The position numbers were made by a program, and so were the translations under genes. A DNA stretch of 64,000 bases, taken from contig NZ_BBJB01000085.1 in NCBI RefSeq assembly GCF_016584665.1, positions 62,001-126,000 on the forward strand, read 5' to 3'. Positions 1-64,000 of this stretch are shown one piece after another; within the stretch, counting starts at the first letter, position 1; every line of letters begins with the position of its first letter. Below the pieces are notes generated by a model. The model saw only the letters and a program-made list of their open reading frames with translations. It was not told the origin of the DNA and ran no database searches. This stretch comes from Pseudanabaena sp. lw0831. Its GTDB lineage: Bacteria > Cyanobacteriota > Cyanobacteriia > Pseudanabaenales > Pseudanabaenaceae.

Positions 1-2183
1 TGGGTCTGCGTATCCGCAGCGATCGCAATCTCGCGCACAATTGAGTTTACCTGTTTACTCACCATCGCAATTTGAGTTAGTTTTTCACGAGCATTTTGGA
101 CGAGTTTTGTGCCTGTGACCACCTGTTCTGTACCAGTCTCCATCGCTGCAACTACTTCATTCGTTTGCGACTGAATCTCTTCCACTAGTTGTTCGATTTC
201 CGCCGTTGATGTTGCCGACTGCTCCGCAAGATCTCGGACTTCTTCCGCAACCACGCTAAAACCTCTGCCTTCTTCACCAGCACGAGCCGCCTCAATTGCA
301 GCATTCAAAGCTAACAAGTTGGTTTGAGCCGCAAAGTTACTGATCAAGTTCACAATTCGCGAAATCTTTTGCGAAGTTTCTCCAAGACGCTTGACTTTTT
401 TCGCAGTTTCCGACACAGTCTCACGGATCTCGGAAATGCCTTGAACCGTGCGGTTCATCGCCTCGTCTCCTTCTTTCAGAACCGATGCTGCTACTTGCAT
501 TCCCTGTTCAGCTTGTTTGGCTCTAGTTTCTACACCTCGACTTGACTCAGTCATGACTTTAATTTCTTGTAGTGCTGAGTTAATCGATTCTGACTGCTTC
601 AATGCTTCATTAGAAACCGATCGCACCGACATTTCATTACTTATTGCCGTTTGGGTTACAGATTGCGAAGCTCCCTGAACTTCAACTACCAGTTTCCGCA
701 AGTTACGAATAATTGCGTTATAAGAATCAGCGATCGTTCCTACCTCATCAGCAGTCACGTTTGCCCGAATCGTTAAGTCACCGCGACTAACAGGATCAAC
801 TTCCATCAATAGCTCTAACGCACGACGTTGCAAGAACTCTTTTTCCTGCTTCTGCTCTTCAGCCCGTTCATCTGCTTCCGCTCTTGCCTCTTGCCGAGCC
901 GACTCCAATCTTCCTGCTTCTTGCTGCTGGATGTCACTCAGGTACTTGAGTTGCTCAGCCATCCCGTTAATGTTACTAGACAAGACTCCTAGCTCATCTT
1001 CACTTACTACGTCAAGGCGAGTATCTAGATCGCCTAGTCCAATCTTTTCGACCACCTTCGCGGCTTCCTGAATTGGTTTTACAGCTCGATTAGCGATTAT
1101 TGCTGCTAGCAGAGCTACCAGTAAAGTCGTTATCCCTGTCCCAGTGGCTAGAGTAATCAACAGATCCCGTTGGGGTTTAAAAGCAACATCAGTATTCAGA
1201 GCCATGATGATGCCAAAATTGAGATTAGGCATATCTTGAAAATTAGGCAATGGCACATAGGTCAAAAGTTGCTCTTTGCCACCGACAAAACTCACCACCG
1301 TAATTGAAGTCTTGCTCGTAATTGCGGAAGCTAGCAGTGGATAAATATCCTTGGATTGCGCATCCAACTCGTCTATTTCCTTGGCTACAAATATTTTGCC
1401 TGAGACATCGGTCAAATGGTATTGATCATCATCGCTAGAACTAGCTTTAACAACATCCTCAAGTCTTTCAATCGGAGTCCTTGTCCTCACTACACCAATC
1501 AACTTGTCTGAGCCAAGTTCTTTGACAGGCGCAGAAATAAACAAGCTAACTTTTTTGGTGACTGTTGATTTCCCAGGCTGACTAATAAATGGTTTACCTG
1601 TAGATAAAGCAATTTTAAAGAAGTCACGTTCTTTGATATTTGGTGCAGGATCAGATGTAATCGTTGAACGAATTGGTGTGTTCCCCTCCAAATCTGCAAA
1701 TGCAATTAAGTTATATATGCCATAGACTCTGGCATAGTCATTCAAAATAGCTTCGCGCTCAGCTTGGTTAATAACAGCTTGAGCTTTGCGGTTTGTAAAA
1801 ATAGGATGATTTGCTAATACCTGAACATCACCATAGCGCTCATATGTAAAGCGATTAATTTTGTCGGCGATTGTATTTGTCTTTTGGAGTTGCGATTCGC
1901 GAATTTGCTCATCAAGTGAACGGCTAGAGAAGTAGTAAGCTGCACTACCGATCGCGACTACAGGAATCGTACTAATCATTACTGCTAGTAACGTGGCTTT
2001 GTTCCGCAGAGATAGCGATCGCCAGCCCCATTTTTTTGGTTTAGGCACTTGTGGAATGGGTGACAAGTCATCTTCTAGTAAGTTTTCGAGAGTCCCCGCA
2101 TTACTTGCAGCAGCATTATTGCCATTTATGTCAGCAGCTCCTGATTGAGGTTGGTTTTTGGGCTGATTATTTTGTGTCAACAT
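1..2183 (-). CDS. Methyl-accepting chemotaxis protein, PilJ/PixJ-like (3' end outside window)
   Basis: Transmembrane chemoreceptor that would signal to a CheA-type kinase to steer type IV pilus motility. About 727 residues lie in the window and the C-terminus runs off the left edge. I read the frame by hand from an ATG at 2183. A first membrane helix lies near residues 63-85, followed by a periplasmic dCache-like sensing region. A second helix lies near 338-360, then HAMP, then a long coiled methyl-accepting domain with the conserved hairpin motif [18 protein letters not shown]. There is no bilin-type GAF cysteine motif, so this looks like a PilJ-type receptor and not a PixJ photoreceptor. 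It is the last visible gene of a minus-strand operon after PilG-, PilH- and CheW-like genes; a CheA-like gene probably follows outside the window. Confidence 0.9.
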
Positions 2184-2244
2184 TGTTTTTGCTCCCTAAA
2201 TGTCTAAAAAAGTATTTAAAAATAAAATTCGTAATTGTCGATAT

Positions 2245-2775
2245 CTATGTACTTGTAATCTCGGCGATTGCATCGCCATCAAGCACTAAAAAAGTTTCTT
2301 CAGCACCACCACTCAACCAATAGCCTCGACAAGCCTGCATCATTGCTGGATTTGCAAATGTGAGAGATGAAGTTTGAATTGTGGAAATATCACATTTCAC
2401 TATCTGCCCCACACGCGGCACTGCAAAGCCAATTATATTTTCTTGGCTACGCAGAAATACAATGTGACATTTGTCCTGAAGTTTCTCCTGTTCATATTGC
2501 TGTGCATAAAGAGGCTTATATCCCAAAAGACTAGCCAAATCAACGACCCAGATCACATCTCCACGCCAGTTATATATGCCCATGATGCTGGGAGCCAATC
2601 CTGCGATCGCTGTTACTTGTGTCAGACTAACCTTGACGATTTCGAGTAATTGCTGAGTTGGCAGCAAGGCTTGCTGATCCGCTTCCAAATAAAATGACAG
2701 AAATTGCTCAATCGTTGCTTGAGACTTAGCTAGCTGAGTTGATTTTTTCTGACTGCTAATCATCTGATTCGTCAT
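2245..2775 (-). CDS. CheW-like chemotaxis coupling protein (PilI/PixI type)
   Basis: Coupling protein linking a chemoreceptor to its histidine kinase. The protein is 176 residues with a single CheW fold. The core GIYNWRGDVIWVVDLASLLGY is the typical CheW beta-barrel segment, and the C-terminal part carries the 'G(Y)WLSGG' region. The N-terminal 35 residues are polar and could be a linker. It lies 13 bp downstream of the PilH-like receiver gene and about 60 bp upstream of the MCP gene, all on the minus strand, matching the G-H-I-J gene order of cyanobacterial pil/pix clusters. The start ATG at 2775 fits. Confidence 0.9.
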   Translation of the reverse strand: MTNQMISSQKKSTQLAKSQATIEQFLSFYLEADQQALLPTQQLLEIVKVSLTQVTAIAGLAPSIMGIYNWRGDVIWVVDLASLLGYKPLYAQQYEQEKLQDKCHIVFLRSQENIIGFAVPRVGQIVKCDISTIQTSSLTFANPAMMQACRGYWLSGGAEETFLVLDGDAIAEITST

Positions 2776-2788
2776 AGCGATCGCTTTC

Positions 2789-3154
2789 CTAATCTTTGAC
2801 TAATAACTTAATTGTGCGGATCAGTTCAGCAACATCCACTGGCTTGGTCAGATAAGCTGAAGCACCCTGTTTCATGCCCCAAAACTTATCCATTTCACCA
2901 CTCTTAGTAGAGCAAAGAATGATCGGAATATCTTTAGTCTCAGGCTTATCTTTCAGATCTCGGCATAACTCAAACCCACTTTCATTGGGTAAAACCACAT
3001 CGAGAACAATAGCACTAGGCTTTTGTTGGCTAATTTTAGTCCTAGCTTCATCGCCGCTCATTGCCAAAATCGTATTGAAGCCAGCATTTCTAAGACTACC
3101 TGTAATAATCTCAGCTTGAGTCATTGTGTCCTCAACCACTAAAATCGTACTCAT
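2789..3154 (-). CDS. CheY-like response regulator, PilH/PixH type
   Basis: Single-domain receiver of 121 residues. Acidic pocket residues Glu8-Asp9 are in MSTILVVEDT, the phospho-acceptor Asp52 is in VLDVVLP, the switch region is CSTKSGE, and the conserved lysine is in LTKPVD. There is no output domain, so it acts by binding a partner, as PilH or PixH does. It lies between the PatA/PilG-like gene and the cheW-like gene on the same strand, consistent with one phosphorelay operon for phototaxis or pilus control. PilG versus PilH naming follows operon position and length. Confidence 0.9.
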   Translation of the reverse strand: MSTILVVEDTMTQAEIITGSLRNAGFNTILAMSGDEARTKISQQKPSAIVLDVVLPNESGFELCRDLKDKPETKDIPIILCSTKSGEMDKFWGMKQGASAYLTKPVDVAELIRTIKLLVKD

Positions 3155-3259
3155 ATAAAAATTTTTTCCTTTACTTACTATTTTATTTATTGATGCGTTA
3201 TTAATGCGTTTATTGACGCACTATTGATATTAATGCGTTGAATTAAGAGTTTCTGCAAG

Positions 3260-4483
3260 CTAATTGGGATCAGCAAGTTGCAAAAACTTACGCAGTATTT
3301 GCAGAACTTTGGCAGGATCTGGTGGTTTGCTCAAAAAGTCTGATGAGCCAGCCATCTTCGCTCTTACCCGATCAATCATCCCATCGCGCCCCGTCAAAAT
3401 TACAATTGGGATTTCCTGAAATGTTGTGGTTTTCCGTAAAAAAGTACATAGTTCATAACCGTTAGTATTTGGCATCACCAAATCAAGAAAAATTAAGTCA
3501 GGCTTACGTTGCAATAAAGTACTAACACTTTGTAAAGGCTCAGTAATGCCCAGAACTTCATAGCCCAGAGGTTCGAGGATTCGCCTCATTTCAACTGCTA
3601 CTTGAGGACTGTCATCAATACAAGCAATCAAACCTCGAAGTGGAACTTTACTCGGCTTACTGGGCAATTTCCAATTTGGTGATATCCAATCAGGAACTTC
3701 GTGAAACGCCACAATCCCATCTACCACTAAGGGTAATAGCGATCGCATCACGGCAATCATCGAGCAGTGCATGATGATTGACATATCCCATAGGGTATTT
3801 TTGCCATTAACAATTTTCTTGAGCGTTTTATAGGTTTTGCTCGTGATGGCTTCGGAATTTAACATCAAGTCTAATTGGTCTGAATTAGCAATATAGGGCG
3901 CTAAATCAAAGGAAAATCCTTGAATCATATTCTGTACATGGGATAATCCCGCCTGCTGCCACCTTAATTGGGCTGCAACAATGTTATCTAAAGTCTGGGT
4001 CGTAGGTAAAGCAACGATTGGCTTAAATGCTAAAGCTTCTAGGGGCTTCCAAGATGATTTTGGATTCTTTTGATCGCATAGGCTATAAAAGACTTCATGA
4101 ATACTTGCCTGAATGATTGACCTCGCCTGCTCGGTCGTCAGTAAATTTTCGTGGATAGCCTGTTCAATGATCTTTACCTCCCAAGCGTCGGCAGTAGGCT
4201 TGGCTTGTTCGAGTAATTCTTGGATATTTACATTGGGTGAATGCTGACGAATCGCTCTTGCCAACCTGCGGACACGATGTTTGCCTCCAGTTGCATATAC
4301 CAACCGTCCTAGGTAAAAATATACATTCCAAGCAGGATCAGCCTCTTGGTCTCCAGTTACCAACAGTTCACCAGTAGCCTGTTGAAACAGGACATGTAGC
4401 TGCTTCAAATCTTGAATAAACTTAGGTTGGGATTGAATTGATGTGTCCACTAGACAAGTCTGGTAAGTAGCATGTATGAGCAA
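3260..4483 (-). CDS. PatA/PilG/PixG-like response regulator
   Basis: 407-residue regulator. The N-terminal 250 residues resemble the PatA-type N-terminal domain (DUF4388-like start GELLVTG...WNVYFYLGRLVYATGG). The C-terminal receiver holds the acidic pair in CIDDSP, phospho-acceptor Asp334 in FLDLVMP, and the lysine in FLSKPPDP. It is the first gene of the operon with PilH-, CheW- and MCP-like genes, the position of pixG/pilG in other cyanobacteria. The start used is a TTG at 4483; a GTG at 4450 would remove 11 residues and is also possible. No strong ribosome-binding site decides between them. Confidence 0.85.
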   Translation of the reverse strand: MLIHATYQTCLVDTSIQSQPKFIQDLKQLHVLFQQATGELLVTGDQEADPAWNVYFYLGRLVYATGGKHRVRRLARAIRQHSPNVNIQELLEQAKPTADAWEVKIIEQAIHENLLTTEQARSIIQASIHEVFYSLCDQKNPKSSWKPLEALAFKPIVALPTTQTLDNIVAAQLRWQQAGLSHVQNMIQGFSFDLAPYIANSDQLDLMLNSEAITSKTYKTLKKIVNGKNTLWDMSIIMHCSMIAVMRSLLPLVVDGIVAFHEVPDWISPNWKLPSKPSKVPLRGLIACIDDSPQVAVEMRRILEPLGYEVLGITEPLQSVSTLLQRKPDLIFLDLVMPNTNGYELCTFLRKTTTFQEIPIVILTGRDGMIDRVRAKMAGSSDFLSKPPDPAKVLQILRKFLQLADPN

Positions 4484-4758
4484 TACTGAAAATCACAGGC
4501 AACTAGAATATAGTCATTTGTCCTTATTACCTACTGATATAAATATCTGTTTACAAAGTAATCACAAGAAACTCACTAAGTAGCAATAGATACAGTTAAA
4601 ACATCTATAAAAAAACTTTTTGCTTGATTCTATCTTAGAAGACTGGTTTCAGGATTACTATACTATAGGAATTATTCTTTTTCTCTGTGTTAAACAATTA
4701 TTTAGTAAATTTCATTACTTCAGAGATTGACTTACAACACCATTGATACCCATAGTCC

Positions 4759-4847
4759 AAAATCGGTTTCATAATAAGAACTGCATTAGAACTGCTGAAT
4801 TCAGAATCTAACTCAACAAAATCCAAAATCAGTTTCATAATGACAAT
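4759..4847. repeat. Two half-copies of the ATGAGAAT-ended repeat in a 454-bp divergent intergenic region
   Basis: Positions 4759-4780 (aaaatcggtttcataataag) and 4824-4847 (aaaatcagtttcataatgac) are degenerate right halves of the repeat seen complete at 29376-29487. They sit in the gap 4484-4937 between two divergent regulatory genes. The rest of the gap is AT-rich and should hold both promoters, but I could not pick a convincing -35/-10 pair. No gene is visible in it. Confidence 0.6.
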
Positions 4848-4937
4848 CGTCGCAAATTTGTGATTGCCAAGTAAAAACCAAGAACTTGAAGTAGAATTTA
4901 GCTAAAGGATGTTTGTATAGAAATTTCATAAAATTTT

Positions 4938-7900
4938 GTGGATGCGCCTATGTATGCGAATAGTCAGGAAGTGCTACTTGAACAGGCGATCATTCGCTCT
5001 CCCTTAACGATCGCGGCAAGTGCAACTGTTGCCGACGCGATCGCCTTGATGAGTGTGGGGAGTCAAACTTGCAACTTATTATGTGAGATTGGCTCAGAAA
5101 CAGATTTGCAATTATCCCACGCCCAAAACAGTTGCATTTTAGTAACTGAAGGGAAAAAACTGATTGGTATTTTGACTGAACGTGACTTGGTTAGGCTATG
5201 TGGACAAAACGCGAATCCTGAAACTTCGGCACAAAATTCGGCGCAAAATCTGCTCGAAACTGCGATCGCTGAGGTAATGACATATCCAGTTCAATCACTG
5301 TTGGCGTGGGAATTTACCGATATACTTGTGCCGATTAATCGCTTCCATCGCTATAAGATCCGACATTTGCCACTAGTAAATGATCTCGGCGAAATCGTTG
5401 GGTTGCTCACCCATGAGAGTTTGCGGCAATTATTACGTCCCATCGATATGTTGCGCTTGCGTAAGGTCAGGGAGGTGATAATTACCTGTGTAATTCATGC
5501 AAATCCTACAGCTTCAGTAGCGCAGATTGCCAACTTAATGCTGGAGAAGAAAGTAAGTTCAGTAGTGATCGTAGAAGAGGGGGATAATGGTTTATGCCCT
5601 GTGGGAATTGTGACTGAGGGAGATATCGTTCAATATCTTGCTTTAGAATTAGCGCTAGCGACAACATCTGTACAACTAGTGATGAGTTTTCCAGTTGCTA
5701 CAGTCAGTCCAGATGAGACGCTTTGGACAGTGCGGGAGATAATGCAAGAGCGAATGATTAATCACTTAATTGTGACTAATCCAGATGGAACAATGGAGGG
5801 AATTATTAGTCAAAGTGATTTGCTTAATACACTTCAGCCCACAGAGATTTATAAATTAGTCTCGATGCTAGAAACAAAGATGTCTCGACTAGAGCAAGAG
5901 AAACTAGAGCTACTCCAAGGTCGTAATAAACTATTGGAGAGCCAAGTGCAAGCAAGCACATTTGCACTAGCAGGCAGTAATAATATGTTTCGTCAATTTG
6001 CCGAAAATAATCGTGGAGCGATTATTCTTCGTGAATTTAGCACTGGGAAGGTGGTGTATGTGAGTCCTCGATATGCTGATATTTGGGGGCATTCAAGTGA
6101 GTATTTATATCAAAATCCTGATATTTGGATGCAGTCGATCCATCCTGAAGATATTGATAGAGTTCTTCAACTTTATCAATTAACAGTTAGTAGTGGATTC
6201 TTTAGTGAGGAATATCGAATTATTCGTCCAGATGGCGATATTCGATGGATATGGGGACGCTGCTTCCCATTAAAAAATGCCAATGGAAAAATCGAGCAAA
6301 TGGCTGCTATTGCTGAAGATATTAGCGATCGCAAGATTGCGGAAATAGCCTTAAGGGAGAGCGAACAACGGTTAAAAGCAAGCGAGTCTCTCTTAAGTGC
6401 CATGTTTGAACGTTCAGTTGTAGGTATGGCAATTACTGATGCTGACGGTAAATTTGTTAGGACTAATCCTTTTTATCAACAAATGGTTGGCTATTCTGAA
6501 AATGAATTGCAATTAATGCGATTTACTGACAATATGCTGCCAGAAGATATAGAAGATAATTTGCGACTGCGTACTCAAGTCTTGTCTGGTGAAAGTGAAA
6601 GCTATCAATTGGAAAAGCGGCTTTTACATCGAGATGGCAAAATGCTTTGGGTACGAACAACTAGTTCTAAAATATTGGATGAAGTTGGTCAGCCACCACT
6701 TTTTGTTGGGGTTATCGAAGATATTAGCGATCGCAAACAAGCTGAAGAATCTTTGCAAAGTTTGGTTGAGGGAACTGCGGCTCAAACTGGAGAGAATTTC
6801 TTACCTGCATTAGTGCAGTACATTGCTGATGCTTTAGAAGTGCGCTATGTATTTATCACACAGAAGAAAGGAGGAATTCTAGAAGCTAGGGCGGCGTGGA
6901 TGGATGGACAACTTCATCCCACATTGTATTTTTCATTTGCAGATTCTCCCTGTACTTTAACAGTCAAAGAAGGAATATTTTTCTGTGCCGACAATTTGCA
7001 GCAGCATTTTGCTAAATGTGAATTTATAGAAAATCTGGATGTAGATTCTTATTTGGGAATTGCGATTGCCAATAGCAAAGGCGAAAAGATCGGTAGTTTA
7101 TGCATTCTTGACGACAAACCCATCTCTCAAGTACAACGGGCAAATGCGATGTTACGAGTTTTTGCAGCAAGAGCCAGTGCAGAGATAGAACGACAAGAAG
7201 CGATCGACGATCTCTATCAACTCAATCAACAATTAGAGTCAAGAGTTGCTCAACGTACGCAAGAGCTTCAATTTACCAATCAGCAATTGAGCGCGGCTAA
7301 TAATGAGCTAGCTAAGGCGACAAAACTTAAGGATGAATTTCTTGCCAATATGAGCCATGAACTTCGGACTCCGCTTAATGCTGTGCTAGGAATGTCTGAA
7401 GGTTTGATGACAGGAGTATTTGGAGATTTAAACGAGCGACAGATGCGATCGCTATCTCTAATCGAAACTAGTGGTCGGCATTTGTTGGAATTAATTAATG
7501 ACATTTTGGATGTAGCCAAAATTGGCGCAGGTAAATTAGATCTGGATCTTAGTTCTGTAGCGATCGAATATCTCTGCAAATCTAGTCTAAATTTTGTCAA
7601 GCAAATTGCTAATCAGAAAAATATTCAACTCAAATTATCTGTCAACCCCAGTATCAAAATTATCACAGTTGATGAACGGCGGATGAGGCAAGCTCTAATT
7701 AACCTACTCAGCAATGCAGTCAAGTTTACGCCTAAAGGAGGGAAAGTTTGCTTAGAAGTTAATCTTCAAGCAACAGAAACAACAGAGCTAACCGCTGAAT
7801 GCCCTTATGTAATGGTCTTCTCAATCATTGATACGGGTATCGGCATCTCTCCAGAAGATATCAGCAATCTATTTCAAGCTTTTGTCCAGATTGATAGCAG

Positions 7901-8510
7901 CCTAAATCGACAATATGCAGGTACGGGTTTAGGGCTTACTCTAGTCAAGCAGCTTGCGGAACTACATGGGGGCTGTGTGAGTGTTACTAGTCAAGTTGAC
8001 AAGGGAAGTTGTTTTTCGATAATTTTGCCCTATACAGAATCGATTGAATTAGATAAATTAGATAGAGCCAAGCCTCCATCAAATTCCTTTGGCGAGAGTT
8101 ATAACCAAGCAAGCAATTTAGAGAATAATTTAGCTGTTAATCCTTTGATTTTGCTAGCAGATGATAATCCCATTAATATTGAGACTTTCTCTAATTATTT
8201 AACTAATCGAGGATATCGACTAATTTTTGCTTCTAATGGTCAAGAAGCAATCAATATGACGATTGCCCAAAACCCTGATCTGATTCTGATGGATATTCAA
8301 ATGCCAGTTCTAGATGGACTCAGCGCAATTGAAAGTATACGAGCAAATCCAGATGTAAACAATATTCCCATCGTGGCGCTAACAGCCTTGGCGATGACAG
8401 GCGATCGCGAAAAATGTTTAGCCGTTGGTGCGAATGAATATCTCGCCAAACCTGTGCAACTATCTCATCTAACAGCAATCATCCAACAACAACTCCAGAA
8501 GCCCATATAA
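4938..8510 (+). CDS. Hybrid sensor histidine kinase: 4 CBS, 2 PAS, GAF, HisKA, HATPase, REC
   Basis: 1190-residue cytoplasmic kinase with no membrane segment. The first 320 residues hold four CBS motifs (two Bateman modules) that could bind adenine nucleotides. Two PAS-PAC units follow (about 345-465 and 475-600, each ending in a PAC-like EDISDRK), then a GAF domain (about 615-755). A coiled linker leads to the HisKA domain with His807 in MSHELRTP. The ATPase has NLLSNAVKF, DTGIGIS and GTGLGL. A C-terminal receiver has Asp1119 in LMDIQMP and a lysine in LAKPVQ. The start is a GTG at 4938; an ATG at 4950 is an alternative. It is divergent from the pil-like operon and could be co-regulated with it, but a functional link is inference. 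Confidence 0.92.
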   Translation: MDAPMYANSQEVLLEQAIIRSPLTIAASATVADAIALMSVGSQTCNLLCEIGSETDLQLSHAQNSCILVTEGKKLIGILTERDLVRLCGQNANPETSAQNSAQNLLETAIAEVMTYPVQSLLAWEFTDILVPINRFHRYKIRHLPLVNDLGEIVGLLTHESLRQLLRPIDMLRLRKVREVIITCVIHANPTASVAQIANLMLEKKVSSVVIVEEGDNGLCPVGIVTEGDIVQYLALELALATTSVQLVMSFPVATVSPDETLWTVREIMQERMINHLIVTNPDGTMEGIISQSDLLNTLQPTEIYKLVSMLETKMSRLEQEKLELLQGRNKLLESQVQASTFALAGSNNMFRQFAENNRGAIILREFSTGKVVYVSPRYADIWGHSSEYLYQNPDIWMQSIHPEDIDRVLQLYQLTVSSGFFSEEYRIIRPDGDIRWIWGRCFPLKNANGKIEQMAAIAEDISDRKIAEIALRESEQRLKASESLLSAMFERSVVGMAITDADGKFVRTNPFYQQMVGYSENELQLMRFTDNMLPEDIEDNLRLRTQVLSGESESYQLEKRLLHRDGKMLWVRTTSSKILDEVGQPPLFVGVIEDISDRKQAEESLQSLVEGTAAQTGENFLPALVQYIADALEVRYVFITQKKGGILEARAAWMDGQLHPTLYFSFADSPCTLTVKEGIFFCADNLQQHFAKCEFIENLDVDSYLGIAIANSKGEKIGSLCILDDKPISQVQRANAMLRVFAARASAEIERQEAIDDLYQLNQQLESRVAQRTQELQFTNQQLSAANNELAKATKLKDEFLANMSHELRTPLNAVLGMSEGLMTGVFGDLNERQMRSLSLIETSGRHLLELINDILDVAKIGAGKLDLDLSSVAIEYLCKSSLNFVKQIANQKNIQLKLSVNPSIKIITVDERRMRQALINLLSNAVKFTPKGGKVCLEVNLQATETTELTAECPYVMVFSIIDTGIGISPEDISNLFQAFVQIDSSLNRQYAGTGLGLTLVKQLAELHGGCVSVTSQVDKGSCFSIILPYTESIELDKLDRAKPPSNSFGESYNQASNLENNLAVNPLILLADDNPINIETFSNYLTNRGYRLIFASNGQEAINMTIAQNPDLILMDIQMPVLDGLSAIESIRANPDVNNIPIVALTALAMTGDREKCLAVGANEYLAKPVQLSHLTAIIQQQLQKPI

Positions 8511-8585
8511 ATGGCGGTGCTACGCGCCGCCATTTATTCCCAAAAAGATAAATCGCCCGCTACGCGGGCGATTTATCTTTTTGGG
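8511..8585. terminator. Two successive palindromes after the kinase gene
   Basis: 8511-8533 is a 23-bp imperfect palindrome around a GCGCC core that begins right after the stop codon. 8539-8585 is a perfect 22-bp-arm palindrome with a 3-nt loop (tac); its outer edges are cccaaaaaga and tctttttggg and its inner core is cgcccgc/gcgggcg. The genes on both sides converge here, so it can serve as a bidirectional terminator. Confidence 0.8.
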
Positions 8586-8613
8586 TTTGAGTTTTTATTA
8601 ATTGCAAAATAAA

Positions 8614-9999
8614 CTATTGCCAAGTTTGGCGAAAGGCTCTGACAACTTGATCCATACCAACCGATCGCGAAGCTTTGAACAGAATACGATCGCCACTTTT
8701 AACTTTTTGCAAAAGCGTCTGCGTGATATCGTCATAGGACTTACAGGCGATCGCATATTTCAATGAACCATTAGCTCCTGCCAAAATCGCATCTGCTTCG
8801 CCATCGGTCAAGATAATCGTGCCTTCAATTCCTAATTTACTGATCGCTTCACCAACTTGACGATGCAATTGAGTAGACATCTTCCCCAATTCCTTCATCG
8901 TCCCCAAAACAGCCCAATGTCGCTTTGCTGGCATATCAGCAAGTTGGCGCAGGGCCGCCAGCATCCCCTCAGGGGAAGCATTATAAGTCTCATCAAGAAT
9001 CATCACATCTTGAGACAACTCGTATACCTGCGCTCTACCAAACGGAAGATCGAGTTTCCCAATACCGTGAGTTGTCCGATCCCAATCGAGATTTAAGGCT
9101 CTGAGAACCGCTAAACCTGCCAAAAAATTTAAAGCATTATGACGACCTGGTAAAGGCAAGTCCCATGTTAGCCCTTCCACATGCAACTGCTGATCAATTA
9201 GTTCACCATTGATATCCCCAATCCCTAAGCCATAGGTGATCGTTTTGCCTTGCCAAACTTTGCTGGCACTTTCTAGTAAAAGCGAATTACTAGCATTGAG
9301 AACTGCCGTGCCAGTGGGAGAAGTCTCGGCTAAAAGTTCACATTTAGCTTGAGCGATCGCTTCGCGCGAACCCAATCTGCCAATATGTGCGGTTCCCACA
9401 TTAGTGATTACGCTCACTGTCGGTAAAGCCGTTTTGGCGAGGCGTTCGATTTCGCCTAGACCACGCATCCCCATTTCTACAACTACAAAACTATCCCGCT
9501 CAGGGTCAATCGACAACAAAGTTTGTGCCACGCCAATATCATTATTATGGTTAGCCTGACTCTTGTGAACTCGCTGATCGGGAGCGACATAGCAAGCTAA
9601 CATGCTGGCAATAATTTCTTTAGTGGTGGTTTTCCCCACTGAGCCAGTAATCGATACAACTGGTTGCAAAAACTGCGATCGCCACCAGCGGGCTAGATCT
9701 TGATAGGCCGTGATTATATCGTCAACAGCTAAGACGGGTAAACCGACGGCGGCATCCGAGCTAGCCCATTCACGGCTGACGAGTGCAGCAACTGCGCCCT
9801 GGGCGATCGCTTTTGCCACAAACATATGACCATCAAAGTTTTCGCCAGTTAAAGCCACAAATAACTCACCAGCTTTGAGTTTGCGGCTATCGGAAGTAAC
9901 GCCCCTTATCGCTATGTTTTTTTGCGCGTTTTCGTCAATATTGGCAACCGTTGCCGATGTAATGGCGATCGCTTGGCTAATCGTACAAATACAGGTCAT
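8614..9999 (-). CDS. murF: UDP-N-acetylmuramoyl-tripeptide--D-alanyl-D-alanine ligase (MurF)
   Basis: Mur ligase that adds D-Ala-D-Ala to the UDP-MurNAc-tripeptide in the cytoplasm, the last soluble step of peptidoglycan precursor synthesis. The 461 residues hold an N-terminal uridine-binding part (GVTSDSRKLKAGELFVAL), the ATP loop GSVGKTTTKE, the central HNNDIGVAQTLL and VVEMGMRG motifs, and the C-terminal DETYNASPEGMLAAL motif typical of MurF. The open frame extends 17 codons upstream, but the ATG at 9999 begins where family members begin, so I chose it. No other dcw-cluster gene is adjacent. Confidence 0.95.
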   Translation of the reverse strand: MTCICTISQAIAITSATVANIDENAQKNIAIRGVTSDSRKLKAGELFVALTGENFDGHMFVAKAIAQGAVAALVSREWASSDAAVGLPVLAVDDIITAYQDLARWWRSQFLQPVVSITGSVGKTTTKEIIASMLACYVAPDQRVHKSQANHNNDIGVAQTLLSIDPERDSFVVVEMGMRGLGEIERLAKTALPTVSVITNVGTAHIGRLGSREAIAQAKCELLAETSPTGTAVLNASNSLLLESASKVWQGKTITYGLGIGDINGELIDQQLHVEGLTWDLPLPGRHNALNFLAGLAVLRALNLDWDRTTHGIGKLDLPFGRAQVYELSQDVMILDETYNASPEGMLAALRQLADMPAKRHWAVLGTMKELGKMSTQLHRQVGEAISKLGIEGTIILTDGEADAILAGANGSLKYAIACKSYDDITQTLLQKVKSGDRILFKASRSVGMDQVVRAFRQTWQ

Positions 10000-10092
10000 G
10001 CTTAATTTTTTCTGTTCGTAGCGGTTCTGTGCTTCGGATGGCAAACCCAAATTTGGTAAAAAAGTTACGCAACCCGATTAAATATAAATCCC

Positions 10093-10133
10093 CAAAATCT
10101 GTACCGCCCGCTTAGCGGGCGGTACAGATTTTG
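10093..10133. terminator. 41-bp perfect palindrome, core ccgcccgc/gcgggcgg
   Basis: 19-bp perfect arms with a 3-nt loop (tta) lie between the murF start and the end of the upstream minus-strand gene. The core resembles that at 8539-8585, while the outer arms (caaaatctgta) are different and still perfectly paired. A gggttt follows a few bases later, as in other copies. Confidence 0.75.
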
Positions 10134-10189
10134 TTTCTGGGTTTTTAATTATGCCGAGGTACTTAGGTCTAACATTCCAAGCTTTATTA

Positions 10190-11293
10190 TTATCGGGCTT
10201 CGGGCAGCACATCATCACCAAACATTTCATTCAAGGCGGTGAGATATGGCTCAAACTGCTGAACATGTTCTTCGCCAAGACAATTATGCATTTCTTGAGA
10301 AAGCAGTCTTAACAAAGTGCGCACTAGTTCCCAACTAACTTTTAAAGGTGGATAGAGCATGATACAGAGGGGGAAAAGCTCTTGCTGAATTGAAGCAACG
10401 CTTTTTTCGAGGGCACATAGACAAAGATAAACTTGAAACATCTCAATATCGCGCAAGCTAGAAATGCGAATTTGAGGTGAACTTAGCTCGCCGCTATAAC
10501 ACTGATAGTCAGAATGCATAATCAGTGTTTTTTGAGAAACTCGCCGTGCAATTTCACTAGTTCTTGTAAGCAAATGACGCACAGATTCTAGAGCAATTTC
10601 GTTATATTCTAGATCTCCAGCCGCTTCATAGCACCTTTGCAAGGGCATGTAGAGATGATCGTCAATGACTTTGAAGTAGGCGTTGACCATCAATTTTTCG
10701 AGTGGTGGAAGCGAGTCGAGAAGTAACTGCCCACTGTAATGAAACTGCATACTCACAAAACCGATCGCCCGCGCATCAACCGATGTGTATTTTTTGCGAA
10801 TCTTACCGACTCTTTGCGCGATCGCGACTGAGAGTTGTCCAATTGTTGGGAGTTGAGTGTGGCTGGCTAGACTCAATTTTTGCCCATTGATGTTCAAGTC
10901 TATCTCTACAAACCGACTTTCAGCATTCTCTGTATACACCTTTAGAGACTGCTCTAACAGAAAACGAGAATCGGTGGCGATTTCCCAAGGATCGATTAAG
11001 TCTGCGGAAATGCCATGGGTTTGCAACTGCCCCATCAATAAATTTTCAGTTTTTGCCCAAGCTTGAGCGCTGGAGAAACGTAGAGACTGCAATAAATTTG
11101 CAGCAGTAGCCTCACGTCTTTCTGGTGATAAGATTTCCTCTAAATTATTAGATTTAGTATCTTGCTTGGGTGAGTCCGCTTGCAAATTTTGAATATACTT
11201 CTTTGCCCAAATATTTGCCAATGTTGGAATAGCAGCACTGGCAGCATTGTGAAAATCCTCCGCTAGATTATCTGCAAGCGTATGTCTAGTCAT
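10190..11293 (-). CDS. Conserved-looking hypothetical protein, 367 residues
   Basis: I do not recognise the family. The protein is soluble, mostly alpha-helical and leucine-rich, with no signal peptide or membrane helix and no catalytic motif I can name. A central segment (LPPLEKLMVNAYFKVIDDHL) and the C-terminal half look like helical bundles. The open frame starts with GTG at 11332, but the ATG at 11293 is preceded by GGAG at a suitable distance, so it is preferred. It is flanked by palindromes on both sides and looks monocistronic. Codon use and GCGATCGC content resemble the core genes around it. Confidence 0.7.
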   Translation of the reverse strand: MTRHTLADNLAEDFHNAASAAIPTLANIWAKKYIQNLQADSPKQDTKSNNLEEILSPERREATAANLLQSLRFSSAQAWAKTENLLMGQLQTHGISADLIDPWEIATDSRFLLEQSLKVYTENAESRFVEIDLNINGQKLSLASHTQLPTIGQLSVAIAQRVGKIRKKYTSVDARAIGFVSMQFHYSGQLLLDSLPPLEKLMVNAYFKVIDDHLYMPLQRCYEAAGDLEYNEIALESVRHLLTRTSEIARRVSQKTLIMHSDYQCYSGELSSPQIRISSLRDIEMFQVYLCLCALEKSVASIQQELFPLCIMLYPPLKVSWELVRTLLRLLSQEMHNCLGEEHVQQFEPYLTALNEMFGDDVLPEAR

Positions 11294-11401
11294 TGCGACT
11301 CCGAGAGTAAAATGTTTTGTTAAATTAGTCACATTATATTTCCTGTGCCTAAAATAGTTAAGGTTAAGTTAAAAACACTTATTAGGATTCAGTTTCTACC
11401 C

Positions 11402-11454
11402 AAAGCCAAAAAATTAGAGGCGGCGCTTTGCGCCGCCTCTAATTTTTTGGCTTT
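11402..11454. terminator. 53-bp perfect palindrome with ggcggcgc core
   Basis: 25-bp perfect arms with a 3-nt loop (ttt). The core is ggcggcgc/gcgccgcc and the outer arm is aaagccaaaaaattaga. It lies in the 332-bp gap between the hypothetical gene and ktrA. Downstream, 11498-11612 holds gcgcagcccctac and a copy of caagagattcatcatctgcg that recurs at 24467-24486. No gene is visible in the gap. Confidence 0.75.
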
Positions 11455-11625
11455 AGTCTATTTAACTCACCATACGCAGCAGATAGAATTCCTGCGATGG
11501 CTGAGGTTTAGGGCTGGCAAGAGGGCGCAGCCCCTACAGAGCATGAATTTAGACGCAATCCCCCCATGGTTGCCTTGATTCGCTACCAGCAAGAGATTCA
11601 TCATCTGCGTTCTACGTAACATCAG

Positions 11626-12402
11626 CTATTTAAGTTTGACTTCTGATGATTGATGTAATGGTAACTGAGTTGTTACGGAAGTTCCATCGTTATTAAACAA
11701 ATCACAGGAAATTGGAAGACGACTAATGTTTTTGTTGCTGCCAATTACGACGATCGCCGATCCTTTACACAGCTTTTGGGTTGGATCAGGGTTAATCTCA
11801 AACTTTTGATTATGGCTAACGGCAATCACGTTTACACCATAGTGACCACGCAGCTTTAGTTCTAGGATCGTCTTGCCATCAAACTCTTCAGGAACCATCA
11901 CTTCGACAATACTATTATCTGGATCGAGTTCAAAGCGTTCTAAAATGCCTCGTTGAGTAAGCGATCGCGCTAAAGCTTTTCCCATTTCTGCTTCAGGATA
12001 AACAACCAGATCCGCACCAACTTTTTTGAGCAATGTACCATGTATTTCTGATGAAGCCTTAGCAACAACATGCTTCACTCCTGCTTCCTTCACATTAAGA
12101 GTAGTAATAATACTCTCTTCTAAGAAATTGCCGATCGCCACAATCACCGTATCAATTTCGAGAATGCCAGATTCTTTGAGCGCAAGTATATTAGTGGAAT
12201 CTAATTGGATACAATGCGCCGCTAGGTTATTGGCACGGACATGACTGACACTCTCTTCATCTTTGTCGGCAGCTAAGACTTCATACCCCAATCGATCGAG
12301 GGTCGAACATACCGATCTCCCAAATCGCCCTAAGCCAATCACAGCAAATTGCTTATTCTCATGGCGCAGACTGCGAAAAAAGCTTAAAGAAGATATATCC
12401 AC
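11626..12402 (-). CDS. ktrA: Potassium uptake regulatory subunit, KtrA/TrkA type
   Basis: Cytoplasmic RCK-domain protein that gates a KtrB/TrkH-type K+ channel by binding nucleotides. The 258 residues comprise an N-terminal Rossmann RCK_N domain with VIGLGRFGRSVCSTL (GxGxxG) and a C-terminal TrkA_C domain (IVEVMVPEEFDGKTILEL). It lies 77 bp downstream of the pore subunit gene on the same strand, so the pair is a ktrBA operon, with a short palindrome in the gap. Whether it is named TrkA or KtrA is a naming choice; the single RCK_N/RCK_C pair fits KtrA. Confidence 0.92.
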   Translation of the reverse strand: MDISSLSFFRSLRHENKQFAVIGLGRFGRSVCSTLDRLGYEVLAADKDEESVSHVRANNLAAHCIQLDSTNILALKESGILEIDTVIVAIGNFLEESIITTLNVKEAGVKHVVAKASSEIHGTLLKKVGADLVVYPEAEMGKALARSLTQRGILERFELDPDNSIVEVMVPEEFDGKTILELKLRGHYGVNVIAVSHNQKFEINPDPTQKLCKGSAIVVIGSNKNISRLPISCDLFNNDGTSVTTQLPLHQSSEVKLK

Positions 12403-12444
12403 AAAATTTTCCTGTATTCCTGACGGTGATGTAATTTTATATAT

Positions 12445-12477
12445 TACTAAAGACAGCGCGTAGCGCTGTCTTTAGTA
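12445..12477. repeat. 33-bp palindrome between ktrB and ktrA
   Basis: Perfect 15-bp arms with a 3-nt loop (gta) and core agcgc/gcgct. It lies inside an apparent operon, so if it acts as a terminator it would lower ktrA expression relative to ktrB. Confidence 0.7.
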
Positions 12478-12479
12478 GC

Positions 12480-13904
12480 TCAACCTACTAGCATCGACTC
12501 TTGAGGATATTTAATCAGACTATGACGGGTATCAGTGAAGATTGCTGCCATCAATAGTAATACCCCAACCCGACCGACATACATGGTGGCAATGATCACG
12601 ATGCGACCTGCTGACGAAAGCGATGCAGTAATTCCAGTCGATAAGCCAACTGTTCCAAAGGCTGAAGTTGCTTCAAATAGGATATTTATAAAGCCAATAT
12701 TGCGATCGGTTAAGGATAGTAACCCTGTTGAACAAATTACTGTAAATAATGAACCCACAGCAACACCAACCGCTTTTACAATCAGACCGTTTGGTACTTG
12801 TAGCTTATAAAGATTGATTTGATCTCGACCCTGCAATGCTGCACCCGTGCAACTAGCCAAAATCCTAGTAGTTGTTGTTTTAATGCCGCCGCCAGTGCCC
12901 CCAGGGCTTGCACCAATAAACATCAAGGCGATGGTGATAAATATTCCAGTTACAGTCATTTTGCCATTATCAATCGTATTGAAACCAGCCGTGCGCGTGG
13001 TAACTGACTGAAACCATGCACCTATGATCTGATCAAACAGTGGCAATTTACCCAATGTTTCGCTATTACTAAACTCTGTAAACCAGAAAAATATAGTGCC
13101 AAATAAGAGTAATGCGATCGTTGTACTGGTTGCTACGCAGAAGGTTAGGCTAAAGGAGATGTAATCGCGATCGCGTGAAAATTTTGTTCTTAGCCACAGA
13201 TAGCCCTCCAAAATAACTTGATAGCCAATGCCACCAAAAATAATCAGTAAGCCAATAATGATACTAACCATGGGGGTGTTGACATAGCCCATCAAATTGT
13301 CGGTGAATAGGCTAAAACCAGCGTTGTTAAAAGCATTAACGCTATGAAAAATTGATTGCCAAACGCTTTCAGTAAAGCTCATTTTTTGACTAAAGATGGG
13401 AATTAGGGCAAATACTCCAGTCAATTCAAATAGTAGCGTCACGGCAATGATCGACTTAACTAGTTGCAGCCCACTACGAATACCAGAGGTATCTAAGGCG
13501 GACTGTAAAGTTACTTTGTCACGCAGGCTAAATTTACGTCCAATCAGCAATAGGAGGATGGTAGTTGCAGTCATATAGCCCAATCCGCCCACTTGGACTA
13601 ACAATGTCAGGAATAGTTGTCCCCAAAATGAATAAAATTTACCGACATCAACTACAGATAAACCCGTTACACATACAGCTGAGGTCGATGTAAATAAAGC
13701 GGTGATCAGATCTGACCATGTGCCGTTACTAGATGATATCGGCAGCATTAGTAAAAATGTCCCAATTGATATGACAGCCACAAAGCCAAGACAAATTGTT
13801 CTAGCAGGGTTCACGTTGATTCCGCAAATATATCCGTGAGTTACAAAATTAATTCTATAGCGATTATTGGAAAATAGAGACGACACAAATTTGTGCCGAC
13901 GCAC
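12480..13904 (-). CDS. ktrB: Potassium uptake transporter pore subunit, KtrB/TrkH type
   Basis: Integral membrane K+ translocating subunit with four repeated M1-P-M2 units. The 474 residues include filter-type segments such as TSTSAVCVTGLSVVD, a second pore loop in SVNAFNNAGFSLF, a third near QSVTTRTAGFNT, and a fourth in SAFGTVGLSTG. The loop glycines are present. The partner KtrA-like subunit follows on the same strand. The annotated GTG start at 13904 lies inside the outer arm of a 57-bp palindrome, so the true start may be further in; the first 30 residues before NPARTICLGF are not conserved-looking. Confidence 0.92.
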   Translation of the reverse strand: MRRHKFVSSLFSNNRYRINFVTHGYICGINVNPARTICLGFVAVISIGTFLLMLPISSSNGTWSDLITALFTSTSAVCVTGLSVVDVGKFYSFWGQLFLTLLVQVGGLGYMTATTILLLLIGRKFSLRDKVTLQSALDTSGIRSGLQLVKSIIAVTLLFELTGVFALIPIFSQKMSFTESVWQSIFHSVNAFNNAGFSLFTDNLMGYVNTPMVSIIIGLLIIFGGIGYQVILEGYLWLRTKFSRDRDYISFSLTFCVATSTTIALLLFGTIFFWFTEFSNSETLGKLPLFDQIIGAWFQSVTTRTAGFNTIDNGKMTVTGIFITIALMFIGASPGGTGGGIKTTTTRILASCTGAALQGRDQINLYKLQVPNGLIVKAVGVAVGSLFTVICSTGLLSLTDRNIGFINILFEATSAFGTVGLSTGITASLSSAGRIVIIATMYVGRVGVLLLMAAIFTDTRHSLIKYPQESMLVG

Positions 13905-13958
13905 AAACCCAAAGATTAGAAGCGGCGCAAAGCGCCGCTTCTAATCTTTGGGTTTGTG
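13902..13958. repeat. 57-bp perfect palindrome at the ktrB 5' end
   Basis: 27-bp perfect arms with loop aaa, outer edge cacaaacccaaaga and core gcggcgc/gcgccgc. It overlaps the annotated ktrB start and lies between divergent genes, so it cannot be a normal terminator for either neighbour. Confidence 0.8.
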
Positions 13959-14051
13959 GTTAACCATACCCAAGGACAGAAGGGCAACATTAGATAAGAG
14001 TGTTACGATCGCTATTATGCAAATACAGGGTAAATACAGGGACTGAAACAA

Positions 14052-14432
14052 ATGAAATACTACACATTTGGCAATAATTTTCCCAATGGCGGCGGTGGCG
14101 ATCGCTGGTCAGGTGTGCGTTTTTGGCTAACGACTATGCTTGTTTTTTGGGCCTTTAGTGCGATCGGGCTAGGCTGGCTAGTTAACTCGTTTTTCATCTT
14201 GATTGGTTTAGTTACAGTTGTCCCTGTAGTCGCCTTTTTTGGTTTGCAATGGTGGATTAAGCGCAGCATCGTGACGGCAGATTGTCCTATGTGCGATACA
14301 ACTTTTAATGCCTCAAGGTCAAGTCAGTTTCAATGCCCTAACTGCGGTGAACCTTTGCAAGAGCAGCAAAATAAATTTGTACGGCTTACCCCACCAGGCA
14401 CAATCGATGTTGATGTCCAAGTTGTGGAATGA
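14052..14432 (+). CDS. Small membrane protein with C-terminal zinc ribbon
   Basis: 126 residues. The N-terminus is glycine-rich (FPNGGGGDRW). Two hydrophobic helices follow, near residues 24-42 and 45-65. A C-terminal zinc-ribbon-like pair CPMC...CPNC (about residues 79-97) comes next, then a short tail. The arrangement suggests a membrane-anchored protein with a small cytoplasmic metal-binding knuckle. I cannot assign a function; similar short proteins occur in cyanobacteria. ATG at 14052. It is followed by two palindromes and then ndhN. Confidence 0.75.
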   Translation: MKYYTFGNNFPNGGGGDRWSGVRFWLTTMLVFWAFSAIGLGWLVNSFFILIGLVTVVPVVAFFGLQWWIKRSIVTADCPMCDTTFNASRSSQFQCPNCGEPLQEQQNKFVRLTPPGTIDVDVQVVE

Positions 14433-14450
14433 ATCCAGCAGTTTGTGCCG

Positions 14451-14567
14451 TATTGCTAAAACCCAAAAACAAAAGGCGGCGCTTCACGCCGCCTTTTGTT
14501 TTTGGGTTTTAGCAATACCTAGAAAGCAAAAGGATGTGCTTCGCGCATCCTTTTGCTTTCTAGGTAT
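14451..14567. repeat. Two abutting palindromes before ndhN
   Basis: 14451-14517 is a 67-bp palindrome with 31-bp perfect arms and a 5-nt loop; the outer part is tattgctaaaaccc and the core aggcggcg. 14515-14567 is a second palindrome with one G-T pair, arm tagaaagcaaaaggatg and loop ttc. They overlap by three bases. The pair separates the zinc-ribbon gene from ndhN. Confidence 0.8.
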
Positions 14568-14613
14568 AAAATACTGTTAGCTCTATATTTAGCGTTTAGC
14601 ATAGGATGACACC

Positions 14614-15063
14614 ATGCCCTTGATTGCAACCGATAAAATTGTTAAAGACATAGAAAAAGCAGGTGCTTTAGCAATGCGCGTTCCCCCTGAAGGTGGATAT
14701 GAAGGTCGCTACCAACTCAGACTTAAGAATGCGGGTTATGACATTTTGTTCATTTCTGCGCGTGGTTTAGGTGATGTGAGTAGCTATCTCACTGGAGTTC
14801 ATGGTGTGCGTCCTTCTCACCTTGGCAAAACCGAGATTCGGACATATTTCATCCCACCCGCGATCCAGCTGCGCCTCAATGCTTTACCCCCTAAAGCTAA
14901 GGGTTTAGTTGTGTGGCTGATTGAGGGTAAATATCTGTCTAAAGAAGAACTTGAGACTTTAAGCCAAATCCCCGATCTCGATCCACGAGTAAAAATCGTG
15001 ATCGAAGTTGGTAGCGATCGGCAAGTGACTTGGCAACCTCTCAAACTAGCTGTTGCCGCTTAG
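14614..15063 (+). CDS. ndhN: NAD(P)H-quinone oxidoreductase subunit N
   Basis: Peripheral subunit of cyanobacterial and plastid NDH-1, which takes part in cyclic electron flow and respiration at the thylakoid membrane. The 149 residues match the family over their whole length: PPEGGYEGRYQLRLKNAGYD, ISARGLGDVSSYLTGVHGVR, PPKAKGLVVWLIEG and VIEVGSDRQVTW. ATG at 14614 gives the expected N-terminus. It appears monocistronic, bounded by palindromes. The only other NDH-1-related gene seen is the CRR6-like gene at 51.3 kb. Confidence 0.96.
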   Translation: MPLIATDKIVKDIEKAGALAMRVPPEGGYEGRYQLRLKNAGYDILFISARGLGDVSSYLTGVHGVRPSHLGKTEIRTYFIPPAIQLRLNALPPKAKGLVVWLIEGKYLSKEELETLSQIPDLDPRVKIVIEVGSDRQVTWQPLKLAVAA

Positions 15064-15064
15064 C

Positions 15065-15101
15065 AACAAAAAAAGAGTCGCAAAGCGACTCTTTTTTTGT
15101 T
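15065..15101. terminator. Intrinsic terminator after ndhN
   Basis: 17-bp perfect arms (aacaaaaaaagagtcgc) with loop aaa, followed by a T-rich run on the plus strand. It begins two bases after the ndhN stop. Confidence 0.85.
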
Positions 15102-15279
15102 TTTGAGATGATACGCTGATTGATCTAGCTAATGTTACGCAGAGGGAAGATGCCAATCCCACTGCTGATAGCAGAGCAGGGCAACCAAAAAGGGATTGCC
15201 CCACCTGAAAATTTAGGATTGTATAGGGGCTGTGCCACAGGGCGCAGCCCTTGATTTAGGCGATTTCAGGAATTTCCTT

Positions 15280-17079
15280 ATGAGTGACGAGCTATATAAA
15301 TTACTTTTAATAGATGCCGATCGCATTTTTCGGATGGGGATGAGATCGTGGTTAGCTCAATTTTCAGATTTGGAAGTGGTTGCGGAAGCGGAGACAGTTG
15401 ACGAAGCTTTAGGGATTTTGCAAGGAGAATTAGATCTTGATTTAATAATTCTCGATCTTAATCTAGGTGCAAAAAATTTGGGATTAGGAAAAAGTAGTCG
15501 CCAATCTGATTTAGAACTATGCCAGCGCTTAAAATCTGAATATCCTAAATTGCCAATTTTGCTGCTAAGTTCTACCCAAGCTCCTGAATTGGTGGAGACG
15601 GCTTTTCGTGCTGGTGTTCAGGGATATTGCCTGAAGGGGACTAATCCTGATGAATTAATTACCGCTATTCGCCAAGTTGCCTCAGGAAATCGATATTTGA
15701 GCGATCGCATCAGACTCGGTATTGATCAAACTAATCAAGCCGATAAAGCCGATCGCTTAGTGAAAAACTTGCCTGAGCAGACTGTTGTGGCAATCGTGCG
15801 GCGTAATTTCTATTTATCGGGAATGAGAGGAATTGATCGAGTATTAGCCGAGGTAAAAGCAAATTTGGCTAATACCAATAATGAGCAGCTTAGCGATCGG
15901 ATTGCCAAAATGGTTTTAGCGGGGCAAGCGCGAGAATTGCAAGCGGCGCGTTGGCTGGTTAATCGCCTATGGGGACAAAAAACAGCACCAGTTAATGCTT
16001 CCACAAATAATGCTTCTAATATTTTCGAGGAAATTTCTAAACCTAATGTGGAAATAAGCGATCGCTCAACTATTACATCACAAAATCAATCTGGGCAGAA
16101 ATCAAATAATAATGCTTTAGCTGTTCAAGCGAGTCTATGGAACAAGACCGTTAACAAACTACAATCTAGTTTGTTAAATTCCAGCAAAACTCCTTTAGAA
16201 ATTGATGTTTTAAAAGACGAAAAAAAACGTCAACTTCTTTATATTGCTTTGCATCAAGTTGAACAAAGTATTACTGATTTGCGGTTTTCTCAAATTAGCC
16301 CGTCACAGTTAGAATTGAAAATACCAGACATTTTAAAAAGTATTTGGCAGGAAACTGTAATTAATTTCTTTGGTAAATATTACGCTCTGAATGATCTTGC
16401 TAATGTTGATACTGAGGTTAATGTTGTTGATGTTTTGCTTAATGATGTAGCGATCATACAAATAGAGTTTTTAGATAAAATCACACAATTTGATAATTTT
16501 CTATCACATTTATTGTTTGAGACAGAATTAATTGTTGATAATTCTACCGCCGCCATGGGTACAACTGAAGCGATGCAGAGGGTGGAGTTAATCTTAGATA
16601 ATTTGATTATTCAAATTGCTAATGCCGTGATTCAACCACTCTTAAATAATTTTGCAAATGTTGAAGAGATTAAACAAAATTTCTATCGTTATAATCTACT
16701 TGCTACCCGTGAAATTGAGAGATTTCGCAATGAATTATCTTGGAAATATCGCTTAGAGAAGTATATTACTGACCCACAATTAATCTTTGAAAGTCGCCAT
16801 ATGTTGTTGACATTTGCAGATTGCGGTATCAAAAAAGTAAGTATCTATACTCCGCGTAATCAAGAACTACAAAACCTAGAAGGAGTTCAGCTCGCGGTTA
16901 CTTTGGCGCTAGAACTACAAGATGCGATCGCCCCACGCCTAAAATCTGCGATCGCCTTTATTGGCAGTGGATTTGTGTATGTATTAACCAATGTGATCGG
17001 TCGAGGCATTGGCTTAATTGGTCGGGGTGTGGTGCAAGGAATTGGCAATGCTTGGCAAGATAGCCGAACCAAAAAGTAG
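15280..17079 (+). CDS. Response regulator with C-terminal DUF3685 (Ycf55-like) domain
   Basis: Receiver of about 130 residues (LLIDADRIFRMGMRSWLAQF; phospho-acceptor in LIILDLNLG; LKGTNPDEL in the lysine region) fused to a long C-terminal region that resembles the cyanobacterial/red-plastid DUF3685 (Ycf55-like) family. The open frame begins at 15232, but the ATG at 15280 starts the receiver cleanly as MSDELYKLLLID, so it is used here (599 residues). The middle (about 230-310) is a low-complexity linker. The hydrophobic glycine-rich C-terminus (FVYVLTNVIGRGIGLIGRG) may be amphipathic. Its TAG stop is part of the palindrome that also contains the stop of the converging gene. No output function is known to me. 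Confidence 0.85.
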   Translation: MSDELYKLLLIDADRIFRMGMRSWLAQFSDLEVVAEAETVDEALGILQGELDLDLIILDLNLGAKNLGLGKSSRQSDLELCQRLKSEYPKLPILLLSSTQAPELVETAFRAGVQGYCLKGTNPDELITAIRQVASGNRYLSDRIRLGIDQTNQADKADRLVKNLPEQTVVAIVRRNFYLSGMRGIDRVLAEVKANLANTNNEQLSDRIAKMVLAGQARELQAARWLVNRLWGQKTAPVNASTNNASNIFEEISKPNVEISDRSTITSQNQSGQKSNNNALAVQASLWNKTVNKLQSSLLNSSKTPLEIDVLKDEKKRQLLYIALHQVEQSITDLRFSQISPSQLELKIPDILKSIWQETVINFFGKYYALNDLANVDTEVNVVDVLLNDVAIIQIEFLDKITQFDNFLSHLLFETELIVDNSTAAMGTTEAMQRVELILDNLIIQIANAVIQPLLNNFANVEEIKQNFYRYNLLATREIERFRNELSWKYRLEKYITDPQLIFESRHMLLTFADCGIKKVSIYTPRNQELQNLEGVQLAVTLALELQDAIAPRLKSAIAFIGSGFVYVLTNVIGRGIGLIGRGVVQGIGNAWQDSRTKK

Positions 17080-17111
17080 TAGATTACGGCGCTTCGCGCC
17101 GTAATCTACTA
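17077..17111. terminator. Palindrome whose two ends are the stop codons of convergent genes
   Basis: 16-bp perfect arms with loop ttc. The first three bases (17077-17079) are the TAG of the plus-strand gene, and the last three (17109-17111, cta) are the TAG of the minus-strand gene. It would form a bidirectional terminator. Confidence 0.85.
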
Positions 17112-18608
17112 AAGGAGCGTGCTGATTTGTTGGACTAAAATATTTTTCTGGATTTTCCCCATCGCATTGCGAGGGATTTCAGTGACAAAAAATATTTGCT
17201 TGGGACATTTGTAGGCGGCGAGACGACTTTTGCAATAGGTAATTAACTCTTCAGGTGTAATATTGATCGCCTCTTTGAGGGCGATCGCAGCCACGACTTT
17301 TTCGCCAAAATCGCTATCGGGCAATCCCACTACTGCCGATTCTTTGACAGCCTCATGGGATTCGAGAACATTTTCGATCTCTTTGGGATAGACATTAAAT
17401 CCACCAGTGATAATTAGTTCCTTAGCACGACCGACTAAGTACAATCTATTGCCATCATCGGGATCTTGAAATCCGAGATCGCCTGTGTGAAACCATCTAT
17501 CAGTAAATGATTCTGCTGTTTTGTCGGGCATTCCCCAATAGCCTTGAAAGACATTTGCGCCACGTATCCAGACTTCCCCTACTTCTGCGATCGCCACATC
17601 ATTACCATCACGATCAACAATGCGAATTTCTACACCTTCTAAAGGGAATCCAACACTCTTGGCTTTACGATGTTCTGGCGTAATGTGATTAGAAGCATTC
17701 ATTCCTGTTTCGGTCATGCCATAACGTTCAAGAATGCGAAAACCTGTAATATTTTCAAATTGATAGAATTGTTGATCGCTAAGAGGCGCAGAACCACAGA
17801 CAAATAAGCGCATCTTCCTTAATTCTGACTGAGTTTCTAATTTCGCCCATTCATTAATTAGTCGTTGATAAATAGTGGGAACGCCCATAAACAAGGTACA
17901 GTTTTTTGAGGCTAAGGTCTCCCAGACTTGGCGCGGCTCAAATTTCTCGAACATGAGCATGGTTGAGCCTGCGTAGAGACTGCCTAGAGCGGCGACATTC
18001 AAGCCATGCACATGAAATAGGGGTAAGACATGCAGCAAAATATCGCGATCGCTCCATTCCCAAGCTTGATGTAAGGCTCTCATATTGGCTATAAGATTAT
18101 GATGAGAAATTGCCGCTCCTTTGCAGCGTCCCGTTGTGCCTGATGTGTAGCAAATCATCGCAATATCGTCACCACCTGCGGAGTATTTTGGAAGAACTGC
18201 TTCCTCTGTCGTCGGCAGTTCTTCTTCTTTTAGTAGGATTTTTAATTCTGATAAATGTTGAATTGCCGATCGTACTTTGCTAAGGCGATCGCTAGTGGTC
18301 ACAAACAGTGAACTACCCGAATCCGTTAAAAAATAGACAATTTCTTCAGGACGATAATCTGGATTTAGCGGTAGGGAGATCGCGCCGATGGAGAGAATCG
18401 CAAAGTGAAAGAACAGAAACTCGACGCATTTTGGTAGTTGAACTGCTACGCGATCGCCTTTTTTGATGCCTAAGCGATCGAGGTTAGTTGCATAATTCTG
18501 TACTTGGCGATCGAAATCTCGGTAAGTCCAAGTTTTACCTGCAAAGACGATCGCTGGTTTGTCAGCGTATTTTGCTGCGGTTTCGGAAATTAGCCGAGCT
18601 AAATTCAT
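17109..18608 (-). CDS. AMP-dependent acyl-CoA synthetase/ligase
   Basis: Adenylate-forming enzyme of the ANL superfamily that would activate a carboxylic acid as acyl-AMP and transfer it to CoA. The 499 residues have the phosphate-binding loop CYTSGTTGRCKGA, the adenine motif RYGMTETGMN, the hinge region LYLVGRAKELIITGG, and the C-terminal lysine motif PRNAMGKIQKN. Length and motifs fit class I enzymes such as medium/long-chain fatty acyl-CoA or malonyl-CoA synthetases. The substrate cannot be fixed from sequence. No fatty-acid or polyketide genes are adjacent. Confidence 0.88.
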   Translation of the reverse strand: MNLARLISETAAKYADKPAIVFAGKTWTYRDFDRQVQNYATNLDRLGIKKGDRVAVQLPKCVEFLFFHFAILSIGAISLPLNPDYRPEEIVYFLTDSGSSLFVTTSDRLSKVRSAIQHLSELKILLKEEELPTTEEAVLPKYSAGGDDIAMICYTSGTTGRCKGAAISHHNLIANMRALHQAWEWSDRDILLHVLPLFHVHGLNVAALGSLYAGSTMLMFEKFEPRQVWETLASKNCTLFMGVPTIYQRLINEWAKLETQSELRKMRLFVCGSAPLSDQQFYQFENITGFRILERYGMTETGMNASNHITPEHRKAKSVGFPLEGVEIRIVDRDGNDVAIAEVGEVWIRGANVFQGYWGMPDKTAESFTDRWFHTGDLGFQDPDDGNRLYLVGRAKELIITGGFNVYPKEIENVLESHEAVKESAVVGLPDSDFGEKVVAAIALKEAINITPEELITYCKSRLAAYKCPKQIFFVTEIPRNAMGKIQKNILVQQISTLL

Positions 18609-18672
18609 GACTAGATTTACCTAAATTTTCTAATTATTGTAGGGACAGCGCTTCGCGCTGCTCCTAATTTTA

Positions 18673-18739
18673 TACATAAAATCCAAAAAAGCGAGTGGCG
18701 GCACGAAGCGCCGCCACTCGCTTTTTTGGATTTTATGTA
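18673..18739. repeat. 67-bp perfect palindrome between divergent genes
   Basis: 30-bp perfect arms with a 7-nt loop; outer edge tacataaaatccaaaaaagc and core gtggcggc/gccgccac. It lies between the divergent acyl-CoA-synthetase and thf1 genes, where a terminator is not expected, about 70 bp upstream of thf1. Confidence 0.8.
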
Positions 18740-18812
18740 CAGCGATAGACTGATGCTATGGCTAATTGTGCGATGATAATTTTAACTATCTTGTCTTTAG
18801 GTTTTGTTGACT

Positions 18813-19535
18813 GTGAATACCGTTCGTACTGTTTCTGATACTAAAAAAGATTTTTATTTAGCCTTCCCCAAGCCAGTCAATCAAGTCTATAGACGGGTTG
18901 TGGATGAGCTTTTGGTAGAAGTCCATCTGCTGAAAGTAAATCAAACATTTGTTTATGATGCAATTTTCGCATTAGGATTTGTGACAACTTTCGATCGCTT
19001 TACAGTGGGGTACAAGCCTGAAACCGATCGCTTTGCGGTATTTCATGCATTATGTTCAGCACTGCAATTTGACTCCGATCGCATTCGCCAAGATGCCACA
19101 GCTCTGAGCGACTTAGCGGCGCGATCCGCAAGTGATATTAAAACGCTATTGACCAACCTAGACTCTGGCATTAATCTTGAGCCTTTGTCTGGACAATTAC
19201 ACACGATCGCTAACAAAGAAAACTTTAAATACAGTCGTTTGCTCGGTGTCGGGCTGTACGCATTGTTAGAGATTGGCGATCCTGACGATATCGCCGATAA
19301 CACCAAGCGTGAAGAAGTGCTCAAGCTAGTGGGTGAAACGCTGAAATTTGGTAGCGATCGCTTACTGAAAGATATTGATCTGTATCGCTCTAACCTCGAC
19401 AAGATCGAGCAAGCACGTCAAATGATCGCTGATATGGTAGAAGCTGAACGGAAAAAACGTGCTCAGAAAGAAGCCGCATCAGTTAGTGCTGTAACTACCG
19501 AACCCGCAAGTGAAACTCCAGAAACTACGGCATAA
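18813..19535 (+). CDS. thf1: Thylakoid formation protein Thf1/Psb29
   Basis: Conserved cyanobacterial and chloroplast protein linked to photosystem II repair and FtsH protease maintenance. The family N-terminus NTVRTVSDTKKDFYLAF and YRRVVDELLVEVHLL are present, as is FALGFVTTFDRF. The open frame begins with a TTG at 18804, but GTG at 18813 gives MNTVRTVSDT, matching the usual family start, so I chose it (240 residues). The C-terminus is a charged helix (EAERKKRAQKEA) with an alanine/proline tail, as expected. It is probably followed by readthrough or termination at the palindrome before cutA. Confidence 0.94.
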   Translation: MNTVRTVSDTKKDFYLAFPKPVNQVYRRVVDELLVEVHLLKVNQTFVYDAIFALGFVTTFDRFTVGYKPETDRFAVFHALCSALQFDSDRIRQDATALSDLAARSASDIKTLLTNLDSGINLEPLSGQLHTIANKENFKYSRLLGVGLYALLEIGDPDDIADNTKREEVLKLVGETLKFGSDRLLKDIDLYRSNLDKIEQARQMIADMVEAERKKRAQKEAASVSAVTTEPASETPETTA

Positions 19536-19575
19536 GATCAAAAGATGGAAGGCTCTGCCTTCCATCTTTTGATCT
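19535..19575. terminator. Palindrome after thf1
   Basis: 19-bp perfect arms (agatcaaaagatggaaggc) with loop tct; the first base is the last base of the thf1 TAA stop. It separates thf1 and cutA, which are 50 bp apart on the same strand. Confidence 0.8.
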
Positions 19576-19585
19576 GTGATTAATC

Positions 19586-19912
19586 ATGTCAAGCTTAGAA
19601 CCGACTTTAATCGTGATCATGACAACTTTCCCTGAAATTAATCAGGCTCAAAGTACTGCCAATTTATTGGTTACAGAAAAACTTGCGGCTTGTGTACAAG
19701 TCTTACCTAGCATGACTTCTACATATATATGGGAAGGCGAGCTTTGCCACGAGTCCGAGCATTTAGTCTTAATCAAAACTTTGCAAACTAATTATGATGC
19801 GTTGGCATCTAGACTGCGATCGCTACACCCATACGAAACTCCAGAAATTATTGCTATACCTGCGATCGCTGTTGATCGAGACTATCTTCTCTGGGCAAGC
19901 GCTACTTTGTAA
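19586..19912 (+). CDS. cutA: Divalent cation tolerance protein CutA
   Basis: Small trimeric cytoplasmic protein of the CutA1 family (108 residues). Diagnostic segments: TTFPEINQAQSTANLLVTEKLAACVQVLP near the N-terminus, the YIWEGEL strand, and the C-terminal HPYETPEIIAIP followed by YLLWAS. Length matches the family. Proposed roles in copper/metal tolerance are general family knowledge, and the exact activity is unsettled. ATG at 19586. Confidence 0.95.
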   Translation: MSSLEPTLIVIMTTFPEINQAQSTANLLVTEKLAACVQVLPSMTSTYIWEGELCHESEHLVLIKTLQTNYDALASRLRSLHPYETPEIIAIPAIAVDRDYLLWASATL

Positions 19913-19920
19913 AATTAAAG

Positions 19921-19973
19921 AACCAATAAAGTTGTGTGGCGCGGCTCCGCCGCGCCACACAACTTTATTGGTT
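19921..19973. terminator. 53-bp palindrome between convergent genes, overlapping a stop codon
   Basis: 25-bp perfect arms with loop tcc; outer edge aaccaataaag and core gcgcggc/gccgcgc. The right arm contains the stop codon (tta at 19965-19967) and the last codons of the minus-strand hybrid kinase. Confidence 0.85.
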
Positions 19974-22900
19974 TGGGTTTAAGTGCAACGCGCTATGTGC
20001 TTTTTCTAAAGCTTGTATTAATTCCTTGATTTGAATAGGTTTGCTCACATAATCTTGCATCCCTGCTTCTAAACACATCTCGCGATCGCCTTGCATGGCA
20101 TTGGCAGTTAGCGCAATAATCCAAGGCTTCTGGGTAAACTCGGCAACGATTCTTCTTGTGGCGGTTAATCCATCCATTTCTGGCATATATACATCCATCA
20201 GAATTACATCATAGTTTTGGCGATATATCGACGCTAAAACCTCTGTGCCATTAGCCACGACATCCACACGATATCCTAAGCGATTGAGAAAACGGGTAGC
20301 AATTTTTTGATTGACAATATTATCTTCGGCTAGCAGGATCTTCAAAGGGAATTTGTTGGCAAAATTTTCATCGAAAAGCGAAATGTCTTTATTTTTTGCT
20401 TGACTTCTAACTATGGAATGACGACTATAGAGCTTTAATAAAGAGTTATATAATTGCGATCGCTTAATTGGTTTGCTCAGACATGTAGTGATCGGGTCAG
20501 GACTGAAGAAATCACAACTGAAGGAATGAGAGAGTAAAATCATTGGCAGCGAGTTTGATTGCATTCGCATTAACTTTCTGATATCACAATTGTCGCACTT
20601 ATCACTAGAATTATTTGCATTAATAGTGATTGGAATACTAGCATCAACAATTGCTAGATCAAATTGCTTGTCACTCTGTAGCCATGCGATCGCTTGCTCA
20701 CTGGAGTTAGTTGCTAGCACTTCCATTTGTAATGTTTGAGCAAATATAGTTAAGCTTTCACGACTAATGTCATTATCTTCGAGAATTAATAGGCGTTTAC
20801 CGACAAGACTCAAATCCCATCCTTCACGTACTGGTTCTTTTTTGTCGGCAACTGTAGATATCGTAAAAGTAAAAGTAGAACCAGATCCAACTTCGCTCTC
20901 CACAGACATCTCGCCTCCCATCAGTATGGTTAACTGGTTAGAGATCGCTAGTCCTAGACCTGTTCCACCATATTGGCGGGTTGTGGATGAGTCCACTTGG
21001 CTAAAGGGCTTAAATAGGCGAGCGTAGCGATCACTAGGGATGCCAATACCAGTATCTTTAACTGCAAATAGTAATTGATAATTTTGATGCTGCGGATCAA
21101 TTTCTTTTACAGATACTTTTAACGTCACTGCTCCTTGAGTGGTAAATTTAACTGCATTGCCAAATAAATTAACTAATATTTGTCTTAAGCGGGTTATATC
21201 AGTGACAATCCATTCAGGCACATCAGTATCTATGCAGTAGGCTAGCTCTATCCCTTTAGTAATTGCGGTAGAAGCTAAAAGATCTAGGGACTCTTCGATA
21301 CAATGCCGTAAGATAAAGGGATGAATATCTAATGTTAATTTCCCTGATTCAATTTTTGAGAAGTCAAGAATATCGTTAATAAGTGTGAGTAAATTATCTC
21401 CACTCGATCTAATGATTTCTGCAAATTCCTGTTGCTCAGAGTTAAGTTCTGTATCTAACAATAAACTTGTCATGCCAATCACCGCATTCATTGGCGTGCG
21501 AATTTCATGACTCATCGTGGCAAGGAATTCGCTCTTAGCGCGATTAGCTGTTTGGGCTGATTGCATTGCTTGTAACATTTCCATTTTTGCTTGCTGGCGT
21601 TCTAGATGCATGGCTAGAGAAGATGCCGAAATTCTCAATAGGCTAACTTCTACAGGATCGCGTAAGCGATCGCATAAGTAATCATGAAAGCTCAAAAAGC
21701 CCCAAAATTTTCCACTAACGACAATAGGCATCATTAAAATCGAGTTAATATTCTTGGATGTTAGAATTGGACTCTCAGCTTCAGAAATTGTCGATAAGGA
21801 CTCATTGACGATCTCTCCATTGGCAAGACGCGACAACCATTGCAAATTAACGATTATTTGCTTAAATCTAGTCTGCACTGATTCTTCATGGAGACCTATA
21901 TTTTCTGCAAACCAAGCGGAATGTAATTTGAGAGCAGGCTCATCAAATTGATCCTGCTCACAAATAAATAGCTTAATACTTGAAAAATCAGAAACTTTGC
22001 CCAGTATTCCTAAAATATTGCCATATTCTTGATATCTGATACTTTCGGTAAGTAGATGGCGCTGGATCTCGACGAGCATAGTGAGATAGCTTTCTCTTTT
22101 TTCCAGCGCCGCGATCGCAAGTTTGCGATCGGTAATATCTTTGTTTGTACCGACCATGCGAATTGGCTTATCTTGTTCATTCCACAAAGCTTTAGCTTGA
22201 GTTGATACCCATTTATAAGTGCCATCCTGACAGCGCAGTCGATATTCAGTTATATAGTGTTCAATTCTATGAGCAAAGTAATCTTCTTGTATCTGCAAAA
22301 GGCGATCTCGATCATCTGGATGAATCATATCTATCCAATCAACTGGTTTTTCATTGTCAATAATGGGGTTCATCCCTAACATTGTGCGCCAACGGTCTGA
22401 GCGAAATGTGACTCCAGTCTTGATATTCCAATCCCAAATACCATCATCGGCGGCTTGGCTCGCTAACTGCCATCTTTCTTCACTTTTAAGGAGTTCGGCT
22501 GTACGTTCTTTGATGCGTATTTCTAGGTTTTGATTTACTTCTTCAATTTCATGAAACTTCTCTTGGAGGGCGATCGCCATAACTTGGAAGTTATAGCCGA
22601 GGGCATCGATTTCCGTCAAATTACTGGAATGCCAAGTAAAATCTTTGTCTGTTGCTGGATTCTGCTGAAGATCTGTGGTCAGTCTCATTAATTTGGCGAT
22701 CGGTCTTGCAAAACTGCGGCTTAGGAAATTTGCAGCTATCGTAGCTGGTAAAATAATTGCAAGTAAAATCGCGAGAATTTTGGTGTGCAGTTCTTCGAGG
22801 ATATCAATGTATGAAACTGGAGACAAACGGACAACTAGACTCCAAGGAAGCTCATTACTAATCGTAACTTGCTGTAAATAATAAGACTTGCGCCAGCGAG

Positions 22901-24227
22901 TCATGGCTGACATGCCTTTTGCCTTTGGAAACCATTGGAACTGATCGATTCCAATAGTGTGAATTTCACCTCCCCGATCCAAATCAAAAAGCTGTTCAGT
23001 CAAAAAATCTGGAGAAGTACTAGAAATTATTTTATTCTGACGATCAATCAGAAAAGCCTCAGTTCTCAATGTTTTTGAATTCTCTATTAAAAAATTTTTA
23101 ATATTAGAGATGTCCAAAGCTGCAATAACGATGCCATTAAAGCGATTGTTTTTGAAGATTGGGACAGCAACATCAATGTGCGGATAAGCTGTCATCTCAT
23201 CAATGTGGATATCTCCAAAAACAATGCTCAAAGTTGATTGAACCTGCTGAAAGATATATTGCTTAACAGTAGTTTTACTGAGACTGGCTCTGGTTGAATC
23301 AGAAATATTGGGGAAAGCTGTCAAAATATTTCCTTCAATATCTGTAGTATGGATAGAGAGAAAGGTTGGTGTGGCTTTCCCTAGCGTAGTAGTGGCAAAC
23401 TGTAATCGTTCTAGGTTTTCATTATCAGCACTGATTGCGGCTAACTCTCGGATGGTCTGTGAATTGCGTTGATGCCAAAATTTTAGATCTGTAGTAAGGG
23501 ACGAAGTACTAGAAAGCAATTGACTATCAATTTCATGGTTAATATTTTGTAAAGACTGCGCCCCTGTCAAAATCGCGATCATGAAAATCGGCACAAAAAC
23601 AAAGGCTAACAACAGATGAAATAGCATTTGCTGGATGGGCTGATCATGGCGATCTCCATGCCCTTTCTGAAACCATTGCTTTAGTGGCAGATAATTAATA
23701 CATAAGCTAGCAATTAATGAGTTAAATGCGCCATTAATTACTTGCTTGAGAACTACTAGAACAACTGAGTTAAATCCAAATTTGAGAAAGAAAGCATAAA
23801 AAACGAAACATAAGGGTGCCCCTAAACATAGCCAATAGGAAAGCGCAAGCACGACGATGTTGCGCGATCGCCCTTTTTTTTCTTGATAACGTAGTCCAAT
23901 CCCAATCCACAAGCTTTCTAAAATCAACAAAACTGCGGCATAGGGATGTCCCCATAGAAAATAAGTATAAGTACTGGCGATCGCAGAGACCAGCACCCCC
24001 ATTGTGATCCCATAAAAATAGGTGGCGATCAGTACAAAAATGCTGCCGAACAAAAAATCAACACCAGAAAACAAAGGTAGTCGAAAATAATTCCCTAAAT
24101 ACCCTAGAGTCGAAAATAGTAAAAATACGAACAAATATTTCAGGATAAATTTACTTTTTAATTTAGCCTGAAATTTATCGTTGAAAAGTTTTCGTAGAAA
24201 TGTGGCGATCGGCAAGAAGAAATTCAT
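19965..24227 (-). CDS. Membrane hybrid sensor histidine kinase: TM region, dCache, HAMP, PAS, GAF, HisKA, HATPase, two REC
   Basis: 1420 residues. The N-terminal 190 residues are multi-spanning (MASE1-like integral membrane region). An extracytoplasmic Cache-type domain lies about 220-480, followed by a helix near 490-510 and HAMP. One PAS-PAC ends in TNKDITDRK, and a GAF-like domain precedes a coiled coil. HisKA has His907 in MSHEIRTP. ATPase motifs include NLFGNAVKF, DTGIGIP and GTGLGLAIS. Receiver 1 is divergent (ILEDNDIS... IVDASIP). Receiver 2 is canonical, with Asp1345 in LMDVYMP and YVSKPIQ. The C-terminus is trimmed directly by the palindrome carrying its stop. No cognate regulator is adjacent. 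Confidence 0.92.
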   Translation of the reverse strand: MNFFLPIATFLRKLFNDKFQAKLKSKFILKYLFVFLLFSTLGYLGNYFRLPLFSGVDFLFGSIFVLIATYFYGITMGVLVSAIASTYTYFLWGHPYAAVLLILESLWIGIGLRYQEKKGRSRNIVVLALSYWLCLGAPLCFVFYAFFLKFGFNSVVLVVLKQVINGAFNSLIASLCINYLPLKQWFQKGHGDRHDQPIQQMLFHLLLAFVFVPIFMIAILTGAQSLQNINHEIDSQLLSSTSSLTTDLKFWHQRNSQTIRELAAISADNENLERLQFATTTLGKATPTFLSIHTTDIEGNILTAFPNISDSTRASLSKTTVKQYIFQQVQSTLSIVFGDIHIDEMTAYPHIDVAVPIFKNNRFNGIVIAALDISNIKNFLIENSKTLRTEAFLIDRQNKIISSTSPDFLTEQLFDLDRGGEIHTIGIDQFQWFPKAKGMSAMTRWRKSYYLQQVTISNELPWSLVVRLSPVSYIDILEELHTKILAILLAIILPATIAANFLSRSFARPIAKLMRLTTDLQQNPATDKDFTWHSSNLTEIDALGYNFQVMAIALQEKFHEIEEVNQNLEIRIKERTAELLKSEERWQLASQAADDGIWDWNIKTGVTFRSDRWRTMLGMNPIIDNEKPVDWIDMIHPDDRDRLLQIQEDYFAHRIEHYITEYRLRCQDGTYKWVSTQAKALWNEQDKPIRMVGTNKDITDRKLAIAALEKRESYLTMLVEIQRHLLTESIRYQEYGNILGILGKVSDFSSIKLFICEQDQFDEPALKLHSAWFAENIGLHEESVQTRFKQIIVNLQWLSRLANGEIVNESLSTISEAESPILTSKNINSILMMPIVVSGKFWGFLSFHDYLCDRLRDPVEVSLLRISASSLAMHLERQQAKMEMLQAMQSAQTANRAKSEFLATMSHEIRTPMNAVIGMTSLLLDTELNSEQQEFAEIIRSSGDNLLTLINDILDFSKIESGKLTLDIHPFILRHCIEESLDLLASTAITKGIELAYCIDTDVPEWIVTDITRLRQILVNLFGNAVKFTTQGAVTLKVSVKEIDPQHQNYQLLFAVKDTGIGIPSDRYARLFKPFSQVDSSTTRQYGGTGLGLAISNQLTILMGGEMSVESEVGSGSTFTFTISTVADKKEPVREGWDLSLVGKRLLILEDNDISRESLTIFAQTLQMEVLATNSSEQAIAWLQSDKQFDLAIVDASIPITINANNSSDKCDNCDIRKLMRMQSNSLPMILLSHSFSCDFFSPDPITTCLSKPIKRSQLYNSLLKLYSRHSIVRSQAKNKDISLFDENFANKFPLKILLAEDNIVNQKIATRFLNRLGYRVDVVANGTEVLASIYRQNYDVILMDVYMPEMDGLTATRRIVAEFTQKPWIIALTANAMQGDREMCLEAGMQDYVSKPIQIKELIQALEKAHSALHLNPNQ

Positions 24228-24295
24228 TAAATAATCACTACTCTTAGTCCATTTTAGCTTACAGAAACAAACCCTCTCTTAAATAGTGCAAAGCT

Positions 24296-24400
24296 ACCAA
24301 GAACTCAAGTTCTTGGCTAAAAGCTAAAGTCGGTTGAAACCGACTGAAAAATTCAACCCGTTTCAACGGGTTTTAGCTCTTAGCCAGCACTTGAGTGCAG
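24296..24400. repeat. Nested imperfect palindrome, cyanobacterial type
   Basis: It contains the paired blocks gtcggttgaaaccgac and aacccgtttcaacgggtt within an outer inverted repeat (accaagaactcaagttcttgg; agctaaa/ttttagct; gcacttgagtgc). It lies in the 314-bp gap upstream of the kinase gene. Similar aacccgttt...aaacgggtt repeats occur in many cyanobacterial genomes. No gene is visible in the gap. Confidence 0.6.
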
Positions 24401-24486
24401 GGCATTCGCGATGTATGCAGATAAGCAGAAATGTTGTAGTAGGTGGTTGCCTTGCTTCGCTTCCAACAAGAGATTCATCATCTGCG

Positions 24487-24544
24487 TAAGGAAGCAGTTT
24501 TTTAGGTTGCGGCTTCGCCGCGCTATAAAAAAACTGGTTCCTTA
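24487..24544. repeat. TAAGGAA...TTCCTTA inverted repeat, copy 1
   Basis: Imperfect palindrome with outer taaggaa/ttcctta, an agttttttta/taaaaaaact middle and core gcggcttcgccgc. A related copy is at 55370-55427. The preceding sequence caagagattcatcatctgcg (24467-24486) is shared with 11593-11612. Confidence 0.6.
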
Positions 24545-24904
24545 TGTGGAAGGGATTTTTATTTTGTTTGGTTGAGTGATGCTATTACCAAATACAGGCG
24601 TAGGATCTAAACCAGTAATCAAACGGAAATGTGTAGGAGAAATATGTGGAGCGATTGGCTTGTTTTCCCAACCTTTTAAAAGCTCGTGCGATCGCTCTAG
24701 AAATACAACACCGCGAATCAGAGGTGTAACTCGCCAACTTTCGATTAAAACTTCAACAAGCGCTAGTTCGATTTGTGGAGGTGCGTAGGCTTGCAATAGA
24801 TCTTCCAAATATTCATCAAAATCTTCATCGTCATTGCCATCTAACTGATAGCTATCGACGATGTACTTTACTCTTTGGCGGCTAATTTCTTCCCATACTT
24901 CCAT
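24542..24904 (-). CDS. Hypothetical protein, 120 residues
   Basis: I do not recognise the family. The protein is small, soluble and acidic at the N-terminus (GNDDEDFDEYLEDLLQAY), followed by helical segments (PPQIELALVEVLIESWRVTPL) and a proline-rich C-terminus. The frame has core-like composition and one GCGATCGC, and the ATG at 24904 has a GGAG-like sequence upstream (ccgagggagtt on the coding strand). A conserved cyanobacterial protein is likely, but I cannot prove that from the window. It is divergent from sbcC. Confidence 0.65.
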   Translation of the reverse strand: MEVWEEISRQRVKYIVDSYQLDGNDDEDFDEYLEDLLQAYAPPQIELALVEVLIESWRVTPLIRGVVFLERSHELLKGWENKPIAPHISPTHFRLITGLDPTPVFGNSITQPNKIKIPST

Positions 24905-25042
24905 AACTCCCTCGGCTTTTATTGGCTATACCGCACCTATTAGGGGCTAAACTCTTGGTTATATAATGCATTATTATGATAATTAGATAACAATTAGTAT
25001 AACTGTATCAGAAAGATTCTTACAAGCCAAATTTCATAACAT

Positions 25043-28000
25043 ATGATCCCTCAGAAATTACGATTAATAAATTTCTTGAGCTATCAACAATTAGCCTTAG
25101 ATTTTAGTGGGCTACATGTTGCTTGTATTTGCGGTGCGAATGGGGCGGGAAAATCATCATTATTAGAAGCAATTTCTTGGGCGATTTGGGGTGCAAGCCG
25201 TGTGGCAAGCCAAGATGATGTAATTCATGTTGGCTCAAAAGAAGCACAAGTGGACTTTACCTTTATCGCAGGTGGTGAAGTCTATCGGGTAATCAGAACC
25301 CGATCGCGCAATAGTTCAACTTCTCTAGAATTTCAGGTGCAGAGTGAAGGAAAATTTAAATCCCTCACCGAGCGCAAGGTTCAATCGACTCAGCACACCA
25401 TCATTTCGCACCTAAAAATGGATTACGAAACCTTCGTTAATTCCGCATATTTGCGTCAAGGTCGGGCTGATGAATTTATGCTGAAGCGTCCGAGCGATCG
25501 CAAACAGATTTTGGCGGATATGCTAGCTTTGTCGCAGTATGACGAGCTTGCCGAACGTGCCAAAGACATTGCGCGAACTAGCAAGGGTGAGTCAGCAGTT
25601 TTAGAGAATATGCTGGTACATCTGCGAGAACAAATTCAATCAGGAGAGGCGATCGCACCGCAGTTAGAAATTTTGCGATCGCAGTTAGTTGACTTGCAAG
25701 CATGGGAATCTCGCGATCGTCAACAATTGCAAGTTGTGGAAGAATTGCAGAAACAATATCAAAATGTGACCCAGCAACTAACTTGGCAACAACAACAGCA
25801 AGCTTCACTCACTGCCAATTTGGCGCAATCATCACGACAATTAGCCAGTCAGCAAAAACAATTGCAGCAATTAGAATCATGCTTGACAATGCGATCGCAG
25901 ATTTTGCAGGACTATGAGCGCTATCAATTGCTATCAAACCAAGAATCAGAACTAGAACGTAAGTTTCAAAAGTATCAACATCTTTGCGATCGACGGGGAG
26001 AATTTAGTCATAAACTCGCGAGTTTGCAAAGTGAACTCAGGGGACAGTTAAGGGCTTATCAAGCGCAATTAGAGTCTCTATTGCAGCAAGACAGCGACTT
26101 GAAAGGGATTCTGAGCCGTACTAGGGAAATCGAAACTGCGATCGCCGAATTGCACAAAGCTAGGGCAGTCTTGCAAGAATTTGATCGTCTTCATTCTCAA
26201 TCCACACCGCTAATCCATCGCCATCAAGTTCTCAAGCATCAACTGGAAAGAGAGCAGACCAAACTGGCTGCAAAACTAGAAGAATTAGTTGCTAAACGCG
26301 AACAATTATATTTACAAGTCAAGAATCACGATCAATTGTTGGCTAATGCCAAAGAGCTAGATCGGCAAATTGTTTTATTACAAAACAAACAAGTTTATCA
26401 ACAGCGAGTTCATGAAAAAGGATTAGAACGCCGCGATTTTTTGGAGCGCTTAAAAACAAGATTGGCGGATAGTGAAGCTGCGTTTCATAAATTAGAATCA
26501 AAAATGCGTCAGTTAACTGTGCCAAATGCACCCTGTCCTCTATGCGATCGCCCTCTAGATGAAGCTCATTGGCAGCTAGTCCAGAAAAAGCATAAACAGG
26601 AATCTCGCGATTTGCAAGCCGATATTTGGGTAGTAAAAGAACAGCAAGCAGCCTCTAACTGTGAAATTGAAGTTTTGCGAGAAGAATATCGCGTTTTAAA
26701 AAAGGAACTCGCACCGCTTAATGATTTGATTCAGCGTAAAGGAACTTTGCAGGAAAGGCTCAAAGCGATCGCGGAGGCAAAGCAAAAGCTAGCGCTAATT
26801 GATGCCGAGATTGTGGATTTAGGCGATCGCCTTCAGACGCAAAACTATAGCCGTGAAGCATGGGATGAGATGGAACTCATCGATAAAAATATTTATAAAT
26901 TTGCTTACGACGAAAAAAATCATGCGCTTGCCCGTGGCGATGTTGAACGTTGGCGATGGGCAGAAATCAAACAATCAGAATTAAAAAATGCTCAGCGTCA
27001 AGCCGATAATTTATCTCAAAAAATTCCTGATCTACAAACCAAAATCAATCACTTGCAAGATCGGCTCACTAAAAATCTGATTGATTTAGAAGTGCAGCAT
27101 GAACTCGAACAATGCGATCGCACTCTTACACAGTTAGCCTACGATCCTGATCGACATCAACAACTCCGCGCTCAAAAACAAGAACTCACGCCATCATTAT
27201 TGCGCTATCAAGAACTCACTCGTGCCGAGCAGGAATATCCTGAGCTTCAGCAACAAGTTCAGCATTTACAACAGACTCAAAACGTTAATCAACAAGAATT
27301 ACAAAATATCACTGCTCAAATTTCCCAATTACAGTCACAGGTCAAAACTGTACATGGTGATCATGCACAGGAAATTCAATCTTTGCGTCAAAATTTACAA
27401 AACTGGCGATCGCAAATGGATGCTCTCCTCGCTCAAATTGGCAGCCTTCAGCAACAACAACAACAACTAGAGCAAAGTCGCCAACGCGAACAAGAAACGC
27501 TCTCTCAAATCGAAGTAGCCCGTCAACGCCAACGCATCCACACGGAACTCTATCAAGCCTTTGGTAAAAATGGCATTCAATCCCTGATGCTAGAAAATGT
27601 GCTGCCGCAAATCGAAGTAGAAGCCAATCAAATTCTCGCTCAACTTAGCGATCGCCAATTAAATGTGAGATTTATCACCCAAAAATCTGGTAAAAAAAGC
27701 GATCGCATTATCGAAACTCTCGATATTGAAATTGCTGATACTAAAGGCACTAGACCCTATGAGACCTATTCTGGCGGTGAAGCATTTCGGATTAATTTTG
27801 CGGTACGTCTAGCCCTCTCCCGCGTACTTGCCCAGCGCAAAGGCAGCACTTTGCAAACCCTGATTATTGATGAAGGCTTCGGCAGTCAAGACCAGTTAGG
27901 TTGCGATCGGCTTGTGAGTGCAATTAATGCGATCGCGCCAGATTTTGAGTGCATTTTAGTAATTACGCATATGCCACAAATGAAGGAATCCTTTAACACA

Positions 28001-28054
28001 TTGATTGAAGTGTCGAAGGGTGAGGAAGGCTCAACCGTGCAATTAGTAGGTTAG
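25043..28054 (+). CDS. sbcC: SbcC/Rad50-type exonuclease subunit
   Basis: SMC-like ATPase that works with the SbcD/Mre11 nuclease to process DNA hairpins and double-strand ends. The 1003 residues hold Walker A GANGAGKSS (31-39), a Q-loop region near YLRQGRADEF, long glutamine-rich coiled-coil arms, a zinc hook CPLC (498-501), the signature SGGE (910-913), and Walker B TLIIDEGFGSQD. No sbcD lies beside it. This enzyme is of special interest here because the window is full of long palindromes that would be substrates if extruded or formed on the lagging strand. Confidence 0.94.
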   Translation: MIPQKLRLINFLSYQQLALDFSGLHVACICGANGAGKSSLLEAISWAIWGASRVASQDDVIHVGSKEAQVDFTFIAGGEVYRVIRTRSRNSSTSLEFQVQSEGKFKSLTERKVQSTQHTIISHLKMDYETFVNSAYLRQGRADEFMLKRPSDRKQILADMLALSQYDELAERAKDIARTSKGESAVLENMLVHLREQIQSGEAIAPQLEILRSQLVDLQAWESRDRQQLQVVEELQKQYQNVTQQLTWQQQQQASLTANLAQSSRQLASQQKQLQQLESCLTMRSQILQDYERYQLLSNQESELERKFQKYQHLCDRRGEFSHKLASLQSELRGQLRAYQAQLESLLQQDSDLKGILSRTREIETAIAELHKARAVLQEFDRLHSQSTPLIHRHQVLKHQLEREQTKLAAKLEELVAKREQLYLQVKNHDQLLANAKELDRQIVLLQNKQVYQQRVHEKGLERRDFLERLKTRLADSEAAFHKLESKMRQLTVPNAPCPLCDRPLDEAHWQLVQKKHKQESRDLQADIWVVKEQQAASNCEIEVLREEYRVLKKELAPLNDLIQRKGTLQERLKAIAEAKQKLALIDAEIVDLGDRLQTQNYSREAWDEMELIDKNIYKFAYDEKNHALARGDVERWRWAEIKQSELKNAQRQADNLSQKIPDLQTKINHLQDRLTKNLIDLEVQHELEQCDRTLTQLAYDPDRHQQLRAQKQELTPSLLRYQELTRAEQEYPELQQQVQHLQQTQNVNQQELQNITAQISQLQSQVKTVHGDHAQEIQSLRQNLQNWRSQMDALLAQIGSLQQQQQQLEQSRQREQETLSQIEVARQRQRIHTELYQAFGKNGIQSLMLENVLPQIEVEANQILAQLSDRQLNVRFITQKSGKKSDRIIETLDIEIADTKGTRPYETYSGGEAFRINFAVRLALSRVLAQRKGSTLQTLIIDEGFGSQDQLGCDRLVSAINAIAPDFECILVITHMPQMKESFNTLIEVSKGEEGSTVQLVG

Positions 28055-28057
28055 TTA

Positions 28058-28130
28058 CAGCACTTTGCGCTCAAACTCAAACCAAAAAATTTTTAAAAGT
28101 GTTGCAAAGCAACACTTTTAAAAATTTTTT
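28058..28130. repeat. Shared prefix (acagc-ctttgcgctcaaac) plus 47-bp palindrome
   Basis: 28084-28130 is a perfect palindrome with loop aaa and core gtgttgc/gcaacac. It is preceded by a copy of a prefix (cagcactttgcgctcaaac, 28058-28076) that also precedes the palindromes at 42074, 59059 and 60127. It separates the convergent sbcC and glycosyltransferase genes. Confidence 0.75.
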
Positions 28131-28142
28131 GCTTCTATATTT

Positions 28143-29297
28143 CTAGAATGCGCTAGCCCGAACCCATTGCTGACTCATGGTTTGCTCGTAGAGGACTTCT
28201 AAGCGATCAATATTTTTTACCAACGTATAGCGATCTAAAACCCTTTGCCTTGCCTTAATTCCAATAATCTTAGCCATCTCGGGATGATCGACAAATAGTG
28301 GTAAAAGCGTGCAAAGCTGAGAAGTAACCCTATGAGAATCAAGAATAATCCCTGCTCCATTCTCAATTACTTCACCATCAGCGCCTACATCCGTAGCGAT
28401 GCAAGCAACTCCACAAGACATCGCCTCTAATAACGATAGAGACAAACCTTCCACTAGTGAAGGTAAGATAAATACATCAGTGCCGCGCAAAATCTCAATA
28501 CGCCTTTGCTCATCAGCAATATATCCCATCCAGACAATGCTGGGATCGTGACCATAAAAAGTCTTTAAACCTGCCAATAAAGGACCAGTCCCAACGATCG
28601 CAAGTTTGCAACCTTCAGGCATTCGACATTTGCGCCATGCCTTGAGCAAAGCTTCGACATTTTTCTCGGCAGCTAGTCGCCCTTGATAGAGGAAAAGCAC
28701 ATCAGCATTTAGTTCAGCCTTAATATTTGAAGCCCCTGGGGAATAGCGATCGCTATCAACTCCATTGGGAATGACAGCAATTCTGGTATTGGGAACTCCT
28801 AATTTATTCAGAAGTTCTTTTTGAATATTAGAAAAGATAATAACTTGATTGTAGTCAGCTAACGATGGTGCGTAAATTTGATAGGTGAGTTGCTGTGTAC
28901 TAGAGGCAAGGTTCCGCCGTTTGAGATCAAAAGGTTGATGAAATGTAGCTACGAGGGGTAAATCGAGTTCGGCACAAATTTCTGGCAATCGAAAATCGAG
29001 AGGAGATATGGCAAGGGATGCATGAATAATATCGGGCTTAAGCGATCGCAAAGAATCAACGAGAATCTTATTTGCTCTTAGAGAAGGAACTGTGTAAATT
29101 GTGGATTTGTAAAAAAATGGTAAAGCGACATCCTGATTCTCTTGAGCATGTTCTTCTTCATGCTCTGAATCACTCTCTGGGGCAAAATGCATAAAGCTGA
29201 CACGATGTCCGCGATCGAGTAACGCATTTGTAATTTCGCGACTATAGGTCACGTTGCCACAAGCAGGCGATTTTTTACCTAACCATGCAATATGCAT
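28143..29297 (-). CDS. Glycosyltransferase family 4-like protein
   Basis: GT-B fold transferase that moves a sugar from a nucleotide-sugar donor. The 384 residues have an N-terminal acceptor domain starting MHIAWLGKKSPACGNVTYSREI and a C-terminal Glycos_transf_1 domain (LLYQGRLAAEKN-like segment, MGYIADEQRRIEIL). The donor-site motif EGLSLSLLEAMSCGVACIA contains the family E-x7-E. There is no signal peptide. The acceptor is unknown and no polysaccharide cluster surrounds it. Confidence 0.88.
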   Translation of the reverse strand: MHIAWLGKKSPACGNVTYSREITNALLDRGHRVSFMHFAPESDSEHEEEHAQENQDVALPFFYKSTIYTVPSLRANKILVDSLRSLKPDIIHASLAISPLDFRLPEICAELDLPLVATFHQPFDLKRRNLASSTQQLTYQIYAPSLADYNQVIIFSNIQKELLNKLGVPNTRIAVIPNGVDSDRYSPGASNIKAELNADVLFLYQGRLAAEKNVEALLKAWRKCRMPEGCKLAIVGTGPLLAGLKTFYGHDPSIVWMGYIADEQRRIEILRGTDVFILPSLVEGLSLSLLEAMSCGVACIATDVGADGEVIENGAGIILDSHRVTSQLCTLLPLFVDHPEMAKIIGIKARQRVLDRYTLVKNIDRLEVLYEQTMSQQWVRASAF

Positions 29298-29375
29298 GAA
29301 CTACACCACATTATTTCCAGACGTATAATACCAAAACTAGTGGCGGCGCGAAGTGTCAACACTATCTTTTCAGTA

Positions 29376-29487
29376 ATTCTCATCATGAGGGTTTGCAGCA
29401 CCGTAGGCACTACAAACCCCAAAATCGGTTTTGATGAAGGTGTGCCGACAGCACACCTTCATCAAAACCGATTTTCATAATGAGAAT
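29376..29487. mobile_element. MITE-like element with ATTCTCAT...ATGAGAAT ends
   Basis: 112 bp. Terminal inverted repeats are attctcatcatga (left) and tcataatgagaat (right). Inside are the phrase caaaatcggttttgatg and a nested perfect hairpin (gaaggtgtgccgacagcaca...). It has no coding capacity. Related copies or parts lie at 4759, 4824, 43744, 55260 and 57971. Confidence 0.7.
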
Positions 29488-29543
29488 AGCTGGTATGCCC
29501 TTCCCAGTGAAGAATTAGGGGGAAGGGCGTATCTTTTGGCGCT

Positions 29544-29579
29544 AAAAAGAATAGCCAGCACTAAGTGCTAGCTATTCTT
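29544..29579 (-). terminator. Rho-independent terminator of tRNA-Lys
   Basis: On the minus strand, eleven bases after the tRNA 3' end, an imperfect hairpin (gaatagctagcac / gtgctggctattc) with a 3-nt loop is followed by TTTTT. Confidence 0.85.
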
Positions 29580-29589
29580 CGTTATTTTA

Positions 29590-29661
<72 letters not shown>

Positions 29662-29738
29662 ATTTGAGCAATGATCGTAAACTTTTATATGCGTTTCGCA
29701 GATGTGTTTTTTACGCGCTTGGCTAGTCTAACATGCTT

Positions 29739-31091
29739 TTAGCAAATTACACCAGTCAAACTAAATGGTCTTACTTCAGTAATTCTTATAGAAAGAGTTT
29801 GACCAATTAGCTCAGCTAATGGTTTACCCGTGTTGTTCTCGGTGAAGGCAATCCGATTGGTGCGCGTGCGTCCCATAATTTGCAAAGGATTTTTGTGGTT
29901 TGTCCCTTCGATCATGATCTCTTCGGTGCGCCCTGCATAACGGTTAGAACGCTCAGCAGCATTTTGATTAACGGCATGATTAAGACGCTGAAGGCGATCG
30001 CTTTTGACCTCTTCACTTAACTGATTTTCCCAAACTGCCGCAGGTGTACCTGGGCGAGGTGAATAAGCCGCCGTATTTACCAAGTCAAAGCCAATGTCGT
30101 TAACTAGCTGCACAGTGCGCTCAAATTGCTCTTCAGTTTCCCCAGGAAAAGCCACGATCGCATCGGCAGTAATCGCCGCATCGGGCATAATCTCGCGAAT
30201 GTCATCAATAATGCGGCGGTAGCGCTCATGGGTATAGCCCCGCGCCATCGCCTTGAGGATATCGTTGTCGCCCGACTGAAAAGGAATATGAAAATGTTCG
30301 CAAACCTTTGGCAGTTCAAAACAAGCTTTGATCAAGCGTGGGCTGAAGTATCGAGGGTGACTGGTGGCATAACGAATGCGATCGATCCCCTCAATGTCAT
30401 GGACGTAATAAAGCAGATCTGTAAATGTGATTTTGCCGCCGATGCCTGCACCAATACCACCTGCTGGAAGGTCGCGCCCATAGGCATCGATGTTTTGACC
30501 GAGCAAGGTAATTTCTTTGTAGCCCTGCGCCGCGAGATTTTCAATTTCTTTACGGATGGATTCAGGCGATCGCGATTGTTCTCTACCTCTTACCGCAGGC
30601 ACGATGCAATATGTACAGTTTTCGTTGCATCCATAAATAATATTCACCCAAGCGGAAACAGCACTATTACGGCGTGGTGTGGTGATGTCTTCTTCGATAT
30701 AGGCTTCATCGGTGGCGACTACTTGATTGCCATTAAATACTTGTCCCAACAGATCGCCAAGACGATTAACATGCTGGGGTCCCATGACTAGATCGAGTTC
30801 AGGAACGCGCCGCATTAGGGCTTCACCTTCTTGCTGGGCGACACAACCCGCAACGACGAGGGTTAATTTCGGATTTTCGCGTTTGCGCTTGGCTTGTCTG
30901 CCTAAGTACGAATAAACTTTTTGCTCGGCATTGTCACGAATGCTGCAAGTGTTATACAAAATCAAGTCGGCTTCTTCGGTCTCTTCGGTTGACTGGTAGC
31001 CCATGTTTTCTAATACGCCTGCCATGCGCTCAGAATCCGCTTTGTTCATTTGGCAGCCGAAGGTGATGATGTGATATTTCTGAGCAGTCAT
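29739..31091 (-). CDS. miaB: tRNA-2-methylthio-N6-dimethylallyladenosine synthase
   Basis: Radical-SAM methylthiotransferase that modifies A37 of tRNAs reading UNN codons. The 450 residues have an N-terminal MTTase domain with three cysteines for the auxiliary [4Fe-4S] cluster ([11 protein letters not shown] with Cys13; [22 protein letters not shown]). The radical-SAM motif is [13 protein letters not shown], and a C-terminal TRAM-like domain ends in RPFSLTGVI. The length is typical of MiaB. It sits next to tRNA-Lys. Confidence 0.96.
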
Positions 31092-31232
31092 GAAAGTGTT
31101 TAACCAAGCCGAAATTATTGCTGTCCTATTCTAATATCTTTCAGCATGGATTGTCATAATCTATGGGAACCACAACTAAAAGGTTATATTTTGGGATTGA
31201 AATTGAAATAGTCGATTAGTCAAATAATAGGG

Positions 31233-32168
31233 ATGTTACAAGAATTTATTACGTTACCAAGTTTGAAACTGTTAGAGAGGCAAAGATTACCAGAATGTTC
31301 TGCTATTTACTTTGTGATCTCGCGCGATCAGGTTCTCTATGTTGGCTTAGCAACAAATTTGAGGAGCCGTTGGCAAAACCATCATCGTCTAACACAACTT
31401 GAAGCGGTCAACAAAAGATCTGAAGTCAAATTGTTTTGGCTTGTTTGCACTCAGAATCAACTTAATGATCTTGAGAGTCAGTACATTGAGCATTACTGTC
31501 CAATTTTGAACCAAACAAAAGTCCCAGAGCGACAAATTGTACCAAGTTTTCAGATGCTTACTCAGTCTTTAAAAAAATTGAATGAGCGTATACTAGGTTT
31601 TGGGATATGTGCTGCTGATAACCAACGATTGACAACATTAATTTTTGGATACTTGGCTGACTACAGAGAAGTACGACTCGCAACAACTAATCTTCGCAAG
31701 ACTTTACAGGCAATTACAAGAAAGCCAAACAGTTTATTTAGATGGACAGAAGTTGTTCGACGCAGAGACGGCGCTCATTGGGTGACAAAATGTAACGGGG
31801 TTGAAATCCACTTACTCCCTTGGTTTGAAGAGAGACTTATGCATAATCCTAGTATGTATGAGGTTATGATAGAGAGACGCTTTGGTTCGTTTACCTCAAT
31901 TCCCATGCCTGAGTACGAGTCTATGCGGCAGGATGTAAGATCAATGTCTTTCAAAGAAAGGTTGCAATTGGCACGTAGTTCAGAAATTGGTCAAAAACTA
32001 TTTCCATTAGAGTGTGGGGCGCAATTTCGTAACATCAGTGGAGTTGAAATACTTTGTTTAAGTGATATTCAACTCCAATCTTTATTATCAAAGCATTCTT
32101 ATTTACAGGATAAGTATCCCAAAATATTCGCCATTGAAAGCGATCCAGTCCCAATGTTAGTTTTTTAA
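31233..32168 (+). CDS. GIY-YIG nuclease domain protein
   Basis: 311 residues. The N-terminal 90 residues match the GIY-YIG fold: SAIYFVISRDQVLYVGLATNLRSRWQNHHR contains the paired Y motifs and the catalytic arginine, with a glutamate further on (LNDLESQYIEHY). The C-terminal 200 residues are unrecognised and may bind DNA or a partner. It opens the accessory island between miaB and the exporter genes. I see no GCGATCGC in it, unlike most core genes here, which supports recent acquisition. A role in mobile-element homing, repair or defence cannot be decided from sequence. Confidence 0.8.
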   Translation: MLQEFITLPSLKLLERQRLPECSAIYFVISRDQVLYVGLATNLRSRWQNHHRLTQLEAVNKRSEVKLFWLVCTQNQLNDLESQYIEHYCPILNQTKVPERQIVPSFQMLTQSLKKLNERILGFGICAADNQRLTTLIFGYLADYREVRLATTNLRKTLQAITRKPNSLFRWTEVVRRRDGAHWVTKCNGVEIHLLPWFEERLMHNPSMYEVMIERRFGSFTSIPMPEYESMRQDVRSMSFKERLQLARSSEIGQKLFPLECGAQFRNISGVEILCLSDIQLQSLLSKHSYLQDKYPKIFAIESDPVPMLVF

Positions 32169-32308
32169 AACGATTTTCTCGAGGTGACAATCCAATCCAT
32201 TAGGAGCGATCATTGTTGGATGTAACGATCGCAATTGTCGCGAGATATATTTAAACGCAAAACCTAGTGTTTGGGAGAATGTGATTATATGGAGCTTTGG
32301 ATTTCTGT

Positions 32309-32767
32309 ATGTTTGTAAAACAATTTCTTGTCTTCGCGTTTGTTTTGCCAATAATGATTAGTTGCTCCAAGTCAGGAGTCATCGAACAGAGAATAGGCGA
32401 TCGCGTAAATGCATGTAAGCTGACAGAAGCTTGCATCATTAAAATCAAAGAATTGACAGACTTTCAATGGGATAAAATGTATGTGTTTACGAGTGGAGCT
32501 AGAAATGAGCATATAGACAAAGCTCTTGGGATAAAATACCCTGATCTTATTGAATTTACTAGGCTTATGGTTTTTACCAAAGACGGAAAAATTGTACATC
32601 GAGAAGAACAACCAACAGATATAGAGGGCGTTGTCAATGGTCAGGTTGATTTTCAAGGGTCATACATAGATCGATATAGTTTGTATCTTTCTGATACCGC
32701 CTTGTTCAGAGCAGAAAGGATAGAGTTTAAGGAAGGGAGATATTATAAATTGACACAGATGAAATAA
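32309..32767 (+). CDS. Putative lipoprotein, 152 residues
   Basis: The N-terminus MFVKQFLVFAFVLPIMISC is a lipoprotein signal with a lipobox-like IMISC, so the mature protein would be anchored at Cys19. The open frame starts at 32297, but the ATG at 32309 gives a standard signal peptide. The mature part is rich in charged residues and strand-like (DFQWDKMYVFTSGA, LMVFTKDGKIVHREE) and does not match a family I know. It stands alone between the GIY-YIG gene and the mobile-element remnants. Confidence 0.65.
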   Translation: MFVKQFLVFAFVLPIMISCSKSGVIEQRIGDRVNACKLTEACIIKIKELTDFQWDKMYVFTSGARNEHIDKALGIKYPDLIEFTRLMVFTKDGKIVHREEQPTDIEGVVNGQVDFQGSYIDRYSLYLSDTALFRAERIEFKEGRYYKLTQMK

Positions 32768-32872
32768 TTCTTTATCGAAATGTTTAAAGTTGACTAACAT
32801 TTGTGTGAAGCGATCGCTATGCCTAAATAATCATCATGGGATCTAATATTTTGTGGGACTGGGTGCGAATCA

Positions 32873-33100
32873 GAGACTGTCAAGCAAACTGTGTAAAGTC
32901 TAGAAGCTAGAATTGGAGACGATCCTCTTCGAGGATCGCAAAGCGATTAAGTGCAGGTTTCCAATCGCGAATCGGTATAGTCCATTTCTTAGAAACATGT
33001 AGTTCTTTGCGAATATTCGTCTGTTTTGGTGTTAGTAATTGTGTGTCTAGATTGTCTCTCTGTATGCTTCCTAGGCTTTACACAATCTGCTTTACACTCG
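32873..33100 (-). mobile_element. Internally deleted IS256-family element
   Basis: About 228 bp bounded by imperfect inverted repeats: gagactgtcaagcaaactgt (from 32873) and, reversed, ctttacacaatctgctttac (from 33076). The ends agree with the GAGACTGTCAAG...TGTGTAAA type of IS256-family ends. The interior codes on the minus strand for the C-terminus of a transposase. The rest of the transposase gene is missing, so it cannot move by itself, although the ends could still be recognised. No clear target duplication was seen. Confidence 0.75.
32907..33062 (-). pseudogene. IS256-family transposase, C-terminal fragment
   Basis: About 50 codons on the minus strand ending at a TAG at 32907-32909. They include KKWTIPIRDWKPALNRFAIL, the characteristic C-terminal motif of IS256/MULE-type transposases, ending in a damaged LEEDRLQF where LFEDR is usual. 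The DDE catalytic core is absent. Confidence 0.8.
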
Positions 33101-33109
33101 CGTATTTCC

Positions 33110-33310
33110 GTCTTAAAATGCAAATACGACCACAATTTGTGGAATATGTATCAAATACTCTTTCAAGAATGTGACTGGATATTTCCTTTTGAAAATATTT
33201 GCTTGATTTGCGATCGCCCAACTCAAATTTCTTTCAGTGTTAGACATCACTTGTGCATGAACGCTGAGCCAATCATGCAATTTAGTGATGGCTTTAAGGT
33301 GTTTGAATGA
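33110..33310 (+). pseudogene. DUF6745-like gene fragment
   Basis: The frame ending at 33310 holds ILFQECDWIFPFENICLICD, then DRPTQISF and a block ending in QFSDGFKVFE. This resembles the conserved block of DUF6745 proteins (GWIYP...ICDRP...LH...PA..F.DG). The upstream part of the open frame coincides with the IS256-family right end and is not expected to be coding. The usual N-terminal several hundred residues and the following C-terminal part are absent. I read it as the remains of a gene broken by the insertion on its left and by deletion on its right. Confidence 0.55.
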
Positions 33311-33311
33311 A

Positions 33312-33344
33312 AGAGAGTTGTAGCGCTAAACGCTGCAACTCTCT
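33312..33344. terminator. Hairpin after the DUF6745 relic
   Basis: Arms agagagttgtagcg and cgctgcaactctct pair with one G-T pair around a 5-nt loop. Confidence 0.6.
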
Positions 33345-33463
33345 TGTGGTTTAGTCGATAAATGCATAGGTCAAGATGGGTTAGAACTATTAACAGTATA
33401 ATGCTCCCTATAAATCGGACAGGAGATTAAGATAGAAAAGCTGCCAGAAATCACGAAGAAAGT

Positions 33464-33769
33464 ATGGAGAAAATAAAAATAATGCAACGAAAAAAACACA
33501 GTGCAGAATTCAAAGCCAAAATAGCGCTGGAAGCAGCGAAAGGATTGAAAACAATCAACGAAATAGCAGGAGAAGCCGAGGTACACCCAACCCAAGTGAC
33601 TCTATGGAAGAAACAACTGCTAGATGAAATGCCAAGCCTATTTGCCAGTGGTCGAGGACAGCAAGAAAAAAAGGAGGAAGATTTGACAGGCGCACTGTAT
33701 CAACAAATCGGTCAGCTCAAGGTAGAACTGGACTGGATGAAAAAAAAATCTGGTCTTAGCCGTAGCTGA
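33464..33769 (+). CDS. IS3-family transposase OrfA
   Basis: 101-residue DNA-binding part of the transposase. An HTH is present in AEFKAKIALEAAKGLKTINE and following, and a leucine-rich helix leads to ELDWMKKKSGL, the standard OrfA-OrfB junction. ATG at 33464; an ATG at 33482 gives the more common MQRKKHSAEF start. Near the 3' end is a run of nine A (33740-33748), a possible slippage site for making the OrfAB fusion. Confidence 0.9.
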   Translation: MEKIKIMQRKKHSAEFKAKIALEAAKGLKTINEIAGEAEVHPTQVTLWKKQLLDEMPSLFASGRGQQEKKEEDLTGALYQQIGQLKVELDWMKKKSGLSRS

Positions 33770-34607
33770 GAAGAAAGAATTGATTGAGCCAACGCATCGA
33801 TCAATCTCGATTGCTCGACAGTGCGAACTATTGGGACTAGCAAGGTCTAGTTTTTACTATGAACCGAAACCCGAAAGTGAGCAAAATCTAAAGCTGATGC
33901 AGATGTTAGACAAACAGTTCACTACAACACCATTCTACGGTGTCCGCAGAATGACGGCTTGGCTTGCCACACAAGGTGAAGCCGTCAACCCTAAACGAGT
34001 CAGGCGATTGATGAGAGAGATGGGTTTAGAATCGATCTATCCCAAACCAAATCTCAGCAAAGCTAAAGACAACGTAAGGAAGTACCCGTATCTTTTAAAG
34101 GAGCAAGAAATAACAGTCCCCAACCAAGTTTGGAGTACAGATATTACCTACATTTCACTACCGCAAGGACATATCTATTTGGTCGCCGTAATCGATTGGT
34201 ACAGCAGGTATGTACTATCTTGGGAGTTATCTAACACCATGGATGTTACCTTTTGCCTCAGTGCTTTGGATCGGGCTTTGACTCAGAATACACCCAAGAT
34301 CTTTAACACCGATCAGGGTAGTCAATTTACCAGCTTAGCTTTCACCAGCAGATTAGAGCAGAAAGGAATAGCCATCAGCCAAGATGGGCGAGGTCGAGCC
34401 TTAGACAATATCTTTGTAGAGCGGTTGTGGCGATCGGTGAAGTATGAGGAGGTGTACCCCAAAGCTTACACATCGGTCAAAGAGGCGATGCAGGAGTTGG
34501 ATAAATATTTCCACTTCTACAACAATGTAAGACTGCATCAGTCTTTGGACTATCAAACTCCTGCAACAGTTCATTTTAAACAACCTAACAAGGAGGTTCA
34601 TATGTAG
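33741..34607 (+). CDS. IS3-family transposase OrfB (DDE integrase domain)
   Basis: Catalytic part of the transposase. The frame opens at 33741 just after a stop codon; an independent TTG start could lie at 33780. With numbering from 33780 the catalytic triad is Asp121 (STDITYI), Asp178 (NTDQGSQF) and Glu214 (VERLWRSVKYEE), giving the DD-35-E spacing of IS3. The HTH_21-like start LIEPTHRSISIARQCELLGL is intact. OrfB lies in the +1 (equivalently -2) frame relative to OrfA, while the -1 frame closes quickly at a TAG. So either +1/-2 recoding or transcript slippage at the A9 run is needed, or the fusion has been lost by an indel. Confidence 0.88.
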   Translation, partial: KKNLVLAVAEKKELIEPTHRSISIARQCELLGLARSSFYYEPKPESEQNLKLMQMLDKQFTTTPFYGVRRMTAWLATQGEAVNPKRVRRLMREMGLESIYPKPNLSKAKDNVRKYPYLLKEQEITVPNQVWSTDITYISLPQGHIYLVAVIDWYSRYVLSWELSNTMDVTFCLSALDRALTQNTPKIFNTDQGSQFTSLAFTSRLEQKGIAISQDGRGRALDNIFVERLWRSVKYEEVYPKAYTSVKEAMQELDKYFHFYNNVRLHQSLDYQTPATVHFKQPNKEVHM

Positions 34608-34682
34608 TTATTTTGATTGCCTTTTGTCGATGCAGCTTTTTATCTTAACTTTTATACTTTTTTGTCTTGACAATGGGGAGCG

Positions 34683-34958
34683 CTTTATTTCACCTAGATA
34701 TTTTTTGGTGGCTTTGCGACTGGGGATAATTGTTTTTAAGAAGATTCCTTCTTCAGATTCAACGAAAGGGACTAACTAAACATATCCTTCAACGATAACG
34801 GCAGATATTTTTTGATTGGGATAGCGTTCTTGATTGGGATGATCAAAAATTTCAATTTCATCACCAGACTGAATATGAAATACGATTTCCTCAAAGCTAA
34901 TACCACGCTCTTGTTGAAGTAGTTTGTTCTTGTCGGGATTCCAAGAGTAAAATTTCAT
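34683..34958 (-). pseudogene. BrnT-like toxin gene with in-frame stop, 3' end cut by the IS3 element
   Basis: The first 60 codons encode MKFYSWNPDKNKLLQQERGI followed by SFEEIVFHIQSGDEIEIFDH, resembling cyanobacterial BrnT/DUF4258-type toxins. A TAG at 34776-34778 follows IVEGYV, at the place where relatives have a tyrosine. Past it the same frame goes on for 31 codons with family-like sequence (LVPFVESEEGIFLKTIIPSR) to GEIK, where it meets the end of the insertion sequence. No antitoxin is visible on either side. I read it as an inactivated toxin gene; readthrough is the less likely alternative. Confidence 0.65.
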
Positions 34959-35110
34959 TTTTGGGATATGCCCGTGTGTTCAAGTAGCTTTTGATGAGTT
35001 ACGACAGGCTATGCGATCGCCTTGAGCGTTGGTAATGTTTCGTTTTTGGAGTTCCAGCATAAGCTTAGTATCTATGAGTTTTGCTTATTATAGCTTTACT
35101 CGTTTGGGCT

Positions 35111-35142
35111 GATCGCCTCTTGTCATCATCAAGCGCGATCGC
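35111..35142. repeat. 32-bp direct repeat, left copy, flanking the vapBC-like pair
   Basis: It begins gatcgcctcttgtcatcatc and ends aagcgcgatcgc. The right copy at 35894-35925 differs at three positions. The two copies enclose a 751-bp segment with the toxin-antitoxin pair. Confidence 0.75.
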
Positions 35143-35250
35143 AAACAGCACCTTTCAGACAAAAGTTGAGTGAGGCGGGAATCTGCGATCATGTCCCTAT
35201 TATTGATTTGGGCTATAATTAATTGCAAATTTACTGTTCTAAAATTTATT

Positions 35251-35469
35251 ATGTCTCCATCTAAAGTTGAAGAACGTCTATCAAAACTTGAAGCTGAAGT
35301 TACGCAATTAAAGATATCTTTATTGAATAGTACAAATACTATCAAGCCTTGGTGGGAGAATATCGTGGGTACATTTGCTGATGATCCTAGTTTTGAAGAA
35401 GCGATCGCGATCGGTAGAGAATATCGTCGATCTTACAAAGATTTATTTGATCCATCTGAGGTCGAATAA
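35251..35469 (+). CDS. Antitoxin of a VapBC-like pair
   Basis: 72 residues from the ATG at 35251: MSPSKVEERLSKLEAEVTQL is a short coiled segment, followed by a PWWENIVGTFADDPSFEEA region and IAIGREYRRSYKDL. The open frame reaches back to 35170, but only the chosen start fits. Its TAA overlaps the toxin ATG by one base (35469), the usual sign of coupled translation. Short proteins of this kind precede PIN toxins in cyanobacteria. The assignment rests mainly on context. Confidence 0.8.
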   Translation: MSPSKVEERLSKLEAEVTQLKISLLNSTNTIKPWWENIVGTFADDPSFEEAIAIGREYRRSYKDLFDPSEVE

Positions 35470-35891
35470 TGTATCTTTTGGACACAGATCATCTGAGCAT
35501 TCTTGAGCGTAGTGGGGATATTGCTCAAAGGATTATAAGTAGACTTGTTATACTTTCCCCTGAAGATATTAATGTTACGGTGGTTACTTACGAGGAGCAA
35601 ACTCGTGGTTGGTTGGGCTATATCGCTAAGGCTCGTAACTTAGAAGAGCAAATCATTGCCTATCGTAAGCTAGAAATGCATATTGCGACTTTTTCAAAGC
35701 TTAAGGTGATTGGATTTGACAGTGAATCAGCAGCTATTTTTAAGCGAATTCGCGCTGAGTATCCGAGGTTGGGAACGATGGATCTTAAAATTGCAGCGAT
35801 CGCTATTTCTAAAGGGGCAACTCTGTTAACGCGCAATCTGTCTGATTTTGAAAATATTGCTAATTTGCAAGCGGAAGATTGGACAAGTTAG
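35469..35891 (+). CDS. PIN-domain toxin, VapC-like
   Basis: 140-residue PIN-fold ribonuclease. The first acidic residues are in MYLLDTDHLSIL, the central glutamate in VVTYEEQTRGW, and the later aspartates in LGTMDLKIAAIAIS and LLTRNLSDFENI. These are the positions of the metal-binding acidic residues of VapC toxins, which cleave tRNA or rRNA. The gene is coupled to the antitoxin by a 1-bp overlap. The pair is enclosed by 32-bp direct repeats. Confidence 0.9.
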   Translation: MYLLDTDHLSILERSGDIAQRIISRLVILSPEDINVTVVTYEEQTRGWLGYIAKARNLEEQIIAYRKLEMHIATFSKLKVIGFDSESAAIFKRIRAEYPRLGTMDLKIAAIAISKGATLLTRNLSDFENIANLQAEDWTS

Positions 35892-35893
35892 CC

Positions 35894-35925
35894 GATCGCC
35901 TTTTGTTATCATCAAGCGTGATCGC
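35894..35925. repeat. 32-bp direct repeat, right copy
   Basis: It begins gatcgccttttgttatcatc and ends aagcgtgatcgc, starting three bases after the toxin stop codon. See the copy at 35111. Confidence 0.75.
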
Positions 35926-36046
35926 TTTGTCCCCGATGTAATATGTTTGCTATGCCATCACAAGCTAGATAGCTGAGTTAGAATAATTAAATTGTTAAAA
36001 TATTTTTTTAGCTAGTTAATTTTTTTGTAATTGGATATAGTTACTA

Positions 36047-37987
36047 GTGCTACAAAAGATCTATTGGTTAAAACATATTCAAAGTGAGAATATCCAAGAT
36101 ACCCAAGAGTTTAGGACTATTTTTTGTAACCATGAATTTCCACATCTGACATTCTTGAGTCCAGCTTTTCTTATTGTTGGTGGAGGGATAATCTCTAATA
36201 CTTATGCTTGGACATTAGCCATTAATAATTACTCGATTTTTGTTGGCGCTGGTTCATCTCCAACACCTGTAGATGCAATATGTAAGCAAATTAGGCTCCT
36301 CTTGATCCTACGAATGAATTTGTTTTTTGCTGAGTCCCCAGAAGAGGTTGACCAACACTGTAATAAAAAACACTCGGCAGGAAAGAGAATCTTACCTGAT
36401 ATGTTCAGGGACACATCAAATTTACGACATGAAGAGATAGAAGCACTTAATTCTTGGCTTCAGAAAACTTTATCAATACCTCGAAAACAATACCTTACAA
36501 TCTGCCAAGCTCTTACTGCATATGAACGTGCTCTTCATGTTCTCTCCAGCGATCCTACACTTTCATATTCATTACTTGTGTTTGCACTCGAAGCATTAGC
36601 AAATGGGCATCCAGCTTATCAAGCTACTTGGGATAATGTGTCTAATGCATCAAGAGATAAGATTGATAATCTTTTACAAGATGAACGTATTTCTCCACTC
36701 GATGAGACTTGGACTGATGATCTACGGAGAGTTTTGGTGGATATCGTACAGCCAAAGGCTACAAAAAGATTTACTGATTTTGCACTCGATCATATTCCCC
36801 CAGATCTGTACAAAGCATCAAATAGTAATTCAAAATCACAATTACGACGTTCACGAATTCGCAAAAATATTGAGAATGCTTATGATTTGAGATCTTCTTT
36901 CTCTCATGCCTTAGAACTACTCCCTCAATTCCTGATAGATGAATCGGAACGTGCTGAAGAGGTTGAATCGATTGATATAAAAGATAAAAAGGTTAAAACA
37001 TCATATTTAACTTTAAGAGGATTATTTCGAGTAGTCCGTTCTATTATACTAGAGTTTATTGAGAAACAAGAAACTATCGATCTTCGTTTTCATCCTTGGA
37101 TAGAGGAATCAGATGATAGCATAATCAGGTTAAATCGTAATCCAGCATACCTCCGCGTGGAAAGACCTGATGACAAGCTTCACATTATTCCATCTGAGAA
37201 TGCTCAAAACTGGTTTGAAGACATCCTTGTTATTTACCAAGACAACTACATTGAAAGACTTCATGAACAGAGGTCAAAAAATCAAGCAGACTTAGACTTG
37301 ATTATGGGTATAGCTACCTCAGGTTCTATGGCAGGTAGGGCAGTCTTCCGCTTTGATCCCAATCCATCTTATGACTGGAAAGCTCTTAAAGAACAAGCTC
37401 TAGGTCTAATTAGTAGCTCTAAGAAATCTGACAAGAAATATCTTCAAGCCATTACTCTACTTTGTACTCATCTCGAAATGATAAATAGTTACGAAGAAGT
37501 TTGGTCTGTGTGTGTCACATTTGTTGAATTAGGTCATTTGATAAAAACATCAAACCCATATCAGCATTTTTTTATAACCTATGCTTATTATTTCCTCTCT
37601 AACAAATGTGAAACACTACCAGTTTGGGATACTATTTTAAAGAAAAGCACTTTTGGAGATAGAATACAAGAACTTCAGCGTTTCATTGTGGATGTTATTC
37701 ATGACAAGACACAGGATTGGAAAGGAAAACAAGCTGAAGCCCTTGTTCTACAACACTTCAAGACAACCAAATTCTTTATCCCAATTCGTATAGAAATAGC
37801 ATGTATGCTTGAAATTGCTAGACTATTCCAAAACGAAGGAGCAGATGAAGAACGGAAAAAGTGGCTAAATGATGCATATGAAGATGCATCATTATATCCA
37901 AGTCTTCAAACTTCAATACAAAGTGCACTAGAGTCTGACAACCTTGAAGTTAGTCCACAAGAAATCTTATTTATTCCTAATATGTAA
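36047..37987 (+). CDS. Unrecognised 646-residue protein with HEPN-like R-X4-H motif
   Basis: I do not recognise the whole protein. The segment YERALHVLSSDPTLSYSLLV...ALEALAN followed by NAYDLRSSFSHALELL resembles ApeA-like HEPN domains. In those, the RX4-6H motif (here Arg282 and His287) is the ribonuclease active site. The N-terminal 140 residues and the helical C-terminal half (TPR-like appearance, LQAITLLCTHLEMINSYEEV) are of unknown type. There is no signal peptide or membrane helix. The start is a GTG at 36047 with no good alternative. I see no GCGATCGC over 1.9 kb, which points to transfer. It follows a VapBC-like pair, so a toxin or anti-phage role is plausible but unproven. Confidence 0.75.
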   Translation: MLQKIYWLKHIQSENIQDTQEFRTIFCNHEFPHLTFLSPAFLIVGGGIISNTYAWTLAINNYSIFVGAGSSPTPVDAICKQIRLLLILRMNLFFAESPEEVDQHCNKKHSAGKRILPDMFRDTSNLRHEEIEALNSWLQKTLSIPRKQYLTICQALTAYERALHVLSSDPTLSYSLLVFALEALANGHPAYQATWDNVSNASRDKIDNLLQDERISPLDETWTDDLRRVLVDIVQPKATKRFTDFALDHIPPDLYKASNSNSKSQLRRSRIRKNIENAYDLRSSFSHALELLPQFLIDESERAEEVESIDIKDKKVKTSYLTLRGLFRVVRSIILEFIEKQETIDLRFHPWIEESDDSIIRLNRNPAYLRVERPDDKLHIIPSENAQNWFEDILVIYQDNYIERLHEQRSKNQADLDLIMGIATSGSMAGRAVFRFDPNPSYDWKALKEQALGLISSSKKSDKKYLQAITLLCTHLEMINSYEEVWSVCVTFVELGHLIKTSNPYQHFFITYAYYFLSNKCETLPVWDTILKKSTFGDRIQELQRFIVDVIHDKTQDWKGKQAEALVLQHFKTTKFFIPIRIEIACMLEIARLFQNEGADEERKKWLNDAYEDASLYPSLQTSIQSALESDNLEVSPQEILFIPNM

Positions 37988-38061
37988 ATCAATTATTCTC
38001 AAAGTTTTTGTATAGTTGTTTGCACTTGCCCTCTTTTGGAAGCATAAACTATTCAGAAAGT

Positions 38062-38145
38062 ATGGCTGAAACAGTTGTTTTGAAAATACCAGAAGCATTG
38101 TATCAACGCCTAGCTATGCAATACCATACAACCCATTTATACTAG
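38062..38145 (+). pseudogene. Truncated copy of the N-terminus of the RHH-like gene at 38434
   Basis: 27 codons beginning MAETVVLKIPEALYQRLAMQ. They parallel MSETVTLQIPEALYQRLAIA of the intact gene 372 bp downstream, then leave the homology and end at a TAG at 38143-38145. It marks a duplication or an old insertion site, now filled by the DUF433 gene. Confidence 0.7.
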
Positions 38146-38169
38146 AAAAAGTGTTAGGTAAATACTCAA

Positions 38170-38394
38170 ATGCTAGAACTACTTACAAGAATTACCGTTA
38201 ACCCCAAACAATGTGGCGGCTGTCCTTGCATTCGTGGCATGAGAATTCGCGTTTCAGACGTTCTCGACTTATTTGTAGCTGGTCTAAGTGCTGAAGAGAT
38301 ATTAGAAGAAATGCCTGACTTAGAAAGAGATGACCTAAAACCAGCACTAGTTTATGCCTCCCGTAAACTCAACCATCCCGTATTAGTCGCATGA
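38170..38394 (+). CDS. DUF433 domain protein (antitoxin-like)
   Basis: 74 residues matching DUF433 over the full length: RITVNPKQCGGCPCIRGMRI, then VSDVLDLFVAGLSAEEILEEM and a DLERDDLKPALVYA helix. DUF433 proteins have a winged-helix-like fold and are often followed by a DUF5615 PIN-like toxin. No such gene follows here, so it is an orphan or its partner has been lost. ATG at 38170. Confidence 0.88.
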   Translation: MLELLTRITVNPKQCGGCPCIRGMRIRVSDVLDLFVAGLSAEEILEEMPDLERDDLKPALVYASRKLNHPVLVA

Positions 38395-38433
38395 CCATCT
38401 AGAGTGATGCCCATTTATAAATTGAGAAAAAAT

Positions 38434-38841
38434 ATGTCTGAAACCGTTACCTTACAAATACCAGAAGCATTATACCAACGCTTAGCGATCGCGGCTGGAG
38501 CTACCCATCGATCGCTAGAAGACATAATTTTACAAGCCTTACAAATTGGTAGCCCACCAACATGGAAAGACGTACCCGAAGAATTTCAAACCGACCTTGC
38601 CAGCTTAGATCGACTTGATGAAGATTCACTATGGCAAATTGCCCGTAGCCAAAAAACTCAATTAGAAATGGAACGCTACGAATCCCTATTGTCAAAACAA
38701 CAAGATACATCACTTACTGATTCCGAAAGATTGGAATTAGATGACCTGCGTAAAGATAGCGATCGCTTTATGTTACGCAAATCCCAAGCTGCCGCGATCC
38801 TCAAATGGCGCGGACATAACGTTTCTAGACTAGCAGGGTAG
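38434..38841 (+). CDS. Ribbon-helix-helix-like hypothetical protein paired with an HNH endonuclease
   Basis: 136 residues. The N-terminal 45 (TVTLQIPEALYQRLAIAAGA, then SLEDIILQALQIG) look like a ribbon-helix-helix DNA-binding domain of antitoxin type. The C-terminal 90 are charged and helical, ending in KWRGHNVSRLAG. The open frame starts at 38404, but the ATG at 38434 gives the sensible N-terminus. The HNH gene begins 5 bp after its stop, so the two are probably co-transcribed. From memory, this pairing recurs in filamentous cyanobacteria; its function is unknown to me. Confidence 0.78.
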   Translation: MSETVTLQIPEALYQRLAIAAGATHRSLEDIILQALQIGSPPTWKDVPEEFQTDLASLDRLDEDSLWQIARSQKTQLEMERYESLLSKQQDTSLTDSERLELDDLRKDSDRFMLRKSQAAAILKWRGHNVSRLAG

Positions 38842-38846
38842 ATTTT

Positions 38847-39269
38847 GTGTCAGGCTATATTTCTCAAAATCTGCGATCGCAAATAGAATCAATTGACCGT
38901 AAGCGTTGCTGCTATTGCCTCACAACCGAAGCAAATAGCGGTATGCCCATGACAATCGATCATATTCAACCAGTTTCAAAAGGAGGACTGAATACAACTG
39001 AAAACCTATGTCTTGCCTGTCGAACTTGCAATGAATATAAATCTGACACCACAGAAGCGATCGATCCACTAACAGGCGAACTTGTAGCCTTATTTAATCC
39101 ACGACAACAAAATTGGAAGGAGCATTTTCAATGGAATAATGATGCCTCTCAAATTGAAGGTTTAACAGTGATCGGACGTGTAACGGTTATCGCTTTACGG
39201 ATGAATAATGCTGTCATTGTCGCTACTCGTAAACGTTGGTTTGCAATTGGTTGGCATCCACCAAATTGA
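38847..39269 (+). CDS. HNH endonuclease
   Basis: 140 residues with the HNH/beta-beta-alpha metal motif: CCYC...MTIDHIQPVSKGGLNTTENL...CLACRTCNEYKSD. The paired CxxC knuckles and the Asp-His catalytic pair are all present. The start is a GTG at 38847, 5 bp after the RHH-like gene. The C-terminal part (FQWNNDASQIEGLTVIGRVT) is the usual tail of this cyanobacterial subfamily. DNA target unknown. Confidence 0.9.
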   Translation: MSGYISQNLRSQIESIDRKRCCYCLTTEANSGMPMTIDHIQPVSKGGLNTTENLCLACRTCNEYKSDTTEAIDPLTGELVALFNPRQQNWKEHFQWNNDASQIEGLTVIGRVTVIALRMNNAVIVATRKRWFAIGWHPPN

Positions 39270-39282
39270 ACTGTAAAAAACA

Positions 39283-39930
39283 TCAAATTTCTATTTCTGC
39301 AATTTTGCGTAAACCTCGCCATGCCACCTCTAACTCACCCTGATTAACCAGAGGAGACAAAACCTGAGACATTCCATATTGTTTACCCTCTAGCTTCACA
39401 AACACAATATCATCACCATTAGTCAACATCGCAAAAGTCGGGCGATTCCCTGCGGGATGCGTACCGCCGCCATTTGGACTAGCCATCAAATAAGCAAGAG
39501 TTTGCGGCAAAGCAGACCAAACCGAAAGCATTGTTTTCTTTGACTCTAAAACGATGATCCAAATGCGATCGCGCAATACCAATACGTCGATGCGTCCCTG
39601 TAGAGTTTCTTCACTATCCGCTATCTCGATCATTACAGACTCTTTCGCCTTGAGAAGAAATGGAGGATCGTATAAACCAGTAATCGTTAGCAATGGAGAA
39701 ACCAGCAACAACATCACCGTACTTTCTAGTAAATGTCCACCAGAGCGATGATAAATATAACGCCGCCATAGAACTTCTAAACTAGCGCGATCGCCAGCCT
39801 TGATCTCAGGAAGTTGGTCATACCATTCTGTAAAAAAATTCTTTGATTCACTACGACTCAAGCCAAACTTTTGTTCTGCATCAACGATCGTGGTGACAGT
39901 CTCAGTAACGGCTAGTGTTTGCATAGTCAT
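39283..39930 (-). CDS. PD-(D/E)XK nuclease-like protein, type I restriction HsdR_N-like
   Basis: 215 residues. The core GRIDVLVLRDRIWIIVLESK carries the D...ExK signature of restriction-type nucleases. An upstream glutamate-containing helix (HLLESTVMLLL) and a downstream QTLAYLMASPN helix fit the HsdR N-terminal nuclease fold. There is no helicase domain and no HsdM or HsdS nearby, so it is a solitary nuclease-like protein. Such proteins are common in cyanobacteria and their role is not established. It marks the right edge of the accessory island. Confidence 0.75.
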   Translation of the reverse strand: MTMQTLAVTETVTTIVDAEQKFGLSRSESKNFFTEWYDQLPEIKAGDRASLEVLWRRYIYHRSGGHLLESTVMLLLVSPLLTITGLYDPPFLLKAKESVMIEIADSEETLQGRIDVLVLRDRIWIIVLESKKTMLSVWSALPQTLAYLMASPNGGGTHPAGNRPTFAMLTNGDDIVFVKLEGKQYGMSQVLSPLVNQGELEVAWRGLRKIAEIEI

Positions 39931-39985
39931 ACTTTGAGTTATTACTTAGATTTACGCTAACATAGCGATCGCTAGAAACCAATGC

Positions 39986-40684
39986 TCATTTGAGAGCCAA
40001 TACCTGTTCTGCTTTAACGATCAAACCATCTTGAATCCGAATAATACGGCGAGTTCTTTCCGCAACATCATGCTCATGGGTAACGAGAACAATCGTAATT
40101 CCCTGTGAATTTAACTCTCCTAATAGTTCCATTACCTCATGGGATGTATGGGTATCTAGCGCTCCCGTCGGTTCATCCGCCAGAATTAACGCAGGACGAT
40201 TAGCTAAAGCACGCGCGATCGCCACCCTCTGTTGTTGTCCACCCGATAGTTGATTAGGCCGATTGGACATGCGATCGCTCAGTCCGACTTTTGTTAAGGC
40301 TTCAGTGGCGAGGCGATGACGTTTTTCTTTAGGGATATTGGAATAAATCATCGGCAGCATCACATTCTCGATCGCACTTGAGCGTGATAGCAAATTAAAT
40401 TGCTGAAACACAAACCCAATGCGCCGATTACGAATAAATGCTAATTCATCATCGTTATAAGTCGTCAGTTCCCGATCTTCGAGATAGTATTTGCCAGATG
40501 TAGGGCGATCGAGACAGCCGATAATGTTCATCAGTGTCGATTTACCCGAACCTGACATTCCCATAATCGCCGCATATTCTCCTGATTTAATCTCTAAATC
40601 AATACCTTTAAGAATTGGCACATCAACTTCACCAAGGCGGTAAGCTTTGCGGATATTTTCTAAACGAATCATTTTGTTAATCAC
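39986..40684 (-). CDS. ABC transporter ATP-binding protein, MacB/LolD-like
   Basis: 232-residue ATPase of the export-type family. Walker A is GMSGSGKST, the Q-loop is in FVFQQFNLL, the signature is LSGGQQQRVAIARAL, and Walker B is LILADEPTGALD with the H-loop in VTHEHDV. It is the third gene of a minus-strand set (adaptor, permease, ATPase), 51 bp after the permease gene. Together they would form a tripartite MacAB-like or DevBCA-like exporter; the substrate is unknown. Confidence 0.93.
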   Translation of the reverse strand: MINKMIRLENIRKAYRLGEVDVPILKGIDLEIKSGEYAAIMGMSGSGKSTLMNIIGCLDRPTSGKYYLEDRELTTYNDDELAFIRNRRIGFVFQQFNLLSRSSAIENVMLPMIYSNIPKEKRHRLATEALTKVGLSDRMSNRPNQLSGGQQQRVAIARALANRPALILADEPTGALDTHTSHEVMELLGELNSQGITIVLVTHEHDVAERTRRIIRIQDGLIVKAEQVLALK

Positions 40685-40698
40685 TTGAGTTGTGTTTG

Positions 40699-40729
40699 AG
40701 AAAGAGCAACCCGAAGGGTTGCTCTTTCT
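40699..40729. repeat. Short palindrome between permease and ATPase genes
   Basis: 14-bp arms (agaaagagcaaccc) with loop gaa, inside the exporter operon. It could reduce ATPase-gene transcription. Confidence 0.65.
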
Positions 40730-40735
40730 TATAAT

Positions 40736-42010
40736 TTAGTCACTTCTGAGCGCTTGAATAGGATCTAACTTAGCGGCACTCCGCGCAGGAATTACTCCCG
40801 CAACTAAGCCCACCACCATCGACAAACCGAAACCTGCTGCTACTGACCAAATTGAAATCAGAAATGGAAATTGAAAAATTGTCGCTGAAGCATAGGCGAT
40901 CGCAACACCTAACCCAATCCCAACTACACCGCCTAGCCCTGACACTAAAATCGCTTCGGTAAGAAACTGATTCAGAATCGCCGATCGCGTTGCTCCTAAT
41001 GCCTTGCGCACACCGATTTCGCGGGTACGTTCTACCACCGAAACTAGCATGATATTTGCAATGCCGATGCCGCCAACGATTAGAGATATGGCTGCGATCG
41101 CGCCGACCATGAGCGTCAGCAAGCCGACTATGTTTGTAAAGGCACTCACGATATCTGTTTGATTGACAATCCGAAAATCATCAGGTTGTGGCGGATAAAT
41201 TTTGTGCCGTAGACGCAAAAGATTAGTTAATTGGAATTGTGCAGCTTCAAGTTCTGTCTCATCAAGGGCTTGTACCCAAAATCCACTGACAGATATACCT
41301 TGCAAAGCATTATTACCCACCAGTCGAGCCGACATGTTTTTGAGCGGAATAAATACGCGATCGTCCTGATCGAAGCCGCCAGATGCGCCTTTTGATTCCA
41401 TTACACCAATTACTTGATACTGCTCGCCTTGAATGCGAATCCGTTCCCCGATCGCATTACTACTACCAAACAAATCTGAACGAACTTTAGAGCCAAGCAC
41501 CACCATTGATTTAGCATTATCAATGTCTTCCTGTTCAAAATATCTTCCTTCAGTTGGGAACGTGTTTCTGAGTGGAGAATAGTTAACATCCGTACCGATC
41601 ACCGTTGTCGAAGTGTTTTGACTGCCATAGGAAACCTGCCTAGTACGCTGTAAATATGCTGACACCAACTTTACCGCAGGCGCTTTTGCAACAGCCTGAG
41701 CATCTTCTAAGGTCAAAGTAGAAGCCGAGCCACCACCTTGACTAATGCCACCTGTTCGCGCTGAACCCGTCAGGACGTTAATGGAATTTGTGCCAAGGGC
41801 TTGGAGCTGACTTTCCGTTGATTTTTGAATACCTTGTCCAATTGATGTAATCGCAATCACAGCCGCAATGCCAATGATTACTCCCAGCATAGTCAATGCA
41901 GTTCGCAAACGATTATTCCAGAGCGACTCCGCCGCCATAGTCAGGATTTCGGCAAAGGGAACCTTAGCAACTTGGATGCGTGGTTTTGCTAATGGCTTTG
42001 ACTTTTGCAT
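40736..42010 (-). CDS. ABC transporter permease, MacB-like
   Basis: 424 residues: a first membrane helix near residues 34-55 (TMLGVIIGIAAVIAITSIGQG), then a large periplasmic MacB_PCD domain of about 220 residues, then three C-terminal helices (FtsX domain, with ERTREIGVRKALGATRSAIL). The topology is the four-helix MacB/FtsX type, with the ATPase as a separate gene. It lies 123 bp after the adaptor gene, with a palindrome in between. Confidence 0.93.
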   Translation of the reverse strand: MQKSKPLAKPRIQVAKVPFAEILTMAAESLWNNRLRTALTMLGVIIGIAAVIAITSIGQGIQKSTESQLQALGTNSINVLTGSARTGGISQGGGSASTLTLEDAQAVAKAPAVKLVSAYLQRTRQVSYGSQNTSTTVIGTDVNYSPLRNTFPTEGRYFEQEDIDNAKSMVVLGSKVRSDLFGSSNAIGERIRIQGEQYQVIGVMESKGASGGFDQDDRVFIPLKNMSARLVGNNALQGISVSGFWVQALDETELEAAQFQLTNLLRLRHKIYPPQPDDFRIVNQTDIVSAFTNIVGLLTLMVGAIAAISLIVGGIGIANIMLVSVVERTREIGVRKALGATRSAILNQFLTEAILVSGLGGVVGIGLGVAIAYASATIFQFPFLISIWSVAAGFGLSMVVGLVAGVIPARSAAKLDPIQALRSD

Positions 42011-42050
42011 AAATTTATTGAGCTTTTTAATTAGAATCTCGATTTTGGTT

Positions 42051-42130
42051 ACAGCGCTTTGCGCTCAAACCCAAACCGAATAATCTCTTAGAAGTTCTGA
42101 AAAGCAGCACTTCTAAGAGATTATTCGGTT
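42051..42130. repeat. Shared prefix plus 57-bp palindrome inside the exporter operon
   Basis: The prefix acagcgctttgcgctcaaac (from 42051) matches those at 28058, 59034 and, less closely, 60127. The palindrome 42074-42130 has 22-bp arms (aaccgaataatctctt...) and a 13-nt loop, longer than usual. Confidence 0.7.
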
Positions 42131-42133
42131 GTA

Positions 42134-43549
42134 TTAACTACGACTTCGTTGAGGCGAAGGTGACAATCCGGGAATACCTCTAGGCTCAGTCTTTGGACGC
42201 GAACCTTCAGGGAAAGAGATAAAGATTTTCTCATTACCAGTTAAACCAGATTTAACTTCTGTTTTATCATCAACAGTTAGCCCTGTTTCAATTGGAGTAA
42301 ACACAGGAGTTTCACTCTGATCGGTCTTTACGTATACACCTGTCATACCCTTTTCTCTCACGATCGCTACGGTTGGCACAACCAGCACATTCTTTAATTC
42401 ACCAGCCTTAAACTCTAAACTGGCATTCATGCCCGATCGCAGCATTTGCTTGTCTTGAGAAGTGATTTCGGCTTTCACTTCAAAACTGGTGACATTTTGA
42501 TTAACGATCGCTTGCGGCGAGATGGAGACGACACGACCATTAAACTTTTTATTAGGATAAGCATCGACTTGTAAGGTAACTGTTTGCCCAACCTTAATTT
42601 GAGCAATATTCGCCTCAGCGACATTGGCGACAACTTGATTATTGCTAGCCAAAGCAAGAATCGAAGAAGCCGTTGCCGAACTCACAGCGCTTCCTGATGT
42701 CGTCGGTGTCACAAATGCCCCTGGGTCAGCATATTTTCTGACTACCACCCCATCAAAGGGAGCGCGAATGATTGTATCTTCTAACTGAGCTTGCACGTTT
42801 TGCAAAGATCCTGCGGCAGCGACAACTTGCGCTTCTGCGCGATCGATTTCTTCAGGACGTGAGCCTGCTTGCTGCAAGGATAAGGCTTCTCGCGTTTGCG
42901 AAACTCTAGCGAGATTAGCTTCCATTGTCGTTCTTGACGCATCAAGATCCCGTGATGCGATCGCCCCTTCCTTATAAAGCTGTTGATTTTGGCGATATAC
43001 GATCTCCGATTGCTCAAGCGTCGCTTGGGCATTAGTTAAATTTGCTTGGGCTTGAGAAATATCTTGAGGACGATTGCCGGCCCTTAATAGATCGAGACTT
43101 GCCTGCGCCGCCGCCAAATTTCCGTCAGCTTGAGTAATTTGCCCTAAAGTATTGGACTCATCCATATAGGCAAGGATTTGACCTGTGCGGACATTTTCGC
43201 CTTCCTTGACCAGCAAACTCTTCAGCCTACCTGAGCTTTTTGGACTAACATTAATCGACTTTTCGGGCTGAATTGTCCCATTGGCAGTCACGATAATTGG
43301 TAAATCTGTACGCTTAATCGCAACCGTGCGATCGCGTTTACGGGTTGATTGATTATTGGCAGGTGCGACTAGCTGGGTATATGCATAGTAACCACCGCCG
43401 CCAACAGCCACAAGGATTAAGAAGATCGCAATGCGCCATCTCCATTTGCCCATAAACTTTTTTTTAGGGAGATCAAGTTCATCAGGGAAATCGGATAGAT
43501 CATCGGTAATATCCACTTCCTTTGGTTCTAGCTCTTTTTCTGATTGCAT
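42134..43549 (-). CDS. HlyD/MacA-type periplasmic adaptor protein
   Basis: Membrane-fusion protein of the exporter. From the ATG at 43549 it has 471 residues; the open frame extends 23 codons upstream, but that part precedes a better start at MQSEKELEP. A cytoplasmic acidic segment is followed by one membrane helix (IAIFLILVAVGGGGYYAY). Then come the lipoyl half-motif (GRLKSLLVKEGENVRTGQIL), a long coiled hairpin with alanine/glutamine repeats, the second half-motif (IRAPFDGVVV), and a beta-barrel. It is the first gene of the three-gene set. Confidence 0.92.
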   Translation of the reverse strand: MQSEKELEPKEVDITDDLSDFPDELDLPKKKFMGKWRWRIAIFLILVAVGGGGYYAYTQLVAPANNQSTRKRDRTVAIKRTDLPIIVTANGTIQPEKSINVSPKSSGRLKSLLVKEGENVRTGQILAYMDESNTLGQITQADGNLAAAQASLDLLRAGNRPQDISQAQANLTNAQATLEQSEIVYRQNQQLYKEGAIASRDLDASRTTMEANLARVSQTREALSLQQAGSRPEEIDRAEAQVVAAAGSLQNVQAQLEDTIIRAPFDGVVVRKYADPGAFVTPTTSGSAVSSATASSILALASNNQVVANVAEANIAQIKVGQTVTLQVDAYPNKKFNGRVVSISPQAIVNQNVTSFEVKAEITSQDKQMLRSGMNASLEFKAGELKNVLVVPTVAIVREKGMTGVYVKTDQSETPVFTPIETGLTVDDKTEVKSGLTGNEKIFISFPEGSRPKTEPRGIPGLSPSPQRSRS

Positions 43550-43743
43550 GAAAATCACGTCAATGGTTAGTGGGTTTAGACTCTTATACGCGATTAAACG
43601 TTCACTTCGGATAAACATACTAATTGTTTAATAGTGAAATTCAAAAACTAGATGAGTCCCGAAGTGACTCTTCTAGTTTAAAGGCAACTATATGCTTACA
43701 ATTGTAGCGCTGTAGTTTTTAGTATCTCGTTTTTGGTTCGGAG

Positions 43744-43778
43744 ATTCTCATGATAAAAATCGGTTTCATAATGAGAAT
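43744..43778. repeat. Minimal 35-bp copy of the ATTCTCAT/ATGAGAAT repeat
   Basis: Left end attctcatgat, short middle aaaaatcggttt, right end cataatgagaat. It consists of the termini with almost no interior and lies in the gap between divergent exporter and CDF genes. The hairpin at 43650-43680 (aaactaga...tctagttt) lies nearby. Confidence 0.7.
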
Positions 43779-43815
43779 TGTTGCTTTTGGCTCCATTACC
43801 TAATTTTCAATAGAT

Positions 43816-44709
43816 ATGCAAAACAAATCTGCTCGTTATTATGGATTTCTCTCGATTGGAGCCGCAATCGCCACGATCGCACTGAAATTAGGCGCATATC
43901 TATTGACTAATTCTGTGGGATTTTTATCTGATTCTCTTGAGTCAGGAGTTAATCTCGTAGCTGCGATCGGTGCAGTATGGGCGTTAACCTATGCTGCCAA
44001 GCCTCCTGATGAAGAACATGTATTTGGACATTCTAAGGCTGAATATTTTTCGAGTGGCTTTGAAGGCGCATTAATTTTAGTGGCGGCGGTAAGTATTGCG
44101 ATCGCAGCCATCCCCAGATTATTGAATCCTCAACCTCTAGAACACCTTGGTATTGGTCTAGTACTTTCTATAGTCGCATCAGCAATTAATGGAGGAACTG
44201 CCCTCATATTACTCAGGGAAGGTAAACGTTTACACTCAATCACTTTGCGTGCCGATGCGCATCACTTACTCACTGATGTATGGACTTCTGTGGGCGTAAT
44301 CCTCGGATTATTATTAGTCTCTGTAACAGGTTGGTTAATTCTTGATCCCTTGATCGCTCTACTAGTCGCCGCCAATATTGTTTGGACTGGCGTAAAACTA
44401 ATACAGGAAAGTGGCTCAGCGCTCTTGGATGTTTCTATTCCTTTACAAGAGCGGCAAATGATCAAGGAAATTCTCTCTTCCTACGATCGCAATCAAGTAC
44501 AGTTTCACGCAATTCGCACCAGAATGGCAGGTTCCAGAGGGTTTGTAACTTTTCACATACTGGTTCCAGGAGTTTGGTCAGTGCAGCAGGGACATGACTT
44601 ATGTGAAGAAATTGAATCTACTATCTGTAATGCTTTACCCCATATGAATGTTCTCACGCATTTGGAACCATTAGAAGATCCCAAATCCTGGACGGATCAG
44701 GATTTATAA
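43816..44709 (+). CDS. Cation diffusion facilitator (CDF) family transporter
   Basis: 297 residues with six membrane helices in the first 200. Metal-site residues of the family are visible: FLSDSLESGVNLVAA in helix 2 and ADAHHLLTDVWTSVGV (HxxxD) in helix 5. HVFGHSKAEYFSSG is the loop motif after helix 2. A C-terminal cytoplasmic domain (residues about 205-297) has IRTRMAGSRGFVTFHILV. It probably exports a divalent metal such as Zn, Mn or Fe; the metal cannot be fixed. Monocistronic. Confidence 0.92.
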   Translation: MQNKSARYYGFLSIGAAIATIALKLGAYLLTNSVGFLSDSLESGVNLVAAIGAVWALTYAAKPPDEEHVFGHSKAEYFSSGFEGALILVAAVSIAIAAIPRLLNPQPLEHLGIGLVLSIVASAINGGTALILLREGKRLHSITLRADAHHLLTDVWTSVGVILGLLLVSVTGWLILDPLIALLVAANIVWTGVKLIQESGSALLDVSIPLQERQMIKEILSSYDRNQVQFHAIRTRMAGSRGFVTFHILVPGVWSVQQGHDLCEEIESTICNALPHMNVLTHLEPLEDPKSWTDQDL

Positions 44710-44721
44710 CTGTTGCCAGTC

Positions 44722-44821
44722 TTGAAAACCCAAAAGATGAGAGGCGGCGCGAAGCGCCGCCTCTCATCTTTTGGGTTTTCAATTATAAACGAAGGTCGCT
44801 TCGCGCCCCTCGTTTATAATT
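44722..44821. terminator. Two abutting palindromes between convergent genes
   Basis: 44722-44782: 29-bp perfect arms, loop gaa, outer ttgaaaacccaaaagat and core aggcggcgc. 44781-44821: a second one with two mismatches, arm aattataaacga and loop ttc; its right end contains the stop codon of the minus-strand metallopeptidase. They share two bases. Confidence 0.82.
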
Positions 44822-45710
44822 TATTGGGTTCAAAAGTATCACATTGGCTGATGTCACCTGTGCTTAAACCACGCTTAAACCAAGTTACCCTTTGTTCCGA
44901 AGTTCCATGAGTGAATGATTCTGGAACTACATGACCACCCTTAGATTGTTTTTGCAAATAGTCGTCACCGATCTGAGTTGCGGTATTTAGAGCTTTAGTC
45001 ACATCTTGATCGGAGATCAAGCCCCGTTGTGCCGTGAAATGTCCCCAAACACCCGCTAAACAATCCGCTTGTAGTTCTATCCTCACCGATAGTTCATTGG
45101 CTTTAGTCTTAGTTGAACTAGATTTCAACTGTCTGACTTTGCCTGATGTGCCACGCAAATTTTGAATATGATGACCAACTTCATGGGCGATCGCATAGGC
45201 TCTCGCGAAGTCAGCATCATTACCAGCCGTAGCTTCTAGATATCTGAAGAAACCCATATCTAGATATACCTTTTTGTCAGCGGGACAATAAAATGGACCC
45301 GCCGAAGTTTTTGCCGACCCACATGCCGAATTAACGTAACCATCAAACAGAACTAATTTCGGTGCTTGATAATTAGTTTTTAGTTGCTGCTTAAAAATTC
45401 GCTCCCAAGTATCTTCAGTATCACCAAGAACAGATTTCACAAAAGCTGAGTCGCGATCTTTGATTGGCTTTTTGACTAGGGCTTGTGGTGCTGGCGCAGT
45501 TTTATTATTGCCACCAATCAAATTTAAAATCTGAGCGGGATCAACCTTAAAAATTAGCCCAACAATAACTGCGATCGCGATACCACCAGCGCCTAGCCCA
45601 CTCAGCATCCCCATTGGTAATGAACTTAAGTTAGATGGCTCAGATGACTCATCAGAGCCATCGCGCTGGTCTTCTACGTTATCGCTTTCACGCATTTCAT
45701 CCCATTTCAT
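44814..45710 (-). CDS. Neutral zinc metallopeptidase, YpfJ family
   Basis: 298 residues. A disordered N-terminus is followed by one membrane helix (GMLSGLGAGGIAIAVIVGLIF). The catalytic domain contains the zincin motif AIAHEVGHHIQNL (HExxH), preceded by FYCPADKKVYLDMGFF and followed by ELQADCLAGVWGHF, the third-ligand region of this family. The last part HGTSEQRVTWFKRGLSTG is conserved in the YpfJ/DUF2342-like group. Substrate unknown. Membrane-anchored with the protease probably outside the cytoplasm. Confidence 0.9.
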   Translation of the reverse strand: MKWDEMRESDNVEDQRDGSDESSEPSNLSSLPMGMLSGLGAGGIAIAVIVGLIFKVDPAQILNLIGGNNKTAPAPQALVKKPIKDRDSAFVKSVLGDTEDTWERIFKQQLKTNYQAPKLVLFDGYVNSACGSAKTSAGPFYCPADKKVYLDMGFFRYLEATAGNDADFARAYAIAHEVGHHIQNLRGTSGKVRQLKSSSTKTKANELSVRIELQADCLAGVWGHFTAQRGLISDQDVTKALNTATQIGDDYLQKQSKGGHVVPESFTHGTSEQRVTWFKRGLSTGDISQCDTFEPNKL

Positions 45711-45801
45711 ATTGCCAATCCTGCTTCATGTGATTTCATTGTTGTGAATATAGCGCTATCAGCCCTAACTAAAACCAAATAATTTTTTAAAATATAGCAA
45801 T

Positions 45802-45854
45802 AAACCCAAAAGATAAGTGGCGGCGCGAAGCGCCGCCACTTATCTTTTGGGTTT
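45802..45854. repeat. 53-bp perfect palindrome
   Basis: 25-bp perfect arms with loop gaa, outer aaacccaaaagataag and core tggcggcgc. It is nearly the same as 44722-44782 except for the variable middle (ataagt here, atgaga there). It lies between the ABC-2 permease 3' end and the metallopeptidase start. Confidence 0.82.
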
Positions 45855-45877
45855 GCAGGAGAATCACATTTAGCTTT

Positions 45878-46684
45878 TTAGGCTCCCATGCCTGAATATT
45901 GCTTGATACCTTTACGCCATAGCCAACGACTGATAACAAAGAAAACCCCCATCCATCCAGCCATTACCCCAATCCCTTGCCAGACATCGATCGCCTTACC
46001 CACCAAAAGTGCCGCAGGGAAATACACCATATAAGGGAAAGGTGTCCACATGACAATATCGCGAACTAGTGGTGGAAATACATCTAGAGGGGCAATGATC
46101 CCTGATAGAAAGATATAAGTTAAAAACCAGAGTTGCTCGATCGCACTAGCTCGCTCTGTCCAAAATGATAAAAGTCCAAAAGTATATTGAATGAGGAATC
46201 GCAATAAAAAGGCGATCGCCACAATAAATGTCGCAAGTAAACCAGTTGACCACGACGGAATCCAGAATGATTGCGGATAGAGAACAAAAAATAGAGCGAT
46301 CAAAACCACCAGCATTGGCAATCTCGCAAAACGCTCAGCGATGTGATTGATCAAATGATGCCAAAATGGGTCAATCGGTTGCAATAGACGATGTGAGAGC
46401 TGTCCTGAAATTAGTTCTCTCTCAAAGTCCCAAATTACCCAAACAATATTAAATTGCCTTACTACAAATACCGCCAAAAAGTAACGAATAAACTCTAATG
46501 CCGTGAAACCAAAGCTACCAGTTTCTGAAGCTTTTAGCCATGCACCCATCAAAATAAATGGCAAAGAATTCGATAATAACCAGATAAAAAGTTCTGCTCG
46601 ATATTCGAGCATATAGGCGTAATAGGTTGAGAATAATGTTCTCGCAACCCGAAATATATATCTAAGCCGCATAAATAGTTTCAT
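45878..46684 (-). CDS. ABC-2 type transporter permease (no ATPase nearby)
   Basis: 268 residues from the ATG at 46684, with about six membrane helices. LFSTYYAYMLEYRAELFIWL is the first long helix, and the pattern up to the C-terminal IGVMAGWMGVFFVISRWLWRK is that of ABC-2/DUF990-type permeases. The open frame runs back to 46840, but that extension is antisense-like and overlaps the cupin gene fully; the chosen start overlaps the cupin 3' end by 23 bp. The ATP-binding partner and the second permease usually found beside it are absent from this window. Confidence 0.85.
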   Translation of the reverse strand: MKLFMRLRYIFRVARTLFSTYYAYMLEYRAELFIWLLSNSLPFILMGAWLKASETGSFGFTALEFIRYFLAVFVVRQFNIVWVIWDFERELISGQLSHRLLQPIDPFWHHLINHIAERFARLPMLVVLIALFFVLYPQSFWIPSWSTGLLATFIVAIAFLLRFLIQYTFGLLSFWTERASAIEQLWFLTYIFLSGIIAPLDVFPPLVRDIVMWTPFPYMVYFPAALLVGKAIDVWQGIGVMAGWMGVFFVISRWLWRKGIKQYSGMGA

Positions 46685-47027
46685 CTTCTTTGCGCCAAGC
46701 GGGATCGACGATGCAAATGAATACAATCGGCTCATCACCAATATTGCGCAGAAATTGCTTGGCATCTGGAGGAATATATACCGCATCGCCAGATTCGATC
46801 TCGCGAATCTCTTCATCGATATGCATTTCCCCTTTACCACTCAGGATGTAATACACCTCAGAAGTTGTCAGAGAATGCGATTGAGAAGTCTCGTCCACTG
46901 GCAAAATTGCATGGGCGAGGCTATATCGCAGATTGATATCCTGCTTGTCAGGATGTAATAATTCGCGCAGTATTGTCGAATCTCCAGCAATAAACTCTGG
47001 ACAATCCAGCAATTTTTGGATCAACAT
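46662..47027 (-). CDS. Cupin domain protein
   Basis: 121 residues, single small beta-barrel. The motifs SLTTSEVYYILSGKGEMHID and a second YIPPDAKQFLRNIGDEP are present; the usual first histidine pair is partly replaced (SHSLTTSE). MLIQKLLDCPEFIAGD starts the protein at 47027; the frame extends 11 codons further without support. It overlaps the following permease gene by 23 bp, suggesting coupled translation. The ligand cannot be told from sequence. Confidence 0.85.
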   Translation of the reverse strand: MLIQKLLDCPEFIAGDSTILRELLHPDKQDINLRYSLAHAILPVDETSQSHSLTTSEVYYILSGKGEMHIDEEIREIESGDAVYIPPDAKQFLRNIGDEPIVFICIVDPAWRKEDETIYAA

Positions 47028-47081
47028 AAATGGAACTCCTCTCACAAAGCTGCCTTGCAAAGCGGCAATGCCGCCCTGCTA

Positions 47082-47654
47082 CTATCTAATCGCTTGGACA
47101 TCCTTAGGCGCAAAGCCATGGGCACTTAATTCTTTGTTGAGAGCGATCGCATTCTTAACGCGATCGACAAACAAGACTCCATTCAAATGATCCATTTCAT
47201 GTTGAATTACTCTTGCAAGCAAACCTTCAGCTACAAGATGCTTGGGTCTACCATCTTCATCGCGATAAGACACCTCAACGCGATCGGGACGCACGACATC
47301 AAGAAATACTTCAGGAATACTCAGACAGCCTTCTTCACCAGTAATCAGGTCACCGCCTGAAGACTTTACTTCAGGATTGATCATTACTAAGGGCGGGATG
47401 TTCTCATCCTTGAGTTCGATATCAATAACGAGTAATTGCTTATTGATCCCCACCTGTGGCGCAGCAAGACCGATGCCATCGTTGCTATACATGGTTTGCA
47501 GCATATCGACAACAATCTGACGAATTTCGTCGTTTACTTTGCTAATGCGCTTGGCTGGCTGTCGCAATACGCGATCGCCTAGGGTATGGACTTGCAGTGG
47601 TGGATTCTTGAGCTTTTGCTTGGGGACTTTTATTGAAATTGCAGACATTGCCAA
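47082..47654 (-). CDS. def: Peptide deformylase
   Basis: Metalloenzyme that removes the formyl group from nascent proteins. The 190 residues have all three signature motifs: GIGLAAPQVGI, EEGCLSIPE and IQHEMDHLNG (HExxH). The C-terminus runs to KDVQAIR. Typical type 1B length. It lies upstream of the cupin and permease genes on the same strand, 54 bp away. Confidence 0.96.
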   Translation of the reverse strand: MAMSAISIKVPKQKLKNPPLQVHTLGDRVLRQPAKRISKVNDEIRQIVVDMLQTMYSNDGIGLAAPQVGINKQLLVIDIELKDENIPPLVMINPEVKSSGGDLITGEEGCLSIPEVFLDVVRPDRVEVSYRDEDGRPKHLVAEGLLARVIQHEMDHLNGVLFVDRVKNAIALNKELSAHGFAPKDVQAIR

Positions 47655-47754
47655 TCAGCTTGTAAATATAAGCTTGTAGTTAACTATTTATATTTTGGCA
47701 TATTGCATCGCTTGTTCAGCAATTAACCTGTTTTGCTTGGCTATGAGGCGTATG

Positions 47755-47829
47755 CATTCTTGCTATTAACTATCATCGCCCCATTAATATAGCTAAAAAT
47801 CTCGTCTAGTTCAGCGATCGCTTCTAGCT
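47755..47829 (-). pseudogene. Possible ParE/RelE toxin N-terminal relic
   Basis: On the minus strand the frame EAIAELDEIFSYINGAMIVN looks like the first helix of ParE-type toxins (AxADLxEIxxYI) and then ends at a TAG. It lies between hicB and def. The match is short, so this is tentative. Confidence 0.3.
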
Positions 47830-47833
47830 CAAG

Positions 47834-48061
47834 TTAAGCAGCTATGAAGTCGGATTTTTTAATTATGCGTGGAGTTGGTAATGGTTTGTGACGAGCAGTA
47901 TAATCTTCGATTAGTAATTCCAAAACTTCTAAAGCATTTTCTAGTGCGCTAGCATATGTATCGCCGTGAGTGTGGGCGTAGGGACCAAATTCGGGTAGGT
48001 GAGCGATAAATTTGCTATCTTCTTCTGACCATTGGATAGAAATGCTGTAGTTACGATTCAT
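47834..48061 (-). CDS. hicB: HicB-family antitoxin
   Basis: 75 residues with the partial RNase-H-like HicB fold: SISIQWSEEDSKFIAHLPEF, then GDTYASALENALEVLELLIE and a short basic tail (PTPRIIKKSD). No separate DNA-binding domain follows, as in short HicB proteins. It begins 12 bp after hicA, the usual toxin-first order of this family. Confidence 0.92.
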   Translation of the reverse strand: MNRNYSISIQWSEEDSKFIAHLPEFGPYAHTHGDTYASALENALEVLELLIEDYTARHKPLPTPRIIKKSDFIAA

Positions 48062-48073
48062 GGAAGTTCTCCT

Positions 48074-48277
48074 CTATTGTTGTTGGTCAATATCTCGTAG
48101 TGCGTTTCTTACGTCTTTTTCTTGGTAGCGATCAGCATCGTTGCCATCTTTGCCTGATAGGGTGAGGCTATATTCTAGTTTAGGATGACTCCAGACGGTG
48201 TGGCTACCTTTGCCAGAGCGATAGGTGAAGCCAGCTTTTAAAAGCATTGCTTTTAGTTCTCTAATTTTTTTAGCCAT
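48074..48277 (-). CDS. hicA: HicA-family toxin (mRNA interferase)
   Basis: 67 residues with the dsRNA-binding-like HicA fold: KIRELKAMLLKAGFTYRSGK and the catalytic histidine in GSHTVWSHP. The length and the charged C-terminal helix (RYQEKDVRNALRDI) are standard. It is upstream of hicB and 55 bp downstream of the TPR gene, all on one strand. Confidence 0.92.
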   Translation of the reverse strand: MAKKIRELKAMLLKAGFTYRSGKGSHTVWSHPKLEYSLTLSGKDGNDADRYQEKDVRNALRDIDQQQ

Positions 48278-48332
48278 CGGACATTATTTGTTGCAGCATT
48301 TGCTCTATTTCATCGGGATTATTTTGGATCAT

Positions 48333-49904
48333 TTACTCTAATGTAGCAGGATCAAAACCTGTTAAGATTCGCAGTTTTAACATCATTAGAGAAGACGTTA
48401 CTGTTTGGGTATTGGGATGGTCTTGTCCGAGGGTTTGCACGAAAATTGCTAAGGATCGTGCATAGAGAGGTTCAGCTTTGCGGTATTTCCCTTGCGAATC
48501 GTAAAGTCCTGCAAGATTGTTGAGACTGATGGCGACAGCGGGATGCTCTGATCCTAGTTGCCGTTCCCTGATTTCCAGTGATCGCCTATAAAGAGGTTCG
48601 GCTTCGCTGTACTTCCCTTGCGATTTGTAAAGATATGCGAGATTGTTAAGACTGGTAGCAACATCAGGATGTTCTACTCCTAGTTCCCGTTCCATAATTT
48701 CGAGTGATCGCAAAAAGAGGGTTTCGGCTTCGCTGTACTTCCCTTGTGAATGGTAAAGCCCTGCAAGATTGTTGAGACTAATGGCGACATCGGGATGATC
48801 TACTTCTTGTTGATGTACTTTGATATCGAGAGATCGCAAATAGAGAGGTTCGGCTTCGCTGTACTTCCCTTGTGAATGGTAAAGCTCTGCGAGATTGTTG
48901 AGACTAATGGCGACATTGGGATGGTCTACTTCTTGTTGATGTTCTTTGATGTCGAGAGATCGTAGATAGAGAGGTTCGGCTTCGTTGTAATTCCCTTGTG
49001 AATTGTAAAGTTCTGCAAGATTGTTGAGACTGGTGGCGACAGAGGAATGTTCTACTCCTAGTTCCCGTTCCCTGATTTCGAGCGATCGCAGATAGAGAGG
49101 TTCGGCTTTGTTGTACTTTCCTTGGTAATAATACAGAAATCCCAATTCATTCAAACTATGAGCAAGTTCTAGAGAGAGATTAAGCTTTTCTTGAAGATCG
49201 ATTGCTTTCTCCCATGTGGAAATTGCCTGATCAATCTGATTATCGCGCTTATAGGCTTTTGCCAATAACGTGTAAAACGTAGCCAAACTCGCATCCTCTT
49301 GACCAGTAGCCTCCCGTTGAGCAATATAAACCAACAACTCATCAATCGGCAGATCCAAATCATCAGACTCAGGATCTGGAAAATCAATTGGTTCAACATC
49401 AATCGGTACAATCGTCTCCTCTTGAATTGACTCAAAGAAAAATACACCCTGTCGCCAACTGTAGAAATCTTGGGCTTTACGCGAAATCTCATTGTGAATA
49501 TGTTCAGTTACCCAAATCACAATCGGAAACGTAAACTGACGCATTCCCTCCCTAGTCCATTGCAAATAGCCCAAAAACTTATCGACAGGCGATCTCTCAC
49601 CCTCTGATACAAAACTCGACAAACTCACCACCCCCTCCACCGTAATCACCGCAAGATTCCCATCCTGTAAATAGGGTTCCGCTCCAACCAGTTGATTAAT
49701 CGCAGCAAATAAACTTGGTTCTTGGCGATCAATCGTCACGCGATAGGATTTAATTCCCTCTGAGGCTAACTCCTGCTCATATCGCTCAGTTAAAGAATTT
49801 CGCAAGCGATCTCGATCGCAAACGGCAAGCAACAAACTCAAATGCTTATTACTCGTCTCAATCGCAACAAGTAAATCTAGAAAATTAACTTCATTCGGTT
49901 CCAT
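48333..49904 (-). CDS. TPR (kinesin-light-chain type) protein with degenerate N-terminal NTPase-like domain
   Basis: 523 residues. The N-terminal 170 (LSLLLAVCDRDRLRNSLTER; VIWVTEHIHNEIS; AQDFYSWRQGVFFFES) resemble the NTPase-like domain found before TPRs in cyanobacterial STAND-type proteins, but there is no Walker A loop. About six 42-residue repeats follow (SLNNLAELYHSQGKYSEAEP), with neighbouring DNA copies nearly identical. A short C-terminal tail ends in LTGFDPATLE. The AAA ATPase gene ends 15 bp upstream on the same strand, so the ATPase could supply the missing nucleotide switch. A sensor or scaffold role is inference. Confidence 0.82.
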   Translation of the reverse strand: MEPNEVNFLDLLVAIETSNKHLSLLLAVCDRDRLRNSLTERYEQELASEGIKSYRVTIDRQEPSLFAAINQLVGAEPYLQDGNLAVITVEGVVSLSSFVSEGERSPVDKFLGYLQWTREGMRQFTFPIVIWVTEHIHNEISRKAQDFYSWRQGVFFFESIQEETIVPIDVEPIDFPDPESDDLDLPIDELLVYIAQREATGQEDASLATFYTLLAKAYKRDNQIDQAISTWEKAIDLQEKLNLSLELAHSLNELGFLYYYQGKYNKAEPLYLRSLEIRERELGVEHSSVATSLNNLAELYNSQGNYNEAEPLYLRSLDIKEHQQEVDHPNVAISLNNLAELYHSQGKYSEAEPLYLRSLDIKVHQQEVDHPDVAISLNNLAGLYHSQGKYSEAETLFLRSLEIMERELGVEHPDVATSLNNLAYLYKSQGKYSEAEPLYRRSLEIRERQLGSEHPAVAISLNNLAGLYDSQGKYRKAEPLYARSLAIFVQTLGQDHPNTQTVTSSLMMLKLRILTGFDPATLE

Positions 49905-49919
49905 TGCTTCGCCATATTG

Positions 49920-51227
49920 TTAAGGAGTCAATCGCTCTTGAACTAATTGCCACAACAACGGATGCACATCATGCCATTCCCGCGCATTGCGATATTCCAA
50001 AACTGGCAAACCCTTCAGCAATCCCAAAAACTCACTATCACGGGGATCATCAGGGGCATAGTATTGATAAACCGTTTTTAAAATCTCATAGTCTACTTTT
50101 CCCAAGGGACGCGACATTTGCAAACGCAGATTATTCGCCGCTTCCTCAACCACTGTCAGCGAAATTTTTAAATTGCTCACATCCCCATCTTCAGGTAGCG
50201 ATCGCAACTGACGCAAACAAATGCGACAAGACTGCTGCACAATCCGAATCACCTCACGCAACACACCGCCACTATAGGCAATCACTTTCTGTAATGCCTC
50301 TGGCTCAAATAGTTCTAAATCAATTCGCTTTGCCAATAACTTCTCAAGCTTGTCAACAATCTCCATAACAGGAGTAGGATCTGGATGGCGACTCTCACCT
50401 TTTTTATATAGCTTCAAAATTCGCATCGGTACAATGCGATCGCTGGTTTCCGTCTCTAATATAGGCACAATATCTTTGTCATGCAAAGCCGAGATCGGCA
50501 ATGTGTAAATGATTTGCAAATTAGGCAGAAATAGCGCCTTAATATTATTGATAAAAACATCGCGAATTACTGGTATCTCTAGCTTATCGATATCATCAAT
50601 AATCACCAAAATATTTTTTCCACTTGCCCCATTAGCAATCGCTGCAATCTCATTTAACTTCGCAACTAATTCCGATACCTTTCTCTCAAATTCTTGCTTG
50701 ATTTCCTGCCGAATCACTGCATCAACTTTAAGTTTCAAGCCAATTAGTTCTAATAGTTTTGCCCCGATACTAGCTTCACCCGTTACTTTCAACTCCTCAG
50801 ATTTTGTTTTTTTCGCAAACCAGTTAAGTAAGCTCTCTTTGATTTTTGGGGAAATCGTCACATTCTGAATTTCTGCCTCTTGCATGATCTTTAAGGCGAT
50901 CGCAAACAAAATCGTAACGTGATTCACATCTGCATTCTCGATTGTATTAGCAATAGAAAAGCGCACCACAAAAAAGCGATCGTGTAATTTTTGGGCTAGC
51001 GCCGCTAGTAAAGTAGACTTCCCACAACCAGTATGACCACTAAAAATAATTTTGCTCGACTGGCTAGGACTATCTTCGACTAACGCCGCAAGTTCTTCTA
51101 AAGTCTCTAGATCATACTCAATTGCAAACCGATCCAACGTAGAGGCATTATCTAAGGGAAACAACTCTAAGTTATTAGCTGCTTCCCTAAAAACTTCAAT
51201 TAATTGATTACGAGTACGTTGAGACAT
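49920..51227 (-). CDS. AAA/STAND-like P-loop ATPase, partner of the TPR protein
   Basis: 435 residues. Walker A GHTGCGKST (64-72) is preceded by IIFS. Walker B is ILVIIDDIDKLEI near residue 210, and a sensor-like region follows (LPNLQIIYTLPISALHD). After the P-loop module come a helical lid (KLYKKGESRHPDPTP... YSGGVLREVIRIVQ) and a winged-helix-like C-terminus ending in HPLLWQLVQERLTP. It looks like an Orc/Cdc6- or KAP-like ATPase. No nuclease or transmembrane domain is present. With the downstream TPR gene and hicA-hicB it forms a same-strand block of four. Confidence 0.85.
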   Translation of the reverse strand: MSQRTRNQLIEVFREAANNLELFPLDNASTLDRFAIEYDLETLEELAALVEDSPSQSSKIIFSGHTGCGKSTLLAALAQKLHDRFFVVRFSIANTIENADVNHVTILFAIALKIMQEAEIQNVTISPKIKESLLNWFAKKTKSEELKVTGEASIGAKLLELIGLKLKVDAVIRQEIKQEFERKVSELVAKLNEIAAIANGASGKNILVIIDDIDKLEIPVIRDVFINNIKALFLPNLQIIYTLPISALHDKDIVPILETETSDRIVPMRILKLYKKGESRHPDPTPVMEIVDKLEKLLAKRIDLELFEPEALQKVIAYSGGVLREVIRIVQQSCRICLRQLRSLPEDGDVSNLKISLTVVEEAANNLRLQMSRPLGKVDYEILKTVYQYYAPDDPRDSEFLGLLKGLPVLEYRNAREWHDVHPLLWQLVQERLTP

Positions 51228-51348
51228 TGGAATATTGTGCTGTCCTTAGCTTCTAAATCCACCTTTACATTGTAAGGCGAAATTGCTTAGGTATGGTACA
51301 ACAATGATGTTCTCGTTGTAACTTGTAATCTGGGACTAAGATTTAGAG

Positions 51349-51831
51349 CTATAACAGATTGAAGAATGCTGAATCAATTTCGTAGCCTAGGCTTTGGGTC
51401 ATTTGTTGTAACTTTGCCGTGCTGTCAATACCGCGCGACTTGAGCCAGAGAGAAATTGTGAATATCTTCTGCATTACAAAAAGCTCCAGTGCTTCAGGAT
51501 TGTATTGCAATACATAGCCATCACCTTCGCGCTTAAACTGGTGGGGAACTAGCATCGCGGCATAGCGACTGAGTTCTGCACGCCAATCGAGGAGATAGCT
51601 AAACCAAGGATAGGTGGCATCGAGACGCACAAACCAGAGACGCACTTCCGAGATTTCTGATAGTTCGCGAGGATCGCCATCTTCCTTATCCCACACAAGT
51701 TCGATTTGAAACTGGCGATCGCCTTCGGGAGTTTTATCCCAATTTGCTAATAACTTCGCGATCGCAATTTTGGCAGGAGTAATATCCAGCGACTCAATAC
51801 AGGCTTGGTTGACGTAGATGATAGTAGACAT
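51349..51831 (-). CDS. CRR6-like NDH-1 assembly factor
   Basis: From the ATG at 51831 it has 160 residues; 13 upstream codons are unsupported. The conserved block DPRELSEISEVRLWFVRLDA, then YPWFSYLLDW and RYAAMLVPHQF, then QYNPEALELFVMQKIF is that of the CRR6 family (chlororespiratory reduction 6), needed for NdhI maturation in NDH-1. The length fits. It is not linked to ndhN. The assignment rests on remembered family motifs. Confidence 0.8.
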   Translation of the reverse strand: MSTIIYVNQACIESLDITPAKIAIAKLLANWDKTPEGDRQFQIELVWDKEDGDPRELSEISEVRLWFVRLDATYPWFSYLLDWRAELSRYAAMLVPHQFKREGDGYVLQYNPEALELFVMQKIFTISLWLKSRGIDSTAKLQQMTQSLGYEIDSAFFNLL

Positions 51832-51837
51832 ATGGCT

Positions 51838-51946
51838 TTTAGAGCTAAGTAAGATGGGCGCTTTGCGCACATTAAAGATTAAATATTTATTTTTTGGTAA
51901 GTTTTTGCGAAGAATAAGTTTAATGGGCGCAAAGCGCCCATTAAAC
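51838..51946. repeat. Two copies of a gatgggcgcttt-type palindromic unit
   Basis: 51853-51877 (gatgggcgctttgcgcacat) and 51921-51946 (aatgggcgcaaagcgcccat) are related palindromes. Each is followed by tattttttggtaagttttt-like sequence (about 51890 and 51950). A tandem duplication of about 65 bp seems to have occurred between the crr6-like and dnaJ genes. Confidence 0.6.
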
Positions 51947-51948
51947 TT

Positions 51949-52920
51949 TTATTTTTTCGGTAAGTTTTCGCGAGGATCGAAAGATTGGATTTCTAGCAAC
52001 TGCTCGTATAATTCGCGCTCGCGCTTGCTGGGAGTTTTGGGAACTACGATCTGGACTTCTACATACTGATCGCCAAAGGTTCGCGCATCCTTTGGGAAAC
52101 CTTTGCCAGAGAGTCGCAACTGCTGTCCAGACTTCACCGCAGGAGGAATAGTTAGCTTTACAAGCCCGCTTAAAGTGGGAACTTCTACCTGAACACCGAG
52201 TACCGATTCGCTCGGTGAAATTGGTAATTGGCAGCGAATATCGGAACCTTCAAGAGTGAAGAATGTATGGGGCTTGAGCGTAATTTTGAGATAAAGATCT
52301 CCGCCCGATGCGCCCTGACCTTTGAGTCTGATTCTTTGACCTGAAAGCACACCTGCTGGCATATTTACTTCTAGCGATCGCCCATCTTCGAGGCGAATGC
52401 GTTCGCGACCACCAACATAGGCTCGTTCGAGAGGCAGCTCTAATAAAGCCTCAGAATCACGGCGTGGTGTGGGGCGTGGAGGGGCTTGTGTAGTAGTGCG
52501 ATAGGCCGACGCACCGCCAGTGTCTTGGGCACGCTCATTAGTGCGAAACTTGCCTAATAATTGATCGACAAATTCTTGGAAGTCGTTGTATTGGCTAAAG
52601 TCAACATCGCCAGAGTAGCCACCACGCTCAAAGTCTGGCGTATATTGCTCTCGTGATGTAGGTGGTCGGCTCCCTGCACCTTGAAATCCGCCTTGTTTCC
52701 AATATTGTCCAAAGCGATCGTATTGCTGACGCTTGGTGGTATCAGACAAGACTTCGTAGGCTTCGCCAATATCTTTAAAGCGCTCTTCGGCGGCTTTGTC
52801 ATTTGGATTCAGGTCGGGATGATATTTCCGCGCTAACCTGCGATAGGAGCGCTTAATTTCGTCAGCCGTGGCTGTCTTCGGTACACCGAGGATTTCATAA
52901 TAGTTGCGAAAGTTTTGCAT
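51949..52920 (-). CDS. DnaJ-type co-chaperone without zinc finger
   Basis: 323 residues. The J domain has the HPD tripeptide (YHPDLNPND) within the first 70. A Gly/Ser-rich linker ([20 protein letters not shown]) follows, and then two C-terminal beta-sandwich domains ([36 protein letters not shown]). The CxxCxGxG zinc domain of DnaJ is absent, so it is a CbpA/type II J protein. It stimulates DnaK. Confidence 0.93.
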
Positions 52921-53002
52921 ATTTCCCGAACTGCAAACAAGGAGATAACTTAGCTTACCTTATCGTTGCTTTTGGAAACGCCGTGGGGGCAGCCCTAAGA
53001 AC

Positions 53003-54361
53003 TTAGATCCAGCTAGGTAACCACATTAGCACGGGCAAATAACCTGAGGAGATCGGTAAACCGATATAAATTGGCAACCAAAATATAAATGCGATCGCAA
53101 TAATTACCACAATCCCAGAACCAAGCGTTCTCAACTCTTGTAATGGCGATCGCCACATCAGCGATACCAATAACGCAAGAGTTGCAAAAGCAAAAACTGA
53201 CGCAGGCATGTAGTGATACAAGAATATGCAGCGTTTGCTTAGGCTCCAAGGCAACCAATGGGCAAGAAAACTAGTGATTACATAAAACGTAAACCAGAAT
53301 AATGTTGATGGCGACAGAGAACTATTTTCAAAATTTATTTGAGTTATTAGCTTGGGCGGAAACCTTAACTTTGAGACAACTAAAAATGATAGACCGATCA
53401 GCAATGCGATCGCGCTGAGCCAATATAACAACGGGTTCCCCATCGCATGAACAAATTGCACCATGCTGTTGGGACGCATCTCAAAAAAGTAGGCGACGGG
53501 ACGAATTAATAAGACCCAACTCCACCAAGGCGAACAATAGGGATGGATCGGTTCGGTTTTGCCAATGCCTAAGTTTTGATGAAAACCAAGGATCTGGCGA
53601 TGTAGTTCCCAAATATCGCGTTCGGGATTAATCATTAAATGCGGAATCCACTCCACAAAATAAAAGGCGATCGGCAAAATGATTAATCCAATCACAATTT
53701 GCAGGACATTTAAGGTTTGGCGATAACGTGACCATGCATACCCCATTAGCGCCACTAGCCCGACCACATAAGCCAAGCCTGTCCACTTCACGCTGATAGA
53801 TGCGCCTAACATCAAGCCTGAAGCAATTACCCAAAACCATCTTTGCCGCGATCGCTTCAGGGCTAGCACCATACATAGATGGCAAAGCATCCCGAAAAGC
53901 AAAATATAAATATTGATCAAGCCAAAGCGTGACTCCACTAATAACAGCCCATCCATGGCAACAAACCAGCCTGTCAGCCATGCCCAACAACGGCGATCGC
54001 TCAACTGCCAAATCAACTCATAGGTAACTAAGGGCAGTAATGAACCTGCTAGGGCCGTCATACAACGATAACCAAAAGGCGCATAACCAAAAATCTTGAT
54101 GCCTATTGCAATGATGTATTTGGCTAGGGGAGGATGCGCGTCAAATAAAGTCTCACCGCGCAAATAGTTTTGAGCAAACTTAGGATAATAAACCTCGTCA
54201 AAAACGACATCCGCTGTGCCATCCAAGTTCCAAAAGCGACAGGCAACTGCCACTAAAGCGATCGCCATTACGCCAAAAACTGGATGCTCAGACAGCCAAA
54301 TTAGGCGATCGGAAAAACGAGCAAGAGGAGTAATAATTATTTGTTCCCTCCAATTGCCCAT
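53003..54361 (-). CDS. PMT-family (GT39) mannosyltransferase-like membrane protein
   Basis: 452 residues with about ten membrane helices. The acidic motif in VVFDEVYYPKFAQNYL (DE) and DAHPPLAKY in the first loop are the hallmarks of dolichyl-phosphate-mannose protein mannosyltransferases and related GT39 enzymes. It also has LVESRFGLINIYILLFGM and a C-terminal MIR-less membrane region. It probably transfers a lipid-linked sugar outside the cytoplasmic membrane; acceptor unknown. Confidence 0.88.
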   Translation of the reverse strand: MGNWREQIIITPLARFSDRLIWLSEHPVFGVMAIALVAVACRFWNLDGTADVVFDEVYYPKFAQNYLRGETLFDAHPPLAKYIIAIGIKIFGYAPFGYRCMTALAGSLLPLVTYELIWQLSDRRCWAWLTGWFVAMDGLLLVESRFGLINIYILLFGMLCHLCMVLALKRSRQRWFWVIASGLMLGASISVKWTGLAYVVGLVALMGYAWSRYRQTLNVLQIVIGLIILPIAFYFVEWIPHLMINPERDIWELHRQILGFHQNLGIGKTEPIHPYCSPWWSWVLLIRPVAYFFEMRPNSMVQFVHAMGNPLLYWLSAIALLIGLSFLVVSKLRFPPKLITQINFENSSLSPSTLFWFTFYVITSFLAHWLPWSLSKRCIFLYHYMPASVFAFATLALLVSLMWRSPLQELRTLGSGIVVIIAIAFIFWLPIYIGLPISSGYLPVLMWLPSWI

Positions 54362-54398
54362 TTGCTGTTCTCATCTAAAAAATACTGTATATATAAAC

Positions 54399-54445
54399 AA
54401 TAGTTTTAATAAAGCCTTGAGAAGCAAGGCTCTATTAAAACTATT
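54399..54445. terminator. Palindrome overlapping the DsbA-like gene stop
   Basis: Arms aatagttttaata-agccttg / caaggct-tattaaaactatt with a 5-nt loop. The last bases include the stop codon (cta, 54441-54443). Confidence 0.75.
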
Positions 54446-55202
54446 TACCCGCTTTAATTTGAGCAACTAATGCTTCTAATTCTTTAATGTCGGGGACTCC
54501 AGAGAAAAATACTCCATTCACTACAAATGAAGGCGTACCACGTACTCCTAAAGACTTCCCAAGTTCAAAATCTTTCTTGATCGCCGCTTTCGCTTCTTCG
54601 CTCTTGCGATCGCGATTAAAGCGATCGACATCAAGTTTCAACGTATTGGCAAGTTCCAGATAAAACTCTTCACCAAGTTTGCCCTGCTGCTCAAATAAAG
54701 CATCATGATATTCCCAAAACTTGCCCTGTTGTGAAGCAGCCCAAGCCGCAAAAGCAGCAGGTTCTGCCTGAGGATGAATCTCCTTAAGTGGGAAATGCTT
54801 AAACACTAAAGTGACATCATTCTGATTTTTTGCCATGAATTCCTTCACCACAGCATATCCTCTTGCACAAAAAGGACATTCAAAATCGGAGAACTCCGCC
54901 ATGATGATTTTCTGGCTTGCGGAACCTGTAACTGGTGAATTGCGAAGTAGTAGGCGAGGTTCTTGGCGAATCTGAGATAGCACCTTAGAGCGCAACTGTT
55001 CTTCTTGTTGCGCCTGAGATTTTTGATAGGACTGTACTGAGTCTAAAATCACCTGTGGATTTTTACGGATGATTTCTAAGACTTTTGTTTCAAATTGAGC
55101 ATCAGACAGTTGAGCGTTTGCCGATTGTCCTGTAGAAGCACAACTAGTAATCATCAGTAAGAGTGCAACTAAAACTGAGATCAGGTATGGTTGGAGTCGC
55201 AT
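54441..55202 (-). CDS. DsbA-like thiol-disulfide oxidoreductase, lipoprotein
   Basis: 253 residues. An N-terminal signal with lipobox MITSC (Cys about 21) is followed by a charged coiled segment. The thioredoxin-type domain has the active site FECPFCARGY (CPFC) and a cis-proline in GVRGTPSFVVNG. FKHFPLKEIHPQAEPAA is typical of DsbA/BdbD-like proteins. Expected to be membrane-anchored and to act in the periplasm or lumen in disulfide formation or isomerisation. ATG at 55202. Confidence 0.92.
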   Translation of the reverse strand: MRLQPYLISVLVALLLMITSCASTGQSANAQLSDAQFETKVLEIIRKNPQVILDSVQSYQKSQAQQEEQLRSKVLSQIRQEPRLLLRNSPVTGSASQKIIMAEFSDFECPFCARGYAVVKEFMAKNQNDVTLVFKHFPLKEIHPQAEPAAFAAWAASQQGKFWEYHDALFEQQGKLGEEFYLELANTLKLDVDRFNRDRKSEEAKAAIKKDFELGKSLGVRGTPSFVVNGVFFSGVPDIKELEALVAQIKAGK

Positions 55203-55259
55203 TACAAAAACATCCCAAATAGAAGGCGGAATTCTTTTCGTCTTAAGTCTACACGATCT

Positions 55260-55328
55260 CTAATCAAAACCGATTTTAGGGTTTTCAGCGCTTGCAGCGC
55301 TGAAAACCCTAAAATCGGTTTTGATTAG
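55260..55328. repeat. 69-bp palindrome of the aaaaccgatttt family
   Basis: 32-bp perfect arms with a 5-nt loop, ctaatcaaaaccgatttta on the outside and ttttcagcgc at the centre. The cgattttaggg part matches the element at 57971-58094. It lacks the attctcat ends. Confidence 0.8.
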
Positions 55329-55369
55329 CATTGCTATATTTCTTACGCCTTAAGGGTTATGTGATTTAA

Positions 55370-55427
55370 TAAGGAACCAATTTTTAGCGGCGAGGCTTCG
55401 CTGCTCCACTAAAAATTAGTTCCTTAT
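55370..55427. repeat. TAAGGAA...TTCCTTA inverted repeat, copy 2
   Basis: Outer arms taaggaaccaattttta and taaaaattagttcctta around a gcggcgaggcttcgctgc centre. Related to 24487-24544. No gene lies in 55203-55533; the segment holds this repeat and 55260-55328. Confidence 0.7.
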
Positions 55428-55533
55428 GGGTGATGACAGGATATGTTAAGTTATACTAAGTTTAGTTAAGATTACAAACGAAATTGATTTGAGACGTAGT
55501 TAAAAAATCTTACTGATACCAATAGACACAATA

Positions 55534-55797
55534 ATGACCGCTATTACAGATACTTCCAACAGTCAGACTCTAATAATTGCAGGTAGCTATTCTGAATATT
55601 TAAACTGGCGCAAAAAAAATCCATCTATTAAATCTTGTAAGTATGTAGAACGGATTGAAGATATACAGGGAATACACGGATTTTTAGCTAATATTGTTCT
55701 CTATGGAGATTATGAGCATAATCCTGTCTATAACACCTTAAGAATGCGCGAGCTTTTAGCTGAACGTGATTCTCCATTTCGCGCATATGTGCGTTAG
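55534..55797 (+). CDS. Small hypothetical protein, 87 residues
   Basis: I do not recognise it. Soluble with mixed charge: TLIIAGSYSEYLNWRKKNPS suggests an alpha/beta start, then YVERIEDIQGIHGFLANIVL and a C-terminal helix ERDSPFRAYVR. The GSYSEYLNW start recalls small phage-like or island-encoded proteins, but I have no family. It is bounded by a palindrome and converges on a hybrid kinase gene. ATG at 55534 without a clear ribosome-binding site. Confidence 0.6.
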   Translation: MTAITDTSNSQTLIIAGSYSEYLNWRKKNPSIKSCKYVERIEDIQGIHGFLANIVLYGDYEHNPVYNTLRMRELLAERDSPFRAYVR

Positions 55798-55802
55798 AGA
55801 AT

Positions 55803-55859
55803 TAAACCCGCAAAAGACAAATCGCCTGCGTAGCAGGCGATTTGTCTTTTGCGGGTTTA
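55803..55859. terminator. 57-bp palindrome between convergent genes
   Basis: 27-bp perfect arms with loop gta, outer taaacccgcaaaagac and core atcgcctgc/gcaggcgat. It ends one base before the stop codon of the hybrid kinase. Confidence 0.85.
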
Positions 55860-55860
55860 G

Positions 55861-57882
55861 TTAATTGTAAATATATTTCAAGTTTAGATGCTCTGCCATT
55901 CTGTCAAAAACTTTATCTTCAGTAAATGGTTTAGAAAGAAATCCATCGAACCCATTCAGAAATAAATCTTCTTCTCTAATCTCAACCAAGCTGGCTGTTA
56001 AAGCAATTATTTGGACTTTCTGCGATGCGGCAATATTTTGCGCTTTCTCAAGTTCTCTGATTGCCGATGTAGCTTCTTGCCCATTCATGATCGGCATTCT
56101 GACATCCATCCAGATCAAATGTGGTGTCCAAGATTGCCATACATCGATCGCATCCTGTCCATTAGTAACTTCGCGCACTTCAATTCCTAGCGGGGATAAA
56201 ATTCTCGTTAATAGTTGGCGGTTCAGACGCATATCTTCAGCGATTAAGATACGGTAAACTTGATTACCCTCAAGCCCAATTACTCGCCGCAGTGATTTAG
56301 TTGGAGAATCGAAACTAAAAAGATCTAAGGATTTAACGGGAATGTCAAATCTGAAGGTAGAACCTTCGCCAACTTTACTGATGACAAACATTTGACCACC
56401 CATTAGCCTCACATAGTTATAGCTAATCGATAGTCCTAGTCCAGTCCCTTCTTGCGATCGCTTACCAGAATCAGTTTGGACAAAAGGCTGAAATAGGGTT
56501 AACACTTCTGCTTCGGAAATACCTGCACCAGTGTCTTCCACTTCAAAACATAGGCAACGAGGAATCTCAGAAACTTCTCCAGCTATTTTTGCTATGTTTT
56601 CAGGTAAGTTGCGAACATCCACACGCACAAGAATATGTCCTGAGTCCGTAAATTTGATGGCGTTACCGATTAAGTTGATCAATATTTGGCGTAATTTACC
56701 TTCATCGGTATAAATATAGGGAGGAACATCTGGTTGAATACTCACATCAAAAGATAAATCTTTTTCTTGAGCCTTCAGATACAACATATCTCTTGCAGTA
56801 TCTACGATGTCGTATAGAGAGCATTCCTTCTCGCGCAGAAGTACGCTGCCAGCTTCGAGCTTTGACATTTCTAAAATGTCATTAATCATCGCCAGTAGGT
56901 GATTGCCACTATTACAGATGGTTTGGAGGTCAGTCTGGTGCTGCTCATTTAACTCTTGGTCATAGAGCATAAGCTGAGCAAAGCCAAGAATTGCGTTCAG
57001 AGGAGTACGCAACTCATGACTCATATTTGCTAAAAAGGCTGCCTTAGAACGGCTTGCTGACTCGGCGGCTTCTTTGGCTAGCTTAAGGTCATAAGTACGT
57101 TCCTCAACTCGTTGTTCTAAGAGGTTGGCTTGTTCTCGTAGTTTTGCTTCTGACTCACGTAGTGCAAGTTCTATCTTTTTAAGCAACGTAATATCATAGA
57201 AAGTGTTTAATAAGACTTGTTCGCCTTTTAGCCATAGTGGATGTACAGATGCTAGCACCCACAAGGGTTCTTGATTGGCTTTGCATAGACGAATTTCATA
57301 GTCACGCACTTTTTGGTTTTGTAAAAAATGCTGCTGTAAAATCTCCCATTCTGCGGGTAAGTAGTAAAGATCTTTAATCGATCGCTGTATTAAATCGTGG
57401 GATTCTCTTTGGAGGATTGTGCCAGCACTAGTATTAGCATATGTAATCGCACCATCAGAGAGTCTACTAACCAGCATTGCCATACTAGTTGATTCTGCGA
57501 TCGTTCTAAACTGCTCCTCGCTTTGGTGCATAGTCTCGACAGCACGATTGTATTGCTCATATTCGATCGCATCACCATGCTCAGTGCTAGTCGCTAGCAT
57601 AATTTCGAGATCGCTTTTATCTCGATAGACAATTTCTAAGATTGATTGCAGGGTGGCTTGAGCCATCTTGCGCTCGATGATTTCACTTTTTAGTCTTTTA
57701 TTAACATCTAGTAGCTCCGCTTCAACAAGATCGCCATGTTCAACTGCGGTTAATAATGAGTTTTCCAGATCACTATTTTCCATCTGAAGTCGGCTGACTT
57801 GCATTCGTAATCCTTTGACTTCTTGCTGGAGTTTTTGCCAGTCTTTCGTAGATATTTCTTCAGAAAATTTGGAATTGTCCAT
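55861..57882 (-). CDS. Hybrid sensor histidine kinase: coiled coil, PAS, HisKA, HATPase, REC
   Basis: 673 residues from the ATG at 57882; 19 extra upstream codons look like a chance extension. An N-terminal coiled coil (about 1-110) contains repeated TSTEHGD/TAVEHGD phrases. A PAS domain follows (about 115-240), a second coil, HisKA with His289 in MSHELRTP, and ATPase motifs NLIGNAIKF, DTGAGIS and GTGLGLSIS. The C-terminal receiver has Asp593 in IWMDVRMP and FLSKPFTE. No membrane segment is present, so it is cytoplasmic. The partner is unknown. Its 3' end touches a palindrome. Confidence 0.92.
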   Translation of the reverse strand: MDNSKFSEEISTKDWQKLQQEVKGLRMQVSRLQMENSDLENSLLTAVEHGDLVEAELLDVNKRLKSEIIERKMAQATLQSILEIVYRDKSDLEIMLATSTEHGDAIEYEQYNRAVETMHQSEEQFRTIAESTSMAMLVSRLSDGAITYANTSAGTILQRESHDLIQRSIKDLYYLPAEWEILQQHFLQNQKVRDYEIRLCKANQEPLWVLASVHPLWLKGEQVLLNTFYDITLLKKIELALRESEAKLREQANLLEQRVEERTYDLKLAKEAAESASRSKAAFLANMSHELRTPLNAILGFAQLMLYDQELNEQHQTDLQTICNSGNHLLAMINDILEMSKLEAGSVLLREKECSLYDIVDTARDMLYLKAQEKDLSFDVSIQPDVPPYIYTDEGKLRQILINLIGNAIKFTDSGHILVRVDVRNLPENIAKIAGEVSEIPRCLCFEVEDTGAGISEAEVLTLFQPFVQTDSGKRSQEGTGLGLSISYNYVRLMGGQMFVISKVGEGSTFRFDIPVKSLDLFSFDSPTKSLRRVIGLEGNQVYRILIAEDMRLNRQLLTRILSPLGIEVREVTNGQDAIDVWQSWTPHLIWMDVRMPIMNGQEATSAIRELEKAQNIAASQKVQIIALTASLVEIREEDLFLNGFDGFLSKPFTEDKVFDRMAEHLNLKYIYN

Positions 57883-57970
57883 GTAGAGGGATTTTGCTAA
57901 AGCAAACAAATTATTTAAAAGTGTCCAAAGCAAGAGCAAAGCAATTTAGACATATGCACAACTGTAATCA

Positions 57971-58094
57971 ATTCTAAATTATGAAACCGATTTTAGGGTT
58001 TGCAGCACCTGCGGCGCTACAAACCCTAAAATCGGTTTTGAGTCAAGTCTGCCGCCGGCGGACTTGACTCAAAACCGATTTTTATAATGAGAAT
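57971..58094. mobile_element. MITE-like element, 124 bp, with two internal palindromes
   Basis: Ends attctaaattatga and tataatgagaat, a degenerate form of those at 29376-29487. It contains a gaaaccgattttagggtttgc palindrome and, in the right half, a perfect gagtcaagtctgccgccggc hairpin. Thus the same ends carry different hairpins in different copies. It lies in the 604-bp gap 57883-58486, which holds no gene. Confidence 0.7.
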
Positions 58095-58167
58095 TGCTAA
58101 GACACACGATGCAGTAATTTTTAGATGTTAAAAGTTTACTAAATTTAGTATGTGCTTTTAGAGATTA

Positions 58168-58264
58168 TACTCCCTTCCCAGTGAAGAATTAGTGGTGCGC
58201 GGCTTCGCCGCGCACCACTAATTCTTCATTTTAAAACGTCTATTCTTTTGGTGAAAAGGGAGTA
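58168..58264. repeat. Nested palindrome with cccttcccagtgaagaatta
   Basis: An outer inverted repeat tactccctt/aagggagta encloses a perfect 22-bp-arm palindrome (58182-58228, core gcgcggc, loop ttc). The phrase cccttcccagtgaagaatta also occurs at 29498-29517. Confidence 0.75.
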
Positions 58265-58335
58265 TTCAGTTAGTTTATGTCAAATTTTTTTGACATATCC
58301 GTCAATTATGCTTACTTGCATTAAGATTAGTCAGA

Positions 58336-58383
58336 CCGAAAATACGAGATGCGACGTGACTCGCCACACCTCGTATTTTTCGG
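58336..58383. repeat. Imperfect palindrome ccgaaaatacgag
   Basis: Arms ccgaaaatacgag and ctcgtatttttcgg pair with one bulged base around 21 nt. It is one of three palindromic structures in the same gap. Confidence 0.6.
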
Positions 58384-58486
58384 TTTATGCCCTGACAAAA
58401 AATAACTTTGACGGACGTTGATAGATGTGGTAAGGTTCGCTACGCTATCAATCCAAATTGCCTAAGTAATTAGTTATTTGATCTCA

Positions 58487-58702
58487 ATGAGTTATCACTC
58501 CCAGACATACGCGATCGCTAGTCGCCAAGAAGATTTAGAGAGACACCTGCTGGAGTTGTCTGTCGTTGACCGTGAGCAGTTGGCGGTTGCCAAACGCTGG
58601 CAAGCTCGCCAAGAAGGTCCATTGCTAATGATTTTATTACAGCTTAGTTTTATTGACCTGCATCAGTTTAGTGGCTTACTTGACTGGTCTGGACAGGGCT
58701 AA
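58487..58702 (+). CDS. DUF2949-like small protein
   Basis: 71 residues from the ATG at 58487 (MSYHSQTYA); the frame extends three codons upstream. The helical segment RHLLELSVVDREQLAVAKRW followed by LLMILLQLSFIDLHQFSGLL resembles the cyanobacterial DUF2949 pattern of short paired helices. No function is known to me. It converges on moaD with a palindrome between them. Confidence 0.65.
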   Translation: MSYHSQTYAIASRQEDLERHLLELSVVDREQLAVAKRWQARQEGPLLMILLQLSFIDLHQFSGLLDWSGQG

Positions 58703-58754
58703 TCCAAAAAAAGCAAAGCTCCCGCTACGCGGGAGCTTTGCTTTTTTTTGGATT
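58701..58754. terminator. Palindrome between convergent genes, stop codons at each edge
   Basis: Arms of about 25 bp (aatccaaaaaaagcaaagct) with loop tac; a run of 7 A faces 8 T, giving one bulge. The left arm begins within the plus-strand TAA stop (58700-58702) and the right arm ends at the first base of the minus-strand stop (tta, 58754-58756). Confidence 0.85.
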
Positions 58755-59026
58755 TATCCACCACTTACAGGGGGGATCAGTGCGACCTCGTCACCATTTT
58801 TAAGAATTGTCTGTGGTTCTGCAAAATTGAGATTTACTGCATAACGAGTTAGCGATCGCCATTTCTCAAGATGTGGGTGTTGACTGACTAAGCGATCGAA
58901 TATTTGCGATACCGAAGTACCTGACGCTAGCGTAATTTGCATTTCATCTGTAGCGAGTATCTCCTGAAAAATTGCAAATAATTTGACAGTGATTTGAATA
59001 TCTTCAGAGATTGGTTCGTGGTTCAT
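58754..59026 (-). CDS. moaD: Molybdopterin synthase sulfur carrier subunit MoaD
   Basis: 90-residue ubiquitin-like protein (ITVKLFAIFQEILATDEMQI) ending in IPPVSGG, the di-glycine tail thiocarboxylated for molybdopterin synthesis. A ThiS-like assignment is less likely, because ThiS is shorter and the FAIFQE start is MoaD-like. No moaE is nearby. ATG at 59026. Confidence 0.9.
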   Translation of the reverse strand: MNHEPISEDIQITVKLFAIFQEILATDEMQITLASGTSVSQIFDRLVSQHPHLEKWRSLTRYAVNLNFAEPQTILKNGDEVALIPPVSGG

Positions 59027-59032
59027 AGTTTT

Positions 59033-59120
59033 ACAGCGCTTTGCTCTGAAATGAGAACCAAGCTTTCTGTTAATCGTAGGGGCAATTCATGAATTGCCCC
59101 TACGATTAACAGAAGCTTGG
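59033..59120. repeat. Prefix tacagcgctttgc plus long palindrome without loop
   Basis: 59059-59120 is a near-perfect palindrome centred on ttcatgaa, with arms ccaagctttctgttaatcg and ggggcaattc; one base is bulged. The prefix just before it (tacagcgctttgctctgaaa) is that of 28058 and 42051. It lies between phoH and moaD. Confidence 0.75.
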
Positions 59121-59128
59121 AGCTTATG

Positions 59129-60127
59129 TTAATCCGCTTCTGCGTTTTCGTAAGCGGCAATGATGTTATGCACTAGAGGATGGCGCACTACATCATTCTT
59201 ATCAAACAAGTTAAAGGAAACTCCTTCGACTCCTTTGAGAATATTCATGGCGATGATTAAGCCCGATTTTTGATGACGGGGTAGATCAATCTGGGTAATG
59301 TCGCCTGTTACGACCATACGCGATTTAAACCCCAGTCGCGTTAAGACCATTTTCATTTGGGCGGCTGTTGTGTTTTGGGCTTCGTCAACGATGATGAACG
59401 AGTTACTGAGGGTGCGTCCGCGCATATAGGCAAGAGGCGCGACTTCGATAATGCCACGCTCCATTAATTGCGGAACTTTCTCTGCGCCGATCATTTCGTT
59501 CATTGCGTCGTAGAGAGGACGTAGATAGGGATCAATTTTTTGCTGTAAGTCTCCAGGGAGGAAACCGAGGCTCTCACCTGCTTCGACTGCTGGGCGAGTG
59601 AGGATAATCCGCTCAAACTTGTTGCTTTGCAATGCGCTCACCGCAGCAACAGCGGCGAGATAGGTTTTTCCAGTACCCGCTGGCCCCACACCAAAGATTA
59701 AATCGTGATTTTCCATCGCCTGCACATATTGCTGCTGACGATAGGTGCGTGGCTGCACTGAGTCACCACGACGATTACGAGAAATAGTAGCGCGATCGCG
59801 CCATTCGCCAGAGCGTTCCTCCGCGATCGCTTCACGAGCAGCGCGAATATCTACGGCTGCGATCGTTTTTTCCTGCGACCACAATGGCTTCAGGGCATTA
59901 ACCATCTGTTCTACAAGGCTTATCTGCTCTGTCGTACCATCAATTAATAGGTCTTGTCCCCGCATGATTATCCGCACACCTGTTGTTTCGGCAAGTAGCT
60001 TGAGGTTTTCCTCGCGTGTCCCTGCAAGACAGATTGCACTACTAGGATTTGGCAAGCTCAAAATATACGGTTCGTTGCGGGGAGTACCCATTAAATTAGT
60101 TATCCTCTGGTTGTGATTGTGATACAT
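59129..60127 (-). CDS. phoH: PhoH family ATPase
   Basis: 332-residue protein with an N-terminal KH-like/R3H-like RNA-binding portion (LLAETTGVRIIMRGQDLLID) and a PhoH P-loop domain: FGVGPAGTGKTYLA (Walker A), RPAVEAGESLGFLPGD, and FIIVDEAQNTT (Walker B). PhoH-family proteins are linked to RNA handling; the exact role is unclear. An alternative ATG at 60091 (MGTPRNEPYI) would shorten it by 12 residues. Confidence 0.92.
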   Translation of the reverse strand: MYHNHNQRITNLMGTPRNEPYILSLPNPSSAICLAGTREENLKLLAETTGVRIIMRGQDLLIDGTTEQISLVEQMVNALKPLWSQEKTIAAVDIRAAREAIAEERSGEWRDRATISRNRRGDSVQPRTYRQQQYVQAMENHDLIFGVGPAGTGKTYLAAVAAVSALQSNKFERIILTRPAVEAGESLGFLPGDLQQKIDPYLRPLYDAMNEMIGAEKVPQLMERGIIEVAPLAYMRGRTLSNSFIIVDEAQNTTAAQMKMVLTRLGFKSRMVVTGDITQIDLPRHQKSGLIIAMNILKGVEGVSFNLFDKNDVVRHPLVHNIIAAYENAEAD

Positions 60128-60290
60128 AGCGCTTTGTGTTCAAACCCGAACCAAGAAATTCCTAAGACCCTCACCCCTAGCCCCTCTCCCTCTTGGGAGA
60201 GGGGGACAAGAAAACCTCAATAAGTTATCTTGCGCCCCTTCTCCCCTCTTGGGAGAAGGGGCTGGGGGATGAGGGCAGAGCTTCGCTCTA
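60128..60290. repeat. Prefix plus GC-rich ccctctcccttgggag repeat
   Basis: It begins with tttgtgttcaaacccgaacc, a variant of the shared palindrome prefix. Then come two copies of a palindrome of the form cccctctcc-ctcttgggagagggg (60178-60206 and 60236-60262), inside an outer ccctcacccctagcccct / aggggctgggggatgaggg inverted repeat. This type is widespread in bacterial and cyanobacterial genomes. No gene. Confidence 0.65.
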
Positions 60291-60301
60291 AGTAAGGTGT
60301 A

Positions 60302-61468
60302 TTACTTGATTAAATTTTCAGCGCCACTAATGACACGGGCTGACAAAATTTTGTCGCCTAGTCTTAGTTTATCCAAAGTTTCCTTGCCATCGGTGACATA
60401 TCCAAAAACGGTATAGTTGCCATCAAGCAAATTTAAACCTGCGGGAGTTAATTCTGATTCAAATAGGTAGATAAAAAACTGCGATGAACCAGCATTAGCA
60501 TCTTCATTAGGATGCGCCATGGCAACAGTCCCAAAGGCAGCAAAGGGCAGTACGGGTAATGTGCCTGACAAACCTTGTTCTTCAAAGGTTTTGCCATAGG
60601 TAGGAACTTTTTGATCGGGTAGGCGCACTTCGATTGGGACAGTCCGATATTTTTTGGTTGTAGGATCGATGTAGCCATCGGCTTTACCATCAGGATCGCC
60701 AGTCTGCAAGTAATAATTTTCGTCGGCTCGCGTGAAAGTTAGCCCATCGTAAAAGCCTTTCTGTACGAGATCGACAAATTGACCTGCATTGACTGGTGCG
60801 TTGTAGCCATCCACCGTAATCGTGGCATTACCTTTTTCGGTGGATATCTCTACTAGGGCGCGTCCCTTGAGTTGGGGCAATTGGGCATATTGGGCAGGAA
60901 CTTCAAAGGGGAAGGCTTGAATAAAGTCAGATTCGACTAAACCTACATAGTCCAAGGCTCTTTCTGACAGGGCTTTAACACTGTTGCGATCTTTGACTGC
61001 GATCGCCTCCTGTAAAGGTACAAGGGCTGTCGTTAAGCTATTCAAATGTTCGGTTACTAATCCTTGGAGATCGCTGCTAACTTCAGCAATCAACTGTGAC
61101 TGATTTTGACTTAGGGTTTGCGAGAGCGTTTCAATATCTCTTTTGAGGTTGCTCCACCTTTTGAGATTGGCTTGGCGAGGCATTTGCTCCAAGGTGAGCT
61201 GGACATCGCGCAGCACTTCGCTATCAATCGGTAACGCATTTCTCAGGATGACACGAGGATCTTTAATCGCACTTTTGGTTGGTAGTGCTGCTATGCTTGG
61301 CGCGATCGCCGATACCATCGTCAAACAAGTCACAAGCAAACAAGCGATCGTGAACGTTATGCCTTTAAACCACAAAGATCTTCGAGAGACAAGATCTTTG
61401 TGCTGATTTGTTAGATCGCTGGTTCTTTCTAAATTACGATTTAAATTAAGATTTAACATTGCACTCAA
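60302..61468 (-). CDS. Cyclophilin-type peptidyl-prolyl isomerase, lumenal Cyp38/TLP40-like
   Basis: 388 residues. The N-terminus has a basic start and one membrane helix (ITFTIACLLVTCLTMVSAI). A helical domain (about 75-200, RDVQLTLEQMPRQANLKRW) is followed by a cyclophilin domain (NATITVDGYNAPVNAGQFVD; FTRADENYYLQTGDP; VAMAHPNEDANAGSSQFFIY). Arrangement and length match Cyp38/TLP40, which in plants is needed for photosystem II assembly. An alternative start is the ATG at 61459. Isomerase residues are only partly conserved, as in Cyp38. Confidence 0.88.
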   Translation of the reverse strand: MSAMLNLNLNRNLERTSDLTNQHKDLVSRRSLWFKGITFTIACLLVTCLTMVSAIAPSIAALPTKSAIKDPRVILRNALPIDSEVLRDVQLTLEQMPRQANLKRWSNLKRDIETLSQTLSQNQSQLIAEVSSDLQGLVTEHLNSLTTALVPLQEAIAVKDRNSVKALSERALDYVGLVESDFIQAFPFEVPAQYAQLPQLKGRALVEISTEKGNATITVDGYNAPVNAGQFVDLVQKGFYDGLTFTRADENYYLQTGDPDGKADGYIDPTTKKYRTVPIEVRLPDQKVPTYGKTFEEQGLSGTLPVLPFAAFGTVAMAHPNEDANAGSSQFFIYLFESELTPAGLNLLDGNYTVFGYVTDGKETLDKLRLGDKILSARVISGAENLIK

Positions 61469-61564
61469 AAACTAAATTAGCCACTTAAAAATGCTATTGC
61501 ATTTGGTTGCACAGTTAGGCAAACTTAATTTGATTTCATGCAGTCCTATCTTTAAAAATTCATT

Positions 61565-63517
61565 ATGACGGACGCAAGTATCGATTTAACAGAAGAGCAT
61601 CATCCAAATCACGATGCTGACAAAGCTGATAAATCAGATCTATCAGCACTAAAAAGCGATCGCCTATTTAGATCGATCATGGAAAATGTTGCAGATTTAA
61701 TTGCAGTGATCGATGCTAAAGGCTATCGCATTTACAATAGTCCTTCCTATCAGAGAGTCTTGGGCTATACATCGGCAGAACTCAAAGGCACATGGGCGTA
61801 CGATAAGATTCATCCCGATGATCAAGAGCAAGTATTAAAAGCGGCGGCAGAAACCTTAAAAACGGGTGTAGGTAAATCTTTAGAATATCGGATGCAGCAT
61901 AAAGACGGAAGTTGGCGAATTTTAGAATCATCAGGCAGTGTGATGCGCGATGGACAGGGTAATGTTCAAAATATTGTGATTGTGGCTCATGATATAAGTG
62001 ATCGCAAAAAAGAGCAGTGGGAACGCCGTCGCGCCGAAAGAGAACTAGAGCGATCGCGTCAAAGTTATAAAGATCTGGTCAGACGTGAGGAAATGTTAAA
62101 CCGTCGCCTTACTAGCCAGATTCGCAATTCCCTTGATCTAGATACGATCCTTGCCACGGCTGTTAATGAAATACAGGATCTATTACTGATCGATCTATGT
62201 AATTTCTTTTGGCATGTGCCCAATACTAATCCGCCAGAGTTTCAGCTTGTGCATTTTGCGGCTAGTCATAACTTTCTTGAAGCCGCCACCAGTTATCCTC
62301 TGTCTCAATTGCCTCAATTGGGTCAGCGTTTGCTTAGCCAAGAAATTATTCAGATTCAATCGATTTACACTAATCCAGAATTGGATAATATTAGTCGGAT
62401 GCTTCTCGCTGAAAGAGGTTTTACTTCGCAGTTACTTGTGCCGATCAAAACCCGATCGCAAAAATTGGGGGTGATTGTGGCGGCGCATTGTCAAGGTAGT
62501 CGTCCTTGGGATGCAGACGAAGTAGGACTTTTACAAGCCGTGGCGAACCAATTAGCGATCGCTATCGATCAAGCCGAGCTATTTGACTCTGCTCAGACCA
62601 ATGCTGCCAATGCCCAAGCTCAATCCATCCTGATCGAAAAAGCCCTTGCTGATTTGCAACAAACCCAGAGCCAACTGATTCAGACTGAAAAAATGTCGAG
62701 TCTTGGTCAATTAGTAGCAGGGGTTGCCCATGAGATTAATAATCCTGTCAACTTTATCTATGGCAATCTCAACCATGCCAACCGTTCTGTCCAGAATCTG
62801 CTAGATGCGATCGCTCTTTATCAAACAAATTATCCAGAACCAGTTCCCGAAATCTCCAAATTTCTCGATGAGATCGATCTGGAATTCCTTAAAGAAGATC
62901 TGCCGAAGATGCTGACATCGATGAAAATCGGAGCCGACCGCATTCGCCAAATTGTCTTGTCTTTACGAAATTTTTCACGCACTGACCAAGAAGGAAGAAA
63001 ACCCTTTAATATCCATGAAGGATTGGATAGTACGTTACTGATTTTGCAAAATCGCCTTAAAGCTTATGGCGATCGTCCTGCGATTAATTTAACTAAGCGT
63101 TATGGCAATATCCCGATTGTCAATGTCTACGCGGGGCAACTCAATCAGGTGTTTATGAACATTTTAAGCAATGCGATCGATGCGATCGATGAGAGTGTCG
63201 CTAATTGCGATCAAGCTACCGATATTTCCCAGCACCAAGCCAATGAAATTTCGATCGTTACTGAGTTGAAGCCGCCCACACCTGAAAATCATCAATTAAT
63301 GGTGGTGATCCGCATTGCCGATAATGGGCGTGGTATTCCTGAAGATATCCTCAAAAAGCTCTTCGATCCCTTTTTTACCACGAAGCCTGTGGGCAAAGGC
63401 ACAGGATTGGGGCTATCAATTAGTTATCAAATTGTGGTAGAGAAGCATCATGGTAGATTGGAATGCTTTTCTAAAGTCGGCGTAGGGACAGAGTTTAGGA
63501 TTGAAATTCCAGTATAA
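61565..63517 (+). CDS. Sensor histidine kinase: PAS, GAF, HisKA, HATPase
   Basis: 650-residue soluble kinase. PAS (about 30-150, ending in [11 protein letters not shown]) is followed by a coil, then a GAF domain (about 190-345, [32 protein letters not shown]). A glutamine-rich coil leads to His389 in [11 protein letters not shown], preceded by [14 protein letters not shown]. The ATPase has [17 protein letters not shown] and [11 protein letters not shown]. The kinase core is of the cyanobacterial GAF-associated type. No response regulator is adjacent and no phytochrome cysteine motif is evident in the GAF domain. Confidence 0.93.
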
Positions 63518-63528
63518 GTAGATAAATC

Positions 63529-63571
63529 CTAAAAAATGTCCCGCTCGCGCAGCGGGCGGGACATTTTTTAG
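63529..63571. terminator. 43-bp palindrome after the kinase gene
   Basis: 20-bp arms (ctaaaaaatgtcccgct...) with loop gca and one G-T pair in the core, followed by gctta. It begins 12 bp after the kinase stop. Confidence 0.8.
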
Positions 63572-63654
63572 CTTAGGGAGTAAAAGAGGCACGAATTATA
63601 CCTTCTACTATTTAGTTTTTCGATTATTCTAGGCATTGTAGCGATCGCCCCACT

Positions 63655-64000
63655 ATGAAATCTAACTCACCCGACAATAACGCATCACCTTTACAAAATA
63701 TTTTCTCTTGGGTTAAGAACACACCTGAGCGAGCAATTGATGAGGCTTTTGAAGCGGCTGTTAACATCAAGCGGATTGAAGAAGAAACCTTCAATGGCAA
63801 TAAAATCGCTAACGATGGTAGTTTTGGTAGCAATGTATTTAGTGTGTTTGAGATCCAGCTTCAGAAGTATCTCCGAACGATCAATTCGCGACTAAGTTTT
63901 TATAAAGTAAGTGCCTCGCTGCCCTATTTACAGACTCAAAGCTCCAGCAATCTTGCCAATACTGCGATCGCTAAATATGCAGCCAACAATCAAGACAATG
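63655..64000 (+). CDS. pxcA: PxcA/CemA-like proton extrusion protein (3' end outside window)
   Basis: The first 115 codons of an open frame starting at the ATG at 63655. The segment TPERAIDEAFEAAVNIKRIE followed by FNGNKI and FEIQLQKYLRTINSRLSFYK resembles the N-terminus of the cyanobacterial proton-extrusion protein PxcA, homologous to plastid CemA. The membrane helices would lie downstream and are not in the window, so the assignment is by N-terminal similarity only. Confidence 0.7.
   Translation, partial: MKSNSPDNNASPLQNIFSWVKNTPERAIDEAFEAAVNIKRIEEETFNGNKIANDGSFGSNVFSVFEIQLQKYLRTINSRLSFYKVSASLPYLQTQSSSNLANTAIAKYAANNQDN

Follow-up and report, generated by a model that had tools for sequence, protein, structure and literature searches.

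A conserved cyanobacterial gene pair encoding an AAA+ ATPase and a Walker-A-less AAA+-like TPR protein: a probable two-protein receptor with hicAB as a passenger

Organization of the locus

The window analysed here is a 64,000-nt stretch of Pseudanabaena sp. lw0831 (GCF_016584665.1, contig NZ_BBJB01000085.1, positions 62,001–126,000 of the forward strand). Four genes follow one another on its minus strand in the transcriptional order ATPase, TPR protein, HicA and HicB (Table 1), separated by 15, 55 and 12 bp, respectively, and both the reading frames and the Pfam matches confirm this same-strand block as it had been described in the first-pass annotation. The ATPase and TPR genes form a genuine conserved unit, and hicA and hicB lie outside it. 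The direct neighbours of the pair are crr6 and a peptide deformylase gene (by Pfam) and a dnaJ-like gene (by reading), with no MoxR or vWA gene recognised among them. A promoter and terminator scan of 47600–51900 returned sites that were rarer than in shuffled sequences, and no terminator-like site on the minus strand of that interval, an outcome that favours neither side.

Table 1. Features of the pair and its surroundings in the window.
Feature	Coordinates	Strand	Basis or remark
hicB antitoxin gene, passenger, 75 aa	47834..48061	-	HicB_lk_antitox 0.0014, below Pfam cut-off
Segment without counterpart in syntenic G019: TPR 3′ end and hicAB, as in G013/G014	47834..48510	-	Synteny comparison
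hicA toxin gene, passenger, 67 aa	48074..48277	-	HicA_toxin 3.2e-8, above cut-off
In-frame tail past the TPR stop, 20 codons and stop	48270..48332	-	Read by eye
TPR protein, 523 aa: inactive AAA+-like N-domain, linker, TPR array; presumed sensor	48333..49904	-	Pfam, model
TPR array, 42-aa repeats, about aa 201–500	48405..49304	-	Pfam, comparison with G019
Inactive AAA+-like N-domain, aa 1–158, without Walker A; motifs QWTRE, SWRxGVF	49431..49904	-	Model, motif counts
AAA+ ATPase, 435 aa: P-loop core, helical lid, probable C-terminal winged helix	49920..51227	-	Pfam, model, motifs
Walker B VIIDDIDK, aa 208–215	50583..50606	-	Alignment, motif counts
Walker A GHTGCGKST, aa 64–72	51012..51038	-	GHxGCGKST invariant in 13 aligned ATPases
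crr6, housekeeping	51349..51870	-	Pfam; variable site on its downstream side contains the pair

An intact ATPase beside an inactive AAA+-like TPR protein

The best Pfam match of the ATPase is KAP_NTPase (PF07693; 4.6e-9, 36.4 bits against a cut-off of 20), and its matches to nSTAND_NTPase5, NACHT, nSTAND3 and NPHP3_N, among the 25 of 31 families listed, all fell below the Pfam cut-off. Inserted membrane helices are frequent in KAP members, if not present in all; the ATPase scores above the family cut-off but shows no sign of such helices (maximum 19-residue hydropathy of 1.3). A separate ATPase with a good P-loop had been proposed in the first-pass annotation, and this is borne out by the intact GHTGCGKST and by the retention of Walker A (as GxxxxGK[ST]) and Walker B in 67/67 homologues and of SGGxxR in 66/67. 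Foldseek placed the predicted model with ORC/Cdc6, TnsC and RdrA at E near 1e-6, yet with TM of only 0.3–0.5; the lid is modelled, and the winged helix lies in the low-confidence part (aa 391–420 have pLDDT <50). A search among relatives of solved structure gave weak P-loop matches alone. The ATPase is a KAP/ORC-like AAA+ protein with an intact P-loop. It carries no repeats in its own chain, the superstructure-forming repeats being located in the neighbouring protein.

This neighbour matches Pfam TPR_12 at 1.2e-85, and among the 25 of 35 families listed none has its best stretch in aa 1–200 and none is an effector family; among the families listed, no effector domain was seen in either protein of the pair. 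The N-domain (aa 1–175) is predicted as a five-stranded AAA+-like α/β fold (pLDDT 89) that aligns with TnsC at Z 12.5 and 3.3 Å over 154 residues. Because its neighbours in the PDB are AAA+ cores in general (TnsC, ORC/Cdc6 and NSF, including NSF D2), the label "STAND-type" applied to it in the first-pass annotation is true by fold class only. The loss of Walker A given in that description is confirmed, and STAND identity by sequence is not supported: hhalign detected no sequence similarity between the N-domain and the ATPase. A search for relatives with solved structure gave no match at E≤1 and a single match at E=1.1. GxxxxGK[ST] after strand 1 occurs in 0/67 N-domains; two GxGK strings were found, both before strand 1.

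The linker and TPR array vary more than the rest of the locus. From aa 176 onward, the window protein is 66.4% identical to its syntenic orthologue in G019, against 96.8% for the ATPase, 94.9% for the N-domain and 96.2–99.5% for the flanking genes, and the corresponding values between G019 and G022 are 73.4% (linker and TPRs), 96.1% (ATPase) and 93.6% (N-domain). Across 307 comparisons of pairs with similar ATPases from the 80-locus set described below, median identity was 87.0% for TPRs versus 90.2% for N-domains, and TPR identity was the lower of the two in 243 comparisons, the excess TPR divergence being small. Part of the divergence in the window reflects a putatively imported 3′ end of the gene. 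As a pattern of sequence variation, the behaviour of the array suggests a sensor.

Conservation of the pair across genomes

A gene-neighbourhood survey, as the first-pass annotation had proposed, found the pair conserved: at 76/80 loci, a partner gene encoding a Walker-A-less AAA+-fold domain, usually with TPRs, lies downstream of the ATPase gene in the same orientation. These are the best 80 of at least 380 confirmed relatives, and therefore the closest and Nostoc-rich; they include a MAG filed under Gracilibacteria (L178), a locus on the contig of L089 (L187) and one whose length equals that of G024:C33 (L183). Pairing, scored as a same-strand N-domain frame at most three frames further on (at gaps from –44 to 461 bp), accounted for 66 loci, to which a six-frame search added 10. 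At three of the unpaired loci (L149, L150 and L163) the sequence ends inside the ATPase or at most 136 bp past it; at the fourth (L129), 499 bp remain beyond the ATPase, with no N-domain match. The ATPase frames of L161 and L166 are broken. The longest frames overlap in 47/67 ATPase–partner pairs, an upper bound since the longest start was used. We scanned 72 partners: 8 family members and, from the 80 loci, 64 of 67 called partners (the short L165, L170 and L176 were omitted). A TPR_12 match was present in 71 of them, and the 25 of 68 Pfam families listed include no GT4 or HEPN.

Rather than being mostly apart, ATPase and N-domain homologues were adjacent in 38/42 places when 291 sampled cyanobacterial genomes were scanned, with the best ≤6 and best ≤11 candidates per genome scored and gaps taken between match ends. 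The pair is patchily distributed (34/291 genomes). Four unpaired ATPases in this sample lie at contig ends (G134, G170) or have short frames (G153, G250), and 4/42 N-domain places lack a close ATPase, one of them at a contig start. In a set of 38 genomes, 14/19 close ATPases (E<1e-40) are paired, the remainder being two fragments and three intact genes. Since these three intact close-family ATPases of the genus (G022 L093, G017 L094 and G027 L095) have no N-domain partner, the ATPase can evidently function otherwise. The genome of the window itself has eight ATPase-type loci, of which five are paired, three of these being close copies.

We also examined 23 diverged ATPases from 24 hand-chosen loci, some of them picked for a previously known N-domain match. 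An N-domain partner accompanies 19 of these ATPases; none was recognised at L018 (at a contig end), L019, L021 or L197. The scanned partners of these diverged ATPases bear TPR, WD40 or nSTAND1-WD40. Identity matrices of N-domain and ATPase from 39 representatives correlate with r=0.86 (0/2000 permutations as high), a value that common descent also raises, with the nearest neighbour agreeing in 21/39 only. Reading of the neighbourhoods showed no constant third gene up- or downstream. Pairing of the ATPase with the TPR protein is thus conserved and, by its gene arrangement, operon-like. The "split STAND-like sensor" of the first-pass annotation survives as a conserved pair of switch ATPase and Walker-A-less AAA+-fold/TPR protein, and not in the STAND identity of the N-domain by sequence.

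hicAB as a passenger

HicA and HicB were assigned by family, from the HicA match and the HicB frame adjacent to it. They do not recur beside the pair: in the survey, 0/79 related loci (of the best 80, L150 being unscored; frames ≥45 aa) had HicA or HicB nearby, and 63 of the 79 extend >900 bp past the partner gene. By coordinate comparison, 1/29 HicA places in the 38 genomes adjoins a pair. The syntenic locus of the close relative G019 has no hicAB; homology between it and the window ends within the TPR array and restarts at the base following the hicB stop. Near-identical hicAB genes also follow a TPR remnant (G013/G014) and an NB-ARC + TPR-tail locus (G026). The TPR frame stops at 48333–48335, and because a second in-frame stop overlaps the hicA start (ATGGCTAA, 48270–48277), this frame probably once ran into hicA.

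We take the segment without counterpart in G019 as a probable recombination import. On these comparisons, hicAB is an unrelated toxin–antitoxin passenger, apparently a late arrival with the TPR 3′ end. The first-pass annotation had left a choice between HicAB as effector of the sensor and HicAB as independent passenger; the absence from all 79 loci scored and from G019 speaks for the latter, and these same results, with the placement of hicAB after other TPR sequences, speak against the former. HicAB was rejected as a third component of the system on the same evidence. The TPR–hicAB junction may illustrate how toxin–antitoxin genes hitch-hike on repeat-mediated recombination, imitating an operon.

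Genomic context and searches for known defence systems

The crr6 site was readable in 22/26 genomes of the genus (G030, G031, G018 with 585 bp and G027 with 1060 bp were left out). It holds the pair in three of them and PDC-M29-like and/or HEC-01-like candidates in nine, with both in none. A Nostoc plasmid carries, next to MoxR and VMAP, a fusion of a related ATPase with a SAV_2336-type protein, and in G022 the neighbours of a close-clade ATPase include a CHAT-domain gene and a ChlD-like gene. Sharing of the crr6 site, the VMAP–MoxR fusion and the divergent TPR array together suggest a possible part in biological conflict. Many neighbours of the pairs read as housekeeping genes rather than as defence islands.

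No PADLOC model names the pair, which gave nothing beyond weak matches to P-loops or TPRs, and a search for a known defence system with PADLOC and NCBIfam gave nothing specific. In viral contigs, 22 pattern matches contained 0 relatives. A plasmid search with the N-domain gave no match; with the ATPase it gave 8 records, all diverged (22.6–26.8% identity). A literature search, with most subscription papers outside its reach, found no description of this pair.

Discussion

We consider it fairly probable that ATPase and TPR protein each supply one half of a single NTP-dependent receptor, likely with a conflict role, and that hicAB is a passenger. In such a receptor, the TPR array would bind a ligand, probably derived from an invader or from stress, and the Walker-A-less N-domain would dock on the separate AAA+ ATPase, to which it could lend contacts in trans; candidates are the conserved arginines of the QWTRE and SWR motifs. 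Ligand binding would then lead the ATPase to bind or hydrolyse ATP and to oligomerise, with the output given by the assembled ATPase (AAA+, lid and winged helix). The job of a single-chain NLR or Avs protein would here be divided over two proteins, and its likely role would be in biological conflict (phage response) in cyanobacteria.

Other explanations account for parts of the evidence. That the pair acts instead in transcription- or replication-type regulation, as an ORC/Cdc6/TnsC-like DNA-loading ATPase with a winged helix and a TPR adaptor serving cell physiology rather than conflict, would fit the best Foldseek matches (ORC/Cdc6 and TnsC), the many housekeeping-like neighbours and the absence from the viral contigs searched. 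We nevertheless regard it as unlikely, given the patchy presence in 34/291 genomes, a TPR divergence in the window's clade that far exceeds that of the flanks, a crr6 site common to candidate defence genes and the VMAP–MoxR locus into which a related ATPase is fused. TPR adaptors are used by other AAA+ systems, and NSF D2 is among the fold neighbours of the N-domain, as would be expected if the TPR protein were a chaperone-like or scaffolding adaptor acting on cell proteins, in an NSF/SNAP- or MoxR/vWA-like remodelling couple with no sensing of invaders. A plain adaptor would have no need of the AAA+-like domain that the partner bears, and the WD40 or nSTAND1-WD40 present in place of TPR among diverged pairs is consistent with sensors being exchanged, which makes this a decidedly poor prospect. 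The remaining proposal, a four-gene toxin-armed receptor in which the pair senses an event and releases the HicA RNase, draws on the shared strand, the 55- and 12-bp gaps, the probable overlap of the older TPR frame with the hicA start and the near-identical hicAB behind the G013/G014 and G026 TPR sequences. Set against it are the 0/79 loci, the 1/29 HicA places and the hicAB-free G019 locus with homology resuming right after the hicB stop, and we judge it highly improbable.

Comparison with known systems

The proposed two-protein receptor is best read as a variant of active/inactive STAND pairs. In Kaur et al. 2021 (PMC8195603), nSTAND2 is a two-gene operon that pairs an active with an inactive NTPase of the STAND class; the two are proposed to assemble into a hetero-multimer and predicted to counter invaders. 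Active and inactive NTPase genes are adjacent here as well, the likeness being one of gene adjacency alone. The inactive partner of nSTAND2 bears effectors, most commonly GT4 or HEPN, whereas the window-type partner bears TPR or WD40 and no effector was seen; the nSTAND2 NTPases are placed near CR-ATPases, Dap3 and RNA12, whereas the present ATPase is KAP/ORC-like. No profile named iSTAND, iSTAND2 or nSTAND2 turned up in the family libraries searched. The ternary MoxR-vWA-iSTAND and iSTAND2 systems of cyanobacteria, tied to the multicellular habit, likewise combine an active AAA+ ATPase with a catalytically dead STAND domain that is presumed to be the sensor (PMC7159879 and PMC8195603). Unlike these, the window pair has no MoxR or vWA recognised beside it, although a related ATPase is fused into the VMAP–MoxR locus of the Nostoc plasmid. 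With the NLR-like Avs and bacterial NACHT proteins (PMC10907252 in excerpt, the details being general background), the pair has in common an NTPase switch and a C-terminal repeat sensor; those proteins combine both in one chain with an N-terminal effector, whereas here switch and sensor are separate and no effector was seen. The BrxB-type iSTAND of BREX is another inactive STAND-class domain proposed as a sensor; it has neither Walker motifs nor the C-terminal helical bundle, it belongs to BREX, and the accessible portion of that account (PMC12839542) describes neither a TPR array nor an ATPase partner of the present family.

A bolder and more tentative possibility, which we hold to be less likely than not, is that the pair belongs to a large and still unnamed family of immune receptors in cyanobacteria. 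The NLR principle would be split between an AAA+ switch common to all members and a pseudo-AAA+ adaptor with exchangeable arrays (TPR, WD40, nSTAND1-WD40), the arrays diversifying by recombination among near-identical repeats, with several pairs per genome and a switch that could be rewired (VMAP–MoxR, CHAT protease). If the two-protein receptor is real, the genomes of some cyanobacteria each encode several such receptors in parallel, with switch and sensor as separate proteins, so that, unlike in single-chain NLRs, sensor exchange or switch inactivation would be possible independently and the role of the dead AAA+ domain could be addressed. It would also provide a function for ATPases that appear in plasmid records as "P-loop NTPase fold protein", "KAP family NTPase", "ATP-binding protein" and similar names.

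Conservation of the ATPase–TPR gene pair

The ATPase and TPR genes head a four-gene block, whose coordinates the first-pass annotation had placed correctly on the window sequence. In the best 80 of 380 confirmed relatives from named genomes, a same-strand downstream gene encoding the N-domain (residues 1–158 of the TPR protein) was found at 76 loci (66 by ORF calling and 10 by six-frame search). An evenly sampled set of 291 cyanobacterial genomes held the ATPase at 42 places in 34 genomes (E ≤ 1e-60) and the N-domain at 42 places in 32 genomes (E ≤ 1e-25), with an N-domain match 8–615 bp downstream of 38 of the 42 ATPase matches; four N-domain places, one at a contig start, lacked an adjoining close ATPase. 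Homologues lying mostly apart, the outcome named at first pass as a refutation, were not observed, and sequence comparison indicates that the pair is a unit. The longest frames of ATPase and partner overlap in 47 of 67 pairs, which suggests coupled translation. Among 39 representatives, ATPase and N-domain identities correlate (r = 0.86), and the nearest neighbour is the same in only 21. Reading of the neighbourhoods revealed no other constant gene beside the pair.

The family search covered 38 genomes, in which 19 close ATPases occur, 14 of them paired; the remainder are two fragments and three intact genes (G022, G017 and G027) without an N-domain partner. The G022 locus has neither N-domain nor TPR partner, and at the G017 and G027 loci, where no N-domain was found, two small genes of no recognised family separate the ATPase from a TPR remnant. 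The window's cyanobacterial host genome (5.26 Mb) carries five pairs (three close, a diverged one with TPRs and one of the nSTAND1-WD40 type) and three unpaired ATPase-type loci, one at a contig end. At L166, an insertion of ~1.1 kb containing two frames splits the ATPase gene; the downstream N-domain gene is open.

Coordinates of the four-gene block and of related loci
Feature	Sequence	Position	Strand	Remark
ATPase gene	window	51227-49920	minus	first in transcription order
TPR gene	window	49904-48333	minus	15 bp after ATPase gene
hicA	window	48277-48074	minus	55 bp after TPR gene
hicB	window	48061-47834	minus	12 bp after hicA
TPR stop, 20 in-frame codons, stop	window	48270-48335		second stop overlaps hicA start
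Unpaired close-clade ATPase	L093 (G022)	5707-10950		extra N-terminal part; beside CHAT-domain and ChlD-like genes (latter below its NCBIfam cut-off)
Intact ATPase, two ~120-aa genes, TPR remnant, HicB-like gene	L094 (G017)	3394-5986		
Same arrangement	L095 (G027)	3677-6734		
Split ATPase gene	L166	6989-9433		
Interrupted hicAB	L106 (G022)	3024-4503		
Lone HicB-like gene, TPR 3′ end	L085	1534-2386		DUF4926 and DUF6883 genes too
Lone HicB-like gene, TPR 3′ end	L016	2123-2443		
Lone HicB-like gene, TPR 3′ end	L096	2436-2795		
PDC-M29-like/HEC-01-like candidates	L209 (G023:C13)	3436-7137		also loci L211, L213-L217, L222, L228
SAV_2336-type/ATPase fusion	L206 (p057_J)	5234-8158		

The arrangement extends to diverged relatives, a recognisable diverged N-domain gene following 19 of the 23 diverged ATPases examined in the family. 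Nine diverged downstream partners were scanned, with TPRs in six, WD40 repeats in two, and nSTAND1 plus WD40 in one; the TPR partner at L197 has no recognised N-domain. Paired members fall in several clades of a 50-ATPase tree.

An ATPase with intact motifs and a predicted inactive partner

The top Pfam match of the window ATPase was KAP_NTPase (4.6e-9, above cut-off), with AAA_22 and AAA slightly above their cut-offs, and AAA_16 and the STAND-class models below theirs among the 25 of 31 matching families listed. The predicted model (mean pLDDT 71) comprises an AAA+ core and helical lid, with a low-confidence C-terminal winged helix, and Foldseek placed ORC/Cdc6, RdrA and TnsC at the top of its PDB matches (E near 1e-6, TM-scores only ~0.3–0.5). 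Of the homologues for which a partner was called, all 67 have Walker A and Walker B; 66 also carry SGGxxR at the lid, a motif we take to be sensor 2.

TPR_12 was matched by 71 of the 72 partners scanned. The N-terminal part of the TPR protein matched none of the Pfam families listed, and a PDB sequence search with the N-domain gave no noteworthy match. Its model from 47 aligned sequences (pLDDT 89) has a five-stranded α/β core, for which Foldseek returned AAA+ proteins, though with modest E-values (5.7e-4 at best); structural alignment gave Z 12.5 (3.3 Å over 154 residues) for TnsC, 11.1 for Orc/Cdc6 and about 11 for NSF D2. The motif GxxxxGK[ST] is absent after strand 1 from every N-domain examined; conserved instead are AVCD after strand 1, QWTRE and SWRxGVF. 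Because of these fold matches and the missing motif, the N-domain is predicted to be an inactive AAA+-like domain. The Walker A loss described at first pass therefore stands, while the accompanying STAND label holds only by fold class and context, hhalign giving no sequence link to the ATPase.

hicAB as a passenger

The first-pass annotation had offered HicAB as either effector or passenger. Searches with the window proteins (phmmer) found no HicA or HicB homologue at any of the 79 loci scored; at 63 loci the sequence past the partner gene exceeds 900 bp. G019, a close relative, shares the window's order dnaJ-crr6-ATPase-TPR-peptide deformylase, with hicAB absent. These results speak against HicAB as a component of the unit; the effector option is very unlikely, and by sequence comparison hicAB is a passenger. 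Across 38 genomes HicA occurs at 29 places, and by their coordinates only the window's adjoins the pair.

DNA homology between the window and G019 runs from 51274 to 48510, ending within the TPR array, and restarts at 47833, immediately past the stop codon of hicB. Window positions 49433 to 47834 are matched in G013 and G014 by a TPR fragment that has hicAB but neither N-domain nor ATPase, at 90.7% TPR identity versus 66.4% for the syntenic G019 orthologue; in G026 an almost identical hicAB comes after a TPR tail, itself preceded by an NB-ARC gene. The TPR frame probably once extended over the start of hicA, and a recent nonsense mutation has probably truncated the window's TPR protein. By these comparisons and the older frame, hicAB travels with a TPR 3′ end. 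Recombination through the TPR repeats is the likeliest route of its arrival in the window, loss from G019 being the less favoured explanation.

Transposase-like frames (by reading) interrupt a G022 hicAB copy close to the window's, again with TPR sequence nearby. Lone HicB-like genes lie at other TPR 3′ ends in the genus, and PIN-type genes, by reading only, follow the pairs at L101 and L192.

Proposed mechanism and likely role

The TPR array would act as sensor, the dead AAA+ domain would couple sensing to the ATPase, and the ATPase would be the switch and assemble. Of the split switch and sensor suggested at first pass, the conserved pairing of an ATPase that has intact Walker motifs with a TPR partner lacking Walker A is retained. 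The analysis shows the pairing, the active and inactive motifs, predicted folds, variability and the absence of hicAB elsewhere; binding, ligand, oligomer, output and defence are inferences. Output is the weakest point, since no effector was seen in either protein.

No paper describing this pair was found in the literature searched. The closest published concept is the nSTAND2 two-gene system, in which, according to PMC8195603, active and inactive STAND NTPases share one operon. The plan is the same, active and inactive NTPase genes together; by description the pair differs from nSTAND2 in its families, in an inactive protein that carries presumed sensors rather than effectors, and in its occurrence across cyanobacteria.

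Window and G019 are 66.4% identical over the linker and TPRs, a figure partly reflecting the imported TPR 3′ end, versus 94.9–99.5% for ATPase, N-domain and flanking genes; for G019 and G022 the linker and TPRs are 73.4% identical (ATPase 96.1%, N-domain 93.6%). This excess divergence is strong in the window's clade and small in the pairs from the 80 loci, where median identity is 87.0% for the TPR part and 90.2% for the N-domain. The downstream side of the housekeeping gene crr6 is a variable site in the genus: of 22 readable genomes, three have the pair there, eight an AAA_15 gene accompanied by a small one, and three an AAA_21/DUF4276-type gene. Either of the latter types occurs in nine, none also with the pair. 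PADLOC called the G023 copies AriA-like/PDC-M29 and HEC-01, and in the remaining genomes resemblance to the G023 proteins was the basis of the count; by model match alone, these are candidate defence genes. G015 (L227) has a helicase-like gene, by reading, instead of the pair, and other genomes have none of these genes.

On Nostoc sp. C057 plasmid p057_J, a related ATPase domain (HMM 4.9e-46) is C-terminal in a SAV_2336-type protein. Next to the fusion lie a gene annotated as MoxR and one whose product has VMAP-C and VMAP-M1 domains, the layout of the VMAP ternary conflict systems described in PMC7159879. The SAV_2336-type protein, a name absent from that paper's text, may be the vWA component, and the ATPase switch perhaps acts as the output module of such a system. 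An Acaryochloris plasmid carries a diverged pair in the company of TIR and NB-ARC genes. Because of the TPR divergence, the variable crr6 site and these plasmid contexts, biological conflict would be the likelier role of the pair.
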